A stretch of DNA of 64,000 bases, from NCBI RefSeq assembly GCF_016132445.1, contig NZ_CP046056.1, positions 806,001 to 870,000 on the forward strand, given 5' to 3'. Shown piece by piece: positions 1 through 64,000 of the stretch. The stretch's first letter is position 1. The number at the start of each line of letters is the position of its first letter. The notes under the pieces were generated by a model. That model saw only the letters and a program-made list of their open reading frames with translations. It searched no databases and was not told the origin of the DNA. A program made the position numbers and the translations under genes. Origin of the DNA: Venatoribacter cucullus (lineage in GTDB: Bacteria; Pseudomonadota; Gammaproteobacteria; Pseudomonadales; Oceanobacteraceae).

Positions 1-950
1 TGTTTCGGCAGCAGGCCGATGGCGCGTAATGCCCGCGACAGGCGCGGCGCTTCAGGAATTTCCGGCTGTTGCACACGTTTTAATACGGGTGCGGCAATGT
101 AGGCAGCGGGCAGGTGGTGTTCCAGGGTTTCCACGTCAAAATCGGTGGGTTTAAGCAGCGCTGAACCGACCGAAATTTCACTGACAATGCCCAGACTGTC
201 GGCATCGTACAGTGGGTAGGTGGTGCTGCCGCCGGTGTTCAGGCACAGGGTTTTCAGTACCGCTTCGCCCAGCACGTCGCGCACTTGCTGTACGCAGGCG
301 GCATAGCGCTGGCGGGTGGCGTTGAAGGCCGCGGTTGGGCCACCCAGCAGGGCCGGGATTTTGCCGATATGAGCCTCATAGCCCATCAGGCCGGACAGGC
401 TCAGCCAGGGTGAACGGCTGATTTTTTCCAGCGCGGCGATAAAGGCTTCACCCGGCTGAAAACCACCGCGGTGCAGCCCGACATCAATTTCCAGGCTGAC
501 GCGCATGCGTACATTCAGTTCCTGTGCCAGTTGTTCGTATTGCTGCAGGCGTTGCGGGCTGTCGATCAGCCATTGCAGCTGCAGCTCGGGGGCAAAACAC
601 ATACTGCTGGTTTGCTGGCCATGCCAGGCATAAAAATGCCGGGCGGCGCATACCGGCATGGGCTTGCCGAGCAGAATATCGGCGGCCGGAATATGTTCGA
701 TCAGGTGCATCAGAAAGGGCAGGTGAAAGCACATCAGCCGGCTGGTGCCGGTGCGGCGCATAATGTATTGCAGCAGCGGCACCGAGGGCAGGGATTTGGC
801 CACAATGCGGTAATCAAAACCGCGGTTCATCACATCAATTAAGTGGTCAATATTGTGGTCGAGCCGTTCCCGGTCAATAACCATAACAGGCGTGCACACG
901 CCGGCATCGTGAAGGGCGCTGGTGAGCGTCCGGAAATACAGATCGGTCAT
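1..950 (-). CDS. Fold-type III PLP enzyme (D-threonine aldolase/alanine racemase-like), 3' end outside window
   Basis: The reading frame is open from 950 to the window edge (about 316 residues), so the C-terminus is missing. The N-terminal half resembles the alanine-racemase PLP barrel: a 'VMVIDRERLDHNI' strand, then 'YRIVAKSLPS', whose lysine near residue 52 is the expected Schiff-base lysine. Later come 'SLEIDVGLHRGGF', 'LSGLMGYEAHIGK' and 'LNTGGSTTYPLYD', typical of the D-threonine aldolase/D-serine dehydratase (DSD1-like) group. Such enzymes cleave or dehydrate D-hydroxy-amino acids in the cytoplasm; the exact substrate cannot be read here. An in-frame ATG at 971 would add seven residues; 950 was preferred because a weak GCGGAA lies upstream. 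It follows feoB but is separated from it by a terminator. Confidence 0.75.
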   Translation of the reverse strand, partial: MTDLYFRTLTSALHDAGVCTPVMVIDRERLDHNIDHLIDVMNRGFDYRIVAKSLPSVPLLQYIMRRTGTSRLMCFHLPFLMHLIEHIPAADILLGKPMPVCAARHFYAWHGQQTSSMCFAPELQLQWLIDSPQRLQQYEQLAQELNVRMRVSLEIDVGLHRGGFQPGEAFIAALEKISRSPWLSLSGLMGYEAHIGKIPALLGGPTAAFNATRQRYAACVQQVRDVLGEAVLKTLCLNTGGSTTYPLYDADSLGIVSEISVGSALLKPTDFDVETLEHHLPAAYIAAPVLKRVQQPEIPEAPRLSRALRAIGLLPK

Positions 951-999
951 GGTGTGTTCCGCGATGAGCATGGTGATTATTATTGTTGTTATTTATGTT

Positions 1000-1015
1000 T
1001 GGTACCTTTGTACCA
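1000..1015. promoter_or_regulatory. Palindromic operator-like site upstream of the PLP enzyme
   Basis: TGGTAC-CTTT-GTACCA is a perfect 6-bp inverted repeat with a 4-bp spacer. It lies 29-50 bp upstream of the two candidate starts of the PLP-enzyme gene. The TGGT...ACCA half-sites recall GntR-family operators. Autoregulation or metabolite control is inference; no regulator gene is in view. Confidence 0.4.
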
Positions 1016-1036
1016 CAAGCATTTTCGGCCGGCCAC

Positions 1037-1060
1037 AAAAAAGGCGGACAGTGTCCGCCT
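1037..1060 (-). terminator. Rho-independent terminator of feoAB
   Basis: On the minus strand a GC-rich stem (AGGCGGAC / GTCCGCCT, tiny loop) is followed directly by a run of six T. It sits 17 bases after the feoB stop and separates feoAB from the PLP-enzyme gene. Confidence 0.85.
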
Positions 1061-1076
1061 GATCGTGAGCAGGGCC

Positions 1077-3374
1077 TTACAGCTGCACTAAGGGGATGCG
1101 TTTGGCGTCCTGCTGCTGGCCGTAGCGGCGCATTGTCAGTAAACAGCCGCCGACAAAGGTGATGCTGCCGGTAATCCATAAGGAAGAGCTGAGAGGGTGC
1201 TGGCCAAAGCTGCCAACCTGATACACCACTACGGCGGTGGTATAGGCCAGCCCGGTGCTCCAGCCGGCGACAAACAGCATCCAGCGCAGCCCGGCTTCGC
1301 GCACCATAGCGCCCAGTGTGGCTACACAAGGGGTGTAGAGCAGCACAAACACCAGGTAAGAGAACGCCGCCAGCTGGCTGCCGAATAACTCACCCATGCG
1401 GGTAAAGGTACTGCTTTCCACACCTTGTTCTTCGGTCTGGTCGGCGCCAATCAGGCTCAGCCCCAGCGGGTCGAGCAGGGCATCAGCCAGCCCGGCCAGA
1501 TTGTCCGGGATGGTTTGCAGCGCTTCGGTTAAGCCACCCAGCAGGGAATAGCCTTCATCACTGGCTTCCGCGTCCGGGCTGTACAGCGCATCCAGCGTAC
1601 CCACCACCGCTTCTTTGGCAAAAATGCCGGTAATCACGCCGACGGTTGCGGGCCAGTTATCGTCCTGAACGCCCAGGGGGGACAGGGCCGGGGTTACCAC
1701 GGCAGCCATTTTGGCCAGCACGGATTTATCGGTGTCTTCGTTGCCGAACGAGCCGTCGGTACCAAAAGAATTGAGGAAGCTCAGCACCACCACCACGGTG
1801 ACGATGGTTTTACCGGCGCGCAGGCAGAACGATTTCAGTCGTTCCCAGGTTTTCAGCAGTACGCCTTTTACAGTCGGAATATGGTAGGCCGGCAGCTCCA
1901 TTACGAAAGGCGTCAGCTCGGGTTTGAACAGGGTGTTTTTCAGTGCCATGCCGGTCAGCATGGCCATAACAATGCCCAACACATAGAGGCTGAAGACGAT
2001 CAGCGCACCGTTGCTGGTAAAGAAGGCGGCGGCAAATAAGGCGTAGACCGACAGCCGCGCACCGCACGACATAAAAGGCGCCATGGCGATGGTTAATAAG
2101 CGGTCTTTTTCGGTATCCATGGTGCGCGCCGCCATCACCGCCGGCACGTTACAGCCGAATCCAACAATTAACGGCACAAAGGCTTTACCGGGTAAGCCCA
2201 CGGCGCGCATCAGCCGGTCCATCACAAAGGCGGCACGGGCCATATAACCGGAATCTTCAATGACCGACAAAAACAAATACAGGCCACCGATTACCGGAAT
2301 AAAGGTAGCGACCAGCTGAATACCGCCACCCAGGCCATCGGCTAATAAGGTGGTCAGCCAGCCGGGGCTGCCGACGGCGTTTAATAATTCGCGCGGGCCT
2401 TCGACAAATACCGTGGCAAAGGCGATATCGAAGAAATCAATAAAGGCGCCACTGACGTTAATGGCGAATAAGAACATCAGGTACATCACGCCGAAAAAGA
2501 ACGGAATGCCCAGCCAGCGGTTTAATACCCAATCGTCAATGCGTTCGGTCAGGCTGCGGCCCCGGCGGCCGATGGTTAACACACTGGTTAAAATGCTGCG
2601 GATCGCCTGATAACGGCCATTGGCCAGCAACACATCCAGCGGTTGCTGCACCTCTTGTTCCAGCTGTTCGCGGTGCTGGCGGGCGCTGGTGAGAATATCG
2701 TTACGGCGGGCTTCTGGTAATACATCACCGGCATAACGGTCGTTTTCCAGAATACGGGTGGCCGACCAGAAGGGGTTGGGTACCAGCCCGTGCAGTTGTG
2801 TTTTCAGGTCGTCAATGGCCTGCTGCAAACCGGCATCCGGCCGCAGCAGCGGTGTGGCGACGGTGGGGTGTTCCAGGTTATGCGCCAGTACCCGGCATAA
2901 CTCTTCAATACCCTGACCACTGGCGGCGACAATGGGTACCACCGGTACGCCCAGCTGTTGCGACAGCAGCACGGTATCAACATGAATGCCTTCGCGCTCG
3001 GCCACATCCAGCATATTCACCGCACAGACTAGCGGTACGCCCATATCCAGTAATTGTGAGGTGAGGAATAAATTACGTTCCAGATTACTGGCATCCAGAA
3101 TATTAATAATCAGCTGTGCTTCGCCGCTTAAGGCAAATTCACGGGCGATTTTTTCATCGGTGGATAATTCATCATCGTGGCTGTCCAGTGCATAGGTGCC
3201 GGGTAAATCGACCAGGGTATGGGCGACATCGCGCAGGTTTAATACGCCCTCTTTACGGTCAACCGTTACGCCGGGCCAGTTGCCCACTTTCTGACGCGAG
3301 CCGGTTAACGCATTGAACAGGGTGGTTTTACCGCAATTCGGATTACCGATAACACCAATCACCGCGGGTTTCAT
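1077..3374 (-). CDS. feoB: Ferrous iron transporter B (FeoB)
   Basis: 765 residues, the usual length for FeoB. The N-terminal G-protein domain shows G1 'GNPNCGKT' at residues 10-17, G2 'GVTVD' near 35-39, G3 'DLPG' at 56-59 and G4 'NMLD' at 120-123. A membrane domain follows with several hydrophobic helices and the conserved 'GFGCNVPAVMAART' and 'SCGARLSVY' segments. FeoB moves Fe(II) across the inner membrane with a GTPase switch. The start overlaps the end of feoA by 4 bases (ATGA), so the two are translated as a coupled pair. No feoC-like gene is visible downstream; a terminator follows instead. Confidence 0.97.
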   Translation of the reverse strand: MKPAVIGVIGNPNCGKTTLFNALTGSRQKVGNWPGVTVDRKEGVLNLRDVAHTLVDLPGTYALDSHDDELSTDEKIAREFALSGEAQLIINILDASNLERNLFLTSQLLDMGVPLVCAVNMLDVAEREGIHVDTVLLSQQLGVPVVPIVAASGQGIEELCRVLAHNLEHPTVATPLLRPDAGLQQAIDDLKTQLHGLVPNPFWSATRILENDRYAGDVLPEARRNDILTSARQHREQLEQEVQQPLDVLLANGRYQAIRSILTSVLTIGRRGRSLTERIDDWVLNRWLGIPFFFGVMYLMFLFAINVSGAFIDFFDIAFATVFVEGPRELLNAVGSPGWLTTLLADGLGGGIQLVATFIPVIGGLYLFLSVIEDSGYMARAAFVMDRLMRAVGLPGKAFVPLIVGFGCNVPAVMAARTMDTEKDRLLTIAMAPFMSCGARLSVYALFAAAFFTSNGALIVFSLYVLGIVMAMLTGMALKNTLFKPELTPFVMELPAYHIPTVKGVLLKTWERLKSFCLRAGKTIVTVVVVLSFLNSFGTDGSFGNEDTDKSVLAKMAAVVTPALSPLGVQDDNWPATVGVITGIFAKEAVVGTLDALYSPDAEASDEGYSLLGGLTEALQTIPDNLAGLADALLDPLGLSLIGADQTEEQGVESSTFTRMGELFGSQLAAFSYLVFVLLYTPCVATLGAMVREAGLRWMLFVAGWSTGLAYTTAVVVYQVGSFGQHPLSSSLWITGSITFVGGCLLTMRRYGQQQDAKRIPLVQL

Positions 3375-3610
3375 GCCTGCACCTCCACCTGAATAATCGA
3401 CGCTTCCTGTTTCCGCAGGCTGACCGACGCGCCGCGCAGCTGAATCTGCATCGGGTCGCCCAGCGGGGCGAAGCGGCTGACTTCGATCTCGGTGCCGGGC
3501 ATCAGGCCCAGGGCGAGTAACTTACGGCGGAAGTTGGTGGCCGTGGTAGTGAAACCAACAATGCGGGCCTTACTGCCGGCCGTCAGCTGGTCGAGGGTGC
3601 GGAGAGTCAT
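3371..3610 (-). CDS. feoA: Ferrous iron transport protein A (FeoA)
   Basis: 79 residues forming one SH3-like FeoA domain ('GSKARIVGF', 'LLALGLMPGTEIEVSRFAPLGDP', read in pieces). FeoA is a small cytoplasmic partner needed for FeoB-dependent Fe(II) uptake. It is the first gene of the feoAB operon, with a 4-base overlap into feoB. A Fur-like AT-rich site lies just upstream, consistent with repression when iron is plentiful. Confidence 0.93.
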   Translation of the reverse strand: MTLRTLDQLTAGSKARIVGFTTTATNFRRKLLALGLMPGTEIEVSRFAPLGDPMQIQLRGASVSLRKQEASIIQVEVQA

Positions 3611-3648
3611 GCTGGACGCTGCTTTCTGGGATGAATGTCAGAGCGAAT

Positions 3649-3667
3649 GTTAATCTTTATCATTTAT
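3649..3667 (-). promoter_or_regulatory. Probable Fur box of feoAB
   Basis: On the minus strand ATAAATGATAAAGATTAAC matches the 19-bp Fur consensus (GATAATGATAATCATTATC) at about 13 positions. It lies 39 bp upstream of feoA, where the promoter should be. The match was counted by eye; a weight-matrix score would be decisive. Confidence 0.5.
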
Positions 3668-3913
3668 AAGTACAAGCTCGTGTGCCGGGTCCGGAAGGGG
3701 TAGTGGCTGTCTGCAGACAGACTGTTGTTTATACAGGAATAATCAAAATCACATTGCCGCAGTGTGGGTCATTACATATTTCATTCATTGTTGTATATTA
3801 GCGCCCGGAAAAAACACCGATATCTATTATCCCGATATGGCGTTCGCCTTATTACATTACTTTGCGATAACCGGCGAAGCCATATTATTGATATTTACCC
3901 AAGAGGTTATACC

Positions 3914-4381
3914 GTGAGCGTTTTCGATCTCGATATTGATAAGCAAATTAAACAACACCAGCAGAAAATCCAGGAACTGGAAGCCCTGCGTATTACCCAT
4001 GAAAAGAAACTGGAAGGCGTTAAAGAATTTGCCGAACAGATTCAGCGTCTGTGCAACCAGAACAACCTGACGGAAGAAGAACTGTACGTATCCCGTTCTG
4101 AGCAAATCGAGAACTGGATTGTCGGCATGGCTAAGCAGGATAATCCGTCTTCTATTTATCAGAACCTGCGTAAGCATTTTGCCCGCACCGCACCGCGTGG
4201 TCCGCGTGCGGCTAAAGAAGAAAAAACCTCCAGCCTGCCGAAACCGAAACTGGCGGTGGGCACTTACGAGCACCCGGTGTCACATCAGCGCGTAACCAAA
4301 GTAAAACGCAACCCGCGTGAACTGGATCAGTGGATCGAAGAGTTCGGTTTCGCCGTGGTGCGGACCTGGAAAAAAGACTGA
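3914..4381 (+). CDS. MvaT/H-NS-like xenogeneic silencer
   Basis: 155 residues from a GTG start preceded by AAGAGG. The upstream in-frame stretch from 3764 is AT-rich promoter-like DNA, so the longer frame was rejected. The first 75 residues are a coiled-coil (many K/Q/E heptads, 'DKQIKQHQQKIQELEALR'), then a basic linker, then a C-terminal segment 'KLAVGTYEHPVSHQRV...LDQWIEEFG' that resembles the MvaT DNA-binding end (pattern 'YxNPxTGE...LKxWxxxYG'). Such proteins oligomerise through the coil and silence AT-rich foreign DNA. That fits this genome, which carries AT-rich polysaccharide genes at 40-52 kb. Alternative: another H-NS-family nucleoid protein; the family is likely, the subgroup is inferred. 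Confidence 0.68.
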   Translation: MSVFDLDIDKQIKQHQQKIQELEALRITHEKKLEGVKEFAEQIQRLCNQNNLTEEELYVSRSEQIENWIVGMAKQDNPSSIYQNLRKHFARTAPRGPRAAKEEKTSSLPKPKLAVGTYEHPVSHQRVTKVKRNPRELDQWIEEFGFAVVRTWKKD

Positions 4382-4399
4382 TATTGTCTTTTAATCCAT

Positions 4400-4429
4400 A
4401 AAAAAAGGAGCCGGTTGGCTCCTTTTTTT
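4400..4429. terminator. Bidirectional terminator between the MvaT-like gene and RNase II
   Basis: AAAAAAGGAGCC-GGTT-GGCTCCTTTTTTT: a perfect stem with a four-base loop and A/T runs on both sides. It lies between two convergent genes and can serve both. Confidence 0.92.
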
Positions 4430-4448
4430 ATAGGTGTGAGTTATTGAA

Positions 4449-6386
4449 TTAAACCAACGCAAACCGCGCAATACGCGCCTGCGGTTGTACTTCCAGCACT
4501 TTTACCCGCACCGGCTGGCCCAGCACAAAGCGGCCGGCATCGCTGTGGTGGCTGATGGTTTTGGTATCAAAAGTCCATTCTTTACCGGCTTTGCGGCGGT
4601 CGATGCTGCCTTCAATGCCGCAGTCTTCCAGCCGTACGGTGATACTGGCTGAATTCATGTGCACGATGCTGGCATCAAACAGCAGTTCGCTGTCTTGTTG
4701 CTGCAGCTGTTGTAACCACTGCAGCTTCAGCCAGGCTTCGGCCTGGTTGGCCGCCATACGGGCATTGGTCTGGGCGGCCTGAATGCTCAGCAGTAAATCA
4801 CTGTCCGGCAGCGTCGGGGTTTGTTGCTGCAGCAATTCACGCACAATGCGGTGAATCAGCAGGTCGTTGTATTTGCGCAGCGGTGAACTGAAGGTGGTGT
4901 AGTAATCAAACCCCAGGCCTTTATGCGGCTTGGCTTCCAGCGATAAATTACTGCGTTCCTGCTGGCGGCTGATAATCATCCGCAGCGGTAATTCACTGGC
5001 GGCTTCACCGGCGCGCTGCAGCCAACCGACATAATCGGCCAGACTGTGCAATTCCGGCTTTTGCTCCAGCCCCAGCTGTTCTTTTAACAGTGCAGCCACT
5101 TCACCGTGGCGTTCGGTACGCACACCGCCGTGTTCAATAAAGAAACCGGTATTCTGCGCCGCCAGCCAACCGGCGACGCTGCGGTTACAGGCCAGCATGC
5201 ATTCTTCCACCAGGCGGTGGGCGGCATTGCGCTCAATGCGGACAATGTCTTTGACCTTGCCGTTGTCATCGAACACCAGCTTGTAATCCGGGCGGTCTTC
5301 CATAATCAGGCAATGGGTTTTGCGCCAGTTGGCCAGTGCCTGCGCACAGTTATGCAGATGCAACAACGGGCCACGCAGTTCAGCACTGATATCGGCTTCT
5401 TCACCGTCAATAAATTGCGCTACCTGGTGGTAGCTGAGTTTGGCGTGACTGCGGATGCTGGCTTCATGCAGGTGTAATTGCTGCATGCCGCCGTCTTCGC
5501 CAATGCGTAATTCCGCCACCATGGCCGGGCGCAACTCCCCCGCCTGTAATGAACACAGTTGCTCGGATAACTCCGGCGGCAGCATCGGAATGACCAGGTC
5601 GGGCAAATACACTGAGGTGCCACGTTCAGCGGCGGCTTTATCCAGTTCCGAACCGGGGGCAATTAAAGCCGACGGATCGGCAATGCCTACCCATAAGGTC
5701 CAGCCTTCGCTGTGTGCTTCAGCAAATAAAGCATCGTCAATATCGCGGGTGCTGGCCGAATCAATGGTAACGAAGGGCAGGTGCGATAAATCGGTACGGC
5801 CGGCCAGCACACTGTCCAGTCCGTTTGCTGCCAACGCGCTGGCCTCGGCCAGGACGGCGGCGCTGAAGCTGTCCGGCAGCGCCCATTTGGCCAGAGTAAA
5901 GCGCTGTTCTATGCCAGCATCAGAGGGGTGGCCGATTACGGCATCAATATCCGCCTGGGCTTTGCCATGCGGAAACGGGTGCTGGCTGATATGGGCCTGC
6001 ACCAGATCACCGGCGGCGGCGTTATTACGCCTGGCCGGCGGCACAAAAATCCAGCGGTTTAAGGTGGGGTGGTCGGCTTCAATAAAATGGCCTTTACCGC
6101 GCACCACATAAGTGCCAAAAAATTCCCGGATATCGCTGCTTAGCAGCTTTTCCACAATCGCCTGTTCTTTGCCTTCACCGGCGGGTTCCACCCGGAATTC
6201 CACCACATCGCCGGGCAGCACTTTTTCCATTTCTTCCGGAGTCAGGAAAAAAGACTGATTGTCATCGGTATTCACAAAACCAAAGCGGCCGTTACTGGCA
6301 CGGACACGCCCGCTGAAGCGCGGAACACTGTCGTGAATTTCTTTTTTCAACGACTGAAGCTGAGCAAGGGCGTTTTTATCGAGCAT
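4449..6386 (-). CDS. rnb: Exoribonuclease II
   Basis: 645 residues, almost identical in length to E. coli RNase II (644). N-terminal cold-shock-type RNA-binding domains lead into the RNB catalytic domain, with the magnesium-binding acidic cluster 'DSASTRDIDDALF' (D209, D215, D217, D218). A C-terminal S1 domain ends the protein ('LEDCGIEGSIDR', 'GQPVRVKVLEVQPQA'). It degrades single-stranded mRNA 3' to 5' in the cytoplasm. Monocistronic, convergent with the MvaT-like gene. The shorter length and a single catalytic pattern favour RNase II over RNase R. Confidence 0.93.
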   Translation of the reverse strand: MLDKNALAQLQSLKKEIHDSVPRFSGRVRASNGRFGFVNTDDNQSFFLTPEEMEKVLPGDVVEFRVEPAGEGKEQAIVEKLLSSDIREFFGTYVVRGKGHFIEADHPTLNRWIFVPPARRNNAAAGDLVQAHISQHPFPHGKAQADIDAVIGHPSDAGIEQRFTLAKWALPDSFSAAVLAEASALAANGLDSVLAGRTDLSHLPFVTIDSASTRDIDDALFAEAHSEGWTLWVGIADPSALIAPGSELDKAAAERGTSVYLPDLVIPMLPPELSEQLCSLQAGELRPAMVAELRIGEDGGMQQLHLHEASIRSHAKLSYHQVAQFIDGEEADISAELRGPLLHLHNCAQALANWRKTHCLIMEDRPDYKLVFDDNGKVKDIVRIERNAAHRLVEECMLACNRSVAGWLAAQNTGFFIEHGGVRTERHGEVAALLKEQLGLEQKPELHSLADYVGWLQRAGEAASELPLRMIISRQQERSNLSLEAKPHKGLGFDYYTTFSSPLRKYNDLLIHRIVRELLQQQTPTLPDSDLLLSIQAAQTNARMAANQAEAWLKLQWLQQLQQQDSELLFDASIVHMNSASITVRLEDCGIEGSIDRRKAGKEWTFDTKTISHHSDAGRFVLGQPVRVKVLEVQPQARIARFALV

Positions 6387-6542
6387 CCGCAGAAACCATG
6401 GGCAAAAGGAAAGGTGCGGAAGTGTACTGGAAGGGCGGCGGCGGGGCTACCGCCAGCGTTCACTCTGTGTTGACTCACCGATGCGGACAGTGATGTATCG
6501 TATTGAGACAAGTGGTTGAAAACACTGGATTTCTATATTGGC

Positions 6543-6560
6543 TTGTCATACTTCTGTCGC
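6543..6560 (+). promoter_or_regulatory. Pho box upstream of phoD
   Basis: TTGTCATACTTCTGTCGC contains two 7-bp PhoB half-sites separated by 4 bp and agrees with CTGTCATAWAWCTGTCAY at about 14 of 18 positions. A CTATAT -10-like hexamer starts 13 bases downstream (6573), the geometry of PhoB-activated promoters that lack a -35 element. It predicts induction of the phosphatase on phosphate starvation. Confidence 0.72.
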
Positions 6561-6615
6561 ACTTTGATGGTCCTATATGGATAACAATAAACACAGACTA
6601 CTGAAGGGGCTGTAT

Positions 6616-8439
6616 ATGAAAATCCGCAATGAACTGAGCCGTCGCTCATTTCTGAAAAGTATGGCAGCAGGTGCTGGTGCGGTCTCAGTACCGGCTGCGC
6701 TGACCGGTTGTTTTGGCGAAGACGATGACGATCAGCGTGATCTGACCGTGTTTGTCTTCGGTCACGGTGTGGCTTCCGGTGATCCGCTGGCCGATCGGGT
6801 GATCATCTGGACTCGTGTCACCCCTTCAGAATACGGAATCAGCAAGGATGCTCAGGTGGCCTGGGTAGTGGCAACAGATGAAGATCTGACCAGCGTTGTT
6901 GCGTCTGGCACGGTGTATACGAATGCTAGTCATGATTATACCGTAAAGGTCGACGTGACTGGTTTAAGCCCGGATACCACCTATTACTATCAGTTTGCTG
7001 GTAAGGATAAAGAGGTTTCTCCGGTTGGCCAAACCCGTACTCTACCAACCGGCAATATTGATTCTGTGAAGTTGGCGGTGTGTTCTTGTTCTAATTACCC
7101 GGCCGGTCTGTTTAATGTGTATCGAGATATTGCCAACAGCGATGCTGCTGTGGTTTTGCATCTTGGTGATTATATTTACGAATACGGCTCCAACGAATAC
7201 CCGAAAGCTGATGCTCAGGTGCGTGCACCTGAGCCATCGCAAGAGATTCTGAGCCTGAGTGATTACCGTGCACGTTACTCTCAGTACCGCAGCGACATCG
7301 ATCTGCAGGAGGTGCATCGTGTTAAGCCCTTTATTTGCGTCTGGGATGACCACGAACTGGCCAATGACACCTGGAAAAACGGTGCTGAAAATCATCAGCA
7401 AGATGAAGGTGAGTTTAGTGAGCGCCGGGCCGCCGCAATTAAGGCTTATCATGAATGGCTGCCCATCCGAAGCAATGAAGATCAGACAAAGATCTGGCGC
7501 ACCTTTGCCTTCGGTGATCTGGTCAACCTGGTCATGTTAGATACCCGTATAGTTGCCCGCGATGAACCGCTCAGCTTTGCCAATTACATCACTGCAGCGG
7601 GTCTGGATTATGCTGGCTTTTTGAGCGATATGTCAGACACTAACCGTACTCTTTTGGGAGCTGAGCAGCAGCAACAGGTATTAACTGCTCTGGCCACCGA
7701 TCAGGCAACCTGGCAGGTACTGGGTCAGCAGGTCTTGATGGGACGAATTTTTATTCCAGTAGAACTATTACAGGATTTGGCTGCTGTACAGGCTCTGCTT
7801 GCTTCTGGGCAGGATGCTTCATCCGCACAGTTAGCGATAGCCGAAAAACTGGCAGCGCTGGCGGGTATTAAAATTCGGATTTTACAGGGTGATGACAGCG
7901 TAACAGCGTCAGAGCGAGCGCGTGTTGAAACCACGGCCCCCTATAATCTGGATGCCTGGGATGGCTATTCGCCAGCCCGGGAAGCGATTTTGCGTACAGC
8001 ACAGCAGGCGGATCAGAATCTGGTTGTTCTGGCGGGTGATACACACAACGCCTGGGCCAGTGATCTGTACATAACCGATGACACTGGTGCAGTTCAGCGC
8101 AGTGCCGGTTCGGCAGGTGTTGAGTTCGCAACGCCCTCGGTTACTTCACCGGGTTTTGAAAACTATGTAGGGTTTAATGCCATTACCGATCCGACCAATC
8201 GTGCTAATCAGCAGGCTGGTTTTGAACAGGCCGTAAGTTTTTTGGTGGATGATCTGAAATATCTTAACTCTGCTGATCGTGGCTATATGCTGGTGGATTT
8301 CAACAGAACTAATGCCACCTGTGAATGGGTGTTTGTTGATACTATCGCGTCTCGCAATTACACCGCTGTGATCAAGAAAAAAATGCGGGTGGAAGCAGGT
8401 TATGGCAAGCGCATACTGGAAAATCTGCAGCTGGTATAA
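6616..8439 (+). CDS. phoD: PhoD-type alkaline phosphatase/phosphodiesterase, Tat-exported
   Basis: 607 residues from the ATG preceded by AAGGGG. The earlier in-frame ATG at 6577 lies inside the -10 region and is unlikely. The start gives a textbook Tat signal 'SRRSFLKSMAAGAGA' followed by a cysteine, so a Tat lipoprotein is possible. The body shows the PhoD N-terminal domain ('HGVASGDPLADRVIIWTRV') and metal-site motifs 'LHLGDYIYEY', 'VWDDHELAND' and 'LAGDTHNAWASDL'. PhoD releases phosphate from mono- and diesters outside the cytoplasm, usually with Ca and Fe. The Pho box supports a phosphate-scavenging role. Confidence 0.93.
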   Translation: MKIRNELSRRSFLKSMAAGAGAVSVPAALTGCFGEDDDDQRDLTVFVFGHGVASGDPLADRVIIWTRVTPSEYGISKDAQVAWVVATDEDLTSVVASGTVYTNASHDYTVKVDVTGLSPDTTYYYQFAGKDKEVSPVGQTRTLPTGNIDSVKLAVCSCSNYPAGLFNVYRDIANSDAAVVLHLGDYIYEYGSNEYPKADAQVRAPEPSQEILSLSDYRARYSQYRSDIDLQEVHRVKPFICVWDDHELANDTWKNGAENHQQDEGEFSERRAAAIKAYHEWLPIRSNEDQTKIWRTFAFGDLVNLVMLDTRIVARDEPLSFANYITAAGLDYAGFLSDMSDTNRTLLGAEQQQQVLTALATDQATWQVLGQQVLMGRIFIPVELLQDLAAVQALLASGQDASSAQLAIAEKLAALAGIKIRILQGDDSVTASERARVETTAPYNLDAWDGYSPAREAILRTAQQADQNLVVLAGDTHNAWASDLYITDDTGAVQRSAGSAGVEFATPSVTSPGFENYVGFNAITDPTNRANQQAGFEQAVSFLVDDLKYLNSADRGYMLVDFNRTNATCEWVFVDTIASRNYTAVIKKKMRVEAGYGKRILENLQLV

Positions 8440-8448
8440 CTAATCACT

Positions 8449-8471
8449 GCTGCTGAGGCAATCTCAGCAGC
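8449..8471. terminator. Hairpin between convergent phoD and methyltransferase genes
   Basis: GCTGCTGAG-GCAAT-CTCAGCAGC is a perfect 9-bp stem 10 bases after the phoD stop, but only a short T-poor stretch follows. It may be a weak or factor-assisted terminator, or only protect the 3' end. Confidence 0.4.
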
Positions 8472-8507
8472 GGTACTTTCCCCAGCCGTGGCGCCAGTAC
8501 CCATCTA

Positions 8508-9164
8508 TCAACATCGATATAACGTTACCCAGCGGAATTCATCCAGCTCATCGAGGTCGGGCACGGTAAAGGATTCGTGCCGGCCCAGCGCCTGATAGGG
8601 TGGAAAATCAAAGTCTTTAATGCGTGAATCGGCAACCAATACTGCGTTGGCTTTGGCGCGGAAAATATCCAGCAGCGGCAGGTTGGCGCGGTCGTACAGC
8701 ACGTCGGCGGCAATCAGCAGATCCAGTGGTTCATCGAAGGCAAACAAATCGCCGTGCAGGCGGTAGTTCACGCCGTTTAAGCGCGCATTGGCGGCACTGG
8801 CCAGTAAGGCATCCGGGTCGATATCGCAGGCGATTACCTCACGCGCGCCGGCCAGCACACAGGCCACCGCCACCACGCCGGAGCCGGCACCAAAATCCAT
8901 TACTTTTTTACCGGCTACCCAGTGCGGATTAGCGAGTATTTCCCGCGCCAGTACCTGACCGCTGGCCCAGCAAAAGGCCCAGTAGGCGGGGTTATCCTGA
9001 ATAGTACGGATTTCGTCAGCGCTGAACGGACGACGCATGGCTTCCGGCTCCACCAGCCACAGCGCAATCTGCGGGCATTGCGGCAGTGTTTGTGCGGTAA
9101 CCGTGGCGTCGCTGAGCATACGGCCAATGGCGCTGTTCAAAGCCTGTTCGTCAGCGTTATTCAT
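8508..9164 (-). CDS. Class I SAM methyltransferase, ETF-beta/METTL20-like
   Basis: 218 residues from the ATG at 9164, with GGAGG ten bases upstream. GTG codons at 9170, 9200 and 9230 are also in frame. A 'YWAFCWASGQVLA' segment precedes SAM motif I 'VMDFGAGSGVVAVACVLAG' and the acidic ribose-binding 'ACDIDPDAL'; 'LLIAADVLYD' is the post-I motif. This layout is that of the protein-lysine methyltransferase group that includes ETF-beta methyltransferase (PYWAFxWxGG then DxGxGxG). The substrate is probably a protein side chain, but that is inference. It lies downstream of the MBL hydrolase gene, probably co-transcribed. A paralogue is at 15528-16190. Confidence 0.78.
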   Translation of the reverse strand: MNNADEQALNSAIGRMLSDATVTAQTLPQCPQIALWLVEPEAMRRPFSADEIRTIQDNPAYWAFCWASGQVLAREILANPHWVAGKKVMDFGAGSGVVAVACVLAGAREVIACDIDPDALLASAANARLNGVNYRLHGDLFAFDEPLDLLIAADVLYDRANLPLLDIFRAKANAVLVADSRIKDFDFPPYQALGRHESFTVPDLDELDEFRWVTLYRC

Positions 9165-9165
9165 A

Positions 9166-9235
9166 CTCACAGCACCTCCGTTTACAGGGGGGCGGCTCAC
9201 AGAGCCTCCGTTTACAGGTGAGCGGCTCACAGAGC
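9166..9235. repeat. 30-bp tandem repeat carrying Shine-Dalgarno motifs
   Basis: Two full 30-bp units (9166-9195 and 9196-9225) and one partial unit, differing at a few bases. Read on the minus strand each full unit contains GGAGG followed four bases later by an in-frame GTG. The partial unit overlaps the last codons of the MBL gene. The result is a ladder of in-frame ribosome-binding sites ahead of the methyltransferase. Confidence 0.8.
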
Positions 9236-9970
9236 GCTCAGCGGAAATTCATCGCCGGGGCGGGCGACCCGGTAACCGGCCTGTTGTAACTGTTGCGCTG
9301 CCTGCTCGTTGGCGTAGTGGTACAGCACCAGCCGCTGCCGTAAGTCGGGCTGATATTCCCGCGCCAGATCGTCCAGCCCGGTGTGAGAGGGGTTGGCGAC
9401 CAGGCCGCAATCGTGAAACACCGGTTCCTGGCCACTGAGTTCGTGGTGCAGAATTTCCGGAATCGGGCGGGTATCACCGCTGTAAAAAAACAGCCCCGGC
9501 ACCTGTAAGGCAAAACTGCTGCCGGGGGCGTGGTGGCGGGTGGCGTGCAGGCGGAAACTCAGCCCGGCGTGGGTAAAGGTTTCGGTCACCGGCAACAGCT
9601 GAAAAGACTGCCAAAAATCATGCCCGCCTTCGGCCATGCTGCCGGGGTAGGTGGCTAGCCGCTGATGCAGCAGCGGAATTAACCCCAGCGGTACATACAG
9701 AGGAATGGGGGCGGCATTTTGCAGTTTTGCCCGCACCGTCAGAATTTCCAGATCGGCAATATGGTCAAGGTGGCCGTGGGTAATAAACACGGCCTTCGGC
9801 AACTCACCAAAACGCTGCTGAAAGGCGTTTAACGTACCCGGGCCGCAATCAATCAGTAACCGGGGCTGGTTATGCTCACACAGCGTGGCCGCCGAACATC
9901 CCATAGCCAGCTCACCGCCACTGCCGGTACCATGAAAAACCAAAGAATATTGTGCTGTGGGCTGGGTCAT
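9227..9970 (-). CDS. MBL-fold hydrolase, RNase Z-like
   Basis: 247 residues. A metallo-beta-lactamase fold is indicated by the zinc motif '[13 protein letters not shown]' (HxHxDH), an N-terminal '[14 protein letters not shown]' strand-loop, '[18 protein letters not shown]', '[13 protein letters not shown]' (written around ATRHHAPG) and 'FFYSGDTRP' with the metal aspartate. This arrangement resembles the RNase Z/phosphodiesterase branch. Without the characteristic long exosite arm it cannot be called a tRNA 3' endonuclease with confidence. It is divergent from msrA (35 bp between starts) and is followed by the methyltransferase gene across a 30-bp tandem repeat. Confidence 0.82.
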
Positions 9971-10004
9971 GGTGGCTCACCAACAAAAAAACAGGAGAAG
10001 CATT

Positions 10005-10643
10005 ATGTGGCGTCCGAAACTGATGTCCATACCAGGCGCCGAAGAAGCCCTGCCGGGGCGTGAGCAGCCCTTGTTCAGCGTGGCCGATACGCATTATGTG
10101 AACGGCAACCGTATTACCGGTCCGTGCCCGAACGGGCTGGCCGAATTAATGGTCGGTATGGGCTGTTTCTGGGGCGCGGAGCGCAAGTTCTGGAGCCTGC
10201 CGGGTGTTTATTCCACCGCCGTCGGCTACGGCGCCGGGCATACACGCAACCCCACTTACGAAGAAGTGTGCAGCGGCTTAACCGGCCACAACGAACTGGT
10301 GCGCGTCTGGTATGATCCGGCCCACATCAGTCTGGAAGAATTGCTGATCGTCTTCTGGGAAAATCACGATCCCACTCAGGGCATGCGCCAGGGCAACGAC
10401 ATCGGTACCCAATACCGTTCCGGTATTTATCTGGCCAGTGCGGAGGAAATGGAGCGGGCCGCGGCCAGTAAAGCACAGTACCAACAGCGCTTGCGCCAGG
10501 CCGGTTACCCGGACATTACGACTGAAATTTGCCCCGGTATTGAATTTTACCTGGCCGAAACCTATCACCAGCAATACCTGGCCAAAAATCCCGGTGGTTA
10601 TTGCGGGCTGGGTGGTTGCCCGGTCAGTTTTGCAGAACATTAA
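10005..10643 (+). CDS. msrA: Peptide methionine (S)-S-oxide reductase
   Basis: 212 residues, the same length as E. coli MsrA. The ATG at 10005 follows AGGAGAAG; the upstream frame from 9957 was rejected. The catalytic '[13 protein letters not shown]' holds the nucleophilic cysteine. '[23 protein letters not shown]' and '[12 protein letters not shown]' are family signatures. Resolving cysteines are near the C-terminus ('[10 protein letters not shown]'). It repairs oxidised methionine in proteins using thioredoxin. Ten bases separate it from the ParA gene, so the two may form an operon. Confidence 0.95.
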
Positions 10644-10652
10644 GGAAGACCC

Positions 10653-11390
10653 ATGCGAACGCTGGCGATTTATCAGTTAAAAGGTGGGGTTGGAAAAACC
10701 ACCACCGCCGTCAATGTAGCCGCTTTGGCCGCACAGGAAGGGTTGCGCACGCTGGTGTGGGATCTTGACCCGCAGGGTGCCGCCGGCTGGATGCTGAATG
10801 CCGAAGCGCGCCAGCCGCAGCTGCAGCTGTGGCAGCAGCAACAGCCGATCAACCATTTTATTTGCCATACCGGGGTAGAGCGGCTGGACGTGCTGCCCGG
10901 TGATATGTCGCTGCGCAAACTGCTGCAATTATTTCCCAAACGCAAACAAACCCGTGATTTTCTTGCCGATGCCCTAAGCCAGCTGAGTGAAACCTACGGG
11001 CTGGTGATTCTGGACTGCCCGCCGTTGTTAAGCCCGACTATGGACGGCGTGTTACAGGCCGCCGACCGGATTCTGCTGCCGGTGGAGCCCTCGGCCTTAT
11101 CGCTGCGGGCTTATCACCAGCTGCGCGAGCATTGCGATTGGGTGAAAAGCGCCCAGTGGCTGCCTTTTGCCAACCTGATCGACCGCCGTAAACCCGCCCA
11201 TGGACAATGGATACGCGACACACTGCCGGAACATCCGGAGTTTTTACCTACCTTTGTGGCCTGGTCAGCCACCGCTGAACGCATGGCACAAAACCGTACG
11301 CCGGTGGTGCTGGAGCAGCCGGCTACCCCCATGGCCCGCAACTACCGGGCCTTGTGGCAAACGGTGCGGCCGCTGCTGAAGCTGGGTTAA
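10653..11390 (+). CDS. ParA/MinD-family ATPase without a ParB partner
   Basis: 245 residues. A deviant Walker A 'KGGVGKTTTAVNVAAL' opens the protein, with Walker A' 'LVWDLDPQGAAGWML' and Walker B 'GLVILDCPPLL'. These ATPases form ATP-dependent dimers on DNA or membrane and position chromosomes, plasmids or protein complexes. No parB or centromere-like repeat is nearby, so chromosome segregation is not supported. A positioning role for an unknown cargo is more likely. It sits between msrA and tatD on the same strand with 10-base gaps, suggesting co-transcription without an obvious functional link. Confidence 0.88.
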   Translation: MRTLAIYQLKGGVGKTTTAVNVAALAAQEGLRTLVWDLDPQGAAGWMLNAEARQPQLQLWQQQQPINHFICHTGVERLDVLPGDMSLRKLLQLFPKRKQTRDFLADALSQLSETYGLVILDCPPLLSPTMDGVLQAADRILLPVEPSALSLRAYHQLREHCDWVKSAQWLPFANLIDRRKPAHGQWIRDTLPEHPEFLPTFVAWSATAERMAQNRTPVVLEQPATPMARNYRALWQTVRPLLKLG

Positions 11391-11400
11391 GGCCGTTATT

Positions 11401-12204
11401 GTGTGGATCGACAGCCATTGCCACTTTGACTTTGCGGTGTTTGCCGGTCAGCGCGAACGGCTGTGGCAGCAAGCGCAACAACTGGGGGTGGCCGGGCTTA
11501 TCATCCCCGGCGTCAGCCGCCTGCAGGGCGAACAACTGCCGGCCTTCTGTGCCGGTCAGCCCTGGCGCTACGCGCAAGGCTTGCACCCGTATTTTCTGCA
11601 TCAGCATCAACCGGCCGACCTGCACTGGCTGGAACAGCAGCTGCGTGAAGACCCAGCCGTACTGGCCGTGGGTGAAATCGGCCTGGACAGCGTCCTGGTT
11701 GCCGGTGATACCAGCCGGCTGCAACAGCAGTGGGATTTTTTCAGCGCCCAGGTGCAACTGGCGCAGCGGTATGGCAAGCGGCTGATTCTGCATATCCGTG
11801 GCCAGCACGATCAGGCCTGCGCGTTTTTACGGCGCCAGCACTTTACCGCTGGCGGTATCGTGCATGCCTTCAGTGGCAGCGAACAGCAGGGCAGGGCCTG
11901 GCTGGCGCTGGGGTTTAAACTTGGCATCGGCGGTGCCATGACGCATCCGCGGGCGCACAAACTGCGCCGTACCATCGCCGCCTTACCGGCGGATGCCTGG
12001 CTGCTGGAAACCGACAGCCCGGATATGCGACCGGCGTTCTGGGCCGGTCCGGTCAACAGTCCGGCCGCCATTCCGTTACTGGGCGCCTGCCTGGCGGCAC
12101 TGCAGCAATCCGACCTTGGTCATGTCCGGCGGCAGCAAATGGCGACTATTCATAATTTGTGGCCGGAAATGTCTGCCGCAATACAGGCCAGTCATCCTGA
12201 CTGA
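11401..12204 (+). CDS. TatD-family metal-dependent hydrolase/DNase
   Basis: 267 residues starting at GTG, ten bases after the ParA stop. Metal-binding motifs are 'WIDSHCHFDF', 'AVGEIGLD', 'LILHIRGQHD', 'IVHAFSGSEQQ' and 'LETDSPDM', in the order expected of the TatD TIM barrel. Members are 3'-5' exonucleases or deoxyribonucleases acting in DNA repair or turnover. The histidine and aspartate set looks complete. Which subgroup (TatD, YcfH, YjjV) cannot be resolved by eye; the compact 267-residue form resembles YjjV. Confidence 0.87.
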   Translation: MWIDSHCHFDFAVFAGQRERLWQQAQQLGVAGLIIPGVSRLQGEQLPAFCAGQPWRYAQGLHPYFLHQHQPADLHWLEQQLREDPAVLAVGEIGLDSVLVAGDTSRLQQQWDFFSAQVQLAQRYGKRLILHIRGQHDQACAFLRRQHFTAGGIVHAFSGSEQQGRAWLALGFKLGIGGAMTHPRAHKLRRTIAALPADAWLLETDSPDMRPAFWAGPVNSPAAIPLLGACLAALQQSDLGHVRRQQMATIHNLWPEMSAAIQASHPD

Positions 12205-12349
12205 GAAGCGCGTTTATCGCAGCGGCCCTGAGAGCCGGACAAGCCTTCTGTTGTTCGTCACAATCGGCCCATGCATTAAAAAAACTGATCAATAAGTCAG
12301 CTCTCACCCGTAACCAGCTGCAGTACCACCATCAGACCAGGGAGTGTTT

Positions 12350-12952
12350 ATGATGTTGAACCATGTCTTGGGATTGCTCACCAACCCCCGCCACCAATGG
12401 CAAACCCTGCGGCTGCAGCACAGCAGCTCGATTGTCGAAGTCTTTATCCGCTATTTGCTGATGCTGGCGTTAATTCCCACGCTGGCGTTGTTGTTGGGCA
12501 CCACGCTGGTGGGCTGGAGTGTCGCCGGCAGTGCCCCTTTGCTGTTAAGCGTACAAACCGCTGTGCCCATGGCGCTGGTGTTTTACCTGCTGTTGCTGGT
12601 GGGCGTGGTGATGATGGCCTACATCATGTTTGGCATGGAGCATTACTTCGGCATCGAACCCGATTTTGAACGCTGCCTGGTGTTTACCATTTTCACCTCA
12701 GTTCCGCTGTTTCTGGCCGGCCTCAGCGGGCTGTACCCGATGTTGCTGTTCAATATACCGGTGGTGCTGGCGGCGTCTGCCTACAGTCTGTATCTGTTGT
12801 TTGTGGGCCTGCCGGTGTTTATGGATCTTACTCCGCAGCAGGGGGCGAAATTCGCCATCGCGATTGTGGTGGCGGGCCTGGCGGCACTTATCGGTTGTCT
12901 GGCGATCATCGCACTGGTGTGGCTGGGCGGAATGGCCTGGTTACCCGCCTGA
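12350..12952 (+). CDS. Yip1-family integral membrane protein
   Basis: 200 residues from ATG 12350, with GGGAG five bases upstream (an in-frame GTG at 12344 falls inside that site). The start 'HVLGLLTNPRHQWQTLR' is typical of bacterial Yip1-domain proteins (DUF1282). Five long hydrophobic stretches follow, around residues 35-55, 75-105, 110-135, 140-155 and 165-190. The function of bacterial members is unknown; eukaryotic Yip1 binds Rab GTPases. It stands alone with its own leader. Confidence 0.75.
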   Translation: MMLNHVLGLLTNPRHQWQTLRLQHSSSIVEVFIRYLLMLALIPTLALLLGTTLVGWSVAGSAPLLLSVQTAVPMALVFYLLLLVGVVMMAYIMFGMEHYFGIEPDFERCLVFTIFTSVPLFLAGLSGLYPMLLFNIPVVLAASAYSLYLLFVGLPVFMDLTPQQGAKFAIAIVVAGLAALIGCLAIIALVWLGGMAWLPA

Positions 12953-13081
12953 AGTGGCATAAATACATCGGTCTGTGGCCGGACCGGTGTGCCGATTGTT
13001 GTCATTTTGTTACAACAGATTGATCATTCTTTCATCAGTGAGTAGCCTCACTGCCTTCCCATATTTGCTCTGGATGATGCG

Positions 13082-14425
13082 ATGAAAATGTTCAGTGTAT
13101 TGCTGGCGTGTTTAATGCTGTCGATGCCTGCCCTGGCGGCTGTAAGCCCCCAGGAAGCGGCCCGTTTGGGCAATGACCTTACCCCGGTAGGGGCAGAAAA
13201 GTCCGGCAATGGCCGCGATATCCCTGCCTGGACCGGTGGCCTGCCGAAAGACACCAGCCATGTTCCCGGTGCCTACCACAAAGACCCCTTTGCCACCGAT
13301 AAGCCCCTGTTCCGCATTACTGCGGCCAATATGCAGCAACACCGCAACCGTCTGACCGACGGCCAGGCGGCCTTGCTGCAGCGCTTCCCGGAACTGTATT
13401 TCGAGGTATACCCCACCCGGCGTTCCGCCTCGTATCCGCAATATGTGTACGACGGCATTAAAACCAACGCCACCCGCGCCAACCTGATGAAATACGGTGC
13501 CGGTGTGACCGGTGCCACCATGTCGTCACCGTTCCCGATTCCGACCGAAGGGCTGGAAGTGTTGTGGAACCATACGCTGCGTTTCCGTGGCCACTCGCTG
13601 GGTTACACCGCCGTAGCATCGTCGGTAACCGCCAACGGCAATCGCATGGATGTGCTGCGCGAATATCAGTACTTTATGAACTACAGCGTCCCCGGCGCCA
13701 GTCCCCAGGATCTGAACAACAATATTTTCTTCCTGAAACGTAAAACCCTGGCCCCGGCCAAGCTCTCCGGCAGCATTACGCTGGTACACGAAACCCTGGA
13801 TCAGGTGCAGTCACCGCGTAAATCCTGGATCTACATGCAGGGCCAGCGCCGTCTGCGCCGTACCCCGGATTTAGCCTACGACACCGCCGACATCAACACC
13901 GACTCCATCCGTACGATTGATCAGGTGGATATGTTTAACGGCGCGCCCGACTATTACGACTGGGAATTAAAAGGCAAACAGGAGATTTACATTCCCTACA
14001 ACGCCTACCGTGTGCATCAGGGCAACCTGAAACTGGATAACATCCTGCTGGCCCAGCACATCAACCCGCAACATCTGCGCTATGAAGCGCACCGGGTGTG
14101 GGTGGTGGAAGCCAAACTGCGCATCGGCTTCAGCCACCGTTACGCCACCCGTCGTTACTACGTGGATGAAGATTCCTGGTCCATTGTCTACGCCGAAGAA
14201 TACGATGAAGACGGTGAGCTGCTGCAGGTAACCGAAGCGCACACCATCAACTATTACGATATGCAGGTAGTCTTTCCAACCCTGGAAGTCACCTACGATC
14301 TGGAAAACCGTCGTTACTACGCCGAAGGCCTGGATAACGAACGCGGTGCCACCATCAACTTCGCTGAAGACTTTAACCCCAAAGACTTCTCGCCCAACGC
14401 CATTCGCCGCGAGGCCGTGCGCTGA
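13082..14425 (+). CDS. DUF1329 periplasmic/outer-membrane protein
   Basis: 447 residues with a cleavable signal peptide ('MKMFSVLLACLMLSMPALAA'). The mature N-terminus 'LGNDLTPVGAEKSGNGRDIPAWTGG' and internal 'YVDEDSWSIVYAEEYD' are hallmarks of the DUF1329 family, common in marine and hydrocarbon-using gammaproteobacteria. The fold is LolB/LolA-like, so lipid or hydrophobic ligand binding is suspected; no activity is established. It is not next to its usual DUF1302 partner here. Confidence 0.85.
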   Translation: MKMFSVLLACLMLSMPALAAVSPQEAARLGNDLTPVGAEKSGNGRDIPAWTGGLPKDTSHVPGAYHKDPFATDKPLFRITAANMQQHRNRLTDGQAALLQRFPELYFEVYPTRRSASYPQYVYDGIKTNATRANLMKYGAGVTGATMSSPFPIPTEGLEVLWNHTLRFRGHSLGYTAVASSVTANGNRMDVLREYQYFMNYSVPGASPQDLNNNIFFLKRKTLAPAKLSGSITLVHETLDQVQSPRKSWIYMQGQRRLRRTPDLAYDTADINTDSIRTIDQVDMFNGAPDYYDWELKGKQEIYIPYNAYRVHQGNLKLDNILLAQHINPQHLRYEAHRVWVVEAKLRIGFSHRYATRRYYVDEDSWSIVYAEEYDEDGELLQVTEAHTINYYDMQVVFPTLEVTYDLENRRYYAEGLDNERGATINFAEDFNPKDFSPNAIRREAVR

Positions 14426-14479
14426 CAAGCGCCGGCCCACTGGCTACACTGGGCAGCCAAATCGCTGCCCGGTAAGCCC

Positions 14480-15541
14480 GTGATTCGTTTTTTATTCCTT
14501 TTTATTGTGACGTTGCTGCAGGCTCAGACGCTGCAGGCTGCCTTGCCGGAAAATTTCTCCGAATTATCCGACGATGTACAGGCGGTGATTCTGGAATACC
14601 TGTTCTTTCCCGAACAAGCCACGCAGGTCTGGGGCAAAGATTTCGCCGCGCCCTCGGCACACCGCATGGTGAAATACCTGGACGACTATCACACCCGGGT
14701 CAACATCGACTTCAGCCGCGGCCATATCCGGGTCGAAAGTGAGCGCAGCAAAACGCCACTGGGCGCCCTGCAGCACGCCATTGTCGCCACCTTATTAACC
14801 CCGGCCGACCCCAACGCCGTGGATTTATTCACCGCCGCTGATATGGGTTTAACCGGCAAACCCTTTTTAACCGGACTGGTGCAGGACCACGAAGGCCAGG
14901 CCATTGCCAGCCAGTGGCGGGCTGAACGCTACGCCCAGTATCTGCTGCAACACAAAGTGCAACGGCGCGGTGCCCGTTACTGGGTGGATATACCCATGGT
15001 GCGCAGCTACCGCCAGCGCAGCGCCGAACAATATCGTCAGCTGGTGTATCAGGCGGCGCAGCGTTATCGCGTACAGCCAGCACTGATACTGGCCATTATG
15101 GAAACCGAAAGCAGCTTTAACCCCTTTGCCGTCTCGCCGGCCGGGGCGTTTGGCCTGATGCAGGTGATGCGGGCCACCGCCGGGCGGGATGTGTTCCAGC
15201 GCGTCTATCGCCGCGCCGGCCAGCCCGACCGCAATTTTCTGATGGACCCGGCGCGCAATATCGACATCGGCACCGCCTATTTAACCATTCTGCGCGACAC
15301 CTATCTGCGCGACGTGCGCGACCCGCTGGCACGGGAATACTGCATCATCGCTGCCTACAACGGTGGCACCGGCAATTTGCTGAAAGCCTTTCATAAAGAC
15401 CGCAAAAAAGCCGTCGAGCGTATTAATAAACTGTCGGCCGCCGAAGTGTACCGGCGCATAGTGCGCGACCACCCCAAAGACGAATCGCGCAACTACCTGA
15501 AAAAAGTCACCCAATACAAGCAACGCTATGCCCACTGGTAA
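14480..15541 (+). CDS. Lytic murein transglycosylase, MltC-like
   Basis: 353 residues from GTG, with a signal peptide (residues 1-20, ending 'LQAALPE'; no lipobox cysteine). The N-terminal third resembles the DUF3393 domain of MltC. The C-terminal SLT domain begins at 'YQAAQRYRVQPALILAIMET', with the catalytic glutamate in 'ETESSFNPFAVS', then 'GAFGLMQVM' and 'EYCIIAAYNGG'. It cleaves peptidoglycan to 1,6-anhydro products in the periplasm. Unlike E. coli MltC it lacks a lipoprotein anchor. Its last 14 bases overlap the following methyltransferase gene. Confidence 0.88.
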   Translation: MIRFLFLFIVTLLQAQTLQAALPENFSELSDDVQAVILEYLFFPEQATQVWGKDFAAPSAHRMVKYLDDYHTRVNIDFSRGHIRVESERSKTPLGALQHAIVATLLTPADPNAVDLFTAADMGLTGKPFLTGLVQDHEGQAIASQWRAERYAQYLLQHKVQRRGARYWVDIPMVRSYRQRSAEQYRQLVYQAAQRYRVQPALILAIMETESSFNPFAVSPAGAFGLMQVMRATAGRDVFQRVYRRAGQPDRNFLMDPARNIDIGTAYLTILRDTYLRDVRDPLAREYCIIAAYNGGTGNLLKAFHKDRKKAVERINKLSAAEVYRRIVRDHPKDESRNYLKKVTQYKQRYAHW

Positions 15542-16190
15542 CCTGTTACGCCTACAACAGGCGTTAAAACTGCCCGGCGCCAGCCTGCAAACGCAGTATC
15601 TGCCCGACGCTGAACTGAACTTACTGCTGCTGCAGCTGCAGGATACTCAGCTGCAACTGGATGCCGGGCAAATCGCCGACTTCTGGCAACAACTGCCGTA
15701 CTGGGCCTTTGCCTGGGCCGGGGGTAGGGCGCTGGCGCAGTGGCTACGGCACAACCCGCAGGCCGTGCGCGGTAAACGGGTGCTGGATTTCGGCTGTGGT
15801 TCGGCGCTGGTGGGCATCGCCGCCGCCCGCGCTGGTGCGCGGGAAGTGTGGGTAGCCGACCTGGACCCCAATGCAATGCTCGCCGCGCAACACAACGCCG
15901 CACTGAATCACGTAACCCTGCACCCGGTAACCGCCGGGCAGTGGCCCGAGGTGGATGTGCTGCTGGCCAGCGACGTCCTGTACGACATCAGCAGCAGCAC
16001 CGATTTGCGTACCTTAATGCTGACCATTCCACACTGGCTGCTGGCTGAAAGCCGCTACAAAAAACCGGATTTTGTTGTCCTGCAATGCCTGGCCACCAAC
16101 ACCACCTCTACCTTGCCGGCAATAGGCGATTTTGACGAGGCCGTACCCGTGGAGATTTATTGCCGCGCCACCGATTCTCCACTACTGTAG
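15528..16190 (+). CDS. Class I SAM methyltransferase, paralogue of the 8.5-kb enzyme
   Basis: 220 residues. 'LPYWAFAWAGGRALAQWL' precedes SAM motif I 'VLDFGCGSALVGIAAARAG' and 'VADLDPNAM'; 'LLASDVLYDIS' is the post-I strand. Pattern and order match the 8508-9164 gene and the ETF-beta lysine methyltransferase group, so it probably modifies a protein. The start codon lies inside the transglycosylase gene (14-base overlap), implying coupled translation. There is no other clue to its target. Confidence 0.8.
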   Translation: MPTGNLLRLQQALKLPGASLQTQYLPDAELNLLLLQLQDTQLQLDAGQIADFWQQLPYWAFAWAGGRALAQWLRHNPQAVRGKRVLDFGCGSALVGIAAARAGAREVWVADLDPNAMLAAQHNAALNHVTLHPVTAGQWPEVDVLLASDVLYDISSSTDLRTLMLTIPHWLLAESRYKKPDFVVLQCLATNTTSTLPAIGDFDEAVPVEIYCRATDSPLL

Positions 16191-16221
16191 CCACTACCTA
16201 CCGTCTTTCAGGGAGATCCCC

Positions 16222-16770
16222 ATGCGTCTGTTAACCCTGCTGCTGTGCAGCCTGCTTACCATGGCGGCCCAGGCCGCTACCCTTACCGACAGCGAAATAA
16301 AATTGTGGATCAAAACCATGCCCACCCTGCAGGGCTGGCTGGATGAACGTGAAGACCAACTGCCGGATAACGACATTCCCGATGCCGATTACAGCATGGA
16401 TGCCGCCTTCGCCCGCGGTATTGACCAGCTGCGCGAAGCCGGCCTGTATAACCAGTTCAGCCAACAGGTAAAAAGTGCCGGGTTCAGAAGTGTGGAAGAC
16501 TGGGTGCGCGTCAGCCAGCAAATTTCCATGGCCTACATTGCGATTTCCATGGAAGAACAGCCCGCCACCCGGGTAGAAATTGAAAACCAGATGCAAGCCA
16601 TCCGCAGTGCTAAAAACATTCCGGCCGAAGAAAAAGCCATGCTGGAAAACATGCTGCAGGCTTCCCTGAATATGCTCGATTCACTGGCGAACGTAACCGC
16701 CGCCGACAAAGACCGCGTGCGCCCCTACCTGCCACAGCTGGTTGACCAGTTTGGTGATAACGAAGAATAA
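16222..16770 (+). CDS. Small periplasmic helical protein of unknown function
   Basis: 182 residues from ATG 16222 with GGGAGA just upstream; the longer frame from 16132 is rejected. A clear signal peptide ('LLTLLLCSLLTMAAQAATL', cut after AQA) is followed by a mostly helical acidic body rich in Gln, Glu and Met. No recognised domain. It is followed after 25 bases by the ferritin-like gene on the same strand and may share its transcript. Confidence 0.7.
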   Translation: MRLLTLLLCSLLTMAAQAATLTDSEIKLWIKTMPTLQGWLDEREDQLPDNDIPDADYSMDAAFARGIDQLREAGLYNQFSQQVKSAGFRSVEDWVRVSQQISMAYIAISMEEQPATRVEIENQMQAIRSAKNIPAEEKAMLENMLQASLNMLDSLANVTAADKDRVRPYLPQLVDQFGDNEE

Positions 16771-16795
16771 CCCGGCTGCTCAGAAGGAGAACACC

Positions 16796-17251
16796 ATGAG
16801 CTATTCCACGGTAAAAGACGTACTGGATTACAGCCGCAAACTGCATGAACACACCCGCAACCTGTACCAGCAACTGCGCGATCAGACCCAGCGCGAGCGG
16901 GTGGATATGATGCTGACGCTGCTGGCCGCCCATGAAAACACCCTGGCCGACGCGATGGCCAGTATGCAGGAACACACCAGCCAGAAAGTGCTGCAGGAAT
17001 GGCACCAGTTTGAACCCGGCTCCATCAGCGAAGCGCTGCAGGATGCCCGCGAACTGCATCCCGATATCAGCCTTGATGAACTGGTCAAAGTGGCCCTGCG
17101 CATCGACGACTACCTGATTAGCCTGTACCGGCAAATACTCAGCGAAACCACCAGTGACGATGCCCGGGCGGTGTTTGAAAGCCTGATCCGGCTGGAAGAA
17201 ACCGAAAAAATGCGGACGGTGCGTGCGGCCTTGTCGGCCAACGACTGGTAA
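16796..17251 (+). CDS. Ferritin-like helical-bundle protein (putative)
   Basis: 151 residues, ATG preceded by AAGGAGA. Predicted as four long amphipathic helices with repeated acidic/histidine pairs ('LHEHTRNLYQQL', 'LAAHENTLADAM', 'RLEETEKMRTVR'). These recall ferritin-like or rubrerythrin-like bundles, but a full set of di-iron ligands is not obvious, so the assignment is tentative. A hairpin terminator follows the stop. Confidence 0.6.
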   Translation: MSYSTVKDVLDYSRKLHEHTRNLYQQLRDQTQRERVDMMLTLLAAHENTLADAMASMQEHTSQKVLQEWHQFEPGSISEALQDARELHPDISLDELVKVALRIDDYLISLYRQILSETTSDDARAVFESLIRLEETEKMRTVRAALSANDW

Positions 17252-17279
17252 CCAGGCGCTGCCGCGCCCTGGATTTGGC

Positions 17280-17302
17280 CGTCACTGCGTGACGGCTTTT
17301 GC
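17280..17302 (+). terminator. Terminator after the ferritin-like gene
   Basis: GCCGTCAC-TGC-GTGACGGC followed by TTTT: an 8-bp GC-rich stem, three-base loop and short T run, 28 bases after the stop. The same hairpin occurs in reverse orientation at 39435-39458, so it is also part of a dispersed repeat. Confidence 0.8.
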
Positions 17303-17545
17303 GGCTTGCAGCCGCTGTTTAAGCTGCCGCTGCGCGACAGCGGTACCAGCCCAGCGGGCTGGCGTACAGCATGCAAGGCTGGCAACCGTCTCCCGTCCCC
17401 CGTCTCCCGTCCAGCGAAGCGAGCATTAAGCCGCCACGCAGTGGCCCACCGAGTGAAAAATAAACAATGCTTGCAAAAGCAAAACCCTAACTGCATGATT
17501 TGGCTAGGTTTATTGCCAGGCTTGGTTCTCAAGGAGGGAATAGCT
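17303..17545. other. Intergenic mosaic-repeat fragment and ihfB leader
   Basis: No gene seen. 17381-17425 carries CCGTCTCCCGTC-type microrepeats and CCAGCGAAGCGAGC, which recur inverted at 56465-56500 and 58463-58495. The last 80 bases lead into ihfB; TTGCAA (about 17473) and CATGAT 17 bases on could be a weak promoter. The rpsA gene that usually precedes ihfB is absent. Confidence 0.5.
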
Positions 17546-17842
17546 ATGACAAAATCCGAGCTGATCGAAAAAATCGTCAGCCGTCAGCCACAACTGTCCA
17601 CCAAAGACGTGGAGCTGGCGGTTAAGACCTTGCTCGACCACATGTCGCAAAGCCTGTCCTCAGGCGAGCGTATTGAGATCCGTGGCTTCGGCAGCTTTTC
17701 GCTGCATTACCGCGCGCCACGGCTGGGCCGTAACCCAAAAACCGGCGAAACGGTCGACCTGAAAGGCAAGTTTGTACCGCACTTCAAACCCGGTAAAGAA
17801 CTGCGCGATCAGGTAAACGACGACCACCCGGACGCCCTATGA
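17546..17842 (+). CDS. ihfB: Integration host factor beta subunit
   Basis: 98 residues, ATG behind AAGGAGGG. The sequence shows the IHF/HU fold: '[11 protein letters not shown]' start, '[11 protein letters not shown]' core and the beta-arm '[15 protein letters not shown]', whose proline kinks DNA. Residues near the C-terminus ('[12 protein letters not shown]') match IHF-beta rather than HU. It bends DNA with IhfA in recombination, replication and sigma-54 transcription. Its usual upstream neighbour rpsA is not here; a repeat fragment precedes it. lapA overlaps its stop by 4 bases. Confidence 0.95.
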
Positions 17843-18120
17843 AAACTGCCAAAACCATCCTTAGTGTTGTGTTCTTCCTGCTGGTGCTGGCCTACGCGCT
17901 GGCCTTTGCCGCCCACAACAACCAAAGCATCACCCTCGATTTCTTAATCGGCAGCCCCATCAGCTGGCCGGCGCCGTTATGGCTGGGGTTGGTATTGCTC
18001 TGCGGTACCTTGCTGGGCATTTTAAGCGGCGCTTTTATTTACACCCGCCAAAAACTGCACATCCGCCGTCTGCACAAAGAACTGCGCGACACCCAACAAC
18101 GGCTCAGTAAAATTTCGTAG
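17839..18120 (+). CDS. lapA: Lipopolysaccharide assembly protein A
   Basis: 93 residues with two transmembrane helices (about 5-25 and 43-68), a short periplasmic loop '[13 protein letters not shown]' and a cytoplasmic basic tail ('[13 protein letters not shown]'), the LapA/YciS (DUF1049) layout. It works with LapB on LPS assembly and FtsH-dependent LpxC turnover at the inner membrane. ATGA overlap with ihfB and an 11-base gap to lapB indicate one operon. Confidence 0.92.
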
Positions 18121-18131
18121 GCCCACTTACT

Positions 18132-19310
18132 ATGCTCGATTCCGCGCTGCTGTACCTGCTGCTGCTGGGGGGCGTTGCCACCGGATGGCTGCTGGGTTAC
18201 CGCTTTGCCAAACAGAGTAAAAATTCGGCCCACCCCAACTGGGTGCCCAGCGTGGAATACCTGCTGGCCGAAGCCAACGATGCCGCTTTAGAGCGCCTGC
18301 TGAACATTCCCCAGCTGGACGACGACGCGCTGGATTTATTTCTGAAGCTCGGCCGCAGCCTGCGCGAAAAAGGCGAAACCGACCGCGCCATACACCTGCA
18401 CCAGGCCCTGTTTGCCCGCAACGACCTGAACCGCAACACCCAACAACAGCTGGAACTGGAACTGGCGATAGACTACTCGCGCGCCGGCCTGTTAGACCGC
18501 GCCGAACGCCTGCTGCTGGCCCTGCTGAACGTCCGCGGCCGCATTGGTGAACGCGCCGCCCGTTACCTGGTAGAACTGTACGAAGAAGAAGGCGAGTGGC
18601 AGAACATCCTCGACCTGTACCGCAAAAAAGCCCTGCCACACAGCCAGCTGCTGGAAAAACGCATCGCCCAGGCCGTCTGTGAACTGGCCGAAAAAGCCGT
18701 ACAGCAAGGCAACTACCTCGATACCCAGAACCTGTGCCGGCAAGCCCTGCGCATCGACAACCGCTGCGCCCGCGCCTATGTGGTACAAGGCAATTTAGCC
18801 TTCAGCCAGGACGAACCCAACGAAGCCATCCGCTGCTACTTAAAAGCCATGGATGTCGACCCGCAAGCCGTGGTCAGCGTGCTAACCCCACTGCGCGACA
18901 GCTTCAACAAAGTCGGCGACAGCGCCGGTTTAATGGCCCACCTTTCCAAACAATGGCAAGCCAGCCAATACGTACCGGTACTGATGGCCAGCACCCAGTG
19001 CATTGCCGATGCCAACGGCCCCGAACAAGCCATTACCGCCTTATTAAAAGAACTGGCTAAAACGCCCTCTAACCAGGGCTTCTTCGCGCTGGTCGAACTG
19101 GTGGTGCAGCACCGGCTGCAGCTCGACAAGTCGCAGCTGTTAACGCTGTATGGTATTCTGCGCCGCATTGTTGAACACGAACCCAAATTCCTGTGTAAAA
19201 GCTGCGGCTTCAAAGCCACCGAGTTCCACTGGCGCTGCCCAAGTTGCAAAGACTGGTCCACCATCGGGCCGTTTATACCGCAGCTTACTGGCTCCAGGCT
19301 CGACCTGTAA
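18132..19310 (+). CDS. lapB: Lipopolysaccharide assembly protein B (YciM)
   Basis: 392 residues, the standard length. One N-terminal membrane helix (5-22), then a run of tetratricopeptide repeats (about 50-330), ending in a rubredoxin-type zinc/iron site '[21 protein letters not shown]' (two CxxC pairs). LapB recruits LpxC to FtsH and so sets the LPS synthesis rate. Its place immediately before pyrF and rfaH links core LPS control to the O-antigen block that follows. Confidence 0.95.
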
Positions 19311-19321
19311 CGGACACCAAC

Positions 19322-20089
19322 ATGCATTCTGAAACCAACTCGCCGGTGATCAGCTCACCGGTAGTGGTCGCCCTCGACTACGCCACCCAGGCCGACGCCA
19401 TCGCCATGGCGCAACGTCTTAACCCCGCTGAATGCCGGGTAAAAGTAGGCAAAGAACTCTTCACCAGCGCCGGCCCGCAAGTGGTCGAAGCCCTGCACAA
19501 ACTGGGATTTGAAGTATTTCTGGATCTTAAATTCCACGACATTCCCAACACCTGCGCCAAAGCCGTGGGCGCCGCTGCCGACTTAGGCGTATGGATGGTA
19601 AACGTCCACGCCAGCGGTGGCCGCCGCATGATGGAAGCCGCCCGCAACGAACTGGCCAACAAAACACACCAGCCGCTGCTGATTGGCGTAACCGTACTTA
19701 CCTCCATGGAACGGGCTGATCTGGCGGAAATAGGGCTGGATACAGACCCGCAAGTACAGGTAGAACGCCTGGCGCGCCTAACCCAACAATGTGGGTTAGA
19801 CGGCGTGGTGTGTTCGGCGCAGGAAGTGGCTCTTATTAATGGTTTATCGCGGCAAGTTAGCGAATTATCGCGACAAAGTGTCGCTCCTACAGACAAACCG
19901 TTTTTAACCGTCACCCCCGGCATTCGCCCGGCGGGCAGCGAGCAGGGCGACCAGCGCCGCATTATGACCCCGCAACAAGCCCAGGCCGCCGGCGTCAGCT
20001 ACATGGTGATTGGCCGCCCCATTACCCAGGCAGCCGACCCCGCCAAAGCCTGTGAACAGATTCTCGCCAGCCTGCACCACGAAAACTAA
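19322..20089 (+). CDS. pyrF: Orotidine 5'-phosphate decarboxylase with repeat-derived insertion
   Basis: 255 residues from ATG 19322 (E. coli has 245). Core motifs are intact: '[12 protein letters not shown]', active-site '[12 protein letters not shown]' (DxKxxD), '[10 protein letters not shown]' and '[17 protein letters not shown]', 'YMVIGRPIT'. It makes UMP in the cytoplasm. Between the strand ending 'LINGLSRQV' and '[10 protein letters not shown]' about a dozen extra residues are encoded by a copy of the dispersed palindromic repeat (19867-19892), inserted in frame without a stop. The enzyme is probably still active because the insertion falls in the loop before the phosphate-binding strand. 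Confidence 0.95.
19867..19892 (-). repeat. Palindromic REP-like repeat inside pyrF
   Basis: ATCGCGACA-AAG-TGTCGCTCCTACAG is the reverse complement of the intergenic repeat at 39229-39254 (CTGTAGGAGCGACATTTTTGTCGCGAT in parts) apart from the centre of the loop. It is read through in frame as '...SRQSVAPT...'. Confidence 0.85.
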
Positions 20090-20094
20090 CGCTT

Positions 20095-20586
20095 ATGAAC
20101 ACGCCGCAATGGTATGTGGTGCTGACCAAGCCCAAACAGGAACAACTCGCCGCCGAACGCCTGCAACAGCAGGGCGGCGAGGTTTTTTTACCGCTGTTTG
20201 AAGTAGAGCGAATGTACAAAGGCAAGCGCTGTAAGCGCCAGGAACCCCTGTTTCCGGGCTACCTGTTCCTGCAAACCCACGCCGACAGCGGCCTGCTGAG
20301 CAAAGTACGCAGCACCATCGGCGCGCGCCAATTGTTAACCTTTGGTAATCAGCCGGTAACCGTAAACGATTTACTGATCAACGACTTGCGTCAGCGTTGC
20401 GGCGTTATTCATAATGTTCCACTTTTCAAAAGTGGGCAGAAGGTAAGTCTGAGAGAAGGCCCATTCAGGAACTATGAAGCCATTTTCAAGGAATATGATG
20501 GCAATGAGCGCGCCATAATATTGCTTGGCCTTTTAGGACAGCAAAATGAACTGGTAGTGGAACTGAGCGAACTTGGCGAACCCTAA
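20095..20586 (+). CDS. rfaH: Transcription antiterminator RfaH
   Basis: 163 residues (E. coli RfaH 162). The N-terminal NGN domain starts 'WYVVLTKPKQEQLAAERL' and includes 'PLFPGYLFLQ'; the C-terminal part holds the KOW-like 'GQKVSLREGPFRNYEAIF'. RfaH is a NusG paralogue that loads on RNA polymerase paused at ops sites and lets it read long surface-polysaccharide operons. Only 5 bases separate it from pyrF. An ops-like leader lies 85 bp downstream, before manC, so regulator and target are adjacent. Confidence 0.92.
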   Translation: MNTPQWYVVLTKPKQEQLAAERLQQQGGEVFLPLFEVERMYKGKRCKRQEPLFPGYLFLQTHADSGLLSKVRSTIGARQLLTFGNQPVTVNDLLINDLRQRCGVIHNVPLFKSGQKVSLREGPFRNYEAIFKEYDGNERAIILLGLLGQQNELVVELSELGEP

Positions 20587-20634
20587 ACCAAAGCAGATCT
20601 CGAGTACCTGCTGCGCGTAAAATTAAGTATGACT

Positions 20635-20682
20635 GAAGCGATTACAGGGACTATTCGCGAAGAACCCTTGGGCGGCAGCGTG
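20635..20682 (+). promoter_or_regulatory. JUMPstart/ops-like leader of the polysaccharide operon
   Basis: GGCGGCAGCGTG at 20671-20682 differs by one base from the E. coli ops element GGCGGTAGCGTG. It ends a 47-bp leader that is repeated, with two mismatches, at 35486-35532. It lies between rfaH and manC, exactly where an RfaH recruitment site is expected. Confidence 0.75.
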
Positions 20683-20722
20683 TCTTGCCTGAGGATCAAA
20701 AATAAAAACGAAAGGTTTATTG

Positions 20723-22168
20723 ATGAAAATTATCCCTGTCATTATGTCTGGCGGCGTAGGCAGTCGCTTGTGGCCTGAATCTCGTGAAACTAATCCAAAA
20801 CCATTTATGTCATTACCTGATGGCGATAATCTAATTCGTAAAACGTACCGCCGAGCCACTGCTTTTGATAACGTAACCGAAATAATGACAGTGACGAATA
20901 GAGATTTGCTGTTCAAAACAGAAGATGAATATAAAGCGGCAAAAACCTCCTCTATTGTTCAAAGCTTCATCCTGGAACCCTTTGGCCGCAACACTGCGGC
21001 TGCTGTAGCCGCTGCCGCGATTCAAATCCAAAAAAACCACGGCGACGATGCCATCGTTCTGGTGTTGGCGGCAGATCACCTTATTCAGAATGAGCAAGCA
21101 TTTTCTGAAGCCGTAAATAGTGCAATACAGCTGGCCACCGAAGGCTGGCTGGTAACCTTTGGTATTCAGCCAGAAGCTCCTGAAACCGGCTTTGGGTATA
21201 TTGATGCCAATAAGTCAGCACCATTAGGAGACGGCTTTAAAGTAAATCGTTTTGTAGAAAAACCGGATTTGGCTACTGCCACGGAATACATAAATGCGGG
21301 TAATTTTCTGTGGAATTCGGGAATGTTCTGCTTCCGTATCGGTACACTGATGGAGGAAATGGAGCAGCATTGTCAGGAGGTCCTGGTTGCTGTTAATACA
21401 ACCATTTCAACGTCGCGTTTGAGTGAGGCGCCTCGTTATAGTGCCTTATCATTGGATGCCGAAACCTTCGGAAAAGTACCCGACATCTCTATCGATTATG
21501 CCTTAATGGAGCGCTCGGAAAGAGTTGCGACTATTCCCTGTAATATCGGATGGAGTGACATTGGTTCCTGGACGGCTATGAGTGAACTTACTCCTTGTGA
21601 TGACAGTGGAAATCGTTTCGATGGTGACGTTTTAACCTTTCAATCCAGCAATAATTTTGTAAGAAGCTCTGACCGATTAACATCTCTGGTTGGTGTAAAT
21701 AATTTGATTGTGGTCGATACGCCAGACGCTATTTTAATTGTCGATAAAGATCATGCTCAGGATGTTAAGCACATTGTCAGTCAACTAAAAAAATCAGGAC
21801 ATAGTGCACATTTATATCATCGCACTGTGCATCGTCCATGGGGAACGTACACTACCCTGGAAGAAGGTGAGCGGTTTAAAATTAAACGCATAGTTGTTAA
21901 ACCTGGTGCATCACTATCGTTACAGATGCACTATCACCGCAGCGAGCACTGGGTTGTTGTAAGTGGTATGGCACGAGTTATTAACGATGATCGTGAATTA
22001 CTGCTGGATACCAACGAATCTACTTTTATACGTGCTGGTCACAAACACCGTCTGGAAAACCCTGGTGTTGTCGATTTAGTGTTGATTGAAGTGCAATGTG
22101 GCGATTACCTGGGTGAAGATGACATCGTCCGTTTCGCAGATATTTATGGCCGTGCAGATACCAAATGA
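20723..22168 (+). CDS. manC: Mannose-1-phosphate guanylyltransferase/mannose-6-phosphate isomerase
   Basis: 481 residues, type II bifunctional enzyme. The nucleotidyltransferase motif 'MSGGVGSRLWPESRETNPKP' opens the protein; 'FGYIDANKS' and 'FVEKPD' follow. The C-terminal cupin isomerase domain shows 'RPWGTYTTLEEGERFKIKRI' and 'LQMHYHRSEHWVVVSG'. It makes mannose-6-P and GDP-mannose in the cytoplasm. ATG 20723 is preferred to the TTG three bases earlier. First gene of the D-rhamnose operon; overlaps manB by 4 bases. Confidence 0.95.
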   Translation: MKIIPVIMSGGVGSRLWPESRETNPKPFMSLPDGDNLIRKTYRRATAFDNVTEIMTVTNRDLLFKTEDEYKAAKTSSIVQSFILEPFGRNTAAAVAAAAIQIQKNHGDDAIVLVLAADHLIQNEQAFSEAVNSAIQLATEGWLVTFGIQPEAPETGFGYIDANKSAPLGDGFKVNRFVEKPDLATATEYINAGNFLWNSGMFCFRIGTLMEEMEQHCQEVLVAVNTTISTSRLSEAPRYSALSLDAETFGKVPDISIDYALMERSERVATIPCNIGWSDIGSWTAMSELTPCDDSGNRFDGDVLTFQSSNNFVRSSDRLTSLVGVNNLIVVDTPDAILIVDKDHAQDVKHIVSQLKKSGHSAHLYHRTVHRPWGTYTTLEEGERFKIKRIVVKPGASLSLQMHYHRSEHWVVVSGMARVINDDRELLLDTNESTFIRAGHKHRLENPGVVDLVLIEVQCGDYLGEDDIVRFADIYGRADTK

Positions 22169-23520
22169 AAGAACTCACCTGTTTCAAAGCTTACGACATC
22201 CGCGGCAAAGTACCTGAACAACTGAACGAAGACATCGCCTACGGCATTGGCCGTGCATTGGCGACCGAACTGGGTGGTAGTAGCTACGTGGTCGGTCGTG
22301 ATATGCGCTTAGAAAGTCCGGTATTGGCTCAGGCTCTGATCAATGGCCTTACCGATGCTGGCGCCCATGTTATTGATATTGGTCTTTGTGGCACGGAAGA
22401 AGTTTATTTTGCCACCAGTCATTATCAGGCATCTGGCGGTGTTATGGTGACTGCGAGTCACAATCCCAAAGGCTATAACGGCATGAAGCTGGTTCGTGAA
22501 GGATCACGCCCGATCAGTGGTGACAGCGGCCTGAATGCCATTCGCGACCGGGTTGCCTCCAACAATCTAGGTGAACGTGCAGGCACGCAAGGCCAGGTTC
22601 AGCACAAAACTGATAAAACGGCCTATTTGCAGCATTTGTTGGGCTACGTAAATACCGCCAATATAAAACCTCTGAAAATATTAGCTGACCCGGGTAATGG
22701 TGCCGCTGGCCCGGTTATTATGGCGTTACAAAATCTGTTACCCCTGCAATGGGTAATAATCAATGGCGAACCAAATGGTCACTTCCCCAATGGTGTTCCC
22801 AATCCACTGTTGCCGGAAAACCGTGAACTAACCCAAAAAGCCTTGCTGGAAAACCAGTGTGATATGGCGTTGGCCTGGGATGGTGACTTTGACCGTTGCT
22901 TCTTCTTTGATGCCAAAGGTCGTTTCATTGAGGGCTACTACCTCGTGGGTTTGCTGGCCGAAATGCTGTTACAAAAACACCCTGGCAGCAAAATCATTCA
23001 TGACCCGCGCTTAACCTGGAACACCATTAATCAGGTGCAGCAGGCGGATGGTATTGCCGTACAAAGCAAAACCGGCCACGCCTTTATTAAAGAACGTATG
23101 CGCACTGAAGACGCTATTTATGGCGGTGAAATGAGTGCCCATCATTACTTCCGCGATTTCTTCTACTGCGACAGTGGCATGATCCCGTGGTTGCTGGTCG
23201 CCGAGCTGATGAGTATCAGCGACAAAACACTGGCTGAATTAGTGGATGAGCGTATGTTGGCTTACCCTTGTAGTGGTGAAATTAACTTCACCGTCCCTGA
23301 TAGTGGAGCTGTTCTTCAGCAAGTAGAAGCCCTGTATGCCAACCAGAAACCGATAATCGACAGGACCGATGGCCTGAGTATGGAGTTTTCCGATTGGCGC
23401 ATTAATCTGCGAGCTTCTAATACCGAGCCTTTGCTGCGCCTGAACATTGAAACCAGAGGGAATCCGGAATTGTTGCAGAAAAAAATTGAAGAAATAGAGC
23501 ACGTTATAAATATTAGTTGA
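22165..23520 (+). CDS. manB: Phosphomannomutase (ManB/AlgC type)
   Basis: 451 residues. The catalytic serine lies in 'MVTASHNPKGYNGMKLV', the magnesium loop is 'WDGDFDRCFFF', the sugar loop 'GGEMSAHHYFRDF' and the phosphate loop 'LRASNTEPLLRLN'. It interconverts mannose-6-P and mannose-1-P for GDP-mannose synthesis. Start overlaps the manC stop (ATGA). Together with manC it feeds Gmd and Rmd further down. Confidence 0.95.
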   Translation: MKELTCFKAYDIRGKVPEQLNEDIAYGIGRALATELGGSSYVVGRDMRLESPVLAQALINGLTDAGAHVIDIGLCGTEEVYFATSHYQASGGVMVTASHNPKGYNGMKLVREGSRPISGDSGLNAIRDRVASNNLGERAGTQGQVQHKTDKTAYLQHLLGYVNTANIKPLKILADPGNGAAGPVIMALQNLLPLQWVIINGEPNGHFPNGVPNPLLPENRELTQKALLENQCDMALAWDGDFDRCFFFDAKGRFIEGYYLVGLLAEMLLQKHPGSKIIHDPRLTWNTINQVQQADGIAVQSKTGHAFIKERMRTEDAIYGGEMSAHHYFRDFFYCDSGMIPWLLVAELMSISDKTLAELVDERMLAYPCSGEINFTVPDSGAVLQQVEALYANQKPIIDRTDGLSMEFSDWRINLRASNTEPLLRLNIETRGNPELLQKKIEEIEHVINIS

Positions 23521-23562
23521 TGGTATTTTTCTAAATTAACCGTTTTAATAAATAGTAGAATT

Positions 23563-23895
23563 ATGGTTTTCATGAATTTAACAGTAATAATAAAAAGACA
23601 GTATGATCTTTTAGTTCGATTATTGAAGTTGTTAATTAAAAAAACATTGATGCATGTTTTGAAGGTTGTTGTTAAACGTCCTCGATTAAAGAAAGTTGTA
23701 GTTGGTGTGTTAATAAAATTCCCGAAATTACATGGCTTTGTTGCTGATGTTGTGCTTAAGGTTTGGTCTGGTCAGAGAAATATTAATCAGGGAACACAAA
23801 TTATTCCGGCAAGTATTGCAACAATAAGTTCAAGGGCAAATCAGATATATTCAGATTTGCTGGATGCTTTAGAAAAAAGTAAGGAGCATCAATAA
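23563..23895 (+). CDS. Small basic protein of unknown function before the GT gene
   Basis: 110 residues, strongly basic and rich in Lys/Val/Leu for the first 70 residues, then a neutral helical tail ('ISSRANQIYSDLLDALEKSK'). No domain recognised. The local sequence is more AT-rich than manB. Its TAA shares a base with the ATG of the giant glycosyltransferase, so it is probably translated with it; it could be a membrane-surface anchor or partner for that enzyme, which is inference. Confidence 0.5.
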   Translation: MVFMNLTVIIKRQYDLLVRLLKLLIKKTLMHVLKVVVKRPRLKKVVVGVLIKFPKLHGFVADVVLKVWSGQRNINQGTQIIPASIATISSRANQIYSDLLDALEKSKEHQ

Positions 23896-26800
23896 TGCGC
23901 ATTGTCATCGATATGCAGGGTGCGCAAACAGAAAGCCGATTTCGGGGTGTTGGCCGTTACACCATCGAGTTTGCGCAGGCAGTCGTGCGTAATCGTGGTG
24001 AACATGACATTATTCTGGCGCTGAATGGCTTATTCCCAGATACTATCGAACCTATACGTACCGCCTTTGAAAACTACTTACCACAAGAAAATATCCGCGT
24101 TTGGTATGCGTCCGGTCCGGTAAGGGAAGAGCAGCCCGGTAATGATACCCGGCGTGAGATTGCTGAGCTGATTTACGAAGCCTTTCTTGCCAGCCTGAAT
24201 CCAGACATCGTACACATTACCAGTCTGTTTGAAGGCTACGTAGATTGTGCCGTAACCAGTATCAGAGACTCAGTCTCTGCCCCCCCCGTCAGCGTTACAC
24301 TATACGACTTAATTCCACTGCTTAATCCAGAGCAATACTTAAAACCAAATCCACGATATCAGTCATACTATTATCGTAAAGTCGAATGGCTGAAGAATGC
24401 CACTATAATGCTGGCAATTTCTGACTATGCTATGCATGAAACACTGGAAACTCTTGGTGTTGGAAAAAACAGAGTTGTCACCATTTCAACAGCAATTGAG
24501 AATAGATTTACTAAAAAGGAAATATCCGGGCAAGATGCCGAATATCTACTCCGTAGTTATGGTATTCAATCATCGTTTGTGCTTTACACCGGCGGCGCTG
24601 ATGATCGGAAAAACCTTCCAAGGCTGATTCAGGCTTATGCACAACTGCCCACCGATCTTCGTAAACAGCATCAGTTGGTTTTTGCCGGTAGAATGCCGGC
24701 ATGGCATGTGGAGCAATTCCGTGCGATTGCACATGAACATGGCCTTAGTGCAGAAGATCTGATATTTACTGGTTATATCAGCGAAGATCATCTGGTTGCA
24801 CTCTATAATCTCTGCAAACTCTATGTATTTCCATCCTGGCATGAAGGCTTTGGGTTGCCCGCATTGGAAGCGATGGCTTGTGGCGCACCGGTAATTGGTT
24901 CCAATACAACCAGCTTGCCAGAAGTGATTGGCCTAGACGATGCACTGTTTGATCCTTTTGATGTGGTTTCTATTGCTCAAAAAATTCAGTTGGCATTAGA
25001 AGACAAGAATTTTCGAAAAACCTTGATTCAACATGCAGAACAACAGGTTAAGAAGTTTTCTTGGGATAAAACAGCAACGATCGCCATAAGCTCTTGGGAA
25101 AAAATCATCGCCGAAAAGAAAGACTATGTCGTCAGTGAACAGATAGAGGTCCGGCATCAGGTTCTTATCAACCAAATTGCGAATACAATTAAGGCTGACG
25201 AATCATTAAATCTTGTCAAAATTGCCAAGCATCTTGCTCACAATGAAGGGGCTGGAACGCAGCGTCAGCTATTGGTGGATGTATCTGAGCTTTGCCAGAA
25301 CGATGCTGCAACAGGCGTACAGCGTGTTGTACGCAGCTATTTGCATCATTTGCTGCTTAATCCACCAGAAAATTTTACTGTTTATCCGGTATATGCCACA
25401 CAAACGGAAAACTATCGCTATGCGAGCCAGTTTCTTGCTCGATTGAAAGGTAAGGATCCTGAAAATTTTGAAGATTTTCCCATGCGTTGGCAGAGGGGCG
25501 ACATCTTTTTTGGCCTGGATATGCAGCACCATGTGCAGTTAGCTCATTCGGCTCTCTATGATCGGATGAGAAATGATGGAGTCACAGTAAAATTTCTTGT
25601 CTACGATTTACTGCCTATCCAGTTGGCTGATCTGTTTAAGGATGACAATGCTAAAGAGTTGCACGAGCAGCTAATGTGCATGATTGCCCAGCAAAATGAA
25701 GCAATATGCATATCCAAGGCAACTGCCGATGCATTTAAGAGTTGGCTTACAACAAAAAAAATTAAGAAAAACTCGCAATTGAAAATCAGTTGGGTACATA
25801 TGGGTGCAGATTTGGAAGGCTCAAAACCATCGAGTGGTATAACGATCGATGCTAAAGAAGTGCTGGGAAAATTAACTACCCGACCTATATTTTTAAGTGT
25901 TTCAACACTAGAGCCAAGAAAAGCGCAAGAACAGATTCTGGATGCGGTAGAAAAGTTGTGGGCAGAAGGCGTTGATATAAATCTGGTACTTGTCGGGAAG
26001 CAGGGCTGGAAGGTTGATGCGCTAGTCAATCGTATAAATACCCATCCCGAAAATTTAAAGCGCTTGTTCTGGTTGAAAGGTATTAGTGATGAGTATTTGA
26101 CACAGGTGTATCAGAACAGCACCTGCTTGATAGCGGCTAGTATAAACGAAGGCTTTGGGTTGCCACTGATTGAAGCAGCTCGGCATAAAATTCCTGTTAT
26201 TGCCCGTGATATCCCTGTTTTCCGTGAAGTAGCAGGTGACGCCGCATTTTACTTCAGTGGTAATACCGGCAAAGAGCTGGCTGAATCAATGAAGAAATGG
26301 CTTCAACTGTATAAAACCAGTTCGGTACCTGATTCTGGACTAATGCACTGGAATACCTGGCAACAAAGTGCTGAACAACTTAAAACGGTACTTACGCAGC
26401 AAAACTATGCACCTAAACAGCTGCTTGTTGATGTATCTGAGCTTGTCGAAAGAGATGCCAGGAGTGGAATTCAACGGGTTGTTCGCGCAATTTTACAGCA
26501 ATGGTTGCAAAATCCACCGGATGGCTATCGTGTGGAGCCAGTTTACGCCAAGGCAGACCAACAAGGGTATTGGTATGCCAAGCGCTTTACCAACCAATTT
26601 CTGGGAATGTCGGAAGCGGATATACAGGACTCAGCTGTCGATATTTGGCAAGGTGATGTGTTCGTAGGGTTGGATTTACAGCCGGTTATCATTCCTGCTC
26701 AACAACCTGTATTACAACAATGGCGCAATGATGGCGTTTCCGTCTGGTTTGTTATCTATGACTTACTCCCCATTTTGCAAAGCCAATGTTTTCCTCCGGG

Positions 26801-27605
26801 TTCTGAAATCATGCACAGACAATGGTTGCACACCATAGCAGGGTTTGATGGAGTAGCCTGCATATCAAAGGCGGTGGCTACAGAGTTTCAGCAATGGCTA
26901 TCAGAGCAGGATGATATTAAATCCTTGCGTCCCGCTAAGGTTGAATGGTTCCACTTAGGTGCTGATGTTGCAGAATCTGTGCCTTCTTCAGGTCTCGATG
27001 AAAATGCAGCAATGTTAATCAGTCAGTTTTCCCGCATACCTGCGTTCCTGATGGTGGGTACAATCGAACCACGCAAAGGCCATGCACAGGTATTGGCTGC
27101 ATTCGAACAATTGTGGGCTAATGGCATTGATGTAAGTCTGGTAGTCGTGGGTAAAGAAGGCTGGATGGTCGATGATTTAGTCAATCGGCTGCGCAATCAC
27201 CCGGAAAACGGCAAGAAACTGTTCTGGCTGGAAGGTATCAGTGATGAGTATCTTGAAAAAGTATATGAAGCTTCAACGTGCTTAATTGCAGCATCTTATG
27301 GTGAAGGTTTTGGTTTGCCTCTTATTGAAGCTGCGCAACATAAAATTCCGATCATTGCTCGTGATATTCCTGTATTCCGCGAAGTCGCTGGAGAGCATGC
27401 CTTCTATTTCGATAGTAAAGAACCAGGAGCATTAGTCAGATCTGTGCAAGAATGGCTGGAACGTTATCAGCTAGACAAGCATCCACGCTCAGATAAGATG
27501 CCATGGCTTACATGGCAGAAAAGTTCAAAAGAATTACAACAAAAAATACTCAATGCTGAATCGAAATATTTCAGCATAAAAGGACAATCCAATGACAATA
27601 CTTAG
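23895..27605 (+). CDS. Three-module GT4 glycosyltransferase (polymerising type)
   Basis: 1236 residues, about three times a normal GT4 enzyme. Module 1 (1-410) ends with 'EGFGLPALEAMACGAPVIGS' near residue 315. Modules 2 (about 455-835) and 3 (about 838-1225) each begin with 'LLVDVSEL' plus 'GVQRVV'/'GIQRVV' and contain 'EGFGLPLIEAA' followed by 'IPVFREVAG' (near 750 and 1135). All three nucleotide-sugar EX7E-type motifs are present. In P. aeruginosa WbpX, and in WbdA of E. coli O9, multi-site GTs build rhamnan or mannan repeats. This enzyme probably adds several sugars of a D-rhamnan-type chain. A C8 tract lies in the first module. Confidence 0.85.
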   Translation: MRIVIDMQGAQTESRFRGVGRYTIEFAQAVVRNRGEHDIILALNGLFPDTIEPIRTAFENYLPQENIRVWYASGPVREEQPGNDTRREIAELIYEAFLASLNPDIVHITSLFEGYVDCAVTSIRDSVSAPPVSVTLYDLIPLLNPEQYLKPNPRYQSYYYRKVEWLKNATIMLAISDYAMHETLETLGVGKNRVVTISTAIENRFTKKEISGQDAEYLLRSYGIQSSFVLYTGGADDRKNLPRLIQAYAQLPTDLRKQHQLVFAGRMPAWHVEQFRAIAHEHGLSAEDLIFTGYISEDHLVALYNLCKLYVFPSWHEGFGLPALEAMACGAPVIGSNTTSLPEVIGLDDALFDPFDVVSIAQKIQLALEDKNFRKTLIQHAEQQVKKFSWDKTATIAISSWEKIIAEKKDYVVSEQIEVRHQVLINQIANTIKADESLNLVKIAKHLAHNEGAGTQRQLLVDVSELCQNDAATGVQRVVRSYLHHLLLNPPENFTVYPVYATQTENYRYASQFLARLKGKDPENFEDFPMRWQRGDIFFGLDMQHHVQLAHSALYDRMRNDGVTVKFLVYDLLPIQLADLFKDDNAKELHEQLMCMIAQQNEAICISKATADAFKSWLTTKKIKKNSQLKISWVHMGADLEGSKPSSGITIDAKEVLGKLTTRPIFLSVSTLEPRKAQEQILDAVEKLWAEGVDINLVLVGKQGWKVDALVNRINTHPENLKRLFWLKGISDEYLTQVYQNSTCLIAASINEGFGLPLIEAARHKIPVIARDIPVFREVAGDAAFYFSGNTGKELAESMKKWLQLYKTSSVPDSGLMHWNTWQQSAEQLKTVLTQQNYAPKQLLVDVSELVERDARSGIQRVVRAILQQWLQNPPDGYRVEPVYAKADQQGYWYAKRFTNQFLGMSEADIQDSAVDIWQGDVFVGLDLQPVIIPAQQPVLQQWRNDGVSVWFVIYDLLPILQSQCFPPGSEIMHRQWLHTIAGFDGVACISKAVATEFQQWLSEQDDIKSLRPAKVEWFHLGADVAESVPSSGLDENAAMLISQFSRIPAFLMVGTIEPRKGHAQVLAAFEQLWANGIDVSLVVVGKEGWMVDDLVNRLRNHPENGKKLFWLEGISDEYLEKVYEASTCLIAASYGEGFGLPLIEAAQHKIPIIARDIPVFREVAGEHAFYFDSKEPGALVRSVQEWLERYQLDKHPRSDKMPWLTWQKSSKELQQKILNAESKYFSIKGQSNDNT
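24280..24287 (+). repeat. C8 homopolymer in the coding sequence
   Basis: Eight consecutive C within the first module of the 1236-residue glycosyltransferase (encoding '...SAPPVSV'). The gene is in frame as sequenced. Slippage by one base would truncate the protein at about residue 130. Confidence 0.85.
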
Positions 27606-28590
27606 TCCGGATGATTTTAAAGACAAGATTGCTGTCGTCATCCCAACCTACAAGGCCAGAAACCATATTCTCGATGTCATCGGTGGAATAGGCCCTGAAG
27701 TTAACCGGATATACGTTATTGATGACTGTTGTCCTGATGGTTCTGGTGAGTATGTATCAAATAATTGTACAGATAGCCGTGTTGTAGTAATCAAGCATGC
27801 CGAAAACCAAGGGGTTGGCGGTGCTGTTATGACTGGTTATGCCGCAGCTATTAATGATGGCATGACAATTTTGGTAAAAATTGATAGCGATGGTCAAATG
27901 GACCCTTCCTTGTTGATGGATTTTGTTACTCCCATCATTCTAGGCGAAGCGGATTATGCCAAGGGAAATCGTTTTTTTGATCTTGAAAAAGTGCGCGCAA
28001 TGCCAGGAGTGAGACTTTTTGGCAACGCCGTACTTTCGCTGATGTGTAAGTTATCCTCTGGCTATTGGAATATCTTCGATCCAACCAATGGGTACACCGC
28101 TATACATTCTGATGCAGCCAGGCACTTACCATTTGATAAAATAAGTCGGCGTTATTTTTTTGAAACGGATATTCTTTTCAGGCTGAATACATTGCACGCG
28201 GTCGTTGTTGATGTGCCAATGGATGCTAAGTATGGTGATGAGGTCAGTAACCTTAAAATATCCGATATTGTTGGTGAGTTTCTCAGAAAGCATATAAGAA
28301 ATTTTTTCAAAAGAATTTTTTATAATTACTACTTAAGGGATATGTCTCTTGCATCAATAGAGCTACCTGTGGGGGTTGTGCTACTGATGTTTAGTCTTGT
28401 TTTTGGTGGTTACCATTGGTGGAACTCAGTTGCTACTGGCATGGCAACACCTGCTGGTACCGTAATGCTTGCTGCAATGCCAGCGCTGGTTGGATTACAG
28501 TTTATTTTTGCCTTTCTTTCTTATGATATAGCATCGGTTCCTAAGCGTCCTATTCATGGTCGGTGGGTTATAAAGAAGAATAACAATTGA
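27592..28590 (+). CDS. GT2 polyprenyl-phosphate glycosyltransferase (GtrB-like)
   Basis: 332 residues. GT2 domain with 'IAVVIPTYKARNHILDVI', 'VIDDCCPDGSGEYV', 'LVKIDSDGQMDPSLL' (DxD) and 'FDPTNGYTA'. Two C-terminal membrane helices (about 258-280 and 288-315). The pattern is that of enzymes that load glucose or another hexose onto undecaprenyl phosphate at the inner membrane. The start overlaps the giant GT gene by 14 bases. With the next two genes it forms a gtr-like set. Confidence 0.85.
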   Translation: MTILSPDDFKDKIAVVIPTYKARNHILDVIGGIGPEVNRIYVIDDCCPDGSGEYVSNNCTDSRVVVIKHAENQGVGGAVMTGYAAAINDGMTILVKIDSDGQMDPSLLMDFVTPIILGEADYAKGNRFFDLEKVRAMPGVRLFGNAVLSLMCKLSSGYWNIFDPTNGYTAIHSDAARHLPFDKISRRYFFETDILFRLNTLHAVVVDVPMDAKYGDEVSNLKISDIVGEFLRKHIRNFFKRIFYNYYLRDMSLASIELPVGVVLLMFSLVFGGYHWWNSVATGMATPAGTVMLAAMPALVGLQFIFAFLSYDIASVPKRPIHGRWVIKKNNN

Positions 28591-28952
28591 TGATTTCAAA
28601 GCGTTTTATTGTGTATCTTTCCGTAGGGGTCGTATGTGCTGCGGTTGATATCGGCTTGATGAAACTACTCATGTTTAATGGGGTAAATTATTTGATCGCT
28701 GCAACAGTAGGTTTTGTGGCTGGTTTAATCCTTAATTTCTTTCTGCATACATGGGTAACATTTAACGCACAATATTCTCATTCTGCGTTTGGCCGGTATC
28801 TTGTGGTCGTTTTTGCTAACTATATTTTGACTTTAATCTCCATCGCAGTTTTCCAGTATCTTGTAGATATGCCAGTTTTGGGTAAATTGATTTCGTTACC
28901 AGTGGTGGCTGTAAATGGATTTCTATTGATTAAGCATTGGGTGCATCGATGA
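28587..28952 (+). CDS. GtrA-like flippase
   Basis: 121 residues with four transmembrane helices and the GtrA-family signature 'FIVYLSVGVVCAAVDIGLMK' and 'GLILNFFLHTWVTF'. GtrA proteins flip polyprenyl-phosphate-linked sugar to the periplasm. ATGA overlap with the GtrB-like gene confirms coupling. Confidence 0.85.
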   Translation: MMISKRFIVYLSVGVVCAAVDIGLMKLLMFNGVNYLIAATVGFVAGLILNFFLHTWVTFNAQYSHSAFGRYLVVVFANYILTLISIAVFQYLVDMPVLGKLISLPVVAVNGFLLIKHWVHR

Positions 28953-28986
28953 TTTTTCTGGAGTGTGTCAGTAACAATTATGTGGG

Positions 28987-31080
28987 GTGATTGCATTGGT
29001 TTATAACAATAAGAATCTGCTTATTTTATTCGGATTAGCATTTTTCGTTTTTTTTCTATTGCTCTTTAAAAGCCTTGGTCTGTATCCTGTGGTTATGGCT
29101 GATGAATATACATACAGTAAGCTCTCAAGGCTTATGGATGTTGGGGATTCATTTATACCTGGATATTTATTTTTGTCTGTATATAGGGCTACTGATCTTT
29201 GTGGTGATGCATTCTTAAGTTGTGCCAGGTTGTTCAATGTATTCTTCTATGTTTCGTCGTTGCCTTTTATATACATGATTGCTAGGCGGGTAACTGGTGG
29301 GCGTACATCACTGTTACTGTGTGTCTTAGTGTTATTGAGTCCGGTTAGTTCTTATACGGCATATTTTATGCCAGAAAGTTTTTATTTTTTATCGTTTTGG
29401 GTTTTTGCCTGGTTCATATTGTCACTTGATGCAGCATCACCGCTTTATTCTTGGATGATGGCGTCATCACTGTTTGTTTTGACATCATTTATAAAGCCAC
29501 ACTCGTTTTTCTTTTTGCCGGCGGTTGTTTGCTATATAGGTTATGTTTTTCATGTTGGAGACAAGTTTTTTAGCAGATATTTTATAAAGGTTCTGGCAAT
29601 ATTTCTGGGTACTGTATTTTTCCTTAAGTTTGGTGTTGGTTATCTATTTGCTGGTAAGCAAGGGATTACAATTTTTGGCTCATTTTATGGTTCGATGGCT
29701 GAATCATCAGGGATGGATTTTGATAAGGTTGTAAATCTTATTAAGCTAGTTTTGGTGAGTTTAGGTGGGCACTTTCTGTCTATATCTTATATTTATGCAA
29801 TTCCTTTTATTATAGCTGTTTATGTTGTGTTGGTTAGCCTGTTTCGTAGAGATTATGCTGTTCGGGCTGATAAGAGGTCTCAATATTATGGCAGGCTCGC
29901 ATTTCTCTCTTTATTTGTAATTCTCAATCTTATTTTTGTTGTTGCAATTTTTACGGCGTCAATTGCTAATACCAGTATTTATGAAACCCCTTATCGCTTG
30001 CATCTGCGGTATTACAATTTCGCTTTACCAATGTTTTACATTGTTGTGGCGGGATTTTATTCTGTGTCGGAATCATTGAAGTCTGATATTTTCAGAGTTT
30101 TTAGTGGTGTTGTTTTTTTGTGTATTTTCATTTTTGCTGTTTATGCGCAGTTCAATCCATATATTAACAGTATTATTGATAATCCAGAGATAGGAGGAAT
30201 CCTTAGTAGAAATAAAAGTGGCTTGTTTTATTTTTTCAGTTTTTTCGTTTTTTGGTGTTTCATTATTTTTATATTTAAGTCCGCTAATCTGGCGTCACGT
30301 TACTATGTATATTTTGTATTGCCGATATTTGTGGCCTCAACTCTTGGTGGTGTTACATATCAGCTACGCGCAAGAATGACTCCTGATATGTACGATGATG
30401 CTGGTTATTTTACAAATTCTTATCTGAGTTCTGATTCCATATCAAAGCTATTGCTGGTTGGTTCTGAGCCTGGAGCGCTGTTTCGAACGCTATATCATCT
30501 CGATACACCAGTACCCGAGGGTATGATGCTAAGATTTTTGGATAAGGGGGCATATTTTGATCTTAAAACAGTTCCGGAAGATAAAGACTGGGTGCTGGTT
30601 GTTGGTGACCACAAAATATCAGGATCTGATTATAAAACTATAATAATGAATGGTTTTACGCTTATAAGAATTCGTGAAGATATCCGCATTGATTTTTCTT
30701 CAGGTGATTTTTCATTCTTTCTTGATTCAGTCCGTGGGTTGTCTTCTGTTGAACCTTGGGGGCGATGGTCTGATTCAGCGAGTATCGAGTTGATTTTTTC
30801 TGATCCACTTCCTGATGATTTTGATGTTATATTTAAAGCTAATGCGTATGGACCGAATTTTAATTCGGAATTTAAAATGGTGGTTGGTGATGAAGAAGTT
30901 CCCTTTTCAATTGTTGAAAATGGCCAGGTCATCAAGCTTTCTTTTAAAAATAAAAATAAAGTAAATTTATTGACGGTCGTCATTCCTTTTCCAACTTCAC
31001 CTAAAGAACTTGGTAAAAGTTCTGATGATCGTAAGTTAGGAATTGGGCTTGTTGAAATGATGATTAGTCCTAATAATTAA
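28987..31080 (+). CDS. Large polytopic GT-C-type glycosyltransferase (GtrC position)
   Basis: 697 residues from a GTG; the SD is poor. About eleven hydrophobic helices over residues 10-475, then a soluble periplasmic-type C-terminal domain of about 220 residues. An acidic pair 'MADEYTYSK' follows the first helix, as in GT-C enzymes that use polyprenyl-phosphate sugars. No family name can be given from sequence alone. Position after GtrB and GtrA suggests it moves the flipped sugar onto the polysaccharide in the periplasm. The gene is markedly AT-rich compared with its neighbours, pointing to recent acquisition. Confidence 0.72.
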   Translation: MIALVYNNKNLLILFGLAFFVFFLLLFKSLGLYPVVMADEYTYSKLSRLMDVGDSFIPGYLFLSVYRATDLCGDAFLSCARLFNVFFYVSSLPFIYMIARRVTGGRTSLLLCVLVLLSPVSSYTAYFMPESFYFLSFWVFAWFILSLDAASPLYSWMMASSLFVLTSFIKPHSFFFLPAVVCYIGYVFHVGDKFFSRYFIKVLAIFLGTVFFLKFGVGYLFAGKQGITIFGSFYGSMAESSGMDFDKVVNLIKLVLVSLGGHFLSISYIYAIPFIIAVYVVLVSLFRRDYAVRADKRSQYYGRLAFLSLFVILNLIFVVAIFTASIANTSIYETPYRLHLRYYNFALPMFYIVVAGFYSVSESLKSDIFRVFSGVVFLCIFIFAVYAQFNPYINSIIDNPEIGGILSRNKSGLFYFFSFFVFWCFIIFIFKSANLASRYYVYFVLPIFVASTLGGVTYQLRARMTPDMYDDAGYFTNSYLSSDSISKLLLVGSEPGALFRTLYHLDTPVPEGMMLRFLDKGAYFDLKTVPEDKDWVLVVGDHKISGSDYKTIIMNGFTLIRIREDIRIDFSSGDFSFFLDSVRGLSSVEPWGRWSDSASIELIFSDPLPDDFDVIFKANAYGPNFNSEFKMVVGDEEVPFSIVENGQVIKLSFKNKNKVNLLTVVIPFPTSPKELGKSSDDRKLGIGLVEMMISPNN

Positions 31081-32150
<1,070 letters not shown>

Positions 32151-32151
<1 letters not shown>

Positions 32152-33050
32152 TGAGAAAGCATGTTCTGGTTACCGGCAGTTCTGGGTTTACTGGTCGATA
32201 TATGTGTGCCGAGCTACAGGCCGCCGGTTATAAGGTTACCGGGTTAGGTAGCCAGCCCGAGGATATACACCATAATAGTCTTGCCGATTATTTCCAGGCT
32301 GACTTACAAAATCCTGCTCAACTACAGCAAATAATGAACGAGGTTCAGCCCGATGTCGTGATACATCTGGCAGCCTTGGCCTTTGTCGGGCATGGTGATG
32401 CCAATGCTTTTTATCAGATCAATTTACTCGGTACCCGAAACCTGCTGGAAGCTATTGCTTGTTGTGGTAAGACGCCAGAATGTGTGCTGTTGGCCAGCAG
32501 TGCCAATGTGTATGGTAATCAGGCCGGTGGGATGCTGACAGAGAATACACAACCAGAACCAGCTAACGACTATGCCGTGAGCAAAATTGCCATGGAATAT
32601 ATGGCCCGTACATGGATGCACAAGCTCCCCATTATTATTACCCGGCCATTTAATTACACCGGAGTGGGGCAGGCAGAGAACTTTCTGCTGCCTAAAATCG
32701 TGTCACACTTCCGGCGTAAGGCTGACGTTGTAGAGCTTGGTAATCTTGATGTATGGCGGGATTTTAGCGATGTACGAGCCGTTGTGGCGGCTTATCGGGG
32801 GTTAATTGAACGCTGTCCTGCGGGCCAGACTATTAATGTAGCATCCGGTGTGGCGACATCGTTGCGTGAAGTATTGGCTATGTGTGAATCCATCACCGGG
32901 CATGCTATGAACGTAAGGGTGAATCCTGCTTTTGTGCGTGCCAACGAAGTAAGAACCCTGTGTGGTGATGCCAGCTTGTTACGCCAGCTACTATCAGAAT
33001 GGAAATCACCATCGCTGAGAGAAACGCTGGAATGGATGCTGGCCGAATGA
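32151..33050 (+). CDS. rmd: GDP-6-deoxy-4-keto-D-mannose reductase (Rmd)
   Basis: 299 residues, short-chain dehydrogenase family: 'VTGSSGFTGRYMCAEL' nucleotide loop, 'YAVSKIAMEYMARTW' catalytic YxxxK and 'RPFNYTGVGQAENFLLPKI', characteristic of RmlD/Rmd-type reductases next to gmd. Predicted product is GDP-D-rhamnose. Alternative: a GDP-L-fucose or 6-deoxy-talose enzyme; the single-domain form without an epimerase region, and the WbpY/WbpZ-like neighbours, favour Rmd. Confidence 0.85.
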
Positions 33051-34222
33051 CTGTCAATGTGATTCTGAATACAGAAGCAATTCGTTCCCCTCTGACGGGG
33101 ATTGGCCGTTATAGCTATGAACTGGCTAAAGCATTACAGGAACATCCAGAAATCGATTCGTTGCGTTTCTTCGCATCGGGACGATTTTCAGAGGCCCTTC
33201 CGGTTGCAGAAGTACTTAGTGGCGATTCTGTTTCGAGCAAAGAAATTAATCTGGGATTAATTAAACGTTGGGTTCAAAAAAGCTCATTAGCTATAGAAGT
33301 GCATCGGCGCTTGCTTGGCATGGTACGAGCCAATGGCTTAAAAGGATATGAAGATAATATTTACCACAGCCCCAATTTCTTTTTGCCGCGTTTTTCTGGC
33401 CCTAAAGTCGCTACCTTTCATGATCTTTCACCATTCACCTGGGCGCATTGCCACGAGCCGGCCAAGGTGCATTATCTGCAGACAGAACTGCGTAACACTT
33501 TGCAGAATGCTGATCGTTTAATCACTGACTCAGAATACACACGCCAGGAGTTGGTCTCGTTCTCCGGTATTTCTGCGGACAGAATTTATGCTGTACCGTT
33601 GGCAGCAGCTCCGGAGTTTCACCCACGTCCGTCCGCTCAGGTGCAGCCATTTTTACAACACTACGGACTTAGCTACCAAGGCTATACATTGTTTGTGGGA
33701 ACCATCGAGCCGCGCAAAAATATTATTACCTTGTTACAGGCCTATGAACAGCTACCGTTGACTGTACGCCAGCGCTGGCCGCTGGTGTTGACTGGTTACC
33801 ATGGCTGGAACAGTGCCAGTATACATGCACGAATAAAGCGGGCAGAAGAGCATGGTTGGGCAAAATACCTCGGTTATTTGTCAGCGACAGACCTGCCTTA
33901 CATCTACGCGGGTGCACGGTTATTTGCATTCCCGTCACATTATGAAGGTTTTGGTTTGCCAGTGTTGGAAGCCTTGTGTAGCGGTGTGCCAGTAGTCTGT
34001 TCCAATAGCTCCTCTTTACCCGAAGTTGCTGGCGGTGCAGGATTATTCCATCTTCCTGAAGACACCGACACCTTGCAGCAACATCTGCAAAAAGCTCTGG
34101 AAGACCAGCAGTGGCGTGACCAGGCGATCAGTGACGGGCTAAAGCATGCTCTTACGTTTTCCTGGCAGCGTTGTGCCGAAGAAACCACTCATGTATATAA
34201 AAAACTGGCAGCTGATTTGTAA
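33047..34222 (+). CDS. GT4 glycosyltransferase, WbpY-like
   Basis: 391 residues from the ATG that overlaps the rmd stop (ATGA); the longer frame from 32999 is rejected. N-terminal 'NTEAIRSPLTGIGRYSYELA' and C-terminal 'FVGTIEPRKNIITLL' and 'EGFGLPVLEALCSGVPVVCS' define a GT-B GT4 enzyme of the WbpY/WbdB type. It probably transfers D-rhamnose (or mannose) in chain initiation or extension on the cytoplasmic face. Confidence 0.88.
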   Translation: MTVNVILNTEAIRSPLTGIGRYSYELAKALQEHPEIDSLRFFASGRFSEALPVAEVLSGDSVSSKEINLGLIKRWVQKSSLAIEVHRRLLGMVRANGLKGYEDNIYHSPNFFLPRFSGPKVATFHDLSPFTWAHCHEPAKVHYLQTELRNTLQNADRLITDSEYTRQELVSFSGISADRIYAVPLAAAPEFHPRPSAQVQPFLQHYGLSYQGYTLFVGTIEPRKNIITLLQAYEQLPLTVRQRWPLVLTGYHGWNSASIHARIKRAEEHGWAKYLGYLSATDLPYIYAGARLFAFPSHYEGFGLPVLEALCSGVPVVCSNSSSLPEVAGGAGLFHLPEDTDTLQQHLQKALEDQQWRDQAISDGLKHALTFSWQRCAEETTHVYKKLAADL

Positions 34223-35355
34223 TGAAAGTTCTGCATTTTTATAAAACCTACTACCCCGATGGTTACGGTGGTATACAACAGGTTATCTACCAATTGGCAG
34301 AAGGAACTGCAGAGCACGGTATACATTCCGATGTTTTATTTTTAAGTCAAAGCGAAGAGCGTAGCTATGTAACATCGGGGCAGCACAGAGTACACAGTTC
34401 ACGTCTTAACTTTGAAGTAGCCTCTACTGGGTTTTCCTGGGAAGTAATATCACGCTTCCGCAAACTGGCCAGCGAAGCGGACATTATTCATTATCACTTT
34501 CCGTGGCCTTTTATGGATGTGGTGCACTTCCTTGCGGGTATTAAAAAACCGATAGTCGTTAGCTACCACTCCGACATAGTGAAGCAAAAGTACCTGCTGC
34601 AACTGTATAAACCGCTGATGCATCTGTTTTTACGCCAGGCAAATGTGATTGTGGCGGCATCACCGGCCTATATACAGCACAGCCCGGTTCTTAAACACTA
34701 CAAAAACAAAACCCGGGTAATAACCTACGGACTGGATGAGAGTACTTATCCCAAGCCTGAAGCCAGTGCATTGGAAAAGTGGCGTAGCCAGCTACCAGAA
34801 AAGTTCTTCCTGTTTGTAGGAGCATTGCGTTACTACAAAGGGTTGCACTTTTTACTTCTGGCCGCCGCTCAGACTGGACTACCGGTCGTAATAGTGGGCA
34901 GTGGCGGGGTAGAGGCCGAATTGCACGAACAAGCCGGGCAGTTGGGGCTGAACAATGTAATATTTACCGGTGCCCTGGCCGATACTGACAAAGTAGTCTT
35001 ATTACAGCTGTGTACCGCTTTTGTGTTTCCTTCTTACTTGCCGTCCGAGGCCTTTGGCATATCGTTACTTGAAGCCGCCATGTACGGCAAACCGATGATT
35101 TCATGTGAAATCGGTACCGGCACCACTTTCATTAACATTCATGAAGAAACCGGTTTGGCGGTAGGCCCGGCAGACCCTACCGCGCTCGCTCAGGCCATGG
35201 TCAGATTATGGAGTGCCCCGGAGCAGTGTAAACAAATGGGTAACAAAGCCCGTGTAAGGTTTGAACAGCAGTTTACATCAGCGGTGATGGCAAAAAGCTA
35301 TGCAGGGCTATACAAGAGCTTGTTGGCGCCAAAAAAATATTCTGGCGCAGACTGA
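34222..35355 (+). CDS. GT4 glycosyltransferase, WbpZ-like
   Basis: 377 residues; ATG shares one base with the preceding TAA. 'YPDGYGGIQQVIYQLAEG' start, 'LFVGALRYYKGLHFLL' and 'SEAFGISLLEAAMYGKPMIS' are those of the WbpZ/WbdC group, which adds the first mannose or rhamnose to the lipid-linked primer. It is the last gene of the D-rhamnose operon. A second JUMPstart-like leader and repeats follow. Confidence 0.88.
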   Translation: MKVLHFYKTYYPDGYGGIQQVIYQLAEGTAEHGIHSDVLFLSQSEERSYVTSGQHRVHSSRLNFEVASTGFSWEVISRFRKLASEADIIHYHFPWPFMDVVHFLAGIKKPIVVSYHSDIVKQKYLLQLYKPLMHLFLRQANVIVAASPAYIQHSPVLKHYKNKTRVITYGLDESTYPKPEASALEKWRSQLPEKFFLFVGALRYYKGLHFLLLAAAQTGLPVVIVGSGGVEAELHEQAGQLGLNNVIFTGALADTDKVVLLQLCTAFVFPSYLPSEAFGISLLEAAMYGKPMISCEIGTGTTFINIHEETGLAVGPADPTALAQAMVRLWSAPEQCKQMGNKARVRFEQQFTSAVMAKSYAGLYKSLLAPKKYSGAD

Positions 35356-35485
35356 CTTTTAGAAGCTGCAGGTTGCTTGCTGCCCTGTCGTTGTTAATAA
35401 TGCGCACCTCTATTGTGAATGGTGCATCTAATGGCCCGGCCATGATGGCCCAAAGCCCGCCAGACACGCACAATTCGGCATTATC

Positions 35486-35533
35486 GAAGCGATTACAGGG
35501 ACTACTCGCGAAGAACCCTCGGGCGGCAGCGTA
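35486..35533 (+). promoter_or_regulatory. Second copy of the JUMPstart/ops-like leader
   Basis: 47 bp identical to 20635-20681 except for two T/C changes, ending in GGCGGCAGCGTA at 35522-35533. It lies 130 bp beyond the last glycosyltransferase of block 1 and no gene starts within 700 bp of it. Confidence 0.78.
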
Positions 35534-36278
35534 ACTTTTTGGTGGCCAGAGGCCGTTGAGGGTTAGGCGTTAAGGGTTCAGCGAGCGTTGTAGCAAAATA
35601 CCGGGCACGCCCAACGCTAAACCCCGAACGCTCAACGAATTTACTGTAGGAGCGGCATTTCTGCCGCGAATGCCCGCCAACAGCGGACCAATGAACATCA
35701 ACGCGGTATAGACGGGTTTAACAACCCGAATCGTGACAAAAATGTCACTCCTACAAACCCGGCGCAGCCGCTGCGGTTTTACCCGGCCCATTCGTTACAG
35801 CCCGCAGCTGAAAAAATCCGGTAGCCATGCCCGGATGGACCGGGCAAGGATCGTGGCGCACGACGCGCCTTACGATCCGCTGGCGTAACCGGAATTTTTC
35901 AGCAAGGTTAAGCTGGAACGCGGGCCAGAGGGGTTCGCAAGGGGATACCTCCCCTTGCACTGGGGCGCAGGGGCAGAGCCCCGCATAAGCGGGCGAAGCC
36001 CGCAATGTAGGAGCGGGCCATGCCCGCGAATGCCCGCCAACAGCGGGCCAATGAACATCAATGCGATATAGGCGGGTTTAACAACCCGGATCGTGACAAA
36101 AATGTCACTCCTACAATCGGTGCACGCCCAACGCTCAACCTAGAACGCTCAACGAATTTACTGTAGGAGCGGCATTTCTGCCGCGATGCCCGCCAACGGC
36201 GGGCCGGTTACCATCAGCGTTATGACTATCCCCCACGCAGAACGTGGATTGGTAAATATAATTCCAGTGAGGTGACCT
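35534..36278. repeat. Palindromic mosaic-repeat island A
   Basis: No gene. Contents: AACGCTCAACG-type microrepeats (35560-35640, 36120-36160); GGAGCGGCATTTCTGCCGCGA palindromes at about 35647 and 36164 (shown shortened); GTGACAAAAATGTCAC palindromes near 35733 and 36093; a composite unit 35761-36115 with the three-way-junction module at 35808-35902 and further hairpins CAAGGGG/CCCCTTG, GGGGCAGAGCCCC and GCGGGCGAAGCCCGC. The composite unit recurs at 37922-38220 and, inverted, near 55190-55440. Confidence 0.85.
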
Positions 36279-36509
36279 ATGGACACTCAAGAACTGTCTG
36301 CAGAAATAAAAAAACTGCCGGTTGCTGAACAAATCCAGCTACTGGATAGCCTTTGGGTATCGTTGCAACCCCATCAGGCAGCAGTATCACCGGAACATGC
36401 ACAAGAACTGGATAACCGATATCAGCAGTTCAAAGATGGTCAGCTGCAAACGAAAGACTGGCAGACCGTACATCATGGAATTCGGGGGCGCTTGAAGCTC
36501 GACGCTTGA
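36279..36509 (+). CDS. Orphan addiction-module antitoxin-like protein
   Basis: 76 residues beginning 'MDTQELSAEIKKLPVAEQIQ', the N-terminal signature of the putative addiction-module component family (PF09720, usually partner of a RelE/ParE toxin). The C-terminus diverges from the usual 'W..' end after 'YQQFKDGQLQTKDW'. No toxin gene follows; the next 140 bases are non-coding. It is a stranded or degraded antitoxin, set between repeat islands. Confidence 0.65.
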   Translation: MDTQELSAEIKKLPVAEQIQLLDSLWVSLQPHQAAVSPEHAQELDNRYQQFKDGQLQTKDWQTVHHGIRGRLKLDA

Positions 36510-36650
36510 GGCTTGAGGCCAGACGCCAGACGTTCAGCGAGCGGTTTTCCCGGCCCAATTGATTGACCGTTCAAGGCTACTGCGTTCAGCTTCTGGATGA
36601 TTTTTAATCCGTTTTTTAAATCAGATGTTGAAAACTAATAAGGAGTTGCT

Positions 36651-37376
36651 ATGGAAAGACTTTACGCATTTCCCGACAACTCCAAACATTTTCATCAATT
36701 CGATTCGGACCAACGAATTAAAGAACACTCTGCCTATAAACAAGCCAAAGCAGGTGATGCAGAAGCAGCCTTCAGGTTGGTAACAGAACTTTCTATTGAA
36801 TTCATAAAAGCCCTGGCAGGTAAGTTTCCACCAGGGGTTATCTATGTAGCCCCCTTTGCACAAGAAGCAACAGGTGATAACGCCATACCTTTGTTGCTTT
36901 CAATTTTGTGTGCCCAGGTGCTGAATGGCAGTAATGAAACCGACATTGTTCAGCAGCAGCGTGTTTACCATACAGGCGCAGATCCAATGGAAAGGCTGCG
37001 ATTAAGGCCATCCTTTGAGGGTTGGGTTACCCCGGATGCAAGCTATGTTCTGGTCGATGATGTTGTCAGCATGGGTGGAACTTTGGCAGAACTGGCAAAC
37101 TTCATTCAGCTTAATAATGGTAAAGTGCTTGGAAGTATCACATTAGTGAATGCCGGAAGAACAACGGCATTTAAGCCAAATAAAAAGCACATTCGTCTCT
37201 TACAGGAGCGATTTGAAAATGAAATCAAAACCATCTTCGGAATTCACACCAGCGCCCTTACAGCCAACGAAGCAAGCTACCTTGTCGGCTTTAAAACCGC
37301 TGACGAGATCCGAAATCGATGCCTTAAGGCAGAAAAAGAAACAGATCTCCGACTACTATCAAAAGGTCTTGGCTAG
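36651..37376 (+). CDS. Phosphoribosyltransferase-like protein
   Basis: 241 residues, ATG behind AAGGAG. 'YVLVDDVVSMGGTLAELANF' is a PRPP-binding type I phosphoribosyltransferase motif (residues about 130-150). The N-terminal half has no clear family. The substrate is unknown; it is not one of the standard purine or pyrimidine salvage enzymes. More AT-rich than the left chromosome, and isolated between repeat islands A and B, so probably mobile cargo. Confidence 0.7.
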   Translation: MERLYAFPDNSKHFHQFDSDQRIKEHSAYKQAKAGDAEAAFRLVTELSIEFIKALAGKFPPGVIYVAPFAQEATGDNAIPLLLSILCAQVLNGSNETDIVQQQRVYHTGADPMERLRLRPSFEGWVTPDASYVLVDDVVSMGGTLAELANFIQLNNGKVLGSITLVNAGRTTAFKPNKKHIRLLQERFENEIKTIFGIHTSALTANEASYLVGFKTADEIRNRCLKAEKETDLRLLSKGLG

Positions 37377-37394
37377 TTACTGAATACATAGGGT

Positions 37395-38280
37395 GCCAGG
37401 AGCGGCATTTCTGCCGCGATGCCCGTCAACGGCGGGCCAATGAACATCAATGCGATATAGGCGGGTTTAACAACCCGAATCGTGACAAAAATGTCACTCC
37501 TACAAACCCGGCGCAGCCGCTGCGGTTTTACCCGGCCCATTCGTTACAGCCCGAAGGTTACCAAAACCAATAGCATCGTTTGGATGACTCCAAACGAGCG
37601 GGTAGGGGCAGGGACCGCCCCTTGGCCGCGTATGCTTAATTGGTTTTGGTAAACAAGGATTAAGCTGGAACGCGGGCCAGAGGGGTTCGCAAGGGGATGC
37701 CTCCCCTTGCACTGGGGCGCAGGGCCGGTTTTTGCTCCTGCAAAACCGGCATTTCCGCCATCCATGGCGGTAGGCAGAGCCCCGCATAAGCGGGCGAAGC
37801 CCGCAATGTAGGAGCGGGCCATGCCCGCGAATGCCCGTCAACGGCGGGCCAATGAACATCAATGCCGTATAGGCGGGTTTAACAACCCGTATCGTGACAA
37901 AAATGTCACTCCTACAAAGCCGGCGCAGCCGCCGCTGTTTTCCCGGCCCATTCGTTACAGCCCGCAGCTGAAAAAATCCGGTAGCCATGCCCGGATGGAC
38001 CGGGCAAGGATCGTGGCGCACGACGCGCCTTACGATCCGCTGGCGTAACCGGAATTTTTCAGCAAGGACAAGCTGGAACGCGGGCCAGAGAGGTTCGCAA
38101 GGGGATACCTCCCCTTGCATCCGGGGCGCAGGGGCAGAGCCCCGCATAAGCGGGCGAAGCCCGCAATGTAAGAGCGGGCCATGCCCGCGAATGCCCGCCA
38201 ACGGCGGGCCAATGAACATCAACACAGCATAAGCGGCCCTTGCGGGCCCGATTCGTGGGCATGGCCCACTCCCACAAAAT
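37395..38280. repeat. Palindromic mosaic-repeat island B (two composite units)
   Basis: No gene. Unit B1 (37510-37915) and unit B2 (37922-38220) share their flanks with island A. B2 carries the same three-way-junction module (37968-38062). B1 has a module of the same shape but different sequence (37558-37652) and an extra hairpin with CCGGTTTTTGC/GCAAAACCGG (37733-37753). GTGACAAAAATGTCAC palindromes lie near 37481 and 37892. A 307-codon open frame on the minus strand here is an artefact of the GC-rich repeats. Confidence 0.85.
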
Positions 38281-38319
38281 CCAGCGAAGCGCGCGTCAAG
38301 CAAACACCAAGGAACCCAC

Positions 38320-39207
38320 ATGCCAAAAGTCACCAAAGCAGTCATCCCGGTCGCCGGCCTTGGCACCCGCATGCTGCCCGCCAGCAAAGCCATTCCCAAA
38401 GAAATGCTCACCCTGGCCGACAAACCCCTTATTCAATACGTGGTGAACGAATGCGCGGCAGCGGGCATTACCGAAATTATACTGGTAACGCACTCCTCCA
38501 AAAACGCCATCGAAAACCACTTCGACACCTCGTTTGAACTGGAAACCACGCTTGAAGCGCGGGTAAAACGCCAGCTGCTGGACGAAGTGCGCGCCATTAC
38601 CCCCAAAGGCGTAACCATCATGCACGTACGTCAGGGCCAGGCCAAAGGCTTAGGCCACGCCGTACTGTGCGCCAAACCACTGGTGGGCGATGCCCCCTTT
38701 GTCGTGGTGCTGCCCGACGTATTAATAGACGACGCCGCCGCCAACCTGGAACAGGAAAACCTGGCCGCCATGGTGCGCGAGTTTGAACAAACCGGCACCA
38801 GCCAGATTCTGGTTGAACCCGTACCGGAAAAAGACGTAAACAAATACGGCATCGTCGACGTAGGCGGTGCAGACCTGCCGCCCGGCCACAGCGCCCAGCT
38901 GACCGGCATTGTTGAAAAACCCAGCCCCAAAGAAGCACCGTCTAACTTATCGGTGGTGGGCCGCTACGTATTCAGCAACCACATCATGCAACTGCTGGCC
39001 CACGTACCCCCGGGCGTTGGCGACGAAATACAACTGACCGACGGCATCTTCGACTTAATGAAACAAGAACCCGTCAACGCCTTCTGCATGACCGGCAAAT
39101 CGCACGACTGCGGCGGCAAACTGGGCTACATGAAAGCCTTCGTAGAATACAGCATGCGCCACAACACCGAAGGGAAAGCCTTCAGTGAATGGATTAAAAG
39201 CTTATAA
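38320..39207 (+). CDS. galU: UTP-glucose-1-phosphate uridylyltransferase
   Basis: 295 residues. '[20 protein letters not shown]' is the nucleotide-binding signature; '[19 protein letters not shown]', 'VLPDVLIDD' and '[15 protein letters not shown]' follow. It makes UDP-glucose for Ugd and galE-type enzymes. High-GC codon use matches the core chromosome, unlike the AT-rich genes further right, so it is a resident gene. It lies between repeat islands B and C. Confidence 0.96.
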
Positions 39208-39434
39208 AGGTTGAGGGTTGGGCGTTCTGTAGGAGCGACATTTTTGTCGCGATGCCCGCTAACAGCGGGCCTATCGGCCCGAATCGTGACAAAAATGTCA
39301 CTCTTACAATCAGAGCACGCCCAACGCCCAACCCGGAACGCCCAACGAATTTACTGTAGGAGCGGCATTTTTGCCGCGATGAATTACAAAACTCGCGCCC
39401 CTGATGTTTTCCCGGCCCATTCGTTACAGCCCGC
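39208..39434. repeat. Palindromic-repeat island C
   Basis: No gene. Holds a GCGACATTTTTGTCGC palindrome (39236-39251), a GTGACAAAAATGTCAC palindrome (about 39286-39301), an AACGCCCAACG microrepeat (39310-39350) and a GGCATTTTTGCC palindrome (39363-39374). The arrangement mirrors pieces of islands A and B. Confidence 0.8.
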
Positions 39435-39458
39435 AAAAAGCCGTCACGCAGTGACGGC
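39435..39458 (-). terminator. Inverted copy of the 17.28-kb terminator hairpin
   Basis: AAAAAGCCGTCAC-GCA-GTGACGGC. On the minus strand it is a stem followed by a T run, the reverse of the terminator at 17280-17302. No minus-strand gene precedes it, so it is probably carried as repeat cargo. Confidence 0.5.
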
Positions 39459-39522
39459 CAGAAACCGAACTGTCACAAAGCTTACCTAGCATCGTCCCAA
39501 ACAGACATGCAGGGTAAGCACA

Positions 39523-40734
39523 ATGAAAATAGCGGTTGCAGGAACAGGATACGTAGGGTTATCGAATGCCATACTGCTGGCGCAGCACAATGAGGTTGTG
39601 GCAACAGACATTGTTCCCGGCAAAGTAGCCATGCTCAACAACCGGCAGTCACCTATTGCCGATGCCGAAATAGAACACTTCCTGCAACACAAAACGCTCA
39701 ACTTCCGCGCCACGCTAAACAAAGAAGATGCCTACAAAAACGCAGAATTCGTAATAATCGCCACCCCAACGGACTACGACCCGTACACCAACACCTTCAA
39801 CACCCAAAGTGTCGAAGCGGTAATACACGACGTACAGGCCATTAACCCTGCGGCGGTGATGGTAATAAAATCCACCGTGCCGGTAGGGTATACCCAGCGG
39901 ATTAAAGAATTGTTGCAATGCGAAAACCTGCTGTTTTCGCCCGAATTCCTGCGCGAAGGCAGAGCCCTGTACGACAACCTGCACCCCTCCCGCATTATTG
40001 TGGGCGAACGCAGCCAGCGTGCCGAAACCTTCGCCAACCTGCTGCAACAAGGTGCGATAAAACAAGACATACCGGTACTGTTTACCAACAGCACCGAAGC
40101 TGAAGCGGTAAAACTGTTCAGCAACACCTATTTGGCCATGCGCGTAGCCTACTTCAACGAGTTGGACACCTACGCCGAAACCCACGGGTTAGACACCAAA
40201 CAAATTATTGAAGGGGTAGGGTTAGACCCACGAATAGGCAGCCTCTACAACAACCCCAGCTTCGGCTACGGCGGCTACTGCCTGCCGAAAGACACCAAAC
40301 AACTGCTGGCCAACTACAACGAAGTACCGAATAACCTGATTCGCGCCATTGTCGATGCCAACACCACCCGCAAAGACTTTATTGCTGAATCCATTGTGCG
40401 CCGTAACCCCAAAGTCGTGGGCATATACCGGCTGGTAATGAAAAGCGGCTCAGACAACTTCCGCGCCTCGGCCATACAGGGCGTGATGAAACGCATCAAA
40501 GCCAAAGGCATTGAGGTAGTGGTGTACGAACCTGTACTGGAAGAAGAACGCTTCTTTAATTCACGGGTAATAAACGATTTAACGGAATTTAAACAGCTTG
40601 CCGACGTTATAGTGGCTAACCGCCCAGCGCAACAGTCGATAGCCTACCTGTTTAAGATTACTCAGTGCTTAGAAGTGTTTAGTACCTTGTTACCGGCTGT
40701 GGCGTTAGAACAGTATTTGAGTGAGAAGGCGTAG
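39523..40734 (+). CDS. ugd: UDP-glucose 6-dehydrogenase, copy 1
   Basis: 403 residues. '[20 protein letters not shown]' is the Rossmann loop, the catalytic cysteine is in '[14 protein letters not shown]', and '[19 protein letters not shown]' is the family signature. It oxidises UDP-glucose to UDP-glucuronate. Its start and body are very similar to the copy at 50659-51825, but codon use is GC-richer. C-terminal 25 residues differ. First gene of block 2. Confidence 0.95.
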
Positions 40735-40796
40735 CAGGCGTTGAAGGGTATAAGAGAAAAGTTTTTAGGTGACAATTCTATGGGTGATAAACCACA

Positions 40797-42338
40797 GTGA
40801 CTGTAGATACCTCAAATCAAAAATACAAACGTATGGCCAAAAATGCGGGGATGCTTTACATCCGCATGCTGTTGACAATGGCAGTGACTTTGTACACATC
40901 AAGGGTCGTGTTACAGACGCTTGGCGTTGATGATTTTGGTATTTACAGTGTGGTTGCTGGTTTTGTCACTATGCTGGGCTTCCTAAACAGCGCTATGTCG
41001 TCAGCTACTCAGCGCTTTCTTTCATTTGAGTTGGGTAAGCCAGGCGATAAAGATATGCGTGGAATATTCAGCATGAGTCTGAATATCCATGTCCTTATTG
41101 CTGTATTTGTGCTGGTATTGGGCGAAACTGTTGGGCTGTGGTTTGTAAAAACGCAAATGACCATACCTGCCGATAGAATGCTTGCCGCAGAGTGGGTATT
41201 TCACTTCGCACTGTTGTCATTTATGGTCACCATCGTGAGTGTGCCCTATAACGCCCTAATCATTGCTCATGAGCGCATGAGTGTCTTTGCTTGGGTCAGT
41301 ATCATTGATGTAACGCTGAAACTGTTAATTGTGTTTATGCTCAGTTGGTTCGGCATGGATAAGCTGATCCTATATGCAGTACTCAGCTTGGCTGTAGTTT
41401 TTATCGTATTTATGGTGTATCGCAGCTACTGTAAAATTCGCTTTACGGAGTCTCGTTTTAGGCTGTATTGGGATAAACAGCTATTCAATATTATGCTCTC
41501 TTTTACCGGCTGGAGTCTATGGGGTAATCTTTCTGCTGTTATGACTGGTCAGGGAATAAATGTACTCTTAAATATTTTCTTTGGGCCAGTAGCTAATGCT
41601 GCTACTGCTATTGCTATGCAAGTCTCGGGTGCGTTAAACAGTTTTATAAGTAATTTGCAGGTGGCGATTAGCCCGCAGATTATAAAGTCTTATGCAACAC
41701 AGGATATGGAGTATATGCATAAGCTTGTATGTAATGGCGCTAAGTATAGTTTTTTTGTATTGTTATTATTATCCGTTCCAGTATTAAATAATATGAGTTT
41801 TATTTTGTCAGTATGGCTCGGAAATGTTCCTGACTATACAGTTGTTTTTACCAGGTTGATTATATTGAGTATCTTGATTGAAAGCCTTTCTCGTACATTT
41901 ATTACTGCTGCGCAAGCTACTGGGCGTGTTAAGCTTTATCAGTTTGTTGTTGGTGGAATATTACTCCTAAATATTCCAATTTCCTATGCTATTCTCAAGG
42001 CAGGAAGTGCACCTGAAGTAGTCTTTTATGTAACTATCTCTTTGTCAGTTTCCGCGTTGTTAGCAAGGATTCAATTAGCATCATCATTGATAAATATGAA
42101 AAAGCGCAAGTATATATTTGATACGCTAGTGCCTGTGATCGCTGTAGCATTATTTGTATTTCTTGCGAATAGATTTATTAATGATTTTTTTACTGCCTCA
42201 CTCTTAGATTTTTTTCTTTCTACACTAGCATCAAGTTTTTTGATTGTTGTTGCAGTTTTTTTTGTTGGTTTAAAGCAAAACGAACGCGCTTTATTAGGTC
42301 GAATATTTTTAAATATAAAAAAAAGAATGTGGCAGTAA
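40797..42338 (+). CDS. wzx: Wzx-type oligosaccharide flippase
   Basis: 513 residues, GTG start. About 12-14 transmembrane helices; N-terminal 'TLYTSRVVLQTLGVDDFGIY' and 'SSATQRFLSFELGK' are typical of Wzx/MATE-like polysaccharide exporters. It moves the lipid-linked repeat unit to the periplasm for polymerisation by the EpsG-like protein at 45218. AT content rises through the gene, marking the start of the acquired block. Confidence 0.9.
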   Translation: MTVDTSNQKYKRMAKNAGMLYIRMLLTMAVTLYTSRVVLQTLGVDDFGIYSVVAGFVTMLGFLNSAMSSATQRFLSFELGKPGDKDMRGIFSMSLNIHVLIAVFVLVLGETVGLWFVKTQMTIPADRMLAAEWVFHFALLSFMVTIVSVPYNALIIAHERMSVFAWVSIIDVTLKLLIVFMLSWFGMDKLILYAVLSLAVVFIVFMVYRSYCKIRFTESRFRLYWDKQLFNIMLSFTGWSLWGNLSAVMTGQGINVLLNIFFGPVANAATAIAMQVSGALNSFISNLQVAISPQIIKSYATQDMEYMHKLVCNGAKYSFFVLLLLSVPVLNNMSFILSVWLGNVPDYTVVFTRLIILSILIESLSRTFITAAQATGRVKLYQFVVGGILLLNIPISYAILKAGSAPEVVFYVTISLSVSALLARIQLASSLINMKKRKYIFDTLVPVIAVALFVFLANRFINDFFTASLLDFFLSTLASSFLIVVAVFFVGLKQNERALLGRIFLNIKKRMWQ

Positions 42339-42363
42339 TATGACAAGTAAATATTAAGTTATA

Positions 42364-43733
42364 GTGCAAGTTGTTGATAATGACATGTGCACAGGGTGTG
42401 GGCTTTGTACATATAAGTGCTCATCGAATGCCCTCTCTATGGGCTGGAATAAAGAAGGCTTTCTTGTTCCTGAGCTAACGGGGTCCTGTGATAACGATGC
42501 AGCTTGTATCAGTGTGTGCCCGTTTAATCCACTACCTCTTGAGCCTGTAAAAGATGAAACGGCGTTAGCTGAAATCTTTCTTACCGAAGGTACACAAACT
42601 GAAGAAAAGCTCGGCAGGCTGACCGGTATTTATGCTGCTTACTCAAATGAGTTCCGCGAAACTTCATCCTCTGGTGGTATTGCCACGTATGTATTTGATC
42701 AGTTGCTTGATAAAGGCATCATTGACCATGTGTTTTCAGTGCGTTCACCAAATGAAAGTGGCCCGCACTATGAGTACAAAGTCGCGAGTAATAAAACTGA
42801 ACTAAGAGACTCAGCAAAAACAAAATATTATCCTGTGACCTTAGCAACGGTACTACCTGAATTAGAAAAGCTTGAAGGTAAGGTTGCTATTGTTGGTGTT
42901 GCCTGTTTTGTAAAAGCGGTACGGTTAGCGCAGCACTACGATCCAGTATTGAAAGAAAAAATCCCTTTTGTTGCTGGCATTATTTGTGGGGGGGGGTGAA
43001 AAGTAAATTTTTCACTGAGTATCTTGCTTCAAAAGCAGGAGCAGATCATGAGAATATTAAGTCACCAAACTTTAGAATAAAAGATGTAACAAGTACGGCT
43101 AGCGACTATGCATTTGGTTGCGAAGACGTTGCGAGTGACGATTATAAAAAGATAAAAATGCGCGAAGTCGGCGACATGTGGGGTACAGGTCTTTTTAAAG
43201 CCAATGCATGTGATTTCTGTGATGATGTTGTTACTGAGTTGGCCGATATCTCTTTAGGCGATGCCTGGCTTGAGCCCTATAGCAAAGACGGTCGTGGTAC
43301 CAGTGTGATTGTAACCCGCAGTCCTTTGGCTGAAAGCATCATACAAGAAGGCGCTAACAGCTCGGCTATTGTTATTGAGCCTATCAGCCCAGACACCATG
43401 CGCGCTTCTCAGCAAGGCAGCTATAACCATCGCCACGACGGACTTTATGTCAGAGTAAAAGAAGCGCAGGCAATGGGTGTGGCTATTCCTGAAAAAAGAT
43501 ATGGAAAGAAGCCCGTCACGCTTGATGTGGCCTTAGTGCAAAAGCTAAGGCGCGTGACTCGACAAAAAAGCCTAGAAGTTTGGAGTCAGACACAAACAGC
43601 CGCTGAGTTTGATAAAGAAATGCAGAGTGCTTTATTTAACTTAAGAGTTGCAACAAAGATTACACATATTAGGCGCATGGGCTTTAAGCATTTTATACAA
43701 CGGTTAACAGCACGAATTATGAGAGAAAAATGA
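42364..43733 (+). pseudogene. F420-hydrogenase beta-like gene, frameshifted at a G9 tract
   Basis: Two frames join at 42988-42996. The first (42364-42999, GTG start) has two ferredoxin clusters, 'CTGCGLCTYKC' and 'CISVCPFNP', and ends 'VAGIICGGG' at a TGA. The second continues 'GGVKSKFFTEYLASKAG' to 43733. Together they form one 456-residue protein of the coenzyme F420 hydrogenase/dehydrogenase beta family, often found beside pyruvyl transferases in polysaccharide clusters. Seven or ten G would restore the frame; nine are present. It is therefore either a pseudogene or a phase-variable gene in the off state. ATGA overlap with the pyruvyl transferase. Confidence 0.85.
42988..42996 (+). repeat. 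G9 homopolymer at the frameshift
   Basis: Nine consecutive G between TGT and TGAAAAG. Loss of two or gain of one G joins the two halves of the surrounding gene. Confidence 0.92.
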
Positions 43734-44854
43734 AAATAGCAATCCTTACCCAGCCCCTACATACCAACTACGGCGGCAACCTTCAAAACTTTGCCCTGCA
43801 AAAAGTGCTTACAGACATGGGGCATGAACCGGTGACTATTGATAGGCACCATACTGTTAAGTTACGTACAAAACTAAAGCTAGGCTACTTTAAAAATTTG
43901 CTTATGCATTTTTTAAAAGGCACACCTAAACCACTATGGAAAAGCTACTTTTCTTCCAAAAAAGAGCAGGCGTATCTTCGCCAAGATATCACTGCTTTTA
44001 TTGATACCTATATTAATAAAACGCCGCGTCTATATTCTAACGCCGCCGTTCATGCTGTATTCAAACAAAATAAATTTGATGCAGTGATCGTGGGCAGTGA
44101 CCAATGCTGGCGTCCTAAATATTCGCCTAATATTTATACCTACTACCTAGACTTTCTGAAAGACAATAAAGAAATAAAAAAACTTGCCTATGCAGCGTCA
44201 TTTGGTACAGACCAATGGGAATACACCGAAGAACAAACAGCGCGTTGCAAAAAGTTAATTCAACAGTTTGACTTAGTCACAGTACGTGAAAAAGCAGCCG
44301 TTAACCTTGTTACAGAAAAACTCAACAAAGACGCCGAGTTTGTATTGGACCCTACTCTTCTCTTAAGCAAAGAAGACTACATTGAATTATTTGTTGGAAA
44401 AAACTTACCAGACAATAAAGGAATATATACTTATATACTCGATGACAGCGACTGGAAAACCCAAGTAGTAGAAACTGCAAAAGAAACACTTGGCTTGCCG
44501 CAGTTTAGCAACCAGCACAATAAACACACCATAAACAGCGAAAAAATACCCAGCATAGAAAGCTGGATAAAAGGCTTTGCCGATGCAGATTTTGTTATAA
44601 CAGACTCATTCCATGGCACGGTTTTCTCAATTATTTTCAACAAGCCCTTTATCAGCCTTGTTAATGTAAGCCGTGGTGCATCAAGGTTTGAGTCCATATT
44701 GGGTGAGTTTGATCTTATGCAAAGACTGGCCAGTGATTTTGATCAACAGTACATTGAAGCACTTATAGAAGAAGCTATTGCTTATGATGGCGTAAACCAG
44801 AAGCTGGACGCTCTGCGCAGTCATTCAAAAGAAGTACTTAAAAAAGCACTGTAA
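43730..44854 (+). CDS. Polysaccharide pyruvyl transferase family protein
   Basis: 374 residues. 'TQPLHTNYGGNLQNFALQKV' start, 'DAVIVGSDQCWRPKYSP' and 'FVITDSFHGTVFSIIFNKPF' are those of the WcaK/PssM family (PF04230), which adds pyruvate ketals to sugars. The adjacent F420-beta-like gene is a common companion. The overlap ATGA with the second half of that gene means its translation may depend on the G-tract state. Confidence 0.88.
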   Translation: MKIAILTQPLHTNYGGNLQNFALQKVLTDMGHEPVTIDRHHTVKLRTKLKLGYFKNLLMHFLKGTPKPLWKSYFSSKKEQAYLRQDITAFIDTYINKTPRLYSNAAVHAVFKQNKFDAVIVGSDQCWRPKYSPNIYTYYLDFLKDNKEIKKLAYAASFGTDQWEYTEEQTARCKKLIQQFDLVTVREKAAVNLVTEKLNKDAEFVLDPTLLLSKEDYIELFVGKNLPDNKGIYTYILDDSDWKTQVVETAKETLGLPQFSNQHNKHTINSEKIPSIESWIKGFADADFVITDSFHGTVFSIIFNKPFISLVNVSRGASRFESILGEFDLMQRLASDFDQQYIEALIEEAIAYDGVNQKLDALRSHSKEVLKKAL

Positions 44855-45217
44855 GCCATCGAAATCAAGCAGTAAGAAACGGCATTAAAACCTTGCTATC
44901 TTCATTCTTATTTCAAGCTTATTACTAGCCTGCAACAACCAGCGTTTACGTAGCGATGAGAGGCCGCTGCCTACTAGATAGATATAGTTATAGCTACAAA
45001 GCCTCATTGCATCAATAAGCCGTTTGCTACGGAAGCATTATGTGTATGTTTGTGAGGCGTTGGGGGATGGGAAGTAAAATAGCTGAGCCTTTATAATATC
45101 TGGCTTACGGTGCTGTATAATCCAGCACATATATTCTTGCTGATGTAAGTTGTTTTGAAATATTAAACATAAATATTTTTAGCTGTTCGCACAAAATTTA
45201 AAAAAGTAAAATAACTA
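44855..45217. other. Non-coding AT-rich gap
   Basis: 363 bases between pyruvyl transferase and polymerase genes. Several stops in all frames; no repeat, promoter or RNA structure recognised. It may hold the remains of a decayed gene. Confidence 0.4.
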
Positions 45218-46327
45218 ATGGCAACCGTAATTTTTTATAACTTTATACTACTTAGCAGCACTTTTTTTGTGTGGGCAAGCGAGAAAGGACGCACGCGATT
45301 TGACCGCTGGTTTCTGCTAGGTATCGCCTTTTTGCTTGTGTTTGTGCCTGCGGCAATACGTTATGACATAGGTACAGACTATGTTAATTACTTAGCAATA
45401 TATGAAGGCACGTCAGCTACAAAAACACTTGAGCCTTATAAGTTTAAAGAGCCTTTATTCTACTTTGTTAATTGGTTTTACCAAAGTATTGACGCTCATT
45501 TTCAATGGGTGTTTGCCACATTCGCTTTTATATTTACGGCTGTAGCTTTTAAAGCATACCCAAAAAAGAATGCTTGGTTACTGCACTTCTTGTTTTTTTC
45601 GATGTTGTGGTTTTTTAGCTTTAATGGTATTAGGCAAGCAATTGCCTTGTCATTTTGTTTGTTAGCTTTATTTAATTATTTTGATAAACGTTACTTATGG
45701 TTTGCTTTTTTAACTGTTCTTGCTTCTTTCTTTCACCAAAGTGCTCTACTAATAACCTTAGCAGGTGTTATTGCATTAATACCCTTGCCAAATTTTTTGA
45801 AAAACAAGGTTTCACCTTTGGTTATTTTAGGCGTGTTAGCAATTGCTTTATTTTCTACGAGTCTTCTACTTAGTTATATGGAACAAATTTTAAATTTAAT
45901 AGGCTTAACAAAATACGCTAATTACTTTAATAGCACTAGGCACTTTATTCCAAGAGGTTTTGGCACGGGCTTGGGTGTGCTGGCTAAAGTGTTATTCTCT
46001 ATTTTTATAATATCTAATATTAAAAGCTTTGTTGACATCAATAAAAACTACTGGTTATTAATAATTTTAATAGCCCTTTATGCTTTAGGTGTAGTGCTTG
46101 CAAATCAAATTATTATATTTGGTAGGATGGCAGACACTTTTGTGGTTGCGCAAATTTTGGGCGCATATTTGCTGTGGACATTACCCCGCAATAAAAAACT
46201 TAATAGACTGGTAGTTAGTATATTCATGCTATTTCTTATCTTGTCTTTCACTAAAGATGGGTTTGGTATTGAAACCAGTTACGCAGACCCAAAACGTAAC
46301 CCTTATCAAACTATTTTCTCAGAGTAA
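45218..46327 (+). CDS. wzy: EpsG-family O-antigen/capsule polymerase (Wzy)
   Basis: 369 residues with about ten transmembrane helices. 'RYDIGTDYVNYLAIYEG' after the second helix and 'FNGIRQAIALSFCLLAL' plus 'SFFHQSALL' are EpsG/Wzy signatures. It joins repeat units in the periplasm. Gene symbol is by role; sequence identity to named Wzy proteins is expected to be low. Strongly AT-rich. The GT2 gene follows after 2 bases. Confidence 0.85.
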   Translation: MATVIFYNFILLSSTFFVWASEKGRTRFDRWFLLGIAFLLVFVPAAIRYDIGTDYVNYLAIYEGTSATKTLEPYKFKEPLFYFVNWFYQSIDAHFQWVFATFAFIFTAVAFKAYPKKNAWLLHFLFFSMLWFFSFNGIRQAIALSFCLLALFNYFDKRYLWFAFLTVLASFFHQSALLITLAGVIALIPLPNFLKNKVSPLVILGVLAIALFSTSLLLSYMEQILNLIGLTKYANYFNSTRHFIPRGFGTGLGVLAKVLFSIFIISNIKSFVDINKNYWLLIILIALYALGVVLANQIIIFGRMADTFVVAQILGAYLLWTLPRNKKLNRLVVSIFMLFLILSFTKDGFGIETSYADPKRNPYQTIFSE

Positions 46328-46329
46328 AA

Positions 46330-47313
46330 ATGTCTAATAATCCTAAAATATCTGTAATTATCCCCGTTTATGGGGTTGAAAAGTACATAGCAAAGTGTAT
46401 CGAAAGCATTAAAAATCAAAACTTTACTAATTTTGAAGCGATTTTAATTAATGACGGCACTAAAGATAATTCTGTAGCAGTTGCAGAAGATGCGATTGCT
46501 GGCGATGAACGCTTTATCATATTACATAAAGAAAATGGCGGCCAAGGTTCTGCTCGTAACCTGGGTTTAGACAATGCACGTGGTGATTATATTGCTTTTA
46601 TAGATAGTGATGATTGGGTAGAACCACGTTACTTACAAGCTATGTATGAAAAGATAACTGAAGAAGATGCAGATATTTGTACTTGTGATGTTAGGCTTTT
46701 GAGTCCTGAAGGTTCTTTAGAGAAGGAATTCGTTAGTTTGGTTGATAAATATAAAGAAACAAATGATATTTTAAACTCGGGCTTTTTTATATCTAACTGG
46801 TTTTGGGATAAGTTATATAGAAAAAATGTTTTTTCTCATCATAGATTTGATTTAAATGTAAGAACCTTTGAAGATGCTCATCTTTTGTTCCGTGTTGTAT
46901 ATGGAAATAAATTAACCAGTGTGCATGAGTATTTGTATAACTATATTCAGCACCAAGGCTCAACCAGTCATGATTTAAAGCCAAGCTATTTACAAGATAG
47001 AGTGGCTGTTAAAAACAAACAATTAGAATTTGCAAAAGAACATGGTGTTGATGATGCTAAATATCTTCTTCATGTGTATTTAAAAACCTTTATTTATTTC
47101 TGTATTAAAACATTTTCACGCTATTCCAAAAACTATTCAGAAGATATTAAAAAACTTAAAGTTGAAATAGACGCTGATAAATTTACTTTTAAAAATATTT
47201 TTTTCATGATTAAAAAAGAAAAGAAGGCAGGTTTATCTTTACTGCTTTTTAAAATATCCCCCCAAGCTTTTAGGCTGTTTGCCCGCTTTTGGTTTAGAAA
47301 CCACGCTGCTTAG
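46330..47313 (+). CDS. GT2 glycosyltransferase
   Basis: 327 residues. 'ISVIIPVYGVEKYIAKCIES', 'AILINDGTKDNS', 'GQGSARNLGLDNARGDY' and 'FIDSDDW' (DxD) define a GT-A family 2 enzyme. It would add one sugar of the block 2 repeat unit in the cytoplasm. The donor and linkage cannot be told. Very AT-rich, as are its neighbours. Confidence 0.9.
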   Translation: MSNNPKISVIIPVYGVEKYIAKCIESIKNQNFTNFEAILINDGTKDNSVAVAEDAIAGDERFIILHKENGGQGSARNLGLDNARGDYIAFIDSDDWVEPRYLQAMYEKITEEDADICTCDVRLLSPEGSLEKEFVSLVDKYKETNDILNSGFFISNWFWDKLYRKNVFSHHRFDLNVRTFEDAHLLFRVVYGNKLTSVHEYLYNYIQHQGSTSHDLKPSYLQDRVAVKNKQLEFAKEHGVDDAKYLLHVYLKTFIYFCIKTFSRYSKNYSEDIKKLKVEIDADKFTFKNIFFMIKKEKKAGLSLLLFKISPQAFRLFARFWFRNHAA

Positions 47314-47392
47314 ATATATTATTAAAATGAAGCTCATCTCCTATTAGATCAACTCAGGCAACAGCCCTAAAGAAATACACACGGATGATGGT

Positions 47393-47626
47393 ATGGTGTT
47401 AATCGTTGGTTATTACAACCATAAAAACCAGCATGCAAAAGGCGAAAAAGCCTTAGGCGCACACTGGGGGGATTATCCGCAATCAAGAGGTGTGCTAAGC
47501 CCTTGTGTTATACCTGCTTCTACTAGAAGCGCTATTTTATCGGGCTTGTTACACCAAGCGGTATTGAGCAAAAAGCAGGTGCAAATAATGCGCATCACTG
47601 AAGCTTTAGCATTTTTTAACACCTAG
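47393..47626 (+). CDS. Short ORF, probable gene remnant
   Basis: 77 residues, no domain recognised; 'SPCVIPASTRSAILSGLLHQ' looks like a genuine protein tail and the frame lacks a good ribosome site, so it may be the C-terminal remnant of a larger gene. It precedes the truncated ATPase gene by 8 bases. Confidence 0.4.
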   Translation: MVLIVGYYNHKNQHAKGEKALGAHWGDYPQSRGVLSPCVIPASTRSAILSGLLHQAVLSKKQVQIMRITEALAFFNT

Positions 47627-47634
47627 AAAACATA

Positions 47635-48210
47635 ATGATTAATCTTTCTATAAACCTTCAAAACTGCTACGGAATCCCCAGTCTAGATTACGAGTTTAAA
47701 TTCGCTAACCAAAACCACAAAGGAAGGCGTATTGAACAAGCCTATGCCATTTATGCCCCTAACGGTTTAATGAAAACCTCTTTTGCTAAAACTTTTACCG
47801 ATTTGGCAGGTGGAAAGCAGCCTAAAGAAGAACGCTTTAACCGAACATCAAGTGCAGTGGTGTTGTGGGATGGTGCTGCAATTCAACCAGATCAGATTTA
47901 TGTTTTAGATTCCGAGGTGGATATATCTACTCGTACAGAGGCAATGACTAGTTTACTGGTTAACCAAGCCCAAAAAGCTGAGTACGACAAATTAGTAAAG
48001 GAGCTTAATGCACTGCAAGATAAGTTAAAAACTGAATTGCAAAAAGCATCAGGCGTTAAAAAAAACGATGTGGCATCTACTTTATGTAAAGATATGAACA
48101 CAGGCCGAGATTTTATTGCCGCTGTGCAGGCTGCGTTAAAAATAGAGTTAGACAATGACTGTGCGGCATTTAAATACCAAGATATTTTTGAACCAGACGC
48201 AAGCGGGTGA
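47635..48210 (+). pseudogene. Truncated AAA/SMC-type ATPase
   Basis: 191 residues retained. 'AIYAPNGLMKTSFAKTF' is a Walker A-like P-loop (GxxxxKTS) after a RecF/SMC-type start 'INLSINLQNCYGIPSL', and a coiled-coil follows ('KLVKELNALQDKLKTELQKA'). Walker B and the signature motif are missing. The frame ends where homology to an ISAs1 transposase tail begins. Full-length relatives are typically 600 or more residues and occur in defence loci; the role here is inferred and the gene is presumed dead. Confidence 0.75.
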
Positions 48211-48355
48211 AAACTTCGCTGTGTTACGTCATATTGCATTGAATCTGCTTAACGCAGACACGAGTTTTAAAGCGGGCATTAAGCGAAAACAAAAACGGGC
48301 AGGACGAAATAACGATTACCTATTGCGAGTCCTTGCAGGGCAAGGGGTTTCGTAA
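48200..48355 (+). mobile_element. ISAs1-family transposase C-terminal remnant
   Basis: Frame reading 'ENFAVLRHIALNLLNADTSF' and 'GIKRKQKRAGRNNDYLLRVL' matches the C-terminus of ISAs1-family transposases ('ENFSxxRHxALNLL...AGWDxxYLLxVL'). Only about 50 residues survive. It abuts the truncated ATPase, so insertion plus deletion removed the rest of both. Confidence 0.8.
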
Positions 48356-48547
48356 TCTTGCCCTGCCTATATTACCTAAAAATATTCACAGCTTTTTTCA
48401 GGAAAGGTTACGATGAAAATTTTATGCTAATCGAATTCTAGCGACATTTAAAGCTTGAAAAATTTTATAATTGATTGAATTTCATTTATTATGTGACTAG
48501 CCTTTACAATCAATAGCTAGTCTAATATTACCGGGAGCAGGTTTTAA

Positions 48548-49816
48548 ATGAGTTTAACCTCCATGGAAGTCTCTACTTTTGCTCGGCATATGATTTGCCC
48601 TGAGCGTGTTCGAAATAAAAGCAGCGCTAACTTGAGTTCTCTTGGTTTGCAGGACTATGAAAGTTACCCCTATAAACACTTAAGTAATCATTACTCAGCC
48701 GATAGTTTGCCAACTACTGATACCCTCATAGAGAAAATTAAAGATACTTTAAAAGTTGTTATAGAATCAGGTAAAAAGCCACTTCTTCTTCTGAGCGATG
48801 GCAAAGACTCGATGAGTTTGGCTATTGCATTCCAGGAGCTAGGCGTATCAGTCACTACGCTTACATTTCTTAGAAAAGATGATTTGGAGTTGCGTGAATA
48901 TATAAAAATATCAGCTGAAGAAATGGGGCATACTCCATTTTTCTTAGATGTTAACGATATACTTAGTACTTTTGATGAAAACTACTTTGTTAATGCTTCT
49001 AAACATCTTACTTATCCTGTAATGGATCAAGCGTTACTATTCTTTGTTTTTGGAATAAAAAAATTTTTTGAAGACCATTCAAAAAGAGCATCCGAATATG
49101 TGATTATTGATGGCATGGGAAACGATGAGACCTTTGGTCATTTGCCAACTGCACAACAACTAAAATCATTTAAGCTTTCCAAGGCAAAGCTTTGGAGATT
49201 AATACCACATTCGTACGGAAGCTTTAGATGGTACATAAGATCCCCTTTTGAATCGCATGGTGGTCTTTCAGCCCTTTCTTATTTTTTTCCAATTCCAAAA
49301 GCATACGATTTAAACAAATACTTCTCGTTCTTTAATGCATCATTGCTACCCCTAAAATTTGTTGATTTTAGAGCCTTCTCCAGAGGGCAGTATAATGATC
49401 GTCAATGCATGATGGGAAAAACTATGGTTGCCGCACGTGCCGCGGGGTCAGATGTATATTTTCCATGGGCTACTGAAAACTTAAGTCATTATGTGTTCAA
49501 CTTACCAATAGTTAGTAAGTTTTGCTTCGAATCTTTAACAAACAAAATTTTGCTTCGTGACTTATTAAAAGAAAAAATAAACTGGGAGCAGAAAAAAAGA
49601 GGAGTGGATTTGTATTTTGATATTAATCCAGTGGACTTTAGTAACGGGGTAATTTCAAAAATCATCCCTGCTAAATTTGTACTCGCTATTGATAAGAAGC
49701 TAGCCCCAAGAGCCGTTAAACAACGCGCATACTTAGAGCTTTTGAATCTAATTGCATATTGTAAGTCCCGCGATTGGAATGAGAATATAATGAATGAAAT
49801 TCTCTACGGAAATTAA
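48548..49816 (+). CDS. Asparagine-synthase-like ATP pyrophosphatase
   Basis: 422 residues. 'LLLLSDGKDSMSLAIAF' is the PP-loop (SGGxDS type) of the adenine-nucleotide alpha hydrolase superfamily, and 'IIDGMGNDETFGH' and 'GKTMVAARAAGSDVYFPWA' (near 300) resemble the synthetase domain of asparagine synthase. There is no N-terminal glutamine amidotransferase domain. In polysaccharide clusters such proteins (for example WbpG-like) amidate or otherwise modify a sugar acid. Here uronic acids made by Ugd are plausible substrates; this is inference. Confidence 0.7.
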   Translation: MSLTSMEVSTFARHMICPERVRNKSSANLSSLGLQDYESYPYKHLSNHYSADSLPTTDTLIEKIKDTLKVVIESGKKPLLLLSDGKDSMSLAIAFQELGVSVTTLTFLRKDDLELREYIKISAEEMGHTPFFLDVNDILSTFDENYFVNASKHLTYPVMDQALLFFVFGIKKFFEDHSKRASEYVIIDGMGNDETFGHLPTAQQLKSFKLSKAKLWRLIPHSYGSFRWYIRSPFESHGGLSALSYFFPIPKAYDLNKYFSFFNASLLPLKFVDFRAFSRGQYNDRQCMMGKTMVAARAAGSDVYFPWATENLSHYVFNLPIVSKFCFESLTNKILLRDLLKEKINWEQKKRGVDLYFDINPVDFSNGVISKIIPAKFVLAIDKKLAPRAVKQRAYLELLNLIAYCKSRDWNENIMNEILYGN

Positions 49817-49833
49817 AAAAGGCGGCTAGCAAC

Positions 49834-50619
49834 TTGAATCTAATCAGTATTTCTATAATAACTCCTTCCTATAACTCTTCCTTACTTATTTCTAACACTA
49901 TTAAATCTGTGTTAGCTCAAACAGTAACAGATTGGGAAATGATCATTGTCGACGATTGTTCCTCTGATAACTCCGTTGATGTGATTCAGTCTTTTGTAGA
50001 TCAAGATCCGCGAATTAAGCTGATTCAACTGGCTGAGAACTCAGGCGCTGCTGTTGCCCGCAATACTGCAATCGAAGCTGCGAAAGGCCGTTATATAGCT
50101 TTCTTAGACAGTGATGATACTTGGTTGCCTAATAAGCTTGAAAAGCAAGTTGCGTTTATGCAAGAAAATAATTACCCATTTACTTACGCTGCTTATGACA
50201 AGGTGAATGAATCTGACGAGGTATTTGGTAATGTTGGTGTGCCAAGTAAAGTAGCTTACTCAGATTTACTTAAATCCTGCTCGATAGGCTGTTTAACTGC
50301 TATTTACGATACTGAGTATTTTGGCAAAGTTTATATGCCGCTAATAAGAAAGCGTCAGGATTTAGGACTGTGGTTAAAACTACTTAAGAAAACTAAGTAT
50401 GCCTATGGTCTTAATGAGACATTAGGTTTGTATAAAGTACGTTCAGATTCAATTTCAGCGAATAAAAAAAGTGCTGCTTTGTTTACTTGGCGCTTATACC
50501 GTGAAGTTGAGCAAATAAACTTGCTTAAATCAATTTATTATTTCTCACACTATGCTGTTCGCGGCTTGTTACGTACAAAATATCCAGGCGTTGCTAGAGC
50601 CTTAGGCATTTTGAAGTGA
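49834..50619 (+). CDS. GT2 glycosyltransferase
   Basis: 261 residues, TTG start behind AAGGCGG. 'ISIITPSYNSSLLISNTIKS', 'IIVDDCSSDNSVDV', 'NSGAAVARNTAIEAAKGRYI' and 'FLDSDDTW' are GT2 motifs. It adds one sugar of the block 2 repeat unit. Short compared with most GT2 enzymes but complete in the GT-A core. Between the Asn-synthase-like gene and the second ugd. Confidence 0.88.
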   Translation: MNLISISIITPSYNSSLLISNTIKSVLAQTVTDWEMIIVDDCSSDNSVDVIQSFVDQDPRIKLIQLAENSGAAVARNTAIEAAKGRYIAFLDSDDTWLPNKLEKQVAFMQENNYPFTYAAYDKVNESDEVFGNVGVPSKVAYSDLLKSCSIGCLTAIYDTEYFGKVYMPLIRKRQDLGLWLKLLKKTKYAYGLNETLGLYKVRSDSISANKKSAALFTWRLYREVEQINLLKSIYYFSHYAVRGLLRTKYPGVARALGILK

Positions 50620-50658
50620 TTATATTGTGTATACCAAAGTTAATTTAAGGAAGTTGAT

Positions 50659-51825
50659 ATGAAAATCGCTATTGCCGGTACTGGTTATGTGGGGCTATCT
50701 AATGCTGTTTTATTAGCTCAGCACAATGAGGTGATAGCAGTAGATATCATTGCTGAAAAAGTTCAACAGCTTAATGCTGGCCAGTCACCGATTGAAGACA
50801 AAGAAATCCAAGCTTTTTTAATTGAAGGCAATCTTAATTTTACTGCTACGCTCGATGGCGCTACTGCTTATGCAGACGCTGATTTTGTAATTATTGCTAC
50901 ACCTACCGATTACGATCCAAAAACTAATTACTTCAATACCAGCAGTGTCGAGACTGTAATTCAGGCAGTGCTAGCGGTTAATCCTAATGCTGTGATGGTG
51001 ATCAAGTCTACAGTTCCCGTGGGTTACACTGAAGAAGCTAAACAGCGATTTAATACGCAGAATCTACTTTTCTCGCCTGAGTTTTTACGTGAAGGCAAGG
51101 CACTATACGACAACCTGCATCCATCACGTATTATTGTTGGTGAACGCTCAGCAAGAGCAGAGCAATTTGCTCAGCTATTACTACAAGGTGCAATTAAGAA
51201 AGATGTACCGCTGTTATTCACGGAAAGCACCGAAGCCGAAGCGATAAAATTGTTTTCTAATACCTATCTAGCTATGCGCGTGGCCTACTTTAACGAGTTG
51301 GACAGCTACGCCGAAGCTTATGGTTTAGACAGTCGACAAATTATTGAAGGCGTAGGACTCGACCCACGTATTGGCAATCATTACAACAATCCGTCTTTTG
51401 GTTATGGTGGTTACTGCCTCCCTAAAGACACCAAGCAGCTTTTGGCTAACTACGAACAGGTGCCTAATAATATTATTCGCGCAATTGTAGATGCCAACCG
51501 TACTCGTAAAGACTTTATTGCCGATGCGGTATTAAAGCGCAAGCCTAAAGTTGTTGGTGTGTATCGCTTAGTTATGAAAACCGGCTCTGATAACTTTCGA
51601 GCCAGCGCCATGCAAGGTGTGATGAAGCGCATTAAAGCGAAAGGCATTGAAGTGATTGTGTATGAGCCCGTACTCGATGAAGCGTACTTTTTTGGCTCAA
51701 GAGTGATTCGAGATTTATCCGCGTTTAAGCTAGAAGCTGATGTAATTATCTCAAATCGCTTGTCTATTGAGTTGGAAGATGTGGTGGATAAGGTTTATAC
51801 CCGTGACTTGTTTGGTAGCGACTAA
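50659..51825 (+). CDS. ugd: UDP-glucose 6-dehydrogenase, copy 2
   Basis: 388 residues, ATG behind AAGG. '[20 protein letters not shown]', '[19 protein letters not shown]' and catalytic '[14 protein letters not shown]' are intact. Closely similar to copy 1 over the first 360 residues but coded with AT-richer codons, so it came with the acquired block rather than by recent local duplication. Both copies lie in the same direction about 11 kb apart and flank the Wzx/Wzy genes. Confidence 0.94.
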
Positions 51826-51836
51826 GGAAGGCTGTT

Positions 51837-51998
51837 TTGATTGGTACATGGACTAACGCTTTCTATTCAATTGCCCCCGATGCTTTTATACCCGCACAAC
51901 GAGTCAGCTTCGGCACTTCTGGCCATCGCGGTTCTTCTTTAACCCAACCTATACAGCACGCTGATGCCTGTCTTTTTAAGGGAGGTATTGGATTATGA
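51837..51998 (+). pseudogene. Phosphoglucomutase N-terminal fragment
   Basis: Frame of 53 codons reading 'PAQRVSFGTSGHRGSSL', the start signature of alpha-phosphoglucomutase (Pgm), cut off soon after. It begins 11 bases after ugd copy 2 and is interrupted by IS66-like sequence. The mutase domain is missing. Confidence 0.75.
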
Positions 51999-52125
51999 AA
52001 TCAAAAGAGCGTCAGTAATTTTGGCGGCAGCACATTGAAACATGGCAGGCATCGGGTTTATCCGGAGCCGCTTTTTGTAAACAGTATGATCTGAACTATG
52101 CACAGTTTAATTATTGGCGACCAGC
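51995..52125 (+). mobile_element. IS66-family accessory ORF (TnpA) remnant
   Basis: Reads 'MKSKERQ', an in-frame TAA, then 'WRQHIETWQASGLSGAAFCK' and 'QYDLNYAQFNYWR', matching IS66 OrfA N-termini. Neither orfB nor transposase follows. 52126-52276 holds no recognisable gene. Confidence 0.7.
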
Positions 52126-52276
52126 CAAGCAGATGCCAGAGATCTACTTGTACCGTATCGGCTGGCCAATTCAACCAGCAATTAATGTCTATAAATGATG
52201 GCAGCTTTGATTTAACTCGTATTAGAGAGATAAACAAACTTGCAAACTACCCCATAGCTAACAAAGATATAGCTAA

Positions 52277-53432
52277 GGAGACTCTGAATAAGTCCTCAAA
52301 ATCAGCGATAATACGGCCATCGTCAACTGCATAGGATTCCGTGCTTTTATGGATCAGATCACTTTCTCCGAAGCCGAGTACCAGACCAAGAAGCGCAAGA
52401 CACGTCGCGAGATCTTTCTGGATCGGATGGACAACCTGATTCCGTGGAATCAGCTGGAGAAAAAGGTAGCCCGTTATTATCCCAAGGGTCAGAACGGACG
52501 GCCTCCTTATCCTTTGTCTGCCATGCTGCGAGTTCACTGCATGCAGTTGCTCTATAACCTCAGTGATCCCGCCATGGAAGACGCCCTGTACGAGATCGAA
52601 TCCATGCGCCAGTTTGCTGGACTGAAGCTGGATCGTCTGCCAGGCGAAACCACCATTCTTAAGTTCCGCCATTTTCTGGAGCAGCATGGCCTTGGCAAGG
52701 TACTGTTCAAAGAAGTGAATAAGCATCTTGAGAAAAACGGCCTGATGCTGCGTGAAGGCAGCATTGTCGGTGCCACCATCATTTCTGCACCGAGTTCCAC
52801 CAAGAACAAGACCGGCCAGCGTGATCCGGAAATGCATCAAACCAAGAAGGGCAATGAGTGGCGCTTCGGAATGAAGATGCACATCGGCGTCGATGACACG
52901 CTGGGCCTCATCCACAGTATTGATACCACCGCTGCCAACGTGCACGACATTGTGCCCACGGACAAGCTGCTGCATGGTGAAGAGCAACGGGTTTTCGGCG
53001 ATGCCGGCTACCTCGGTATTCAAAAGCGGTCTGAACATAAGCACCGCCAGAATGTATCGTGGTACATCGCTACGCGCCCTGGGGCACGAAAAACGCTGGA
53101 TGCTGAAAAGCTTAAAGCCGAGAAAATCAAAGCCAGCGTTCGTGCCAAGGTCGAGCATCCATTCCGGTACATAAAGCAGGTCTTTGGCTACAGCAAAGTT
53201 CGCTATCGCGGCTTGGCCAAGAACAACAACCGGTTGCATTTGCTGGCCGCGTTCAGCAACCTGCTTATTGGTGGAAAATACCTTCTGGCATAGGGCCAGT
53301 GCGCCTGTTTTCCGCCAAAATGGCGGGGAATGGGCAAAAAATATGCAAGCAACGGGAAAATAGCGTCTGAATTTCATATTTTTGCCGGTTTATGCCGATG
53401 CTGGTGAAAATTGGCAGTTATTCAGACCTTCC
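52277..53432 (+). mobile_element. IS5-family insertion sequence
   Basis: Imperfect terminal inverted repeats: left GGAGACTCTGAATAAGTC (52277-52294) and right, reverse-complemented, GGAAGGTCTGAATAACTG (53415-53432), 13 of 18 matching with a conserved TCTGAATAA core. One intact transposase lies between. No target-site duplication is seen (CTAA left, CTGG right), which points to a deletion or recombination after insertion. Confidence 0.85.
52349..53293 (+). CDS. IS5-family DDE transposase
   Basis: 314 residues, complete. N-terminal 'MDNLIPWNQLEKKVARYYPK' and 'GRPPYPLSAMLRVHCMQLLY' are the IS5 start pattern; 'GSIVGATIISAPSSTKNK' carries the first catalytic region, 'VFGDAGYLGIQKR' the second aspartate and 'VEHPFRYIKQVFGY' the glutamate region. 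The intact frame means the element may still move. Confidence 0.95.
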   Translation: MDQITFSEAEYQTKKRKTRREIFLDRMDNLIPWNQLEKKVARYYPKGQNGRPPYPLSAMLRVHCMQLLYNLSDPAMEDALYEIESMRQFAGLKLDRLPGETTILKFRHFLEQHGLGKVLFKEVNKHLEKNGLMLREGSIVGATIISAPSSTKNKTGQRDPEMHQTKKGNEWRFGMKMHIGVDDTLGLIHSIDTTAANVHDIVPTDKLLHGEEQRVFGDAGYLGIQKRSEHKHRQNVSWYIATRPGARKTLDAEKLKAEKIKASVRAKVEHPFRYIKQVFGYSKVRYRGLAKNNNRLHLLAAFSNLLIGGKYLLA

Positions 53433-53642
53433 CTGGATATGGTAAATGCCTTTGAATCGGCCAGTGGTGTAACAGTGCCTTACAAGTTGGTTGACCGCCG
53501 TGCGGGGGATATTGCGGTGTGTTATTCCAACCCGTCTAAGGCGTTTGCTGAGTTGGGCTGGCAGGCGCAGTTGGGGTTAGAACGGCTGATGGCCGATGCG
53601 TGGCGTTGGCAAAAAAATAATCCCAATGGTTACGGGAGTTAA
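53433..53642 (+). pseudogene. galE: UDP-glucose 4-epimerase C-terminal fragment
   Basis: Right after the IS the frame reads '[20 protein letters not shown]', '[20 protein letters not shown]' and '[13 protein letters not shown]', the C-terminus of GalE. The first about 270 residues are gone, so no epimerase is made from it. GC-rich codon use resembles the genes to the right. Confidence 0.88.
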
Positions 53643-53648
53643 CCAATT

Positions 53649-54605
53649 ATGAATACCGTTCTGCTGACAGGCTCTAGCGGCTTTGTTGGCTCTGCTTTAT
53701 TGGCTGAACTTAAAAAGTTACCTGAGTTTCATGTAGTTTCTGCGGTTCGTTCTGCTGTTTCGCCTGCTTCCGATGATGTTGTTGTGGTTGGCAATATTGA
53801 TGGCACTACGGATTATTCCTCGGCACTTAACGGTGTTGATGTAGTGGTTCACTCTGCTGCGCGTGCGCACATTATGCGTGATGAAGTAGCCGACCCACTG
53901 GCGGAATATCGTAAGGTAAACGTAGAAGGCACGCTGAACCTTGCTAAGCAGGCAATTGCAGCGGGGGTAAAGCGGTTTGTTTATATCAGTTCTATTAAGG
54001 TTAATGGCGAAAGCACAACCGGGTTGCCAGCCTTTATCGAGGCCGATGCAGCGAAACCGGAAGATCCTTACGGTGTTTCTAAGTACGAAGCCGAAGAAGG
54101 TTTGCGCTTACTGGCGCAGGAAACCGGTTTAGAGGTAGTTATTATTCGCCCGCCGCTGGTGTATGGGCCGGGTGTTAAAGCTAACTTTCTGAGTTTGCTT
54201 AAGTTATCAGCTACTGGGTTGCCTTTGCCTTTTGGAGCAGTGAATAACCACCGCAGTATGGTGTATGTGGGTAACCTGGTGAGTTTTATTATTCGCTGCA
54301 TTCAGCACCCTATGGCTGCTAACCAAACCTTTTTGGTGTCGGACGGTGAAGATGTTTCACTGCGTAACCTGGTTACTTATATTCGCTTGTGCCTGGGCTG
54401 TTCGCCGCGTTTGCTACCCGTGCCGGTAGGGTTGTTTAAGCTGGCCGGTGCGTTAACGGGTAAGCGGGGTGTGGTGGATCGTTTAGTGGGTGATTTACAG
54501 GTCGATTCCTCCAAGGCCCGTACGTTGCTGGAGTGGGTGCCGCCGTTTACGGTAAGCCAGGGTGTTGAAGCGACTGTGGCCGATTTTATGAATAAGGACA
54601 AATAA
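53649..54605 (+). CDS. NAD-dependent sugar epimerase/dehydratase
   Basis: 318 residues. 'VLLTGSSGFVGSALLAEL' Rossmann loop, 'HSAARAHIMRDEVADPLAEY' and catalytic 'YGVSKYEAEEGL' (YxxxK). Resembles the WbpV/WcaG-like epimerases that often sit before the initiating sugar transferase. It could supply a UDP-sugar in place of the broken galE, but the substrate is not certain. The sugar-transferase gene begins just after its stop. Confidence 0.85.
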   Translation: MNTVLLTGSSGFVGSALLAELKKLPEFHVVSAVRSAVSPASDDVVVVGNIDGTTDYSSALNGVDVVVHSAARAHIMRDEVADPLAEYRKVNVEGTLNLAKQAIAAGVKRFVYISSIKVNGESTTGLPAFIEADAAKPEDPYGVSKYEAEEGLRLLAQETGLEVVIIRPPLVYGPGVKANFLSLLKLSATGLPLPFGAVNNHRSMVYVGNLVSFIIRCIQHPMAANQTFLVSDGEDVSLRNLVTYIRLCLGCSPRLLPVPVGLFKLAGALTGKRGVVDRLVGDLQVDSSKARTLLEWVPPFTVSQGVEATVADFMNKDK

Positions 54606-54606
54606 C

Positions 54607-55155
54607 GTGTTACGCATTTTTGATTTTACCTTTGCCCTGTTGGGGCTGGTGTTTGGTTTTCCGGTGTTGTTGGTTATTTATGTGCTGGGGTTGTTTGATA
54701 CGGGGTCGCCGTTGTTTTGGCAGGAGCGGGTAGGGCGGAATAAAAAGCCGTTTACCTTGGTTAAGTTCCGCACCATGACGGTGGATACCGCGTCGGTGGC
54801 CAGCCATTTGGCCTCTACGGCGTCTATTACCCGTATGGGTGGTTTTTTGCGTAAAACCAAGCTGGATGAGCTGCCGCAGTTGTGGAATGTGCTGAAAGGT
54901 GAAATGAGTTTGGTTGGCCCGCGTCCGAATTTGTTTAACCAGGATGAGTTGATTGCCGAGCGTGATGCGCTGGGTGTGTATGCGGTTCGGCCGGGTATTA
55001 CCGGGTTGGCGCAGGTGAATGAGATTGATATGTCGATGCCGAAGCTGTTGGCGGAGACCGATGCGAAGATGATAGCCGAGATGTCGGTGGGGAATTATTT
55101 CCGCTTTATTTTGCAGACGGTTACCGGGAAAGGGGCGGGTGATAGGGTTCGGTGA
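54607..55155 (+). CDS. Small initiating phosphoglycosyl transferase
   Basis: 182 residues, GTG start. One N-terminal re-entrant/membrane helix, then 'SPLFWQERVGRNKKPFTLVK', 'KFRTMTVD' and 'LDELPQLWNVLKGEMSLVGP', 'RPGITGLAQVN', the PF02397 bacterial sugar transferase core in the short PglC-type form. It links the first sugar phosphate to undecaprenyl phosphate and so starts the block 2 repeat unit. Last polysaccharide gene before repeat island D. Confidence 0.9.
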   Translation: MLRIFDFTFALLGLVFGFPVLLVIYVLGLFDTGSPLFWQERVGRNKKPFTLVKFRTMTVDTASVASHLASTASITRMGGFLRKTKLDELPQLWNVLKGEMSLVGPRPNLFNQDELIAERDALGVYAVRPGITGLAQVNEIDMSMPKLLAETDAKMIAEMSVGNYFRFILQTVTGKGAGDRVR

Positions 55156-55877
55156 TGGGCCGCCGCTGTGCGGCTGGCCTATTGCGGCCTTCGGCCGCTG
55201 GTATTGCAAGGGGAGGTATCCCCTTGAGAACCCCTCTGGCCCGCGTTTCAGCTTAACCTTGCTGAAAACAGCCGCCAACGGCCACGGATCGTAAGGCGCG
55301 TCGTGCGCCACGATCCTCGCCCGGTCCGTCCGGGCGGGCCTACCGGCTGTTTTAAGCTACGGGCTGAAACGAATGGGCCGGGAAAACAGTAGCGGCTGCG
55401 CCGGCTGTGTAGGAGTGACATTTTTGTCACGATTCGGGCCGGTAGGGCCGTTTATATTGGCCCGCCGTTGGCGGGCATCGCGGCAGGAATGCCGCTCGTA
55501 CGGTTTTATCGCGGCAGGAATGCCGCTCGTACAGCGGGTAGGTTAAGCGTTAAGGGTTGGGCGTTCTGCGTGCTCGGGTTGTAGGAGTGACATTTTTGTC
55601 ACGATTCGGGCGGCAGGGCCGTTTATATTGGCCCGCCGTTGGCGGGCATCGCGGCAGAAATGCCGCTCGTACATTGCTCGCGGAACCTTTAACGCCGAAC
55701 TTTGAACGGCTAATCGATTGGGCCGGGAAAACAGTAGCGGCTGCGCCGGCTGTGTAGGAGTGACATTTTTGTCACGATTCGGGCCGGTAGGGCCGTTTAT
55801 ATTGGCCCGCCGTTGGCGGGCATCGCGGCAGAAATGCCGCTCGTACATTTTCATCGTGGCAGGAATGCCGTTTTTTT
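55156..55877. repeat. Palindromic mosaic-repeat island D (inverted composite unit)
   Basis: No gene. 55190-55440 is an inverted relative of the composite unit in islands A and B, with the three-way-junction module at 55265-55353 in a third stem version. Three TGTAGGAGTGACATTTTTG palindromes (about 55409, 55580, 55754) alternate with GGCAGAAATGCC/GGCAGGAATGCC palindromes and TTGGCCCGCCGTTGGCGGGC hairpins, making an almost tandem ladder of about 170-bp period. Confidence 0.85.
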
Positions 55878-55899
55878 AAACCCGCTTCGGCGGGTTTTT
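55878..55899 (+). terminator. Strong intrinsic terminator
   Basis: AAACCCGC-TTCG-GCGGGTTT followed by TTG: a tetraloop stem with T run after repeat island D, 50 bases before the next gene. It likely ends the block 2 transcript. Confidence 0.85.
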
Positions 55900-55949
55900 G
55901 TGTTTTTATGGTCTGGTTTTTTAACAGTGTTTTTTTAACAGGGTTTTGC

Positions 55950-56459
55950 ATGGTTACGCTGGGGTTAGTAAATCCGAAAGATGCCGCGAATGTGGGGTCG
56001 GTGTTGCGGGCGTTGGGTTGTTATGGCGCGGATGGGGTGGTGTATACCGGCACCCGTTACGATGTTGCGGCGCGGCATCATACCGATACCAAGAATCTGC
56101 GTGAGCAGGCGAATATCCGTAAGGTATCCGGTATGCAGGAGGCGCTGGCGCAGTTGCCGGCAGGTACGAAGCTGGTGTGTGTGGAGTTGGTGGTGGGGGC
56201 GGTGCCGTTACCGGAGTATCAGCACCCGCAGGATGCGTTGTATGTGTTCGGCCCGGAGGATGCCAGCCTGCCGGCCGATGTGGTGCAGGCGGCGGATGAT
56301 GTGGTGTACATCCCGACGGTGGGCTGTATGAACCTGGCGGCCACGGTGAATGTGCTGTTGTACGACCGGCTGGCGAAGCTGGGGCCGGCGGCGGGTATAC
56401 AGGCGGGGGATGCGTTGATAATGGCCAGCCGGGATAACCGGAATAGGTTAAGACGCTAA
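55950..56459 (+). CDS. TrmH/SpoU-family RNA methyltransferase
   Basis: 169 residues from ATG 55950 (the upstream frame is rejected). 'LGLVNPKDAANVGSVLRAL' is the SpoU motif 1, 'ALYVFGPEDASLPADVVQAA' motif 2 and 'VYIPTVGCMNLAATVNVLLY' motif 3, forming the knotted SAM site. It 2'-O-methylates a tRNA or rRNA ribose. Short single-domain form like TrmL, but the C34 specificity is not proven. It lies alone between repeat islands. Confidence 0.88.
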   Translation: MVTLGLVNPKDAANVGSVLRALGCYGADGVVYTGTRYDVAARHHTDTKNLREQANIRKVSGMQEALAQLPAGTKLVCVELVVGAVPLPEYQHPQDALYVFGPEDASLPADVVQAADDVVYIPTVGCMNLAATVNVLLYDRLAKLGPAAGIQAGDALIMASRDNRNRLRR

Positions 56460-56820
56460 ATGCCTGACGCTCGCTGCGCTGGACGGGAGACGGGAGACGG
56501 GAACGCGCAAGCAGCCCGCCGTTGGCGGGCATCGCGGCAGAAATGCCGCTCCTACAGTAAATTCGTTGGGCGTTGGGCGTGCTTGGTGTGTAGGAGTGAC
56601 ATTTTTGTCACGATTCGGGCCGGTAGGCTCGTTTATGCAGCGTTGATGTTTATTGGCCCGCCGTTGGCGGGCATCGCGGCAGAAATGCCGCTCGTACAGT
56701 AAATTCGTTGGGCGTTGGGCGTTGGGCGTGCCCGGTATGTTGCTACAACGCTCGCGGAACCCTCAACGCTGAACCTTGAACGGCTATTCGATTCGGGCCG
56801 GTAGGCTCGCCGAGTTCTGA
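56460..56820. repeat. Palindromic-repeat island E
   Basis: No gene. Starts with CTCGCTGCGCTGGACGGGAG microrepeats also seen at 17.38 and 58.46 kb, then GGCAGAAATGCC palindromes (about 56536, 56680), one GTGACATTTTTGTCAC palindrome (about 56596-56611), GCCCGCCGTTGGCGGGC hairpins and a GGGCGTTGGGCG microrepeat (56700-56730). Confidence 0.8.
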
Positions 56821-56826
56821 ATAAAA

Positions 56827-56886
56827 AAGACACCATTGTATCTTTTCGGCGTATAATTACGGCAATTTTAGATATTGGGGTGTCTT
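56827..56886 (+). promoter_or_regulatory. hipBA promoter and inverted-repeat operator
   Basis: AAGACACC (56827-56834) and GGTGTCTT (56879-56886) form an 8-bp inverted repeat around a perfect TATAAT -10 box (56852-56857); the second arm ends at the hipB ATG. This fits autorepression by HipB, although the half-site is unlike the E. coli TATCC/GGATA operator. Confidence 0.6.
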
Positions 56887-57165
56887 ATGGTCTCGCTGCT
56901 CTCCGCCCATGATGTACAAACCGCACTGGCTGCTTATGTGCAGCAACGGCGCAAAGCCCTGAAGTGGTCTCGGGCTGAGTTGGCTGTACGCAGTACCGTG
57001 CCGGCCCCTACTATTAAAAAATTTGAAACCACGGGTCAGATTTCCCTGCGCCAGTTGTTACTGCTGTGGCAGTGCGTCGATAACCTGCAACGCTTGCATG
57101 CTCTTACACAAGAATCTGCGCAAAAAGCCATGCCGCGCAGTCTGGCTGAGGTACTGGCCGAATGA
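56887..57165 (+). CDS. hipB: HipB-like XRE antitoxin
   Basis: 92 residues from ATG 56887 preceded by TTGGGGTG. A Cro/C1-type helix-turn-helix covers residues about 12-65 ('YVQQRRKALKWSRAELAVRS', 'APTIKKFE'). It should bind HipA and repress the pair through the flanking inverted repeat. The stop overlaps the hipA ATG (ATGA). Confidence 0.85.
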   Translation: MVSLLSAHDVQTALAAYVQQRRKALKWSRAELAVRSTVPAPTIKKFETTGQISLRQLLLLWQCVDNLQRLHALTQESAQKAMPRSLAEVLAE

Positions 57166-58457
57166 GTATGGAACCGATCCGGCAGTTAACCGTATGGCGC
57201 ACGTTCAGTGATGGCCTGAAGGTTGCTGCGGGCGGCCTGGCGCAAAACCGGCAGGGCGTGTTTTTTCAATACAATGAAGCCTATTTGCAGCAGTACCCGG
57301 CGTTATCGCCGTTCACTCTGAAAACCGATTCCAGCGTTCAGTTGGCACCTGCGCAACCTCACGCTGGTTTACATGGCGTGTTCGCCGACTCTTTGCCCGA
57401 TGGCTGGGGCTTATTGCTGATGGATCGGGTGTTTCGTCAGCATGGCATGTTACCCGCACAGGTAACTGCTATGGATCGGTTAGCCTTTGTCGGTAACAGC
57501 GGTACCGGTGCCTTAAGTTATACCCCCGCAACCCCTATTGCCCCGGCAGCAGACCAGCAGCCGGTTGATATCGCTAACCTCGGCTTGCAGGCTCAGGCGG
57601 TATTTGATGGACAAACGACCGATGTCCTGGCCGAATTGGTGGCGGCTGGCAGTTCTGGCGGTGCTCGCCCCAAAGCCCAGCTGTACTTTGCTAAGGGGAG
57701 CGAACAGGTCTGCCGTACCCGCCCGCTTGCTGGCGATGAGGCCTGGCTGGTGAAATTCACCTCGGCCAATTTACCCCTGGGCCATGAAGAGGGGCTGTGT
57801 GAAGCCACTTATTTAACGCTGGCCCAGCGGGCGGGGTTGCAGGTTCCCAATTGGCGTTTATTACCAGCGCCGCAAGCTTCCGGGGCACAAGCATGGCTTG
57901 CTGTGGAGCGGTTTGACCGGGTATGGCGGCCAGACGATGTGCCAGGCAGTTTGCATCTGCACAGTGCTTGCGGTTTGCTGGATGCCGATTTTCGTACTCC
58001 CAGCCTGGATTATCAGGATCTCATTAAAGCCAGCAGCCAGTTGTGCCGTAGCGTAAAAGCCGCGCAGCTGCAGTTTTTGCGCGCCGTTTTTAATTTGTTC
58101 GCTCTGAACCAGGATGACCACAGCAAAAACTGGGCGTTTCTGCAGATGGATAACGGCGACTGGCAGCCGGCTCCGTTCTACGACATTACCTTCAGCCCTG
58201 GCCGCTTTGGTGAGCACAGCACCGCTTATGCCGGTTACGGTAAAAACCCGCCGTTAAAAGCCCTGCAACGTCTGGCTGCCGAAGCAGGCTACGCCGACTG
58301 GCAACAAGCCCGCCAGCAAATCAGCGGTGTTTTGGCGGCGCTGGCAGGTTTTTCTGATGTTGCTAAGGCGTTGGGCGTCAGCCCGGAAACTACCCGGTTA
58401 ATACAGCAGCAGCTGAATCAGCAGTACCAATACCTGCGTGCTGGGCTGGATGTCTGA
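57162..58457 (+). CDS. hipA: HipA-like Ser/Thr kinase toxin
   Basis: 431 residues. HipA N-terminal domain ('GLHGVFADSLPDGWG', 'GNSGTGALSY'), then 'AAGSSGGARPKAQLYF' (P-loop-like), 'LVKFTSANLPLGHEEGLCEA' and the catalytic/Mg region 'NQDDHSKNWAFLQ' near residue 316 with 'YDITFSP' about 20 residues on. HipA kinases phosphorylate tRNA synthetases and cause growth arrest or persistence. Complete with its antitoxin; placed between repeat islands, which suggests a mobile or stabilising module. Confidence 0.93.
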   Translation: MSMEPIRQLTVWRTFSDGLKVAAGGLAQNRQGVFFQYNEAYLQQYPALSPFTLKTDSSVQLAPAQPHAGLHGVFADSLPDGWGLLLMDRVFRQHGMLPAQVTAMDRLAFVGNSGTGALSYTPATPIAPAADQQPVDIANLGLQAQAVFDGQTTDVLAELVAAGSSGGARPKAQLYFAKGSEQVCRTRPLAGDEAWLVKFTSANLPLGHEEGLCEATYLTLAQRAGLQVPNWRLLPAPQASGAQAWLAVERFDRVWRPDDVPGSLHLHSACGLLDADFRTPSLDYQDLIKASSQLCRSVKAAQLQFLRAVFNLFALNQDDHSKNWAFLQMDNGDWQPAPFYDITFSPGRFGEHSTAYAGYGKNPPLKALQRLAAEAGYADWQQARQQISGVLAALAGFSDVAKALGVSPETTRLIQQQLNQQYQYLRAGLDV

Positions 58458-58897
58458 TGCTTGTTGCCTGAAGCTCGCTGCGCTGGATGGGAGACGCTGC
58501 TGTCGTGGGGTGTTGAGGGTTAGGCGTTGGGCGTGCTCGGGGTGTAGGAGTGACATTTTTGTCACGAATCGGGCTGCCAGGCCCGTTTATGCAGCGTTGC
58601 TGTTCATTGGCCCGCCGTTGGCGGGCATCGCGGCAGAAATGCCGCTCCTACATTGCTCGCTGAACCCTTAACGCCGAACGTCGAACTTTGAACGCCAAAC
58701 CTTGAACGGCCAATCGATTGGGCCGGGAAAACCGTCAGGGACGCTGGGTTTTGTGGGATTAGGATTTTGTGGGAGCGGGAATCGCCATGGATGGTGTGAA
58801 TGCCGGTTTTGCCGGAGCAAAAACCGGTCCATGCCCGCGAATCGGCCCTATAGGCCGCCTGGATAATAATCGGCCCCGCAGGGACCGATTATGCAAA
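58458..58897. repeat. Palindromic-repeat island F
   Basis: No gene. CTCGCTGCGCTGGATGGGAG microrepeat, one GTGACATTTTTGTCAC palindrome (about 58551-58566), a GGCCCGCCGTTGGCGGGC hairpin, GGCAGAAATGCC palindrome (58633-58644), ACGCCGAACGTCGAAC microrepeats, and a CCGGTTTTTGC-type hairpin (58799-58836) related to the extra hairpin in island B. Confidence 0.8.
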
Positions 58898-60148
58898 TCA
58901 GGAAGTAACGGGTACCCCGTTGGCCTTCTCTTGCTGAATATCCAGTGTGGCATCCAGTGATGCATAGCCAACAAAATCCGGCTTTTTAGTATTTATTACA
59001 TGGAAGATAAGCGCAAAATCACGCCATTCGTAGTTCTTTTCAAGGTGAGAATCCAGCCGAGAAAGGCTTAACGCTACCGAATAGTTGCCTTTGCCGATAT
59101 TGGCATTAAAGCTGTACCGGTATACTACTCTGTCGCCCGCTTTAAGGTTTGTTAACGGTCGATTGATACGATGGGTGTTTATGCCGTAAATAGCCTGGCC
59201 CATGCGGTCTTTAATCATAAAGCCGAGCACTAATCGGTCAATGTCCTGGTTAACGTCTGCCGTTATTTGCAGCGTGACGGCTGTTCCGGTTTCTATTACA
59301 TCAACCTGCTTTCCGTCGGCATTCAGCAGTATCACATCTGCAATACTGGCTTCGCCTGTGCCCGAAATTGTACGGATTTTGTTGTCGGCCAGACGCTCCT
59401 GGCGAATAGTACTTTGTTCGCGTTCTGCAATCATGGCGCTGAAGTAGTCCATTACTTCTTCGGGCGCGCCTTCCATTTTCAGGCGGCCTTTATCCAGTAA
59501 TATGGCGCGGTCGCAGATTGTTTGTATGGCTTGCCGGTCATGCGAAACAATTAACAGTGTGGTACCCAGTTTGCGGAACTCACGTATGCGGTCGAAGCTT
59601 TTATGCTGAAAGTAGGCGTCACCTACCGATAAGGCTTCGTCCACAATCAGAATATCCGGGCGCCTGGCGGTCGCTACGCTGAATGCCAGCCGCATCTGCA
59701 TGCCGCTGGAATAGGTGCGCACAGGTTGATCCATGTATTCACCGATTTCGGCAAAAGCTTCAATATCGGGCATCAGCTGGTGCAGTTCTTCTACGGTCAT
59801 GCCCAATAGCTGTCCGGCCATAAAGACATTTTGACGGCCGGTAAATTCGTGGTGAAAGCCCATGCCCAGTTCCAGCAGCGCTGCTACCCGGCCTTCAAAA
59901 CGGATGTGGCCACTATTGGGTTGGGTTGTGCCGGTAATCATTTTAAGCAGGGTACTTTTGCCCGCACCGTTAACACCAATAATGCCCAGTGCCTCTCCAG
60001 GGTTAACCTGAAAATTAATATCTTGTACCACCCAGTGCAGCTGGTGGCGTGGGCCGGTAAAAGGGAGAAGCCATTCGGCAAGCCGTGACCAGCGGGTTGG
60101 GTATTGGCGGTAGGCTTTACCAAGATTTGTTACCTGAATTGTTCCCAT
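58898..60148 (-). CDS. wzt: Polysaccharide ABC exporter ATPase (Wzt) with carbohydrate-binding domain
   Basis: 416 residues. ABC domain with Walker A 'GVNGAGKST' (58-66), signature 'YSSGMQMRLAFSVA' and 'DILIVDEALSVGD'. Residues about 260-416 form the extra C-terminal beta domain ('VLGFMIKDRMGQAIYGINTH', 'GNYSVALSL') found in Wzt proteins that recognise a chain-end modification, as in E. coli O9a. With Wzm it exports finished O-chain across the inner membrane. Start overlaps the wzm stop. Most likely partner of the rhamnan genes in block 1. Confidence 0.94.
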   Translation of the reverse strand: MGTIQVTNLGKAYRQYPTRWSRLAEWLLPFTGPRHQLHWVVQDINFQVNPGEALGIIGVNGAGKSTLLKMITGTTQPNSGHIRFEGRVAALLELGMGFHHEFTGRQNVFMAGQLLGMTVEELHQLMPDIEAFAEIGEYMDQPVRTYSSGMQMRLAFSVATARRPDILIVDEALSVGDAYFQHKSFDRIREFRKLGTTLLIVSHDRQAIQTICDRAILLDKGRLKMEGAPEEVMDYFSAMIAEREQSTIRQERLADNKIRTISGTGEASIADVILLNADGKQVDVIETGTAVTLQITADVNQDIDRLVLGFMIKDRMGQAIYGINTHRINRPLTNLKAGDRVVYRYSFNANIGKGNYSVALSLSRLDSHLEKNYEWRDFALIFHVINTKKPDFVGYASLDATLDIQQEKANGVPVTS

Positions 60149-60945
60149 CAGAGTTCATCCACCATTTCACCCGCGCGTTTGCGGAACATTGATAACGCCA
60201 GCAAACTTAAAACTATCGATACGACTGCCATTGGCCACAGTGAGTGCCATGCAGGCGCTACGCCTTGTACAAAGATCCCTTGATAGGCTTGTACCAGCGG
60301 AGTCATAGGATTCCATGCCAGTATGCTAGCAATGTTGTCTGGCAATATACTGGGTGGGTAGATAATAGGCGTAAACCAGAACCAGAATTGCAGCACAATC
60401 CCGGTTAGCTGGCCTACATCGCGAAAGAATACGTTCAGTATGCCCAGAATAATGCCCAGTGAGGCTGCAAAGATAACTTGTATTAATAGCACCGGCAGCA
60501 TGGCCAATACCACCCAACCAGGAAAGTTACCGGTAATAACCAGAAAACCGATAAACAACCCAAAGATAATGGTGAAGTTAAGCAGGGCATTCAGTACCAC
60601 GATAATAGGCAAACAAATGCGGGGGAAGCTGAGCTTTTTCAATAATGAGGCGTGCTCAAGAAATACCCCTTGGCTGCGTCCGATAATTTCGGCAAAAAGC
60701 CCCCAGGTAAGCAGGCCAGCACATAGGTAAATACCATAACCGAAATCGTTGGCAACACCGGGCAGTCTTGCTTGCATCAGTTGCGAGAAGATGACGGTGT
60801 AAACAATGATCATGGCCAGCGGGTTAAGAATTGTCCACACGGCTCCCAATAGCGAGTTGCGGTAGCGGGTCTGGAACTCCCGTTGTACGCTGCCTATAAC
60901 GAAGCCCCGGTATTGCCAGAGGGATTTAAACATTGCGGTGGCCAT
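60148..60945 (-). CDS. wzm: Polysaccharide ABC exporter permease (Wzm)
   Basis: 265 residues with six transmembrane helices and the ABC-2 start 'YRGFVIGSVQREFQTRYRNS' and 'LLGAVWTILNPLAMIIVYTV'. It forms the channel for the polyprenol-linked polysaccharide. The start overlaps the upstream methyltransferase by 20 bases; ATG 60933 is an alternative four codons in. No Shine-Dalgarno is visible for either. Confidence 0.93.
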   Translation of the reverse strand: MATAMFKSLWQYRGFVIGSVQREFQTRYRNSLLGAVWTILNPLAMIIVYTVIFSQLMQARLPGVANDFGYGIYLCAGLLTWGLFAEIIGRSQGVFLEHASLLKKLSFPRICLPIIVVLNALLNFTIIFGLFIGFLVITGNFPGWVVLAMLPVLLIQVIFAASLGIILGILNVFFRDVGQLTGIVLQFWFWFTPIIYPPSILPDNIASILAWNPMTPLVQAYQGIFVQGVAPAWHSLWPMAVVSIVLSLLALSMFRKRAGEMVDEL

Positions 60946-61777
60946 GGTTGTTGAGGGCTAATTCATTTTGGGGCTTACGAGCAATGATGATCTGACTCTT
61001 CGGCATTGCATCATCCAGTGCTTTTTTGATTTTTTCACCGTCAGGCATTTTTAGTAGTGTTTCCCACGTGCTATTCCAGTATTTCAGCAAGGGGTGCAAG
61101 GGAGAATTCAGATCTTGGTTACAGGTCCAGAAAAAGGACCAGAAGATTGACCAATAAAATCCATAACTACTGCGCTTTTCTATAACTAATCCCGCGTCTG
61201 TAATAAGTTTAGAAAAATCATCGTTTGAGAAGATGTTTATGTGGAAAGGCTTTTCAAAATAAAGTGCAGGTGCTACTTTCTTCTGTACTTCTTCACTCAG
61301 CGGATCTGGAACACTCAATAAGTAGAGCGCCCCGGGCTTGCCGACACGAACAAGCTCTTGAATAAAGATGACCGGATTTTCTACATGCTCAATTACTTCA
61401 GTGCATACTATTCGATCAAATTTGTTATCAGATAGAGCTAAGGGGGCAGAGTTGCTTACTAAGCCATGGAGTGCTCGCGCCTTGCTATTTTTTAATCTTT
61501 CGAGCGTTGAATTAACCATTAATGGGTCAATGTCAACAAAAGTGATTTCCGCTCTCTGGTTGGCGCAGAAGTTAGAGTTTCCACCTTCGCCACAGCCAAC
61601 ATCCAAAACATGATGCTCGGGTTTTATATCGAAACCAGTAAATAGTTCATTGGTTTCATTTTGAAACCAGCCACTAAGGCAGGCGTCTTGTAAACTGCAG
61701 TCAGCAGATATTTCTTGCCCTGATGGCATTGTGGTGTCTTGTTTTCCGAACAGGTAGTTTTTGATACGACTCAGCAT
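60926..61777 (-). CDS. SAM methyltransferase, candidate O-chain terminator (copy 1)
   Basis: 283 residues. 'HVLDVGCGEGGNSNFCAN' (motif I), 'TFVDIDPLMV' and 'DRIVCTEVIEHVENPVIFI' are class I methyltransferase motifs; 'LYLLSVPDP' follows. Its last 20 bases overlap wzm. A Wzt with a chain-end binding domain needs a terminal modification, so this enzyme may methylate the O-chain end. A close relative lies at 62004-62855; both end '...LPKSQI(I/V)IARKP'. Confidence 0.82.
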   Translation of the reverse strand: MLSRIKNYLFGKQDTTMPSGQEISADCSLQDACLSGWFQNETNELFTGFDIKPEHHVLDVGCGEGGNSNFCANQRAEITFVDIDPLMVNSTLERLKNSKARALHGLVSNSAPLALSDNKFDRIVCTEVIEHVENPVIFIQELVRVGKPGALYLLSVPDPLSEEVQKKVAPALYFEKPFHINIFSNDDFSKLITDAGLVIEKRSSYGFYWSIFWSFFWTCNQDLNSPLHPLLKYWNSTWETLLKMPDGEKIKKALDDAMPKSQIIIARKPQNELALNNHGHRNV

Positions 61778-61791
61778 TTAGATTCCCGGTA

Positions 61792-62003
61792 TTACTTTTG
61801 AATGATTTTATATTCGGATGTTGATGGTTTAATTTTCTGGTCTTGGTTCTCAAAACGCTCCGCTATGCGGGCGCCACGCTTGCGCAATGGCATTTCAATA
61901 AACCGATAGTTAAGCTCACTGGAAACGATAATTAAGATAGTGGCTGTAAGTAAGTAATGCCAGAATAAACTATTGCTTGGAACTTGTTCATTAAGTGGCT
62001 CGA
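61792..62003 (-). pseudogene. Acyltransferase-3 C-terminal remnant
   Basis: Between the two methyltransferase genes a minus-strand frame reads a membrane helix 'YLLTATILIIVSSELNY' and 'RFIEMPLRKRG', the end of OafA/YrhL-type O-acetyltransferases, then a stop at 61792. Only about 65 residues survive; the rest is missing at the boundary with the upstream gene. Confidence 0.75.
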
Positions 62004-62855
62004 TTATGGCTTTCGGGCGATAACGATCTGGCTTTTGGGTAATGCCTCATCCAGCGCTTTTCGGATGGGTTCTGCTTCAGGAAGGCTAATGAGGCGATCC
62101 CATATTGAAGCCCAGTCATCTAGGATCGGATAAAAAGGCGGTTGAACACCGTTGTGAGAGGTTTCTCTGGCAGGTGTTTTTGCTGCTTTATCACAAGCCC
62201 ACAACAGGCAGATCCAAATATTCCAGAAAAATCCATAGCCTGTATGGTCTATAACCTCAAGGCCAGCCTCTGTCACCAGATTGGCCAGTTTTTCTTTACT
62301 AAAAATATGAATGTGATTGGGTTTCTGAAAATATTCTGGTGGCGCAAAAGGTTTTTGCAGGTTTTCTGATGCTGCATCAGGAACCGAAATCAGATAGAGG
62401 GCGCCTGGTTTGCCAATACGCGCCAGTTCCGCCATAACAGCCGCCGGATCGTCTACATGCTCAAGCATTTCCATGGAGATAACCCGGGTGGCAAGATTGC
62501 TTTCCAGTGGCAGGGGCATGCAATTGGTTACAACGCCCTGGTGGCTACGGGCTGGTGTTTCTTTTACTTTTTCGGTAAGCCTATCAATGCTGTCCTGACC
62601 GATATCACAGTAAACAACGTGTGCTCCGGTTCTGGCGCAAAATAAGGTGGCACCACCGGCGCCGCAGCCTACATCCACTACGGTATCTCCAGCACTGATC
62701 GGAAAACCACGGAATAGTTCGTTCTGATCGTTCTGGTACCAGCCTGCTCTGACTGCATCTTTCAAACCAACATCGCGGGAGTCAGAAAATTCTGGGTTTA
62801 ACTTCTTCTTTTCCCATTCTGCTAATGAGGGAACCTGTAGCCATGTTGGAATCAT
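62004..62855 (-). CDS. SAM methyltransferase, candidate O-chain terminator (copy 2)
   Basis: 283 residues. 'VVDVGCGAGGATLFCAR' (motif I), 'VYCDIGQDSI', 'VISMEMLEHVDDPAAVM' and 'LYLISVPDA' mirror copy 1 in order and length. The tandem pair is probably the result of duplication with an acyltransferase once between them. Start overlaps the upstream glycosyltransferase by 4 bases. Confidence 0.82.
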   Translation of the reverse strand: MIPTWLQVPSLAEWEKKKLNPEFSDSRDVGLKDAVRAGWYQNDQNELFRGFPISAGDTVVDVGCGAGGATLFCARTGAHVVYCDIGQDSIDRLTEKVKETPARSHQGVVTNCMPLPLESNLATRVISMEMLEHVDDPAAVMAELARIGKPGALYLISVPDAASENLQKPFAPPEYFQKPNHIHIFSKEKLANLVTEAGLEVIDHTGYGFFWNIWICLLWACDKAAKTPARETSHNGVQPPFYPILDDWASIWDRLISLPEAEPIRKALDEALPKSQIVIARKP

Positions 62856-64000
62856 ACGGGGAATGTCTCGTTAATGATTTGTTGTACCAGTTTGTTCAGC
62901 CGATTTTCAGCGATGTCTATTGAACAATGCTGCTGCATTTGCTGTATGGCTGCGTTGCTCATTTGCTGATATTTTTGCTGATCCGCACAGAAGCATTCAT
63001 AGGCATCACGATAGGCCTTGCATAGCGATGTCCAATCAATTTGCTGGCGCAGGGTACGGTAGGCAACCCGTGGATCGTGTGGCCATGTGGTGGCATCGGC
63101 CCAGCTGTCAATAACGAAGGCAATGTCGTTATTAATGTAGTCGGCCAGGGCAGAATGGCAGGGCGCAACCGCCGGTTTGCCGCAGGATAAATATTCCATT
63201 AGAGGCAGGCATTGGCCTTCGCCGTACGAGGCATTAACGGTAAAGTGGCTTTGCTGCAGTAGGCTTTGGTAGGCATTGTTATCCAAAAAACCGTGCAGCA
63301 GTACAACACGGCAACGGTATGGTTCCAGTCTTGGGAAGGCCATTAATACATCATGCAACGCTTGCCGATGGTCGCGGTGCCCCAGTTTGAAAACCAATGT
63401 GGCATTGGGTTCATCTTTGAATGTATGGCAAAAGGCGGTGAGCATATCCAGCCAGTTTTTACGTCCGTCACGCGGGTTAAACAAGCTGGTAAACACCACA
63501 CCGCTAAGCGTTAGTTGGCAATGGCCTGGCTCCCACGGGTTGGCACGTTGTGCCCAATGGTCAGGTGTTTTGCGCATCCATTTGGGCAATATGGGGGCTA
63601 GTACTTGCTGATACCAGGCAATTATATGTTCCAGTGTTATGCGTTTGGCGCTTTTTGGTGTGCGCTGAAAGCCGCGATTGAGATCAACCGTAATTTGTCC
63701 CCGTGCTTCAGCAACGGCGCGGATAATATCTTCTTCGGTTGGCAGCCAGCGGGTGAAGTCCGGATCGTGACTGTCAAAGATAATGCCGCGTTGCAGCTCA
63801 ATAGGCTGGTTGTCTGCCATGGTTGCGCGGTTGCGGGTATTTTCCATGCGATCCCAGAGCGGTGCCGGAATATCAATAACAGGGAAATCCGGCCCCATCA
63901 TTTGAGTTACAATATCGGCACTTTGACGAGAGTGGACAATAGCGCCGGCACATTGTTGCAGGCACCACTGCCAATTATGTTCTGGTCTGTCTGCCCACCA
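62852..64000 (-). CDS. Glycosyltransferase family 1/4, 5' end outside window
   Basis: The frame stays open past the ATG at 63901 to the window edge ('WWADRPEHNWQWCLQQCAGA' precedes it), so the gene starts beyond 64000. It has 'SLFNPRDGRKNWLDMLTAF' (nucleotide-sugar side), 'VVLLHGFLDNNAYQSLL' and 'NASYGEGQCLPLMEYLSCGK', a GT4-like C-terminal motif with GQCLP in place of GFGLP. It probably adds a sugar of the exported chain or its cap. First visible gene of the minus-strand wzm-wzt operon. Confidence 0.82.
   Translation of the reverse strand, partial: WWADRPEHNWQWCLQQCAGAIVHSRQSADIVTQMMGPDFPVIDIPAPLWDRMENTRNRATMADNQPIELQRGIIFDSHDPDFTRWLPTEEDIIRAVAEARGQITVDLNRGFQRTPKSAKRITLEHIIAWYQQVLAPILPKWMRKTPDHWAQRANPWEPGHCQLTLSGVVFTSLFNPRDGRKNWLDMLTAFCHTFKDEPNATLVFKLGHRDHRQALHDVLMAFPRLEPYRCRVVLLHGFLDNNAYQSLLQQSHFTVNASYGEGQCLPLMEYLSCGKPAVAPCHSALADYINNDIAFVIDSWADATTWPHDPRVAYRTLRQQIDWTSLCKAYRDAYECFCADQQKYQQMSNAAIQQMQQHCSIDIAENRLNKLVQQIINETFPV

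Follow-up and report, generated by a model that had tools for sequence, protein, structure and literature searches.

Judged by sequence and predicted fold, the repeat arms scattered through the Venatoribacter cucullus genome are diverged relatives of TwoAYGGAY (RF01731), rather than members of that family under Rfam's own rule. Their shape, that of TwoAYGGAY, was already known and its function is unexplained; in this genome the copies are scattered between genes and often stand as opposed pairs of unlike arms. We interpret the arms as a dispersed TwoAYGGAY element that was spread by insertion and is under selection for its RNA fold, CsrA being its putative partner, an interpretation whose chances of being right or wrong we regard as almost balanced. 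The genome is a single contig of 2,827,114 bases, and the window, the whole stretch of DNA analyzed, comprises 64,000 nucleotides at positions 806001-870000. Four modules, each with an outer stem closing two hairpins, had been predicted within it and were confirmed at 35808-35902, 37558-37652, 37968-38062 and 55265-55353. The arms enclosing these modules and the features close to them are as follows.

35785..35931, plus strand: alpha arm 1, with an outermost stem GGCCC..CGTT..CAGC / GCTG..AACG..GGGCC around module 35808-35902
35824..35884, plus strand: core of alpha arm 1 as given by the fold, with an inner stem 35824-35827/35881-35884
35828-35846, plus strand: hairpin 1 of the alpha arm 1 core, loop AUGGA
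35848-35878, plus strand: hairpin 2 of the alpha arm 1 core, loop ACGAC, without GGA
35939..35982, plus strand: two trailing hairpins, AAGGGGATACCTCCCCTT and GGGGCAGAGCCCC, resembling hairpins of Thalassolituus repeats
36279..36509, plus strand: gene for a putative addiction module component (PF09720), between the arms, context only
36651..37376, plus strand: gene for a phosphoribosyltransferase-like protein (25.7 bits against a Pfam cut-off of 26.3), between the arms, context only
37534..37683, plus strand: beta arm, enclosing module 37558-37652
37945..38091, plus strand: alpha arm 2, enclosing module 37968-38062
55233..55379, minus strand: alpha arm 3, with module 55265-55353 in minus-strand reading

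RNA folding of all four modules produced three-way junctions in which the outer stem leads through a short inner stem to two hairpins, and the original prediction of a common shape with differing outer stems was upheld. Fold energies for the four modules were -55.1, -50.6, -55.1 and -56.2 kcal/mol with z values of -7.9, -6.7, -7.9 and -5.7, and none of 200 shuffles of each module folded equally well. The four modules represent three distinct sequences, the one at 35808 being repeated exactly at 37968. The outer stem was found to run further outward than had been recognized, as the flanks GGCCCATTCGTTNCAGC and GCTGGAACGCGGGCC pair too; with flanks the full arm measures 147-150 nt (full-length folding covering two of the four window arms), and the 147 nt of alpha arm 1 folded at -81.9 kcal/mol with a z value of -8.1. 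The predicted further hairpins of the flanks were also present, two trailing hairpins following the module. Short GTAG-headed hairpins (TGTAGGAGCGGCATTTCTGCCGCGA and kin) that appear REP-like by eye were observed at window positions 35640-36200, 37398-37440 and 55400-55880. A suspected excess of GNA loops among the short hairpins of the window was not found, with four GNA against six TNC loops in 39.

Searches with one alpha, one beta and one gamma arm, combined with pattern matching in the stretches retrieved, identified 49 arms in the genome, comprising 15 alpha, 20 beta and 14 gamma arms, the last consisting of an alpha-like core set in other outer stems. Thirteen other alpha arms match the first alpha arm of the window at 82-97% identity along most of its length, and one further alpha arm matches it at 85% along a part. 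Certain unpaired letters are shared, namely an AG ahead of hairpin 1, a second AG linking it to hairpin 2, and a CG that follows the latter. Of the 49 arms, 48 have GGA in one or both apical loops, a count that is not meaningful for five arms with large inserts; GGA is found in hairpin 1 of 22 arms and in hairpin 2 of 32 (calls for hairpin 2 being unreliable in the five insert carriers), in both hairpins of six arms and in neither of one. In the window alpha arms GGA is lacking from hairpin 2, and since the ACGAC loop of hairpin 2 recurs in other families (L261, L265, L267, L271 and others; genomes G212, G200 and G416) this loss is not peculiar to V. cucullus. Most alpha arms, but just one beta arm, have GTAG ahead of hairpin 1, and two gamma arms possess a core variant otherwise found in alpha arms. 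Five beta arms contain approximately 70 extra bases of hairpins inside hairpin 2 (loci L019, L011, L068, L021 and L026; genome positions 392951, 1119462, 2117185, 2153003 and 2375538), and several other arms are longer by approximately 56 bases in their outer 3' flank, with hairpins nested in hairpins.

The statement in the original prediction that no named family has this shape was wrong, as TwoAYGGAY has it and the three best RF01731 matches of the genome are arms. These matches, to two beta arms and one alpha arm, scored 39.8, 38.0 and 36.0 bits (E 7.9e-5 to 5.7e-4), and the other six of the nine genome hits at E<=10 had E values above 0.1. None of the nine reached the curated cut-off of 43 bits, the best scoring 39.8, and the four window arms gave no RF01731 match even at E<=10, just as an Rfam search of the window at the gathering score returned no match. 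The family was first signalled by a permissive Rfam search in Thalassolituus loci. TwoAYGGAY was reported in 2010 as a candidate RNA, with table entries of 'y' for RNA and 'n' for cis-regulatory (PMC2864571), and was described in 2014 as having an unknown function, a hypothesized CsrA binding and a poorly conserved external stem (PMC4333381). Neither repeats nor opposed pairs are mentioned in the TwoAYGGAY passages of the main texts of these two papers, and no later account of function was found by a literature search under the name TwoAYGGAY.

So that the assignment would not depend on Rfam only, a model (R1) was built from 44 cores of relatives, taken from RF01731 hits in four relatives and including no V. 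cucullus sequence. Within a search space of 142,258 bases of the genome that contained all 49 arms, R1 recovered 28 of them at E<=0.0014 (10 alpha, 15 beta and 3 gamma), always on the expected strand, with the next match at E 0.057. At E<=0.01 the remaining 21 of the 49 arms were missed, including three of the four in the window (the alpha arms); the beta arm was the sole window arm found, at 37570-37644 with 27.2 bits and E 2.6e-5. The copies missed by R1 are tied by sequence to those found by it, and these data indicate common descent of the arms with accepted TwoAYGGAY members. The copies being related, the suggestion that they might prove to be unrelated hairpins of common transposon ends fails as worded. 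The arms resemble TwoAYGGAY in having two adjacent hairpins inside a variable and poorly conserved outer stem, AG and CG linkers and AYGGAY-type loops, all on the same strand, and in the RF01731 alignment the two best beta arms span the full model and the best alpha arm spans the core. They differ from TwoAYGGAY in scoring below the cut-off here, in mostly possessing a single GGA loop (six of 49 arms have a GGA-type loop on both hairpins), in falling into few shared arm types, and in their long extra outer stem, their trailing hairpins and their copy number of 49, of which 40 face an arm of another type as a pair. Weak Rfam matches to MIR173, RsmY, P11, rsmX and CRISPR repeats were set aside as chance, and integron attC sites were considered improbable, dispersed copies in both directions being unlike a cassette array.

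Forty of the 49 arms are arranged in 20 head-to-head pairs, the nine unpaired arms including the four in the window. The pairs comprise six alpha-beta, ten gamma-beta and four gamma-alpha combinations, and none of the 20 joins two arms of the same type, against 6.6 expected (P 0.0003 under free assortment, a value that treats pairs as independent, which descent of whole pairs from few founders would break). Each type pairs with both others, and as we read the loci the pair centre is found in both directions relative to the arms; both points argue for some reshuffling. The pair centres, for example those of L021 and L011, contain tandem repeats such as TTTTGG/TTTTGGG with copy numbers that vary between pairs. 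Whole-arm identity inside pairs is 0.21-0.62, and a same-type copy is present elsewhere at 0.94-0.99 for 38 of the 40 paired arms, the two others being insert carriers at 0.69 and 0.76. The four gamma-alpha pairs, with fairly similar cores (0.61-0.67), represent the weak spot of the unlike-arm pattern.

In modelled folding of the 20 real pairs, means of 55-57% of the positions of the forward arm were self-paired and 16-18% were paired elsewhere. The forward arm of modelled like-like constructs was approximately 0% self-paired and 95-100% paired outside, although this control is close to a foregone result and its mean is lowered by one construct at 0/0 owing to a numeric failure. Gamma-beta pairs were the cleanest, with alpha-gamma and alpha-beta pairs partly cross-pairing, up to 63%, and in gamma-alpha pairs the forward arm paired more outside than within itself in five of eight strand foldings.

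Opposed pairs in relatives were likewise composed of unlike arms in 16 of 16 and three of three cases compared (19 in total, a count that omits two partial +/- neighbours, L195 and L196). The 16 include 15 head-to-head pairs and one tail-to-tail pair, with core identities between arms of 46-67%. For eight Thalassolituus pairs, 15 of the 16 arms were matched at 88-100% identity, and one at 79%, by a copy from a different locus of their own genome. Best copies elsewhere were at 71-92% for three pairs of G018, and at 74% and 92% for a cluster in G017, whose neighbours in the same direction are 97-100% alike; for four pairs the comparison included no second locus of their own genome. The three further pairs were 68-69% alike within and 85-100% to other loci, other genomes included. 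At several Thalassolituus loci, including L107 (approximately 6960-7200), L123 and L108, the trailing hairpins were observed to follow a different long stem-loop arm as well, and at three Rfam-searched Thalassolituus loci that arm opposes a TwoAYGGAY-like arm head-to-head.

The compensatory stem change originally predicted from the window modules is real, two-sided change being present in 17 of 24 stem pairs in an alignment (A2) of 36 of the 49 genome arms (35 distinct rows, with eight further repeats and the five large-insert arms excluded). In this alignment 97.0% of cells are standard-paired, a figure that fell to 35-44% on sliding the partner along by 1-3 columns. As many two-sided pairs were obtained in 399 of 500 shufflings, whilst the observed proportion of paired cells and the covariation score were reached in none of the 500; the 36 arms represent three types only, and thus few independent events. 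A core alignment from relatives (A1), holding 44 of 62 cores after an arm-finding step that missed four of 69 and merged three identical ones, had 94.7% of cells paired compared with 28-42% when slid, with two-sided change in 12 of 15 pairs.

Stem mismatches allow the two strands to be distinguished, since an evenly decaying DNA inverted repeat would give approximately equal numbers of G·T and A·C, and an excess of G·T therefore indicates that one strand folds. In G018, which belongs to another genus of the family, 22 copies were fetched of 36 hits, and their outer stems of approximately 20-30 bp are mutually unrelated, a 9-mer being held in common by one of 231 copy pairs outside the last 9 bases. 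Mismatches in these stems comprised 54 G·T and 10 A·C, with 40 and three, respectively, near the core, and this points to selection on one folded strand. Twenty-two partly related copies from five further relatives gave 33 G·T and seven A·C; these derive from 20 stretches of six genomes in which R1 located 22 arms, none of them in the one stretch of G079. The count that gave the values for G018, G003, G008 and G017 omits five of 69 relatives' arms in which the hairpins were not found. The V. cucullus genome gave 28 G·T and 29 A·C and so no G·T excess, and none was present in G003 (10:19), G008 (1:4) or G017 (7:7), where copies share stems within a genome. Support for the predicted selection on a folded strand, whether RNA or single-stranded DNA, thus comes mainly from relatives, with a neutral result in V. 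cucullus itself, where the matching of the stems could also be due to copying or gene conversion.

RF01731 matches at E<=1 were present in 26 of the 55 genomes of the relatives set (V. cucullus included), above the cut-off in 12 of them, and four relatives had 21, 24, 36 and 21 hits at E<=0.05. Across the class, 23 of 369 genomes had matches at E<=0.001, copy counts from this search being lower bounds as at most seven candidates per genome were scored. In one case the sister genome G013 lacks, at the matching place, a copy present in G018 together with the copy next to it, both stem arms included. In this case a weak TwoAYGGAY copy of G018 (L209:2116-2256, R1 31.6 bits), with its own stem, is opposed to a copy at approximately 2266-2407. 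ATTGAA flanks the G018 insertion on both sides and may represent a target duplication. This one case speaks against an outer stem formed by inverted duplication of the target sequence, neither stem arm being present in the empty site of G013, and that origin was rejected for it. Comparison of gene neighbours between 28 loci here and 133 sampled loci of relatives gave seven locus pairs with a protein match, six at 31-37% identity and a seventh at 63% for which the element of the relative is approximately 7.5 kb away; three of the weak matches are near the element in both genomes, and V. cucullus and its relatives may have a few old sites in common.

The explanation that we prefer is that a diverged TwoAYGGAY, with a variable outer stem, two hairpins, AG between them, CG after the second and a GGA loop in nearly all copies, would be scattered through intergenic DNA by insertion, as one empty site shows, and that selection would act on how one strand folds, RNA being the likeliest form of that strand. 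Arm RNA would be produced by transcription of neighbouring genes running into the intergenic space, and at a head-to-head pair the read-through transcript would carry one arm backwards and the other forwards. The modelled foldings suggest that opposed arms of the same sequence would pair end to end with each other rather than fold. Keeping the arms unlike but the shape constant would explain stems that are wholly different and yet pair. CsrA, for which the genome has one gene, would bind the GGA loops, and the copies would probably soak it up as a dispersed sponge or provide protected 3' ends. Several results weigh against this reading: all scores below the Rfam cut-off, 21 arms missed by R1, no G·T excess in V. 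cucullus, G003, G008 and G017, GGA absent from hairpin 2 of the alpha arms in the window and present in both loops of just six arms, a near-even split of single G018 arms between sense and antisense, and the partial cross-pairing of gamma-alpha pairs. The arms resemble CsrB/RsmZ-type small RNAs in having GGA in hairpin loops, and RF01731 shares Rfam clan CL00106 with RsmY and rsmX. CsrB/RsmZ-type small RNAs have many GGA loops in one or few RNA genes, whereas the arms have one or two GGA loops each in many dispersed copies. No such repeat is mentioned in the passages on CsrA small RNAs of an account of Alcanivorax (PMC9788540).

The main rival interpretation, which we consider less likely, is a REP/BIME-like element acting at the DNA level, in which the arms would be recognized as single-stranded DNA hairpins by a transposase or nucleoid protein without involvement of RNA, and the dissimilarity of opposed arms would prevent long perfect palindromes, a source of instability in DNA. 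A REP has approximately one quarter of the length of an arm. Many intergenic copies, inverted pairs, convergent position and complementary stem change are among the REP properties given in passages of PMC2817692 and PMC1525189, and all four are seen in the arms, of which 20 inverted pairs lie in intergenic DNA; the insertion at an empty site (G018 compared with G013) and the lack of a mismatch strand bias in the V. cucullus genome are also in keeping with a DNA-level element. However, the arms are three-way junctions of approximately 147 nt with two hairpins rather than a single short palindrome headed by GT(A/G)G. Moreover, PF01797 (RAYT), the one transposase family searched, had no match in V. 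cucullus, with a positive E. coli control, and was also absent from the repeat-rich genomes G003, G008, G010 and G018. RAYT was rejected as the mover in V. cucullus on the basis of this absence, and its presence in relatives does not track TwoAYGGAY abundance. The excess of G·T in G018 and the five further genomes also needs one folded strand, although single-stranded DNA would satisfy this too.

Gene context bears on a second alternative, that the arms are bidirectional terminators or mRNA 3'-end stabilizers of convergent genes with no role in trans. Codon-bias gene calls placed 11 of 17 pairs between convergent genes, six between co-directional genes and none between divergent genes, with three of the 20 pairs not called; looser ORF calls gave 13 of 20 convergent and none divergent, single loci differing from the codon-bias calls. 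A similar convergent bias was present in G003 (18 loci examined, 13 with calls on both sides, 11 of these convergent). This bias is what terminators or stabilizers would produce, but we judge the alternative improbable, as 15 of 18 called loci in G018 (20 examined) are co-directional with arms on either strand (six sense and seven antisense among 13 single-arm loci between co-directional genes), and visual inspection of two loci placed the element past a distinct hairpin with T's behind it. Least probable is the absence of any selection, with symmetry kept by mutation (template switching within palindromes) and gene conversion between copies, which would fit the three arm types of V. cucullus, its near-equal G·T and A·C and the two gamma arms with an alpha-type core as if exchanged, but not the conservation of unpaired letters (AG between the hairpins, CG after them, and the loops), the G·T count far above A·C in G018 or the shape shared by genera with unrelated stems.

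Returning to selection on folded RNA, a more specific form of this reading, which we advance tentatively and with some doubt, is that TwoAYGGAY, instead of being a usual cis-regulator or a lone sRNA, is a self-scattering composite of two opposed arms that have the same shape and are necessarily unlike in sequence. If true, it would be an RNA-level counterpart of the BIME, in which the need for a non-complementary palindromic partner would lead stems to diverge fully while the shape stays. Such an unlike-arm rule suggests why the shape persists while stems change completely. With many scattered copies, pairs of opposed and unlike arms, and a G·T signal specific to one strand where stems are unrelated, the function of TwoAYGGAY becomes testable.

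Trailing hairpins were recorded in Thalassolituus alkanivorans, T. marinus and MAGs labelled Thalassobium, Oceanobacter and Saccharospirillaceae. In MAG S5C81, eight of the 11 listed trailing-hairpin copies lie within approximately 65 bases of a contig end (L106, L110, L119, L121, L126, L128, L133 and L136), and the repeat seems to break the assembly of this MAG.
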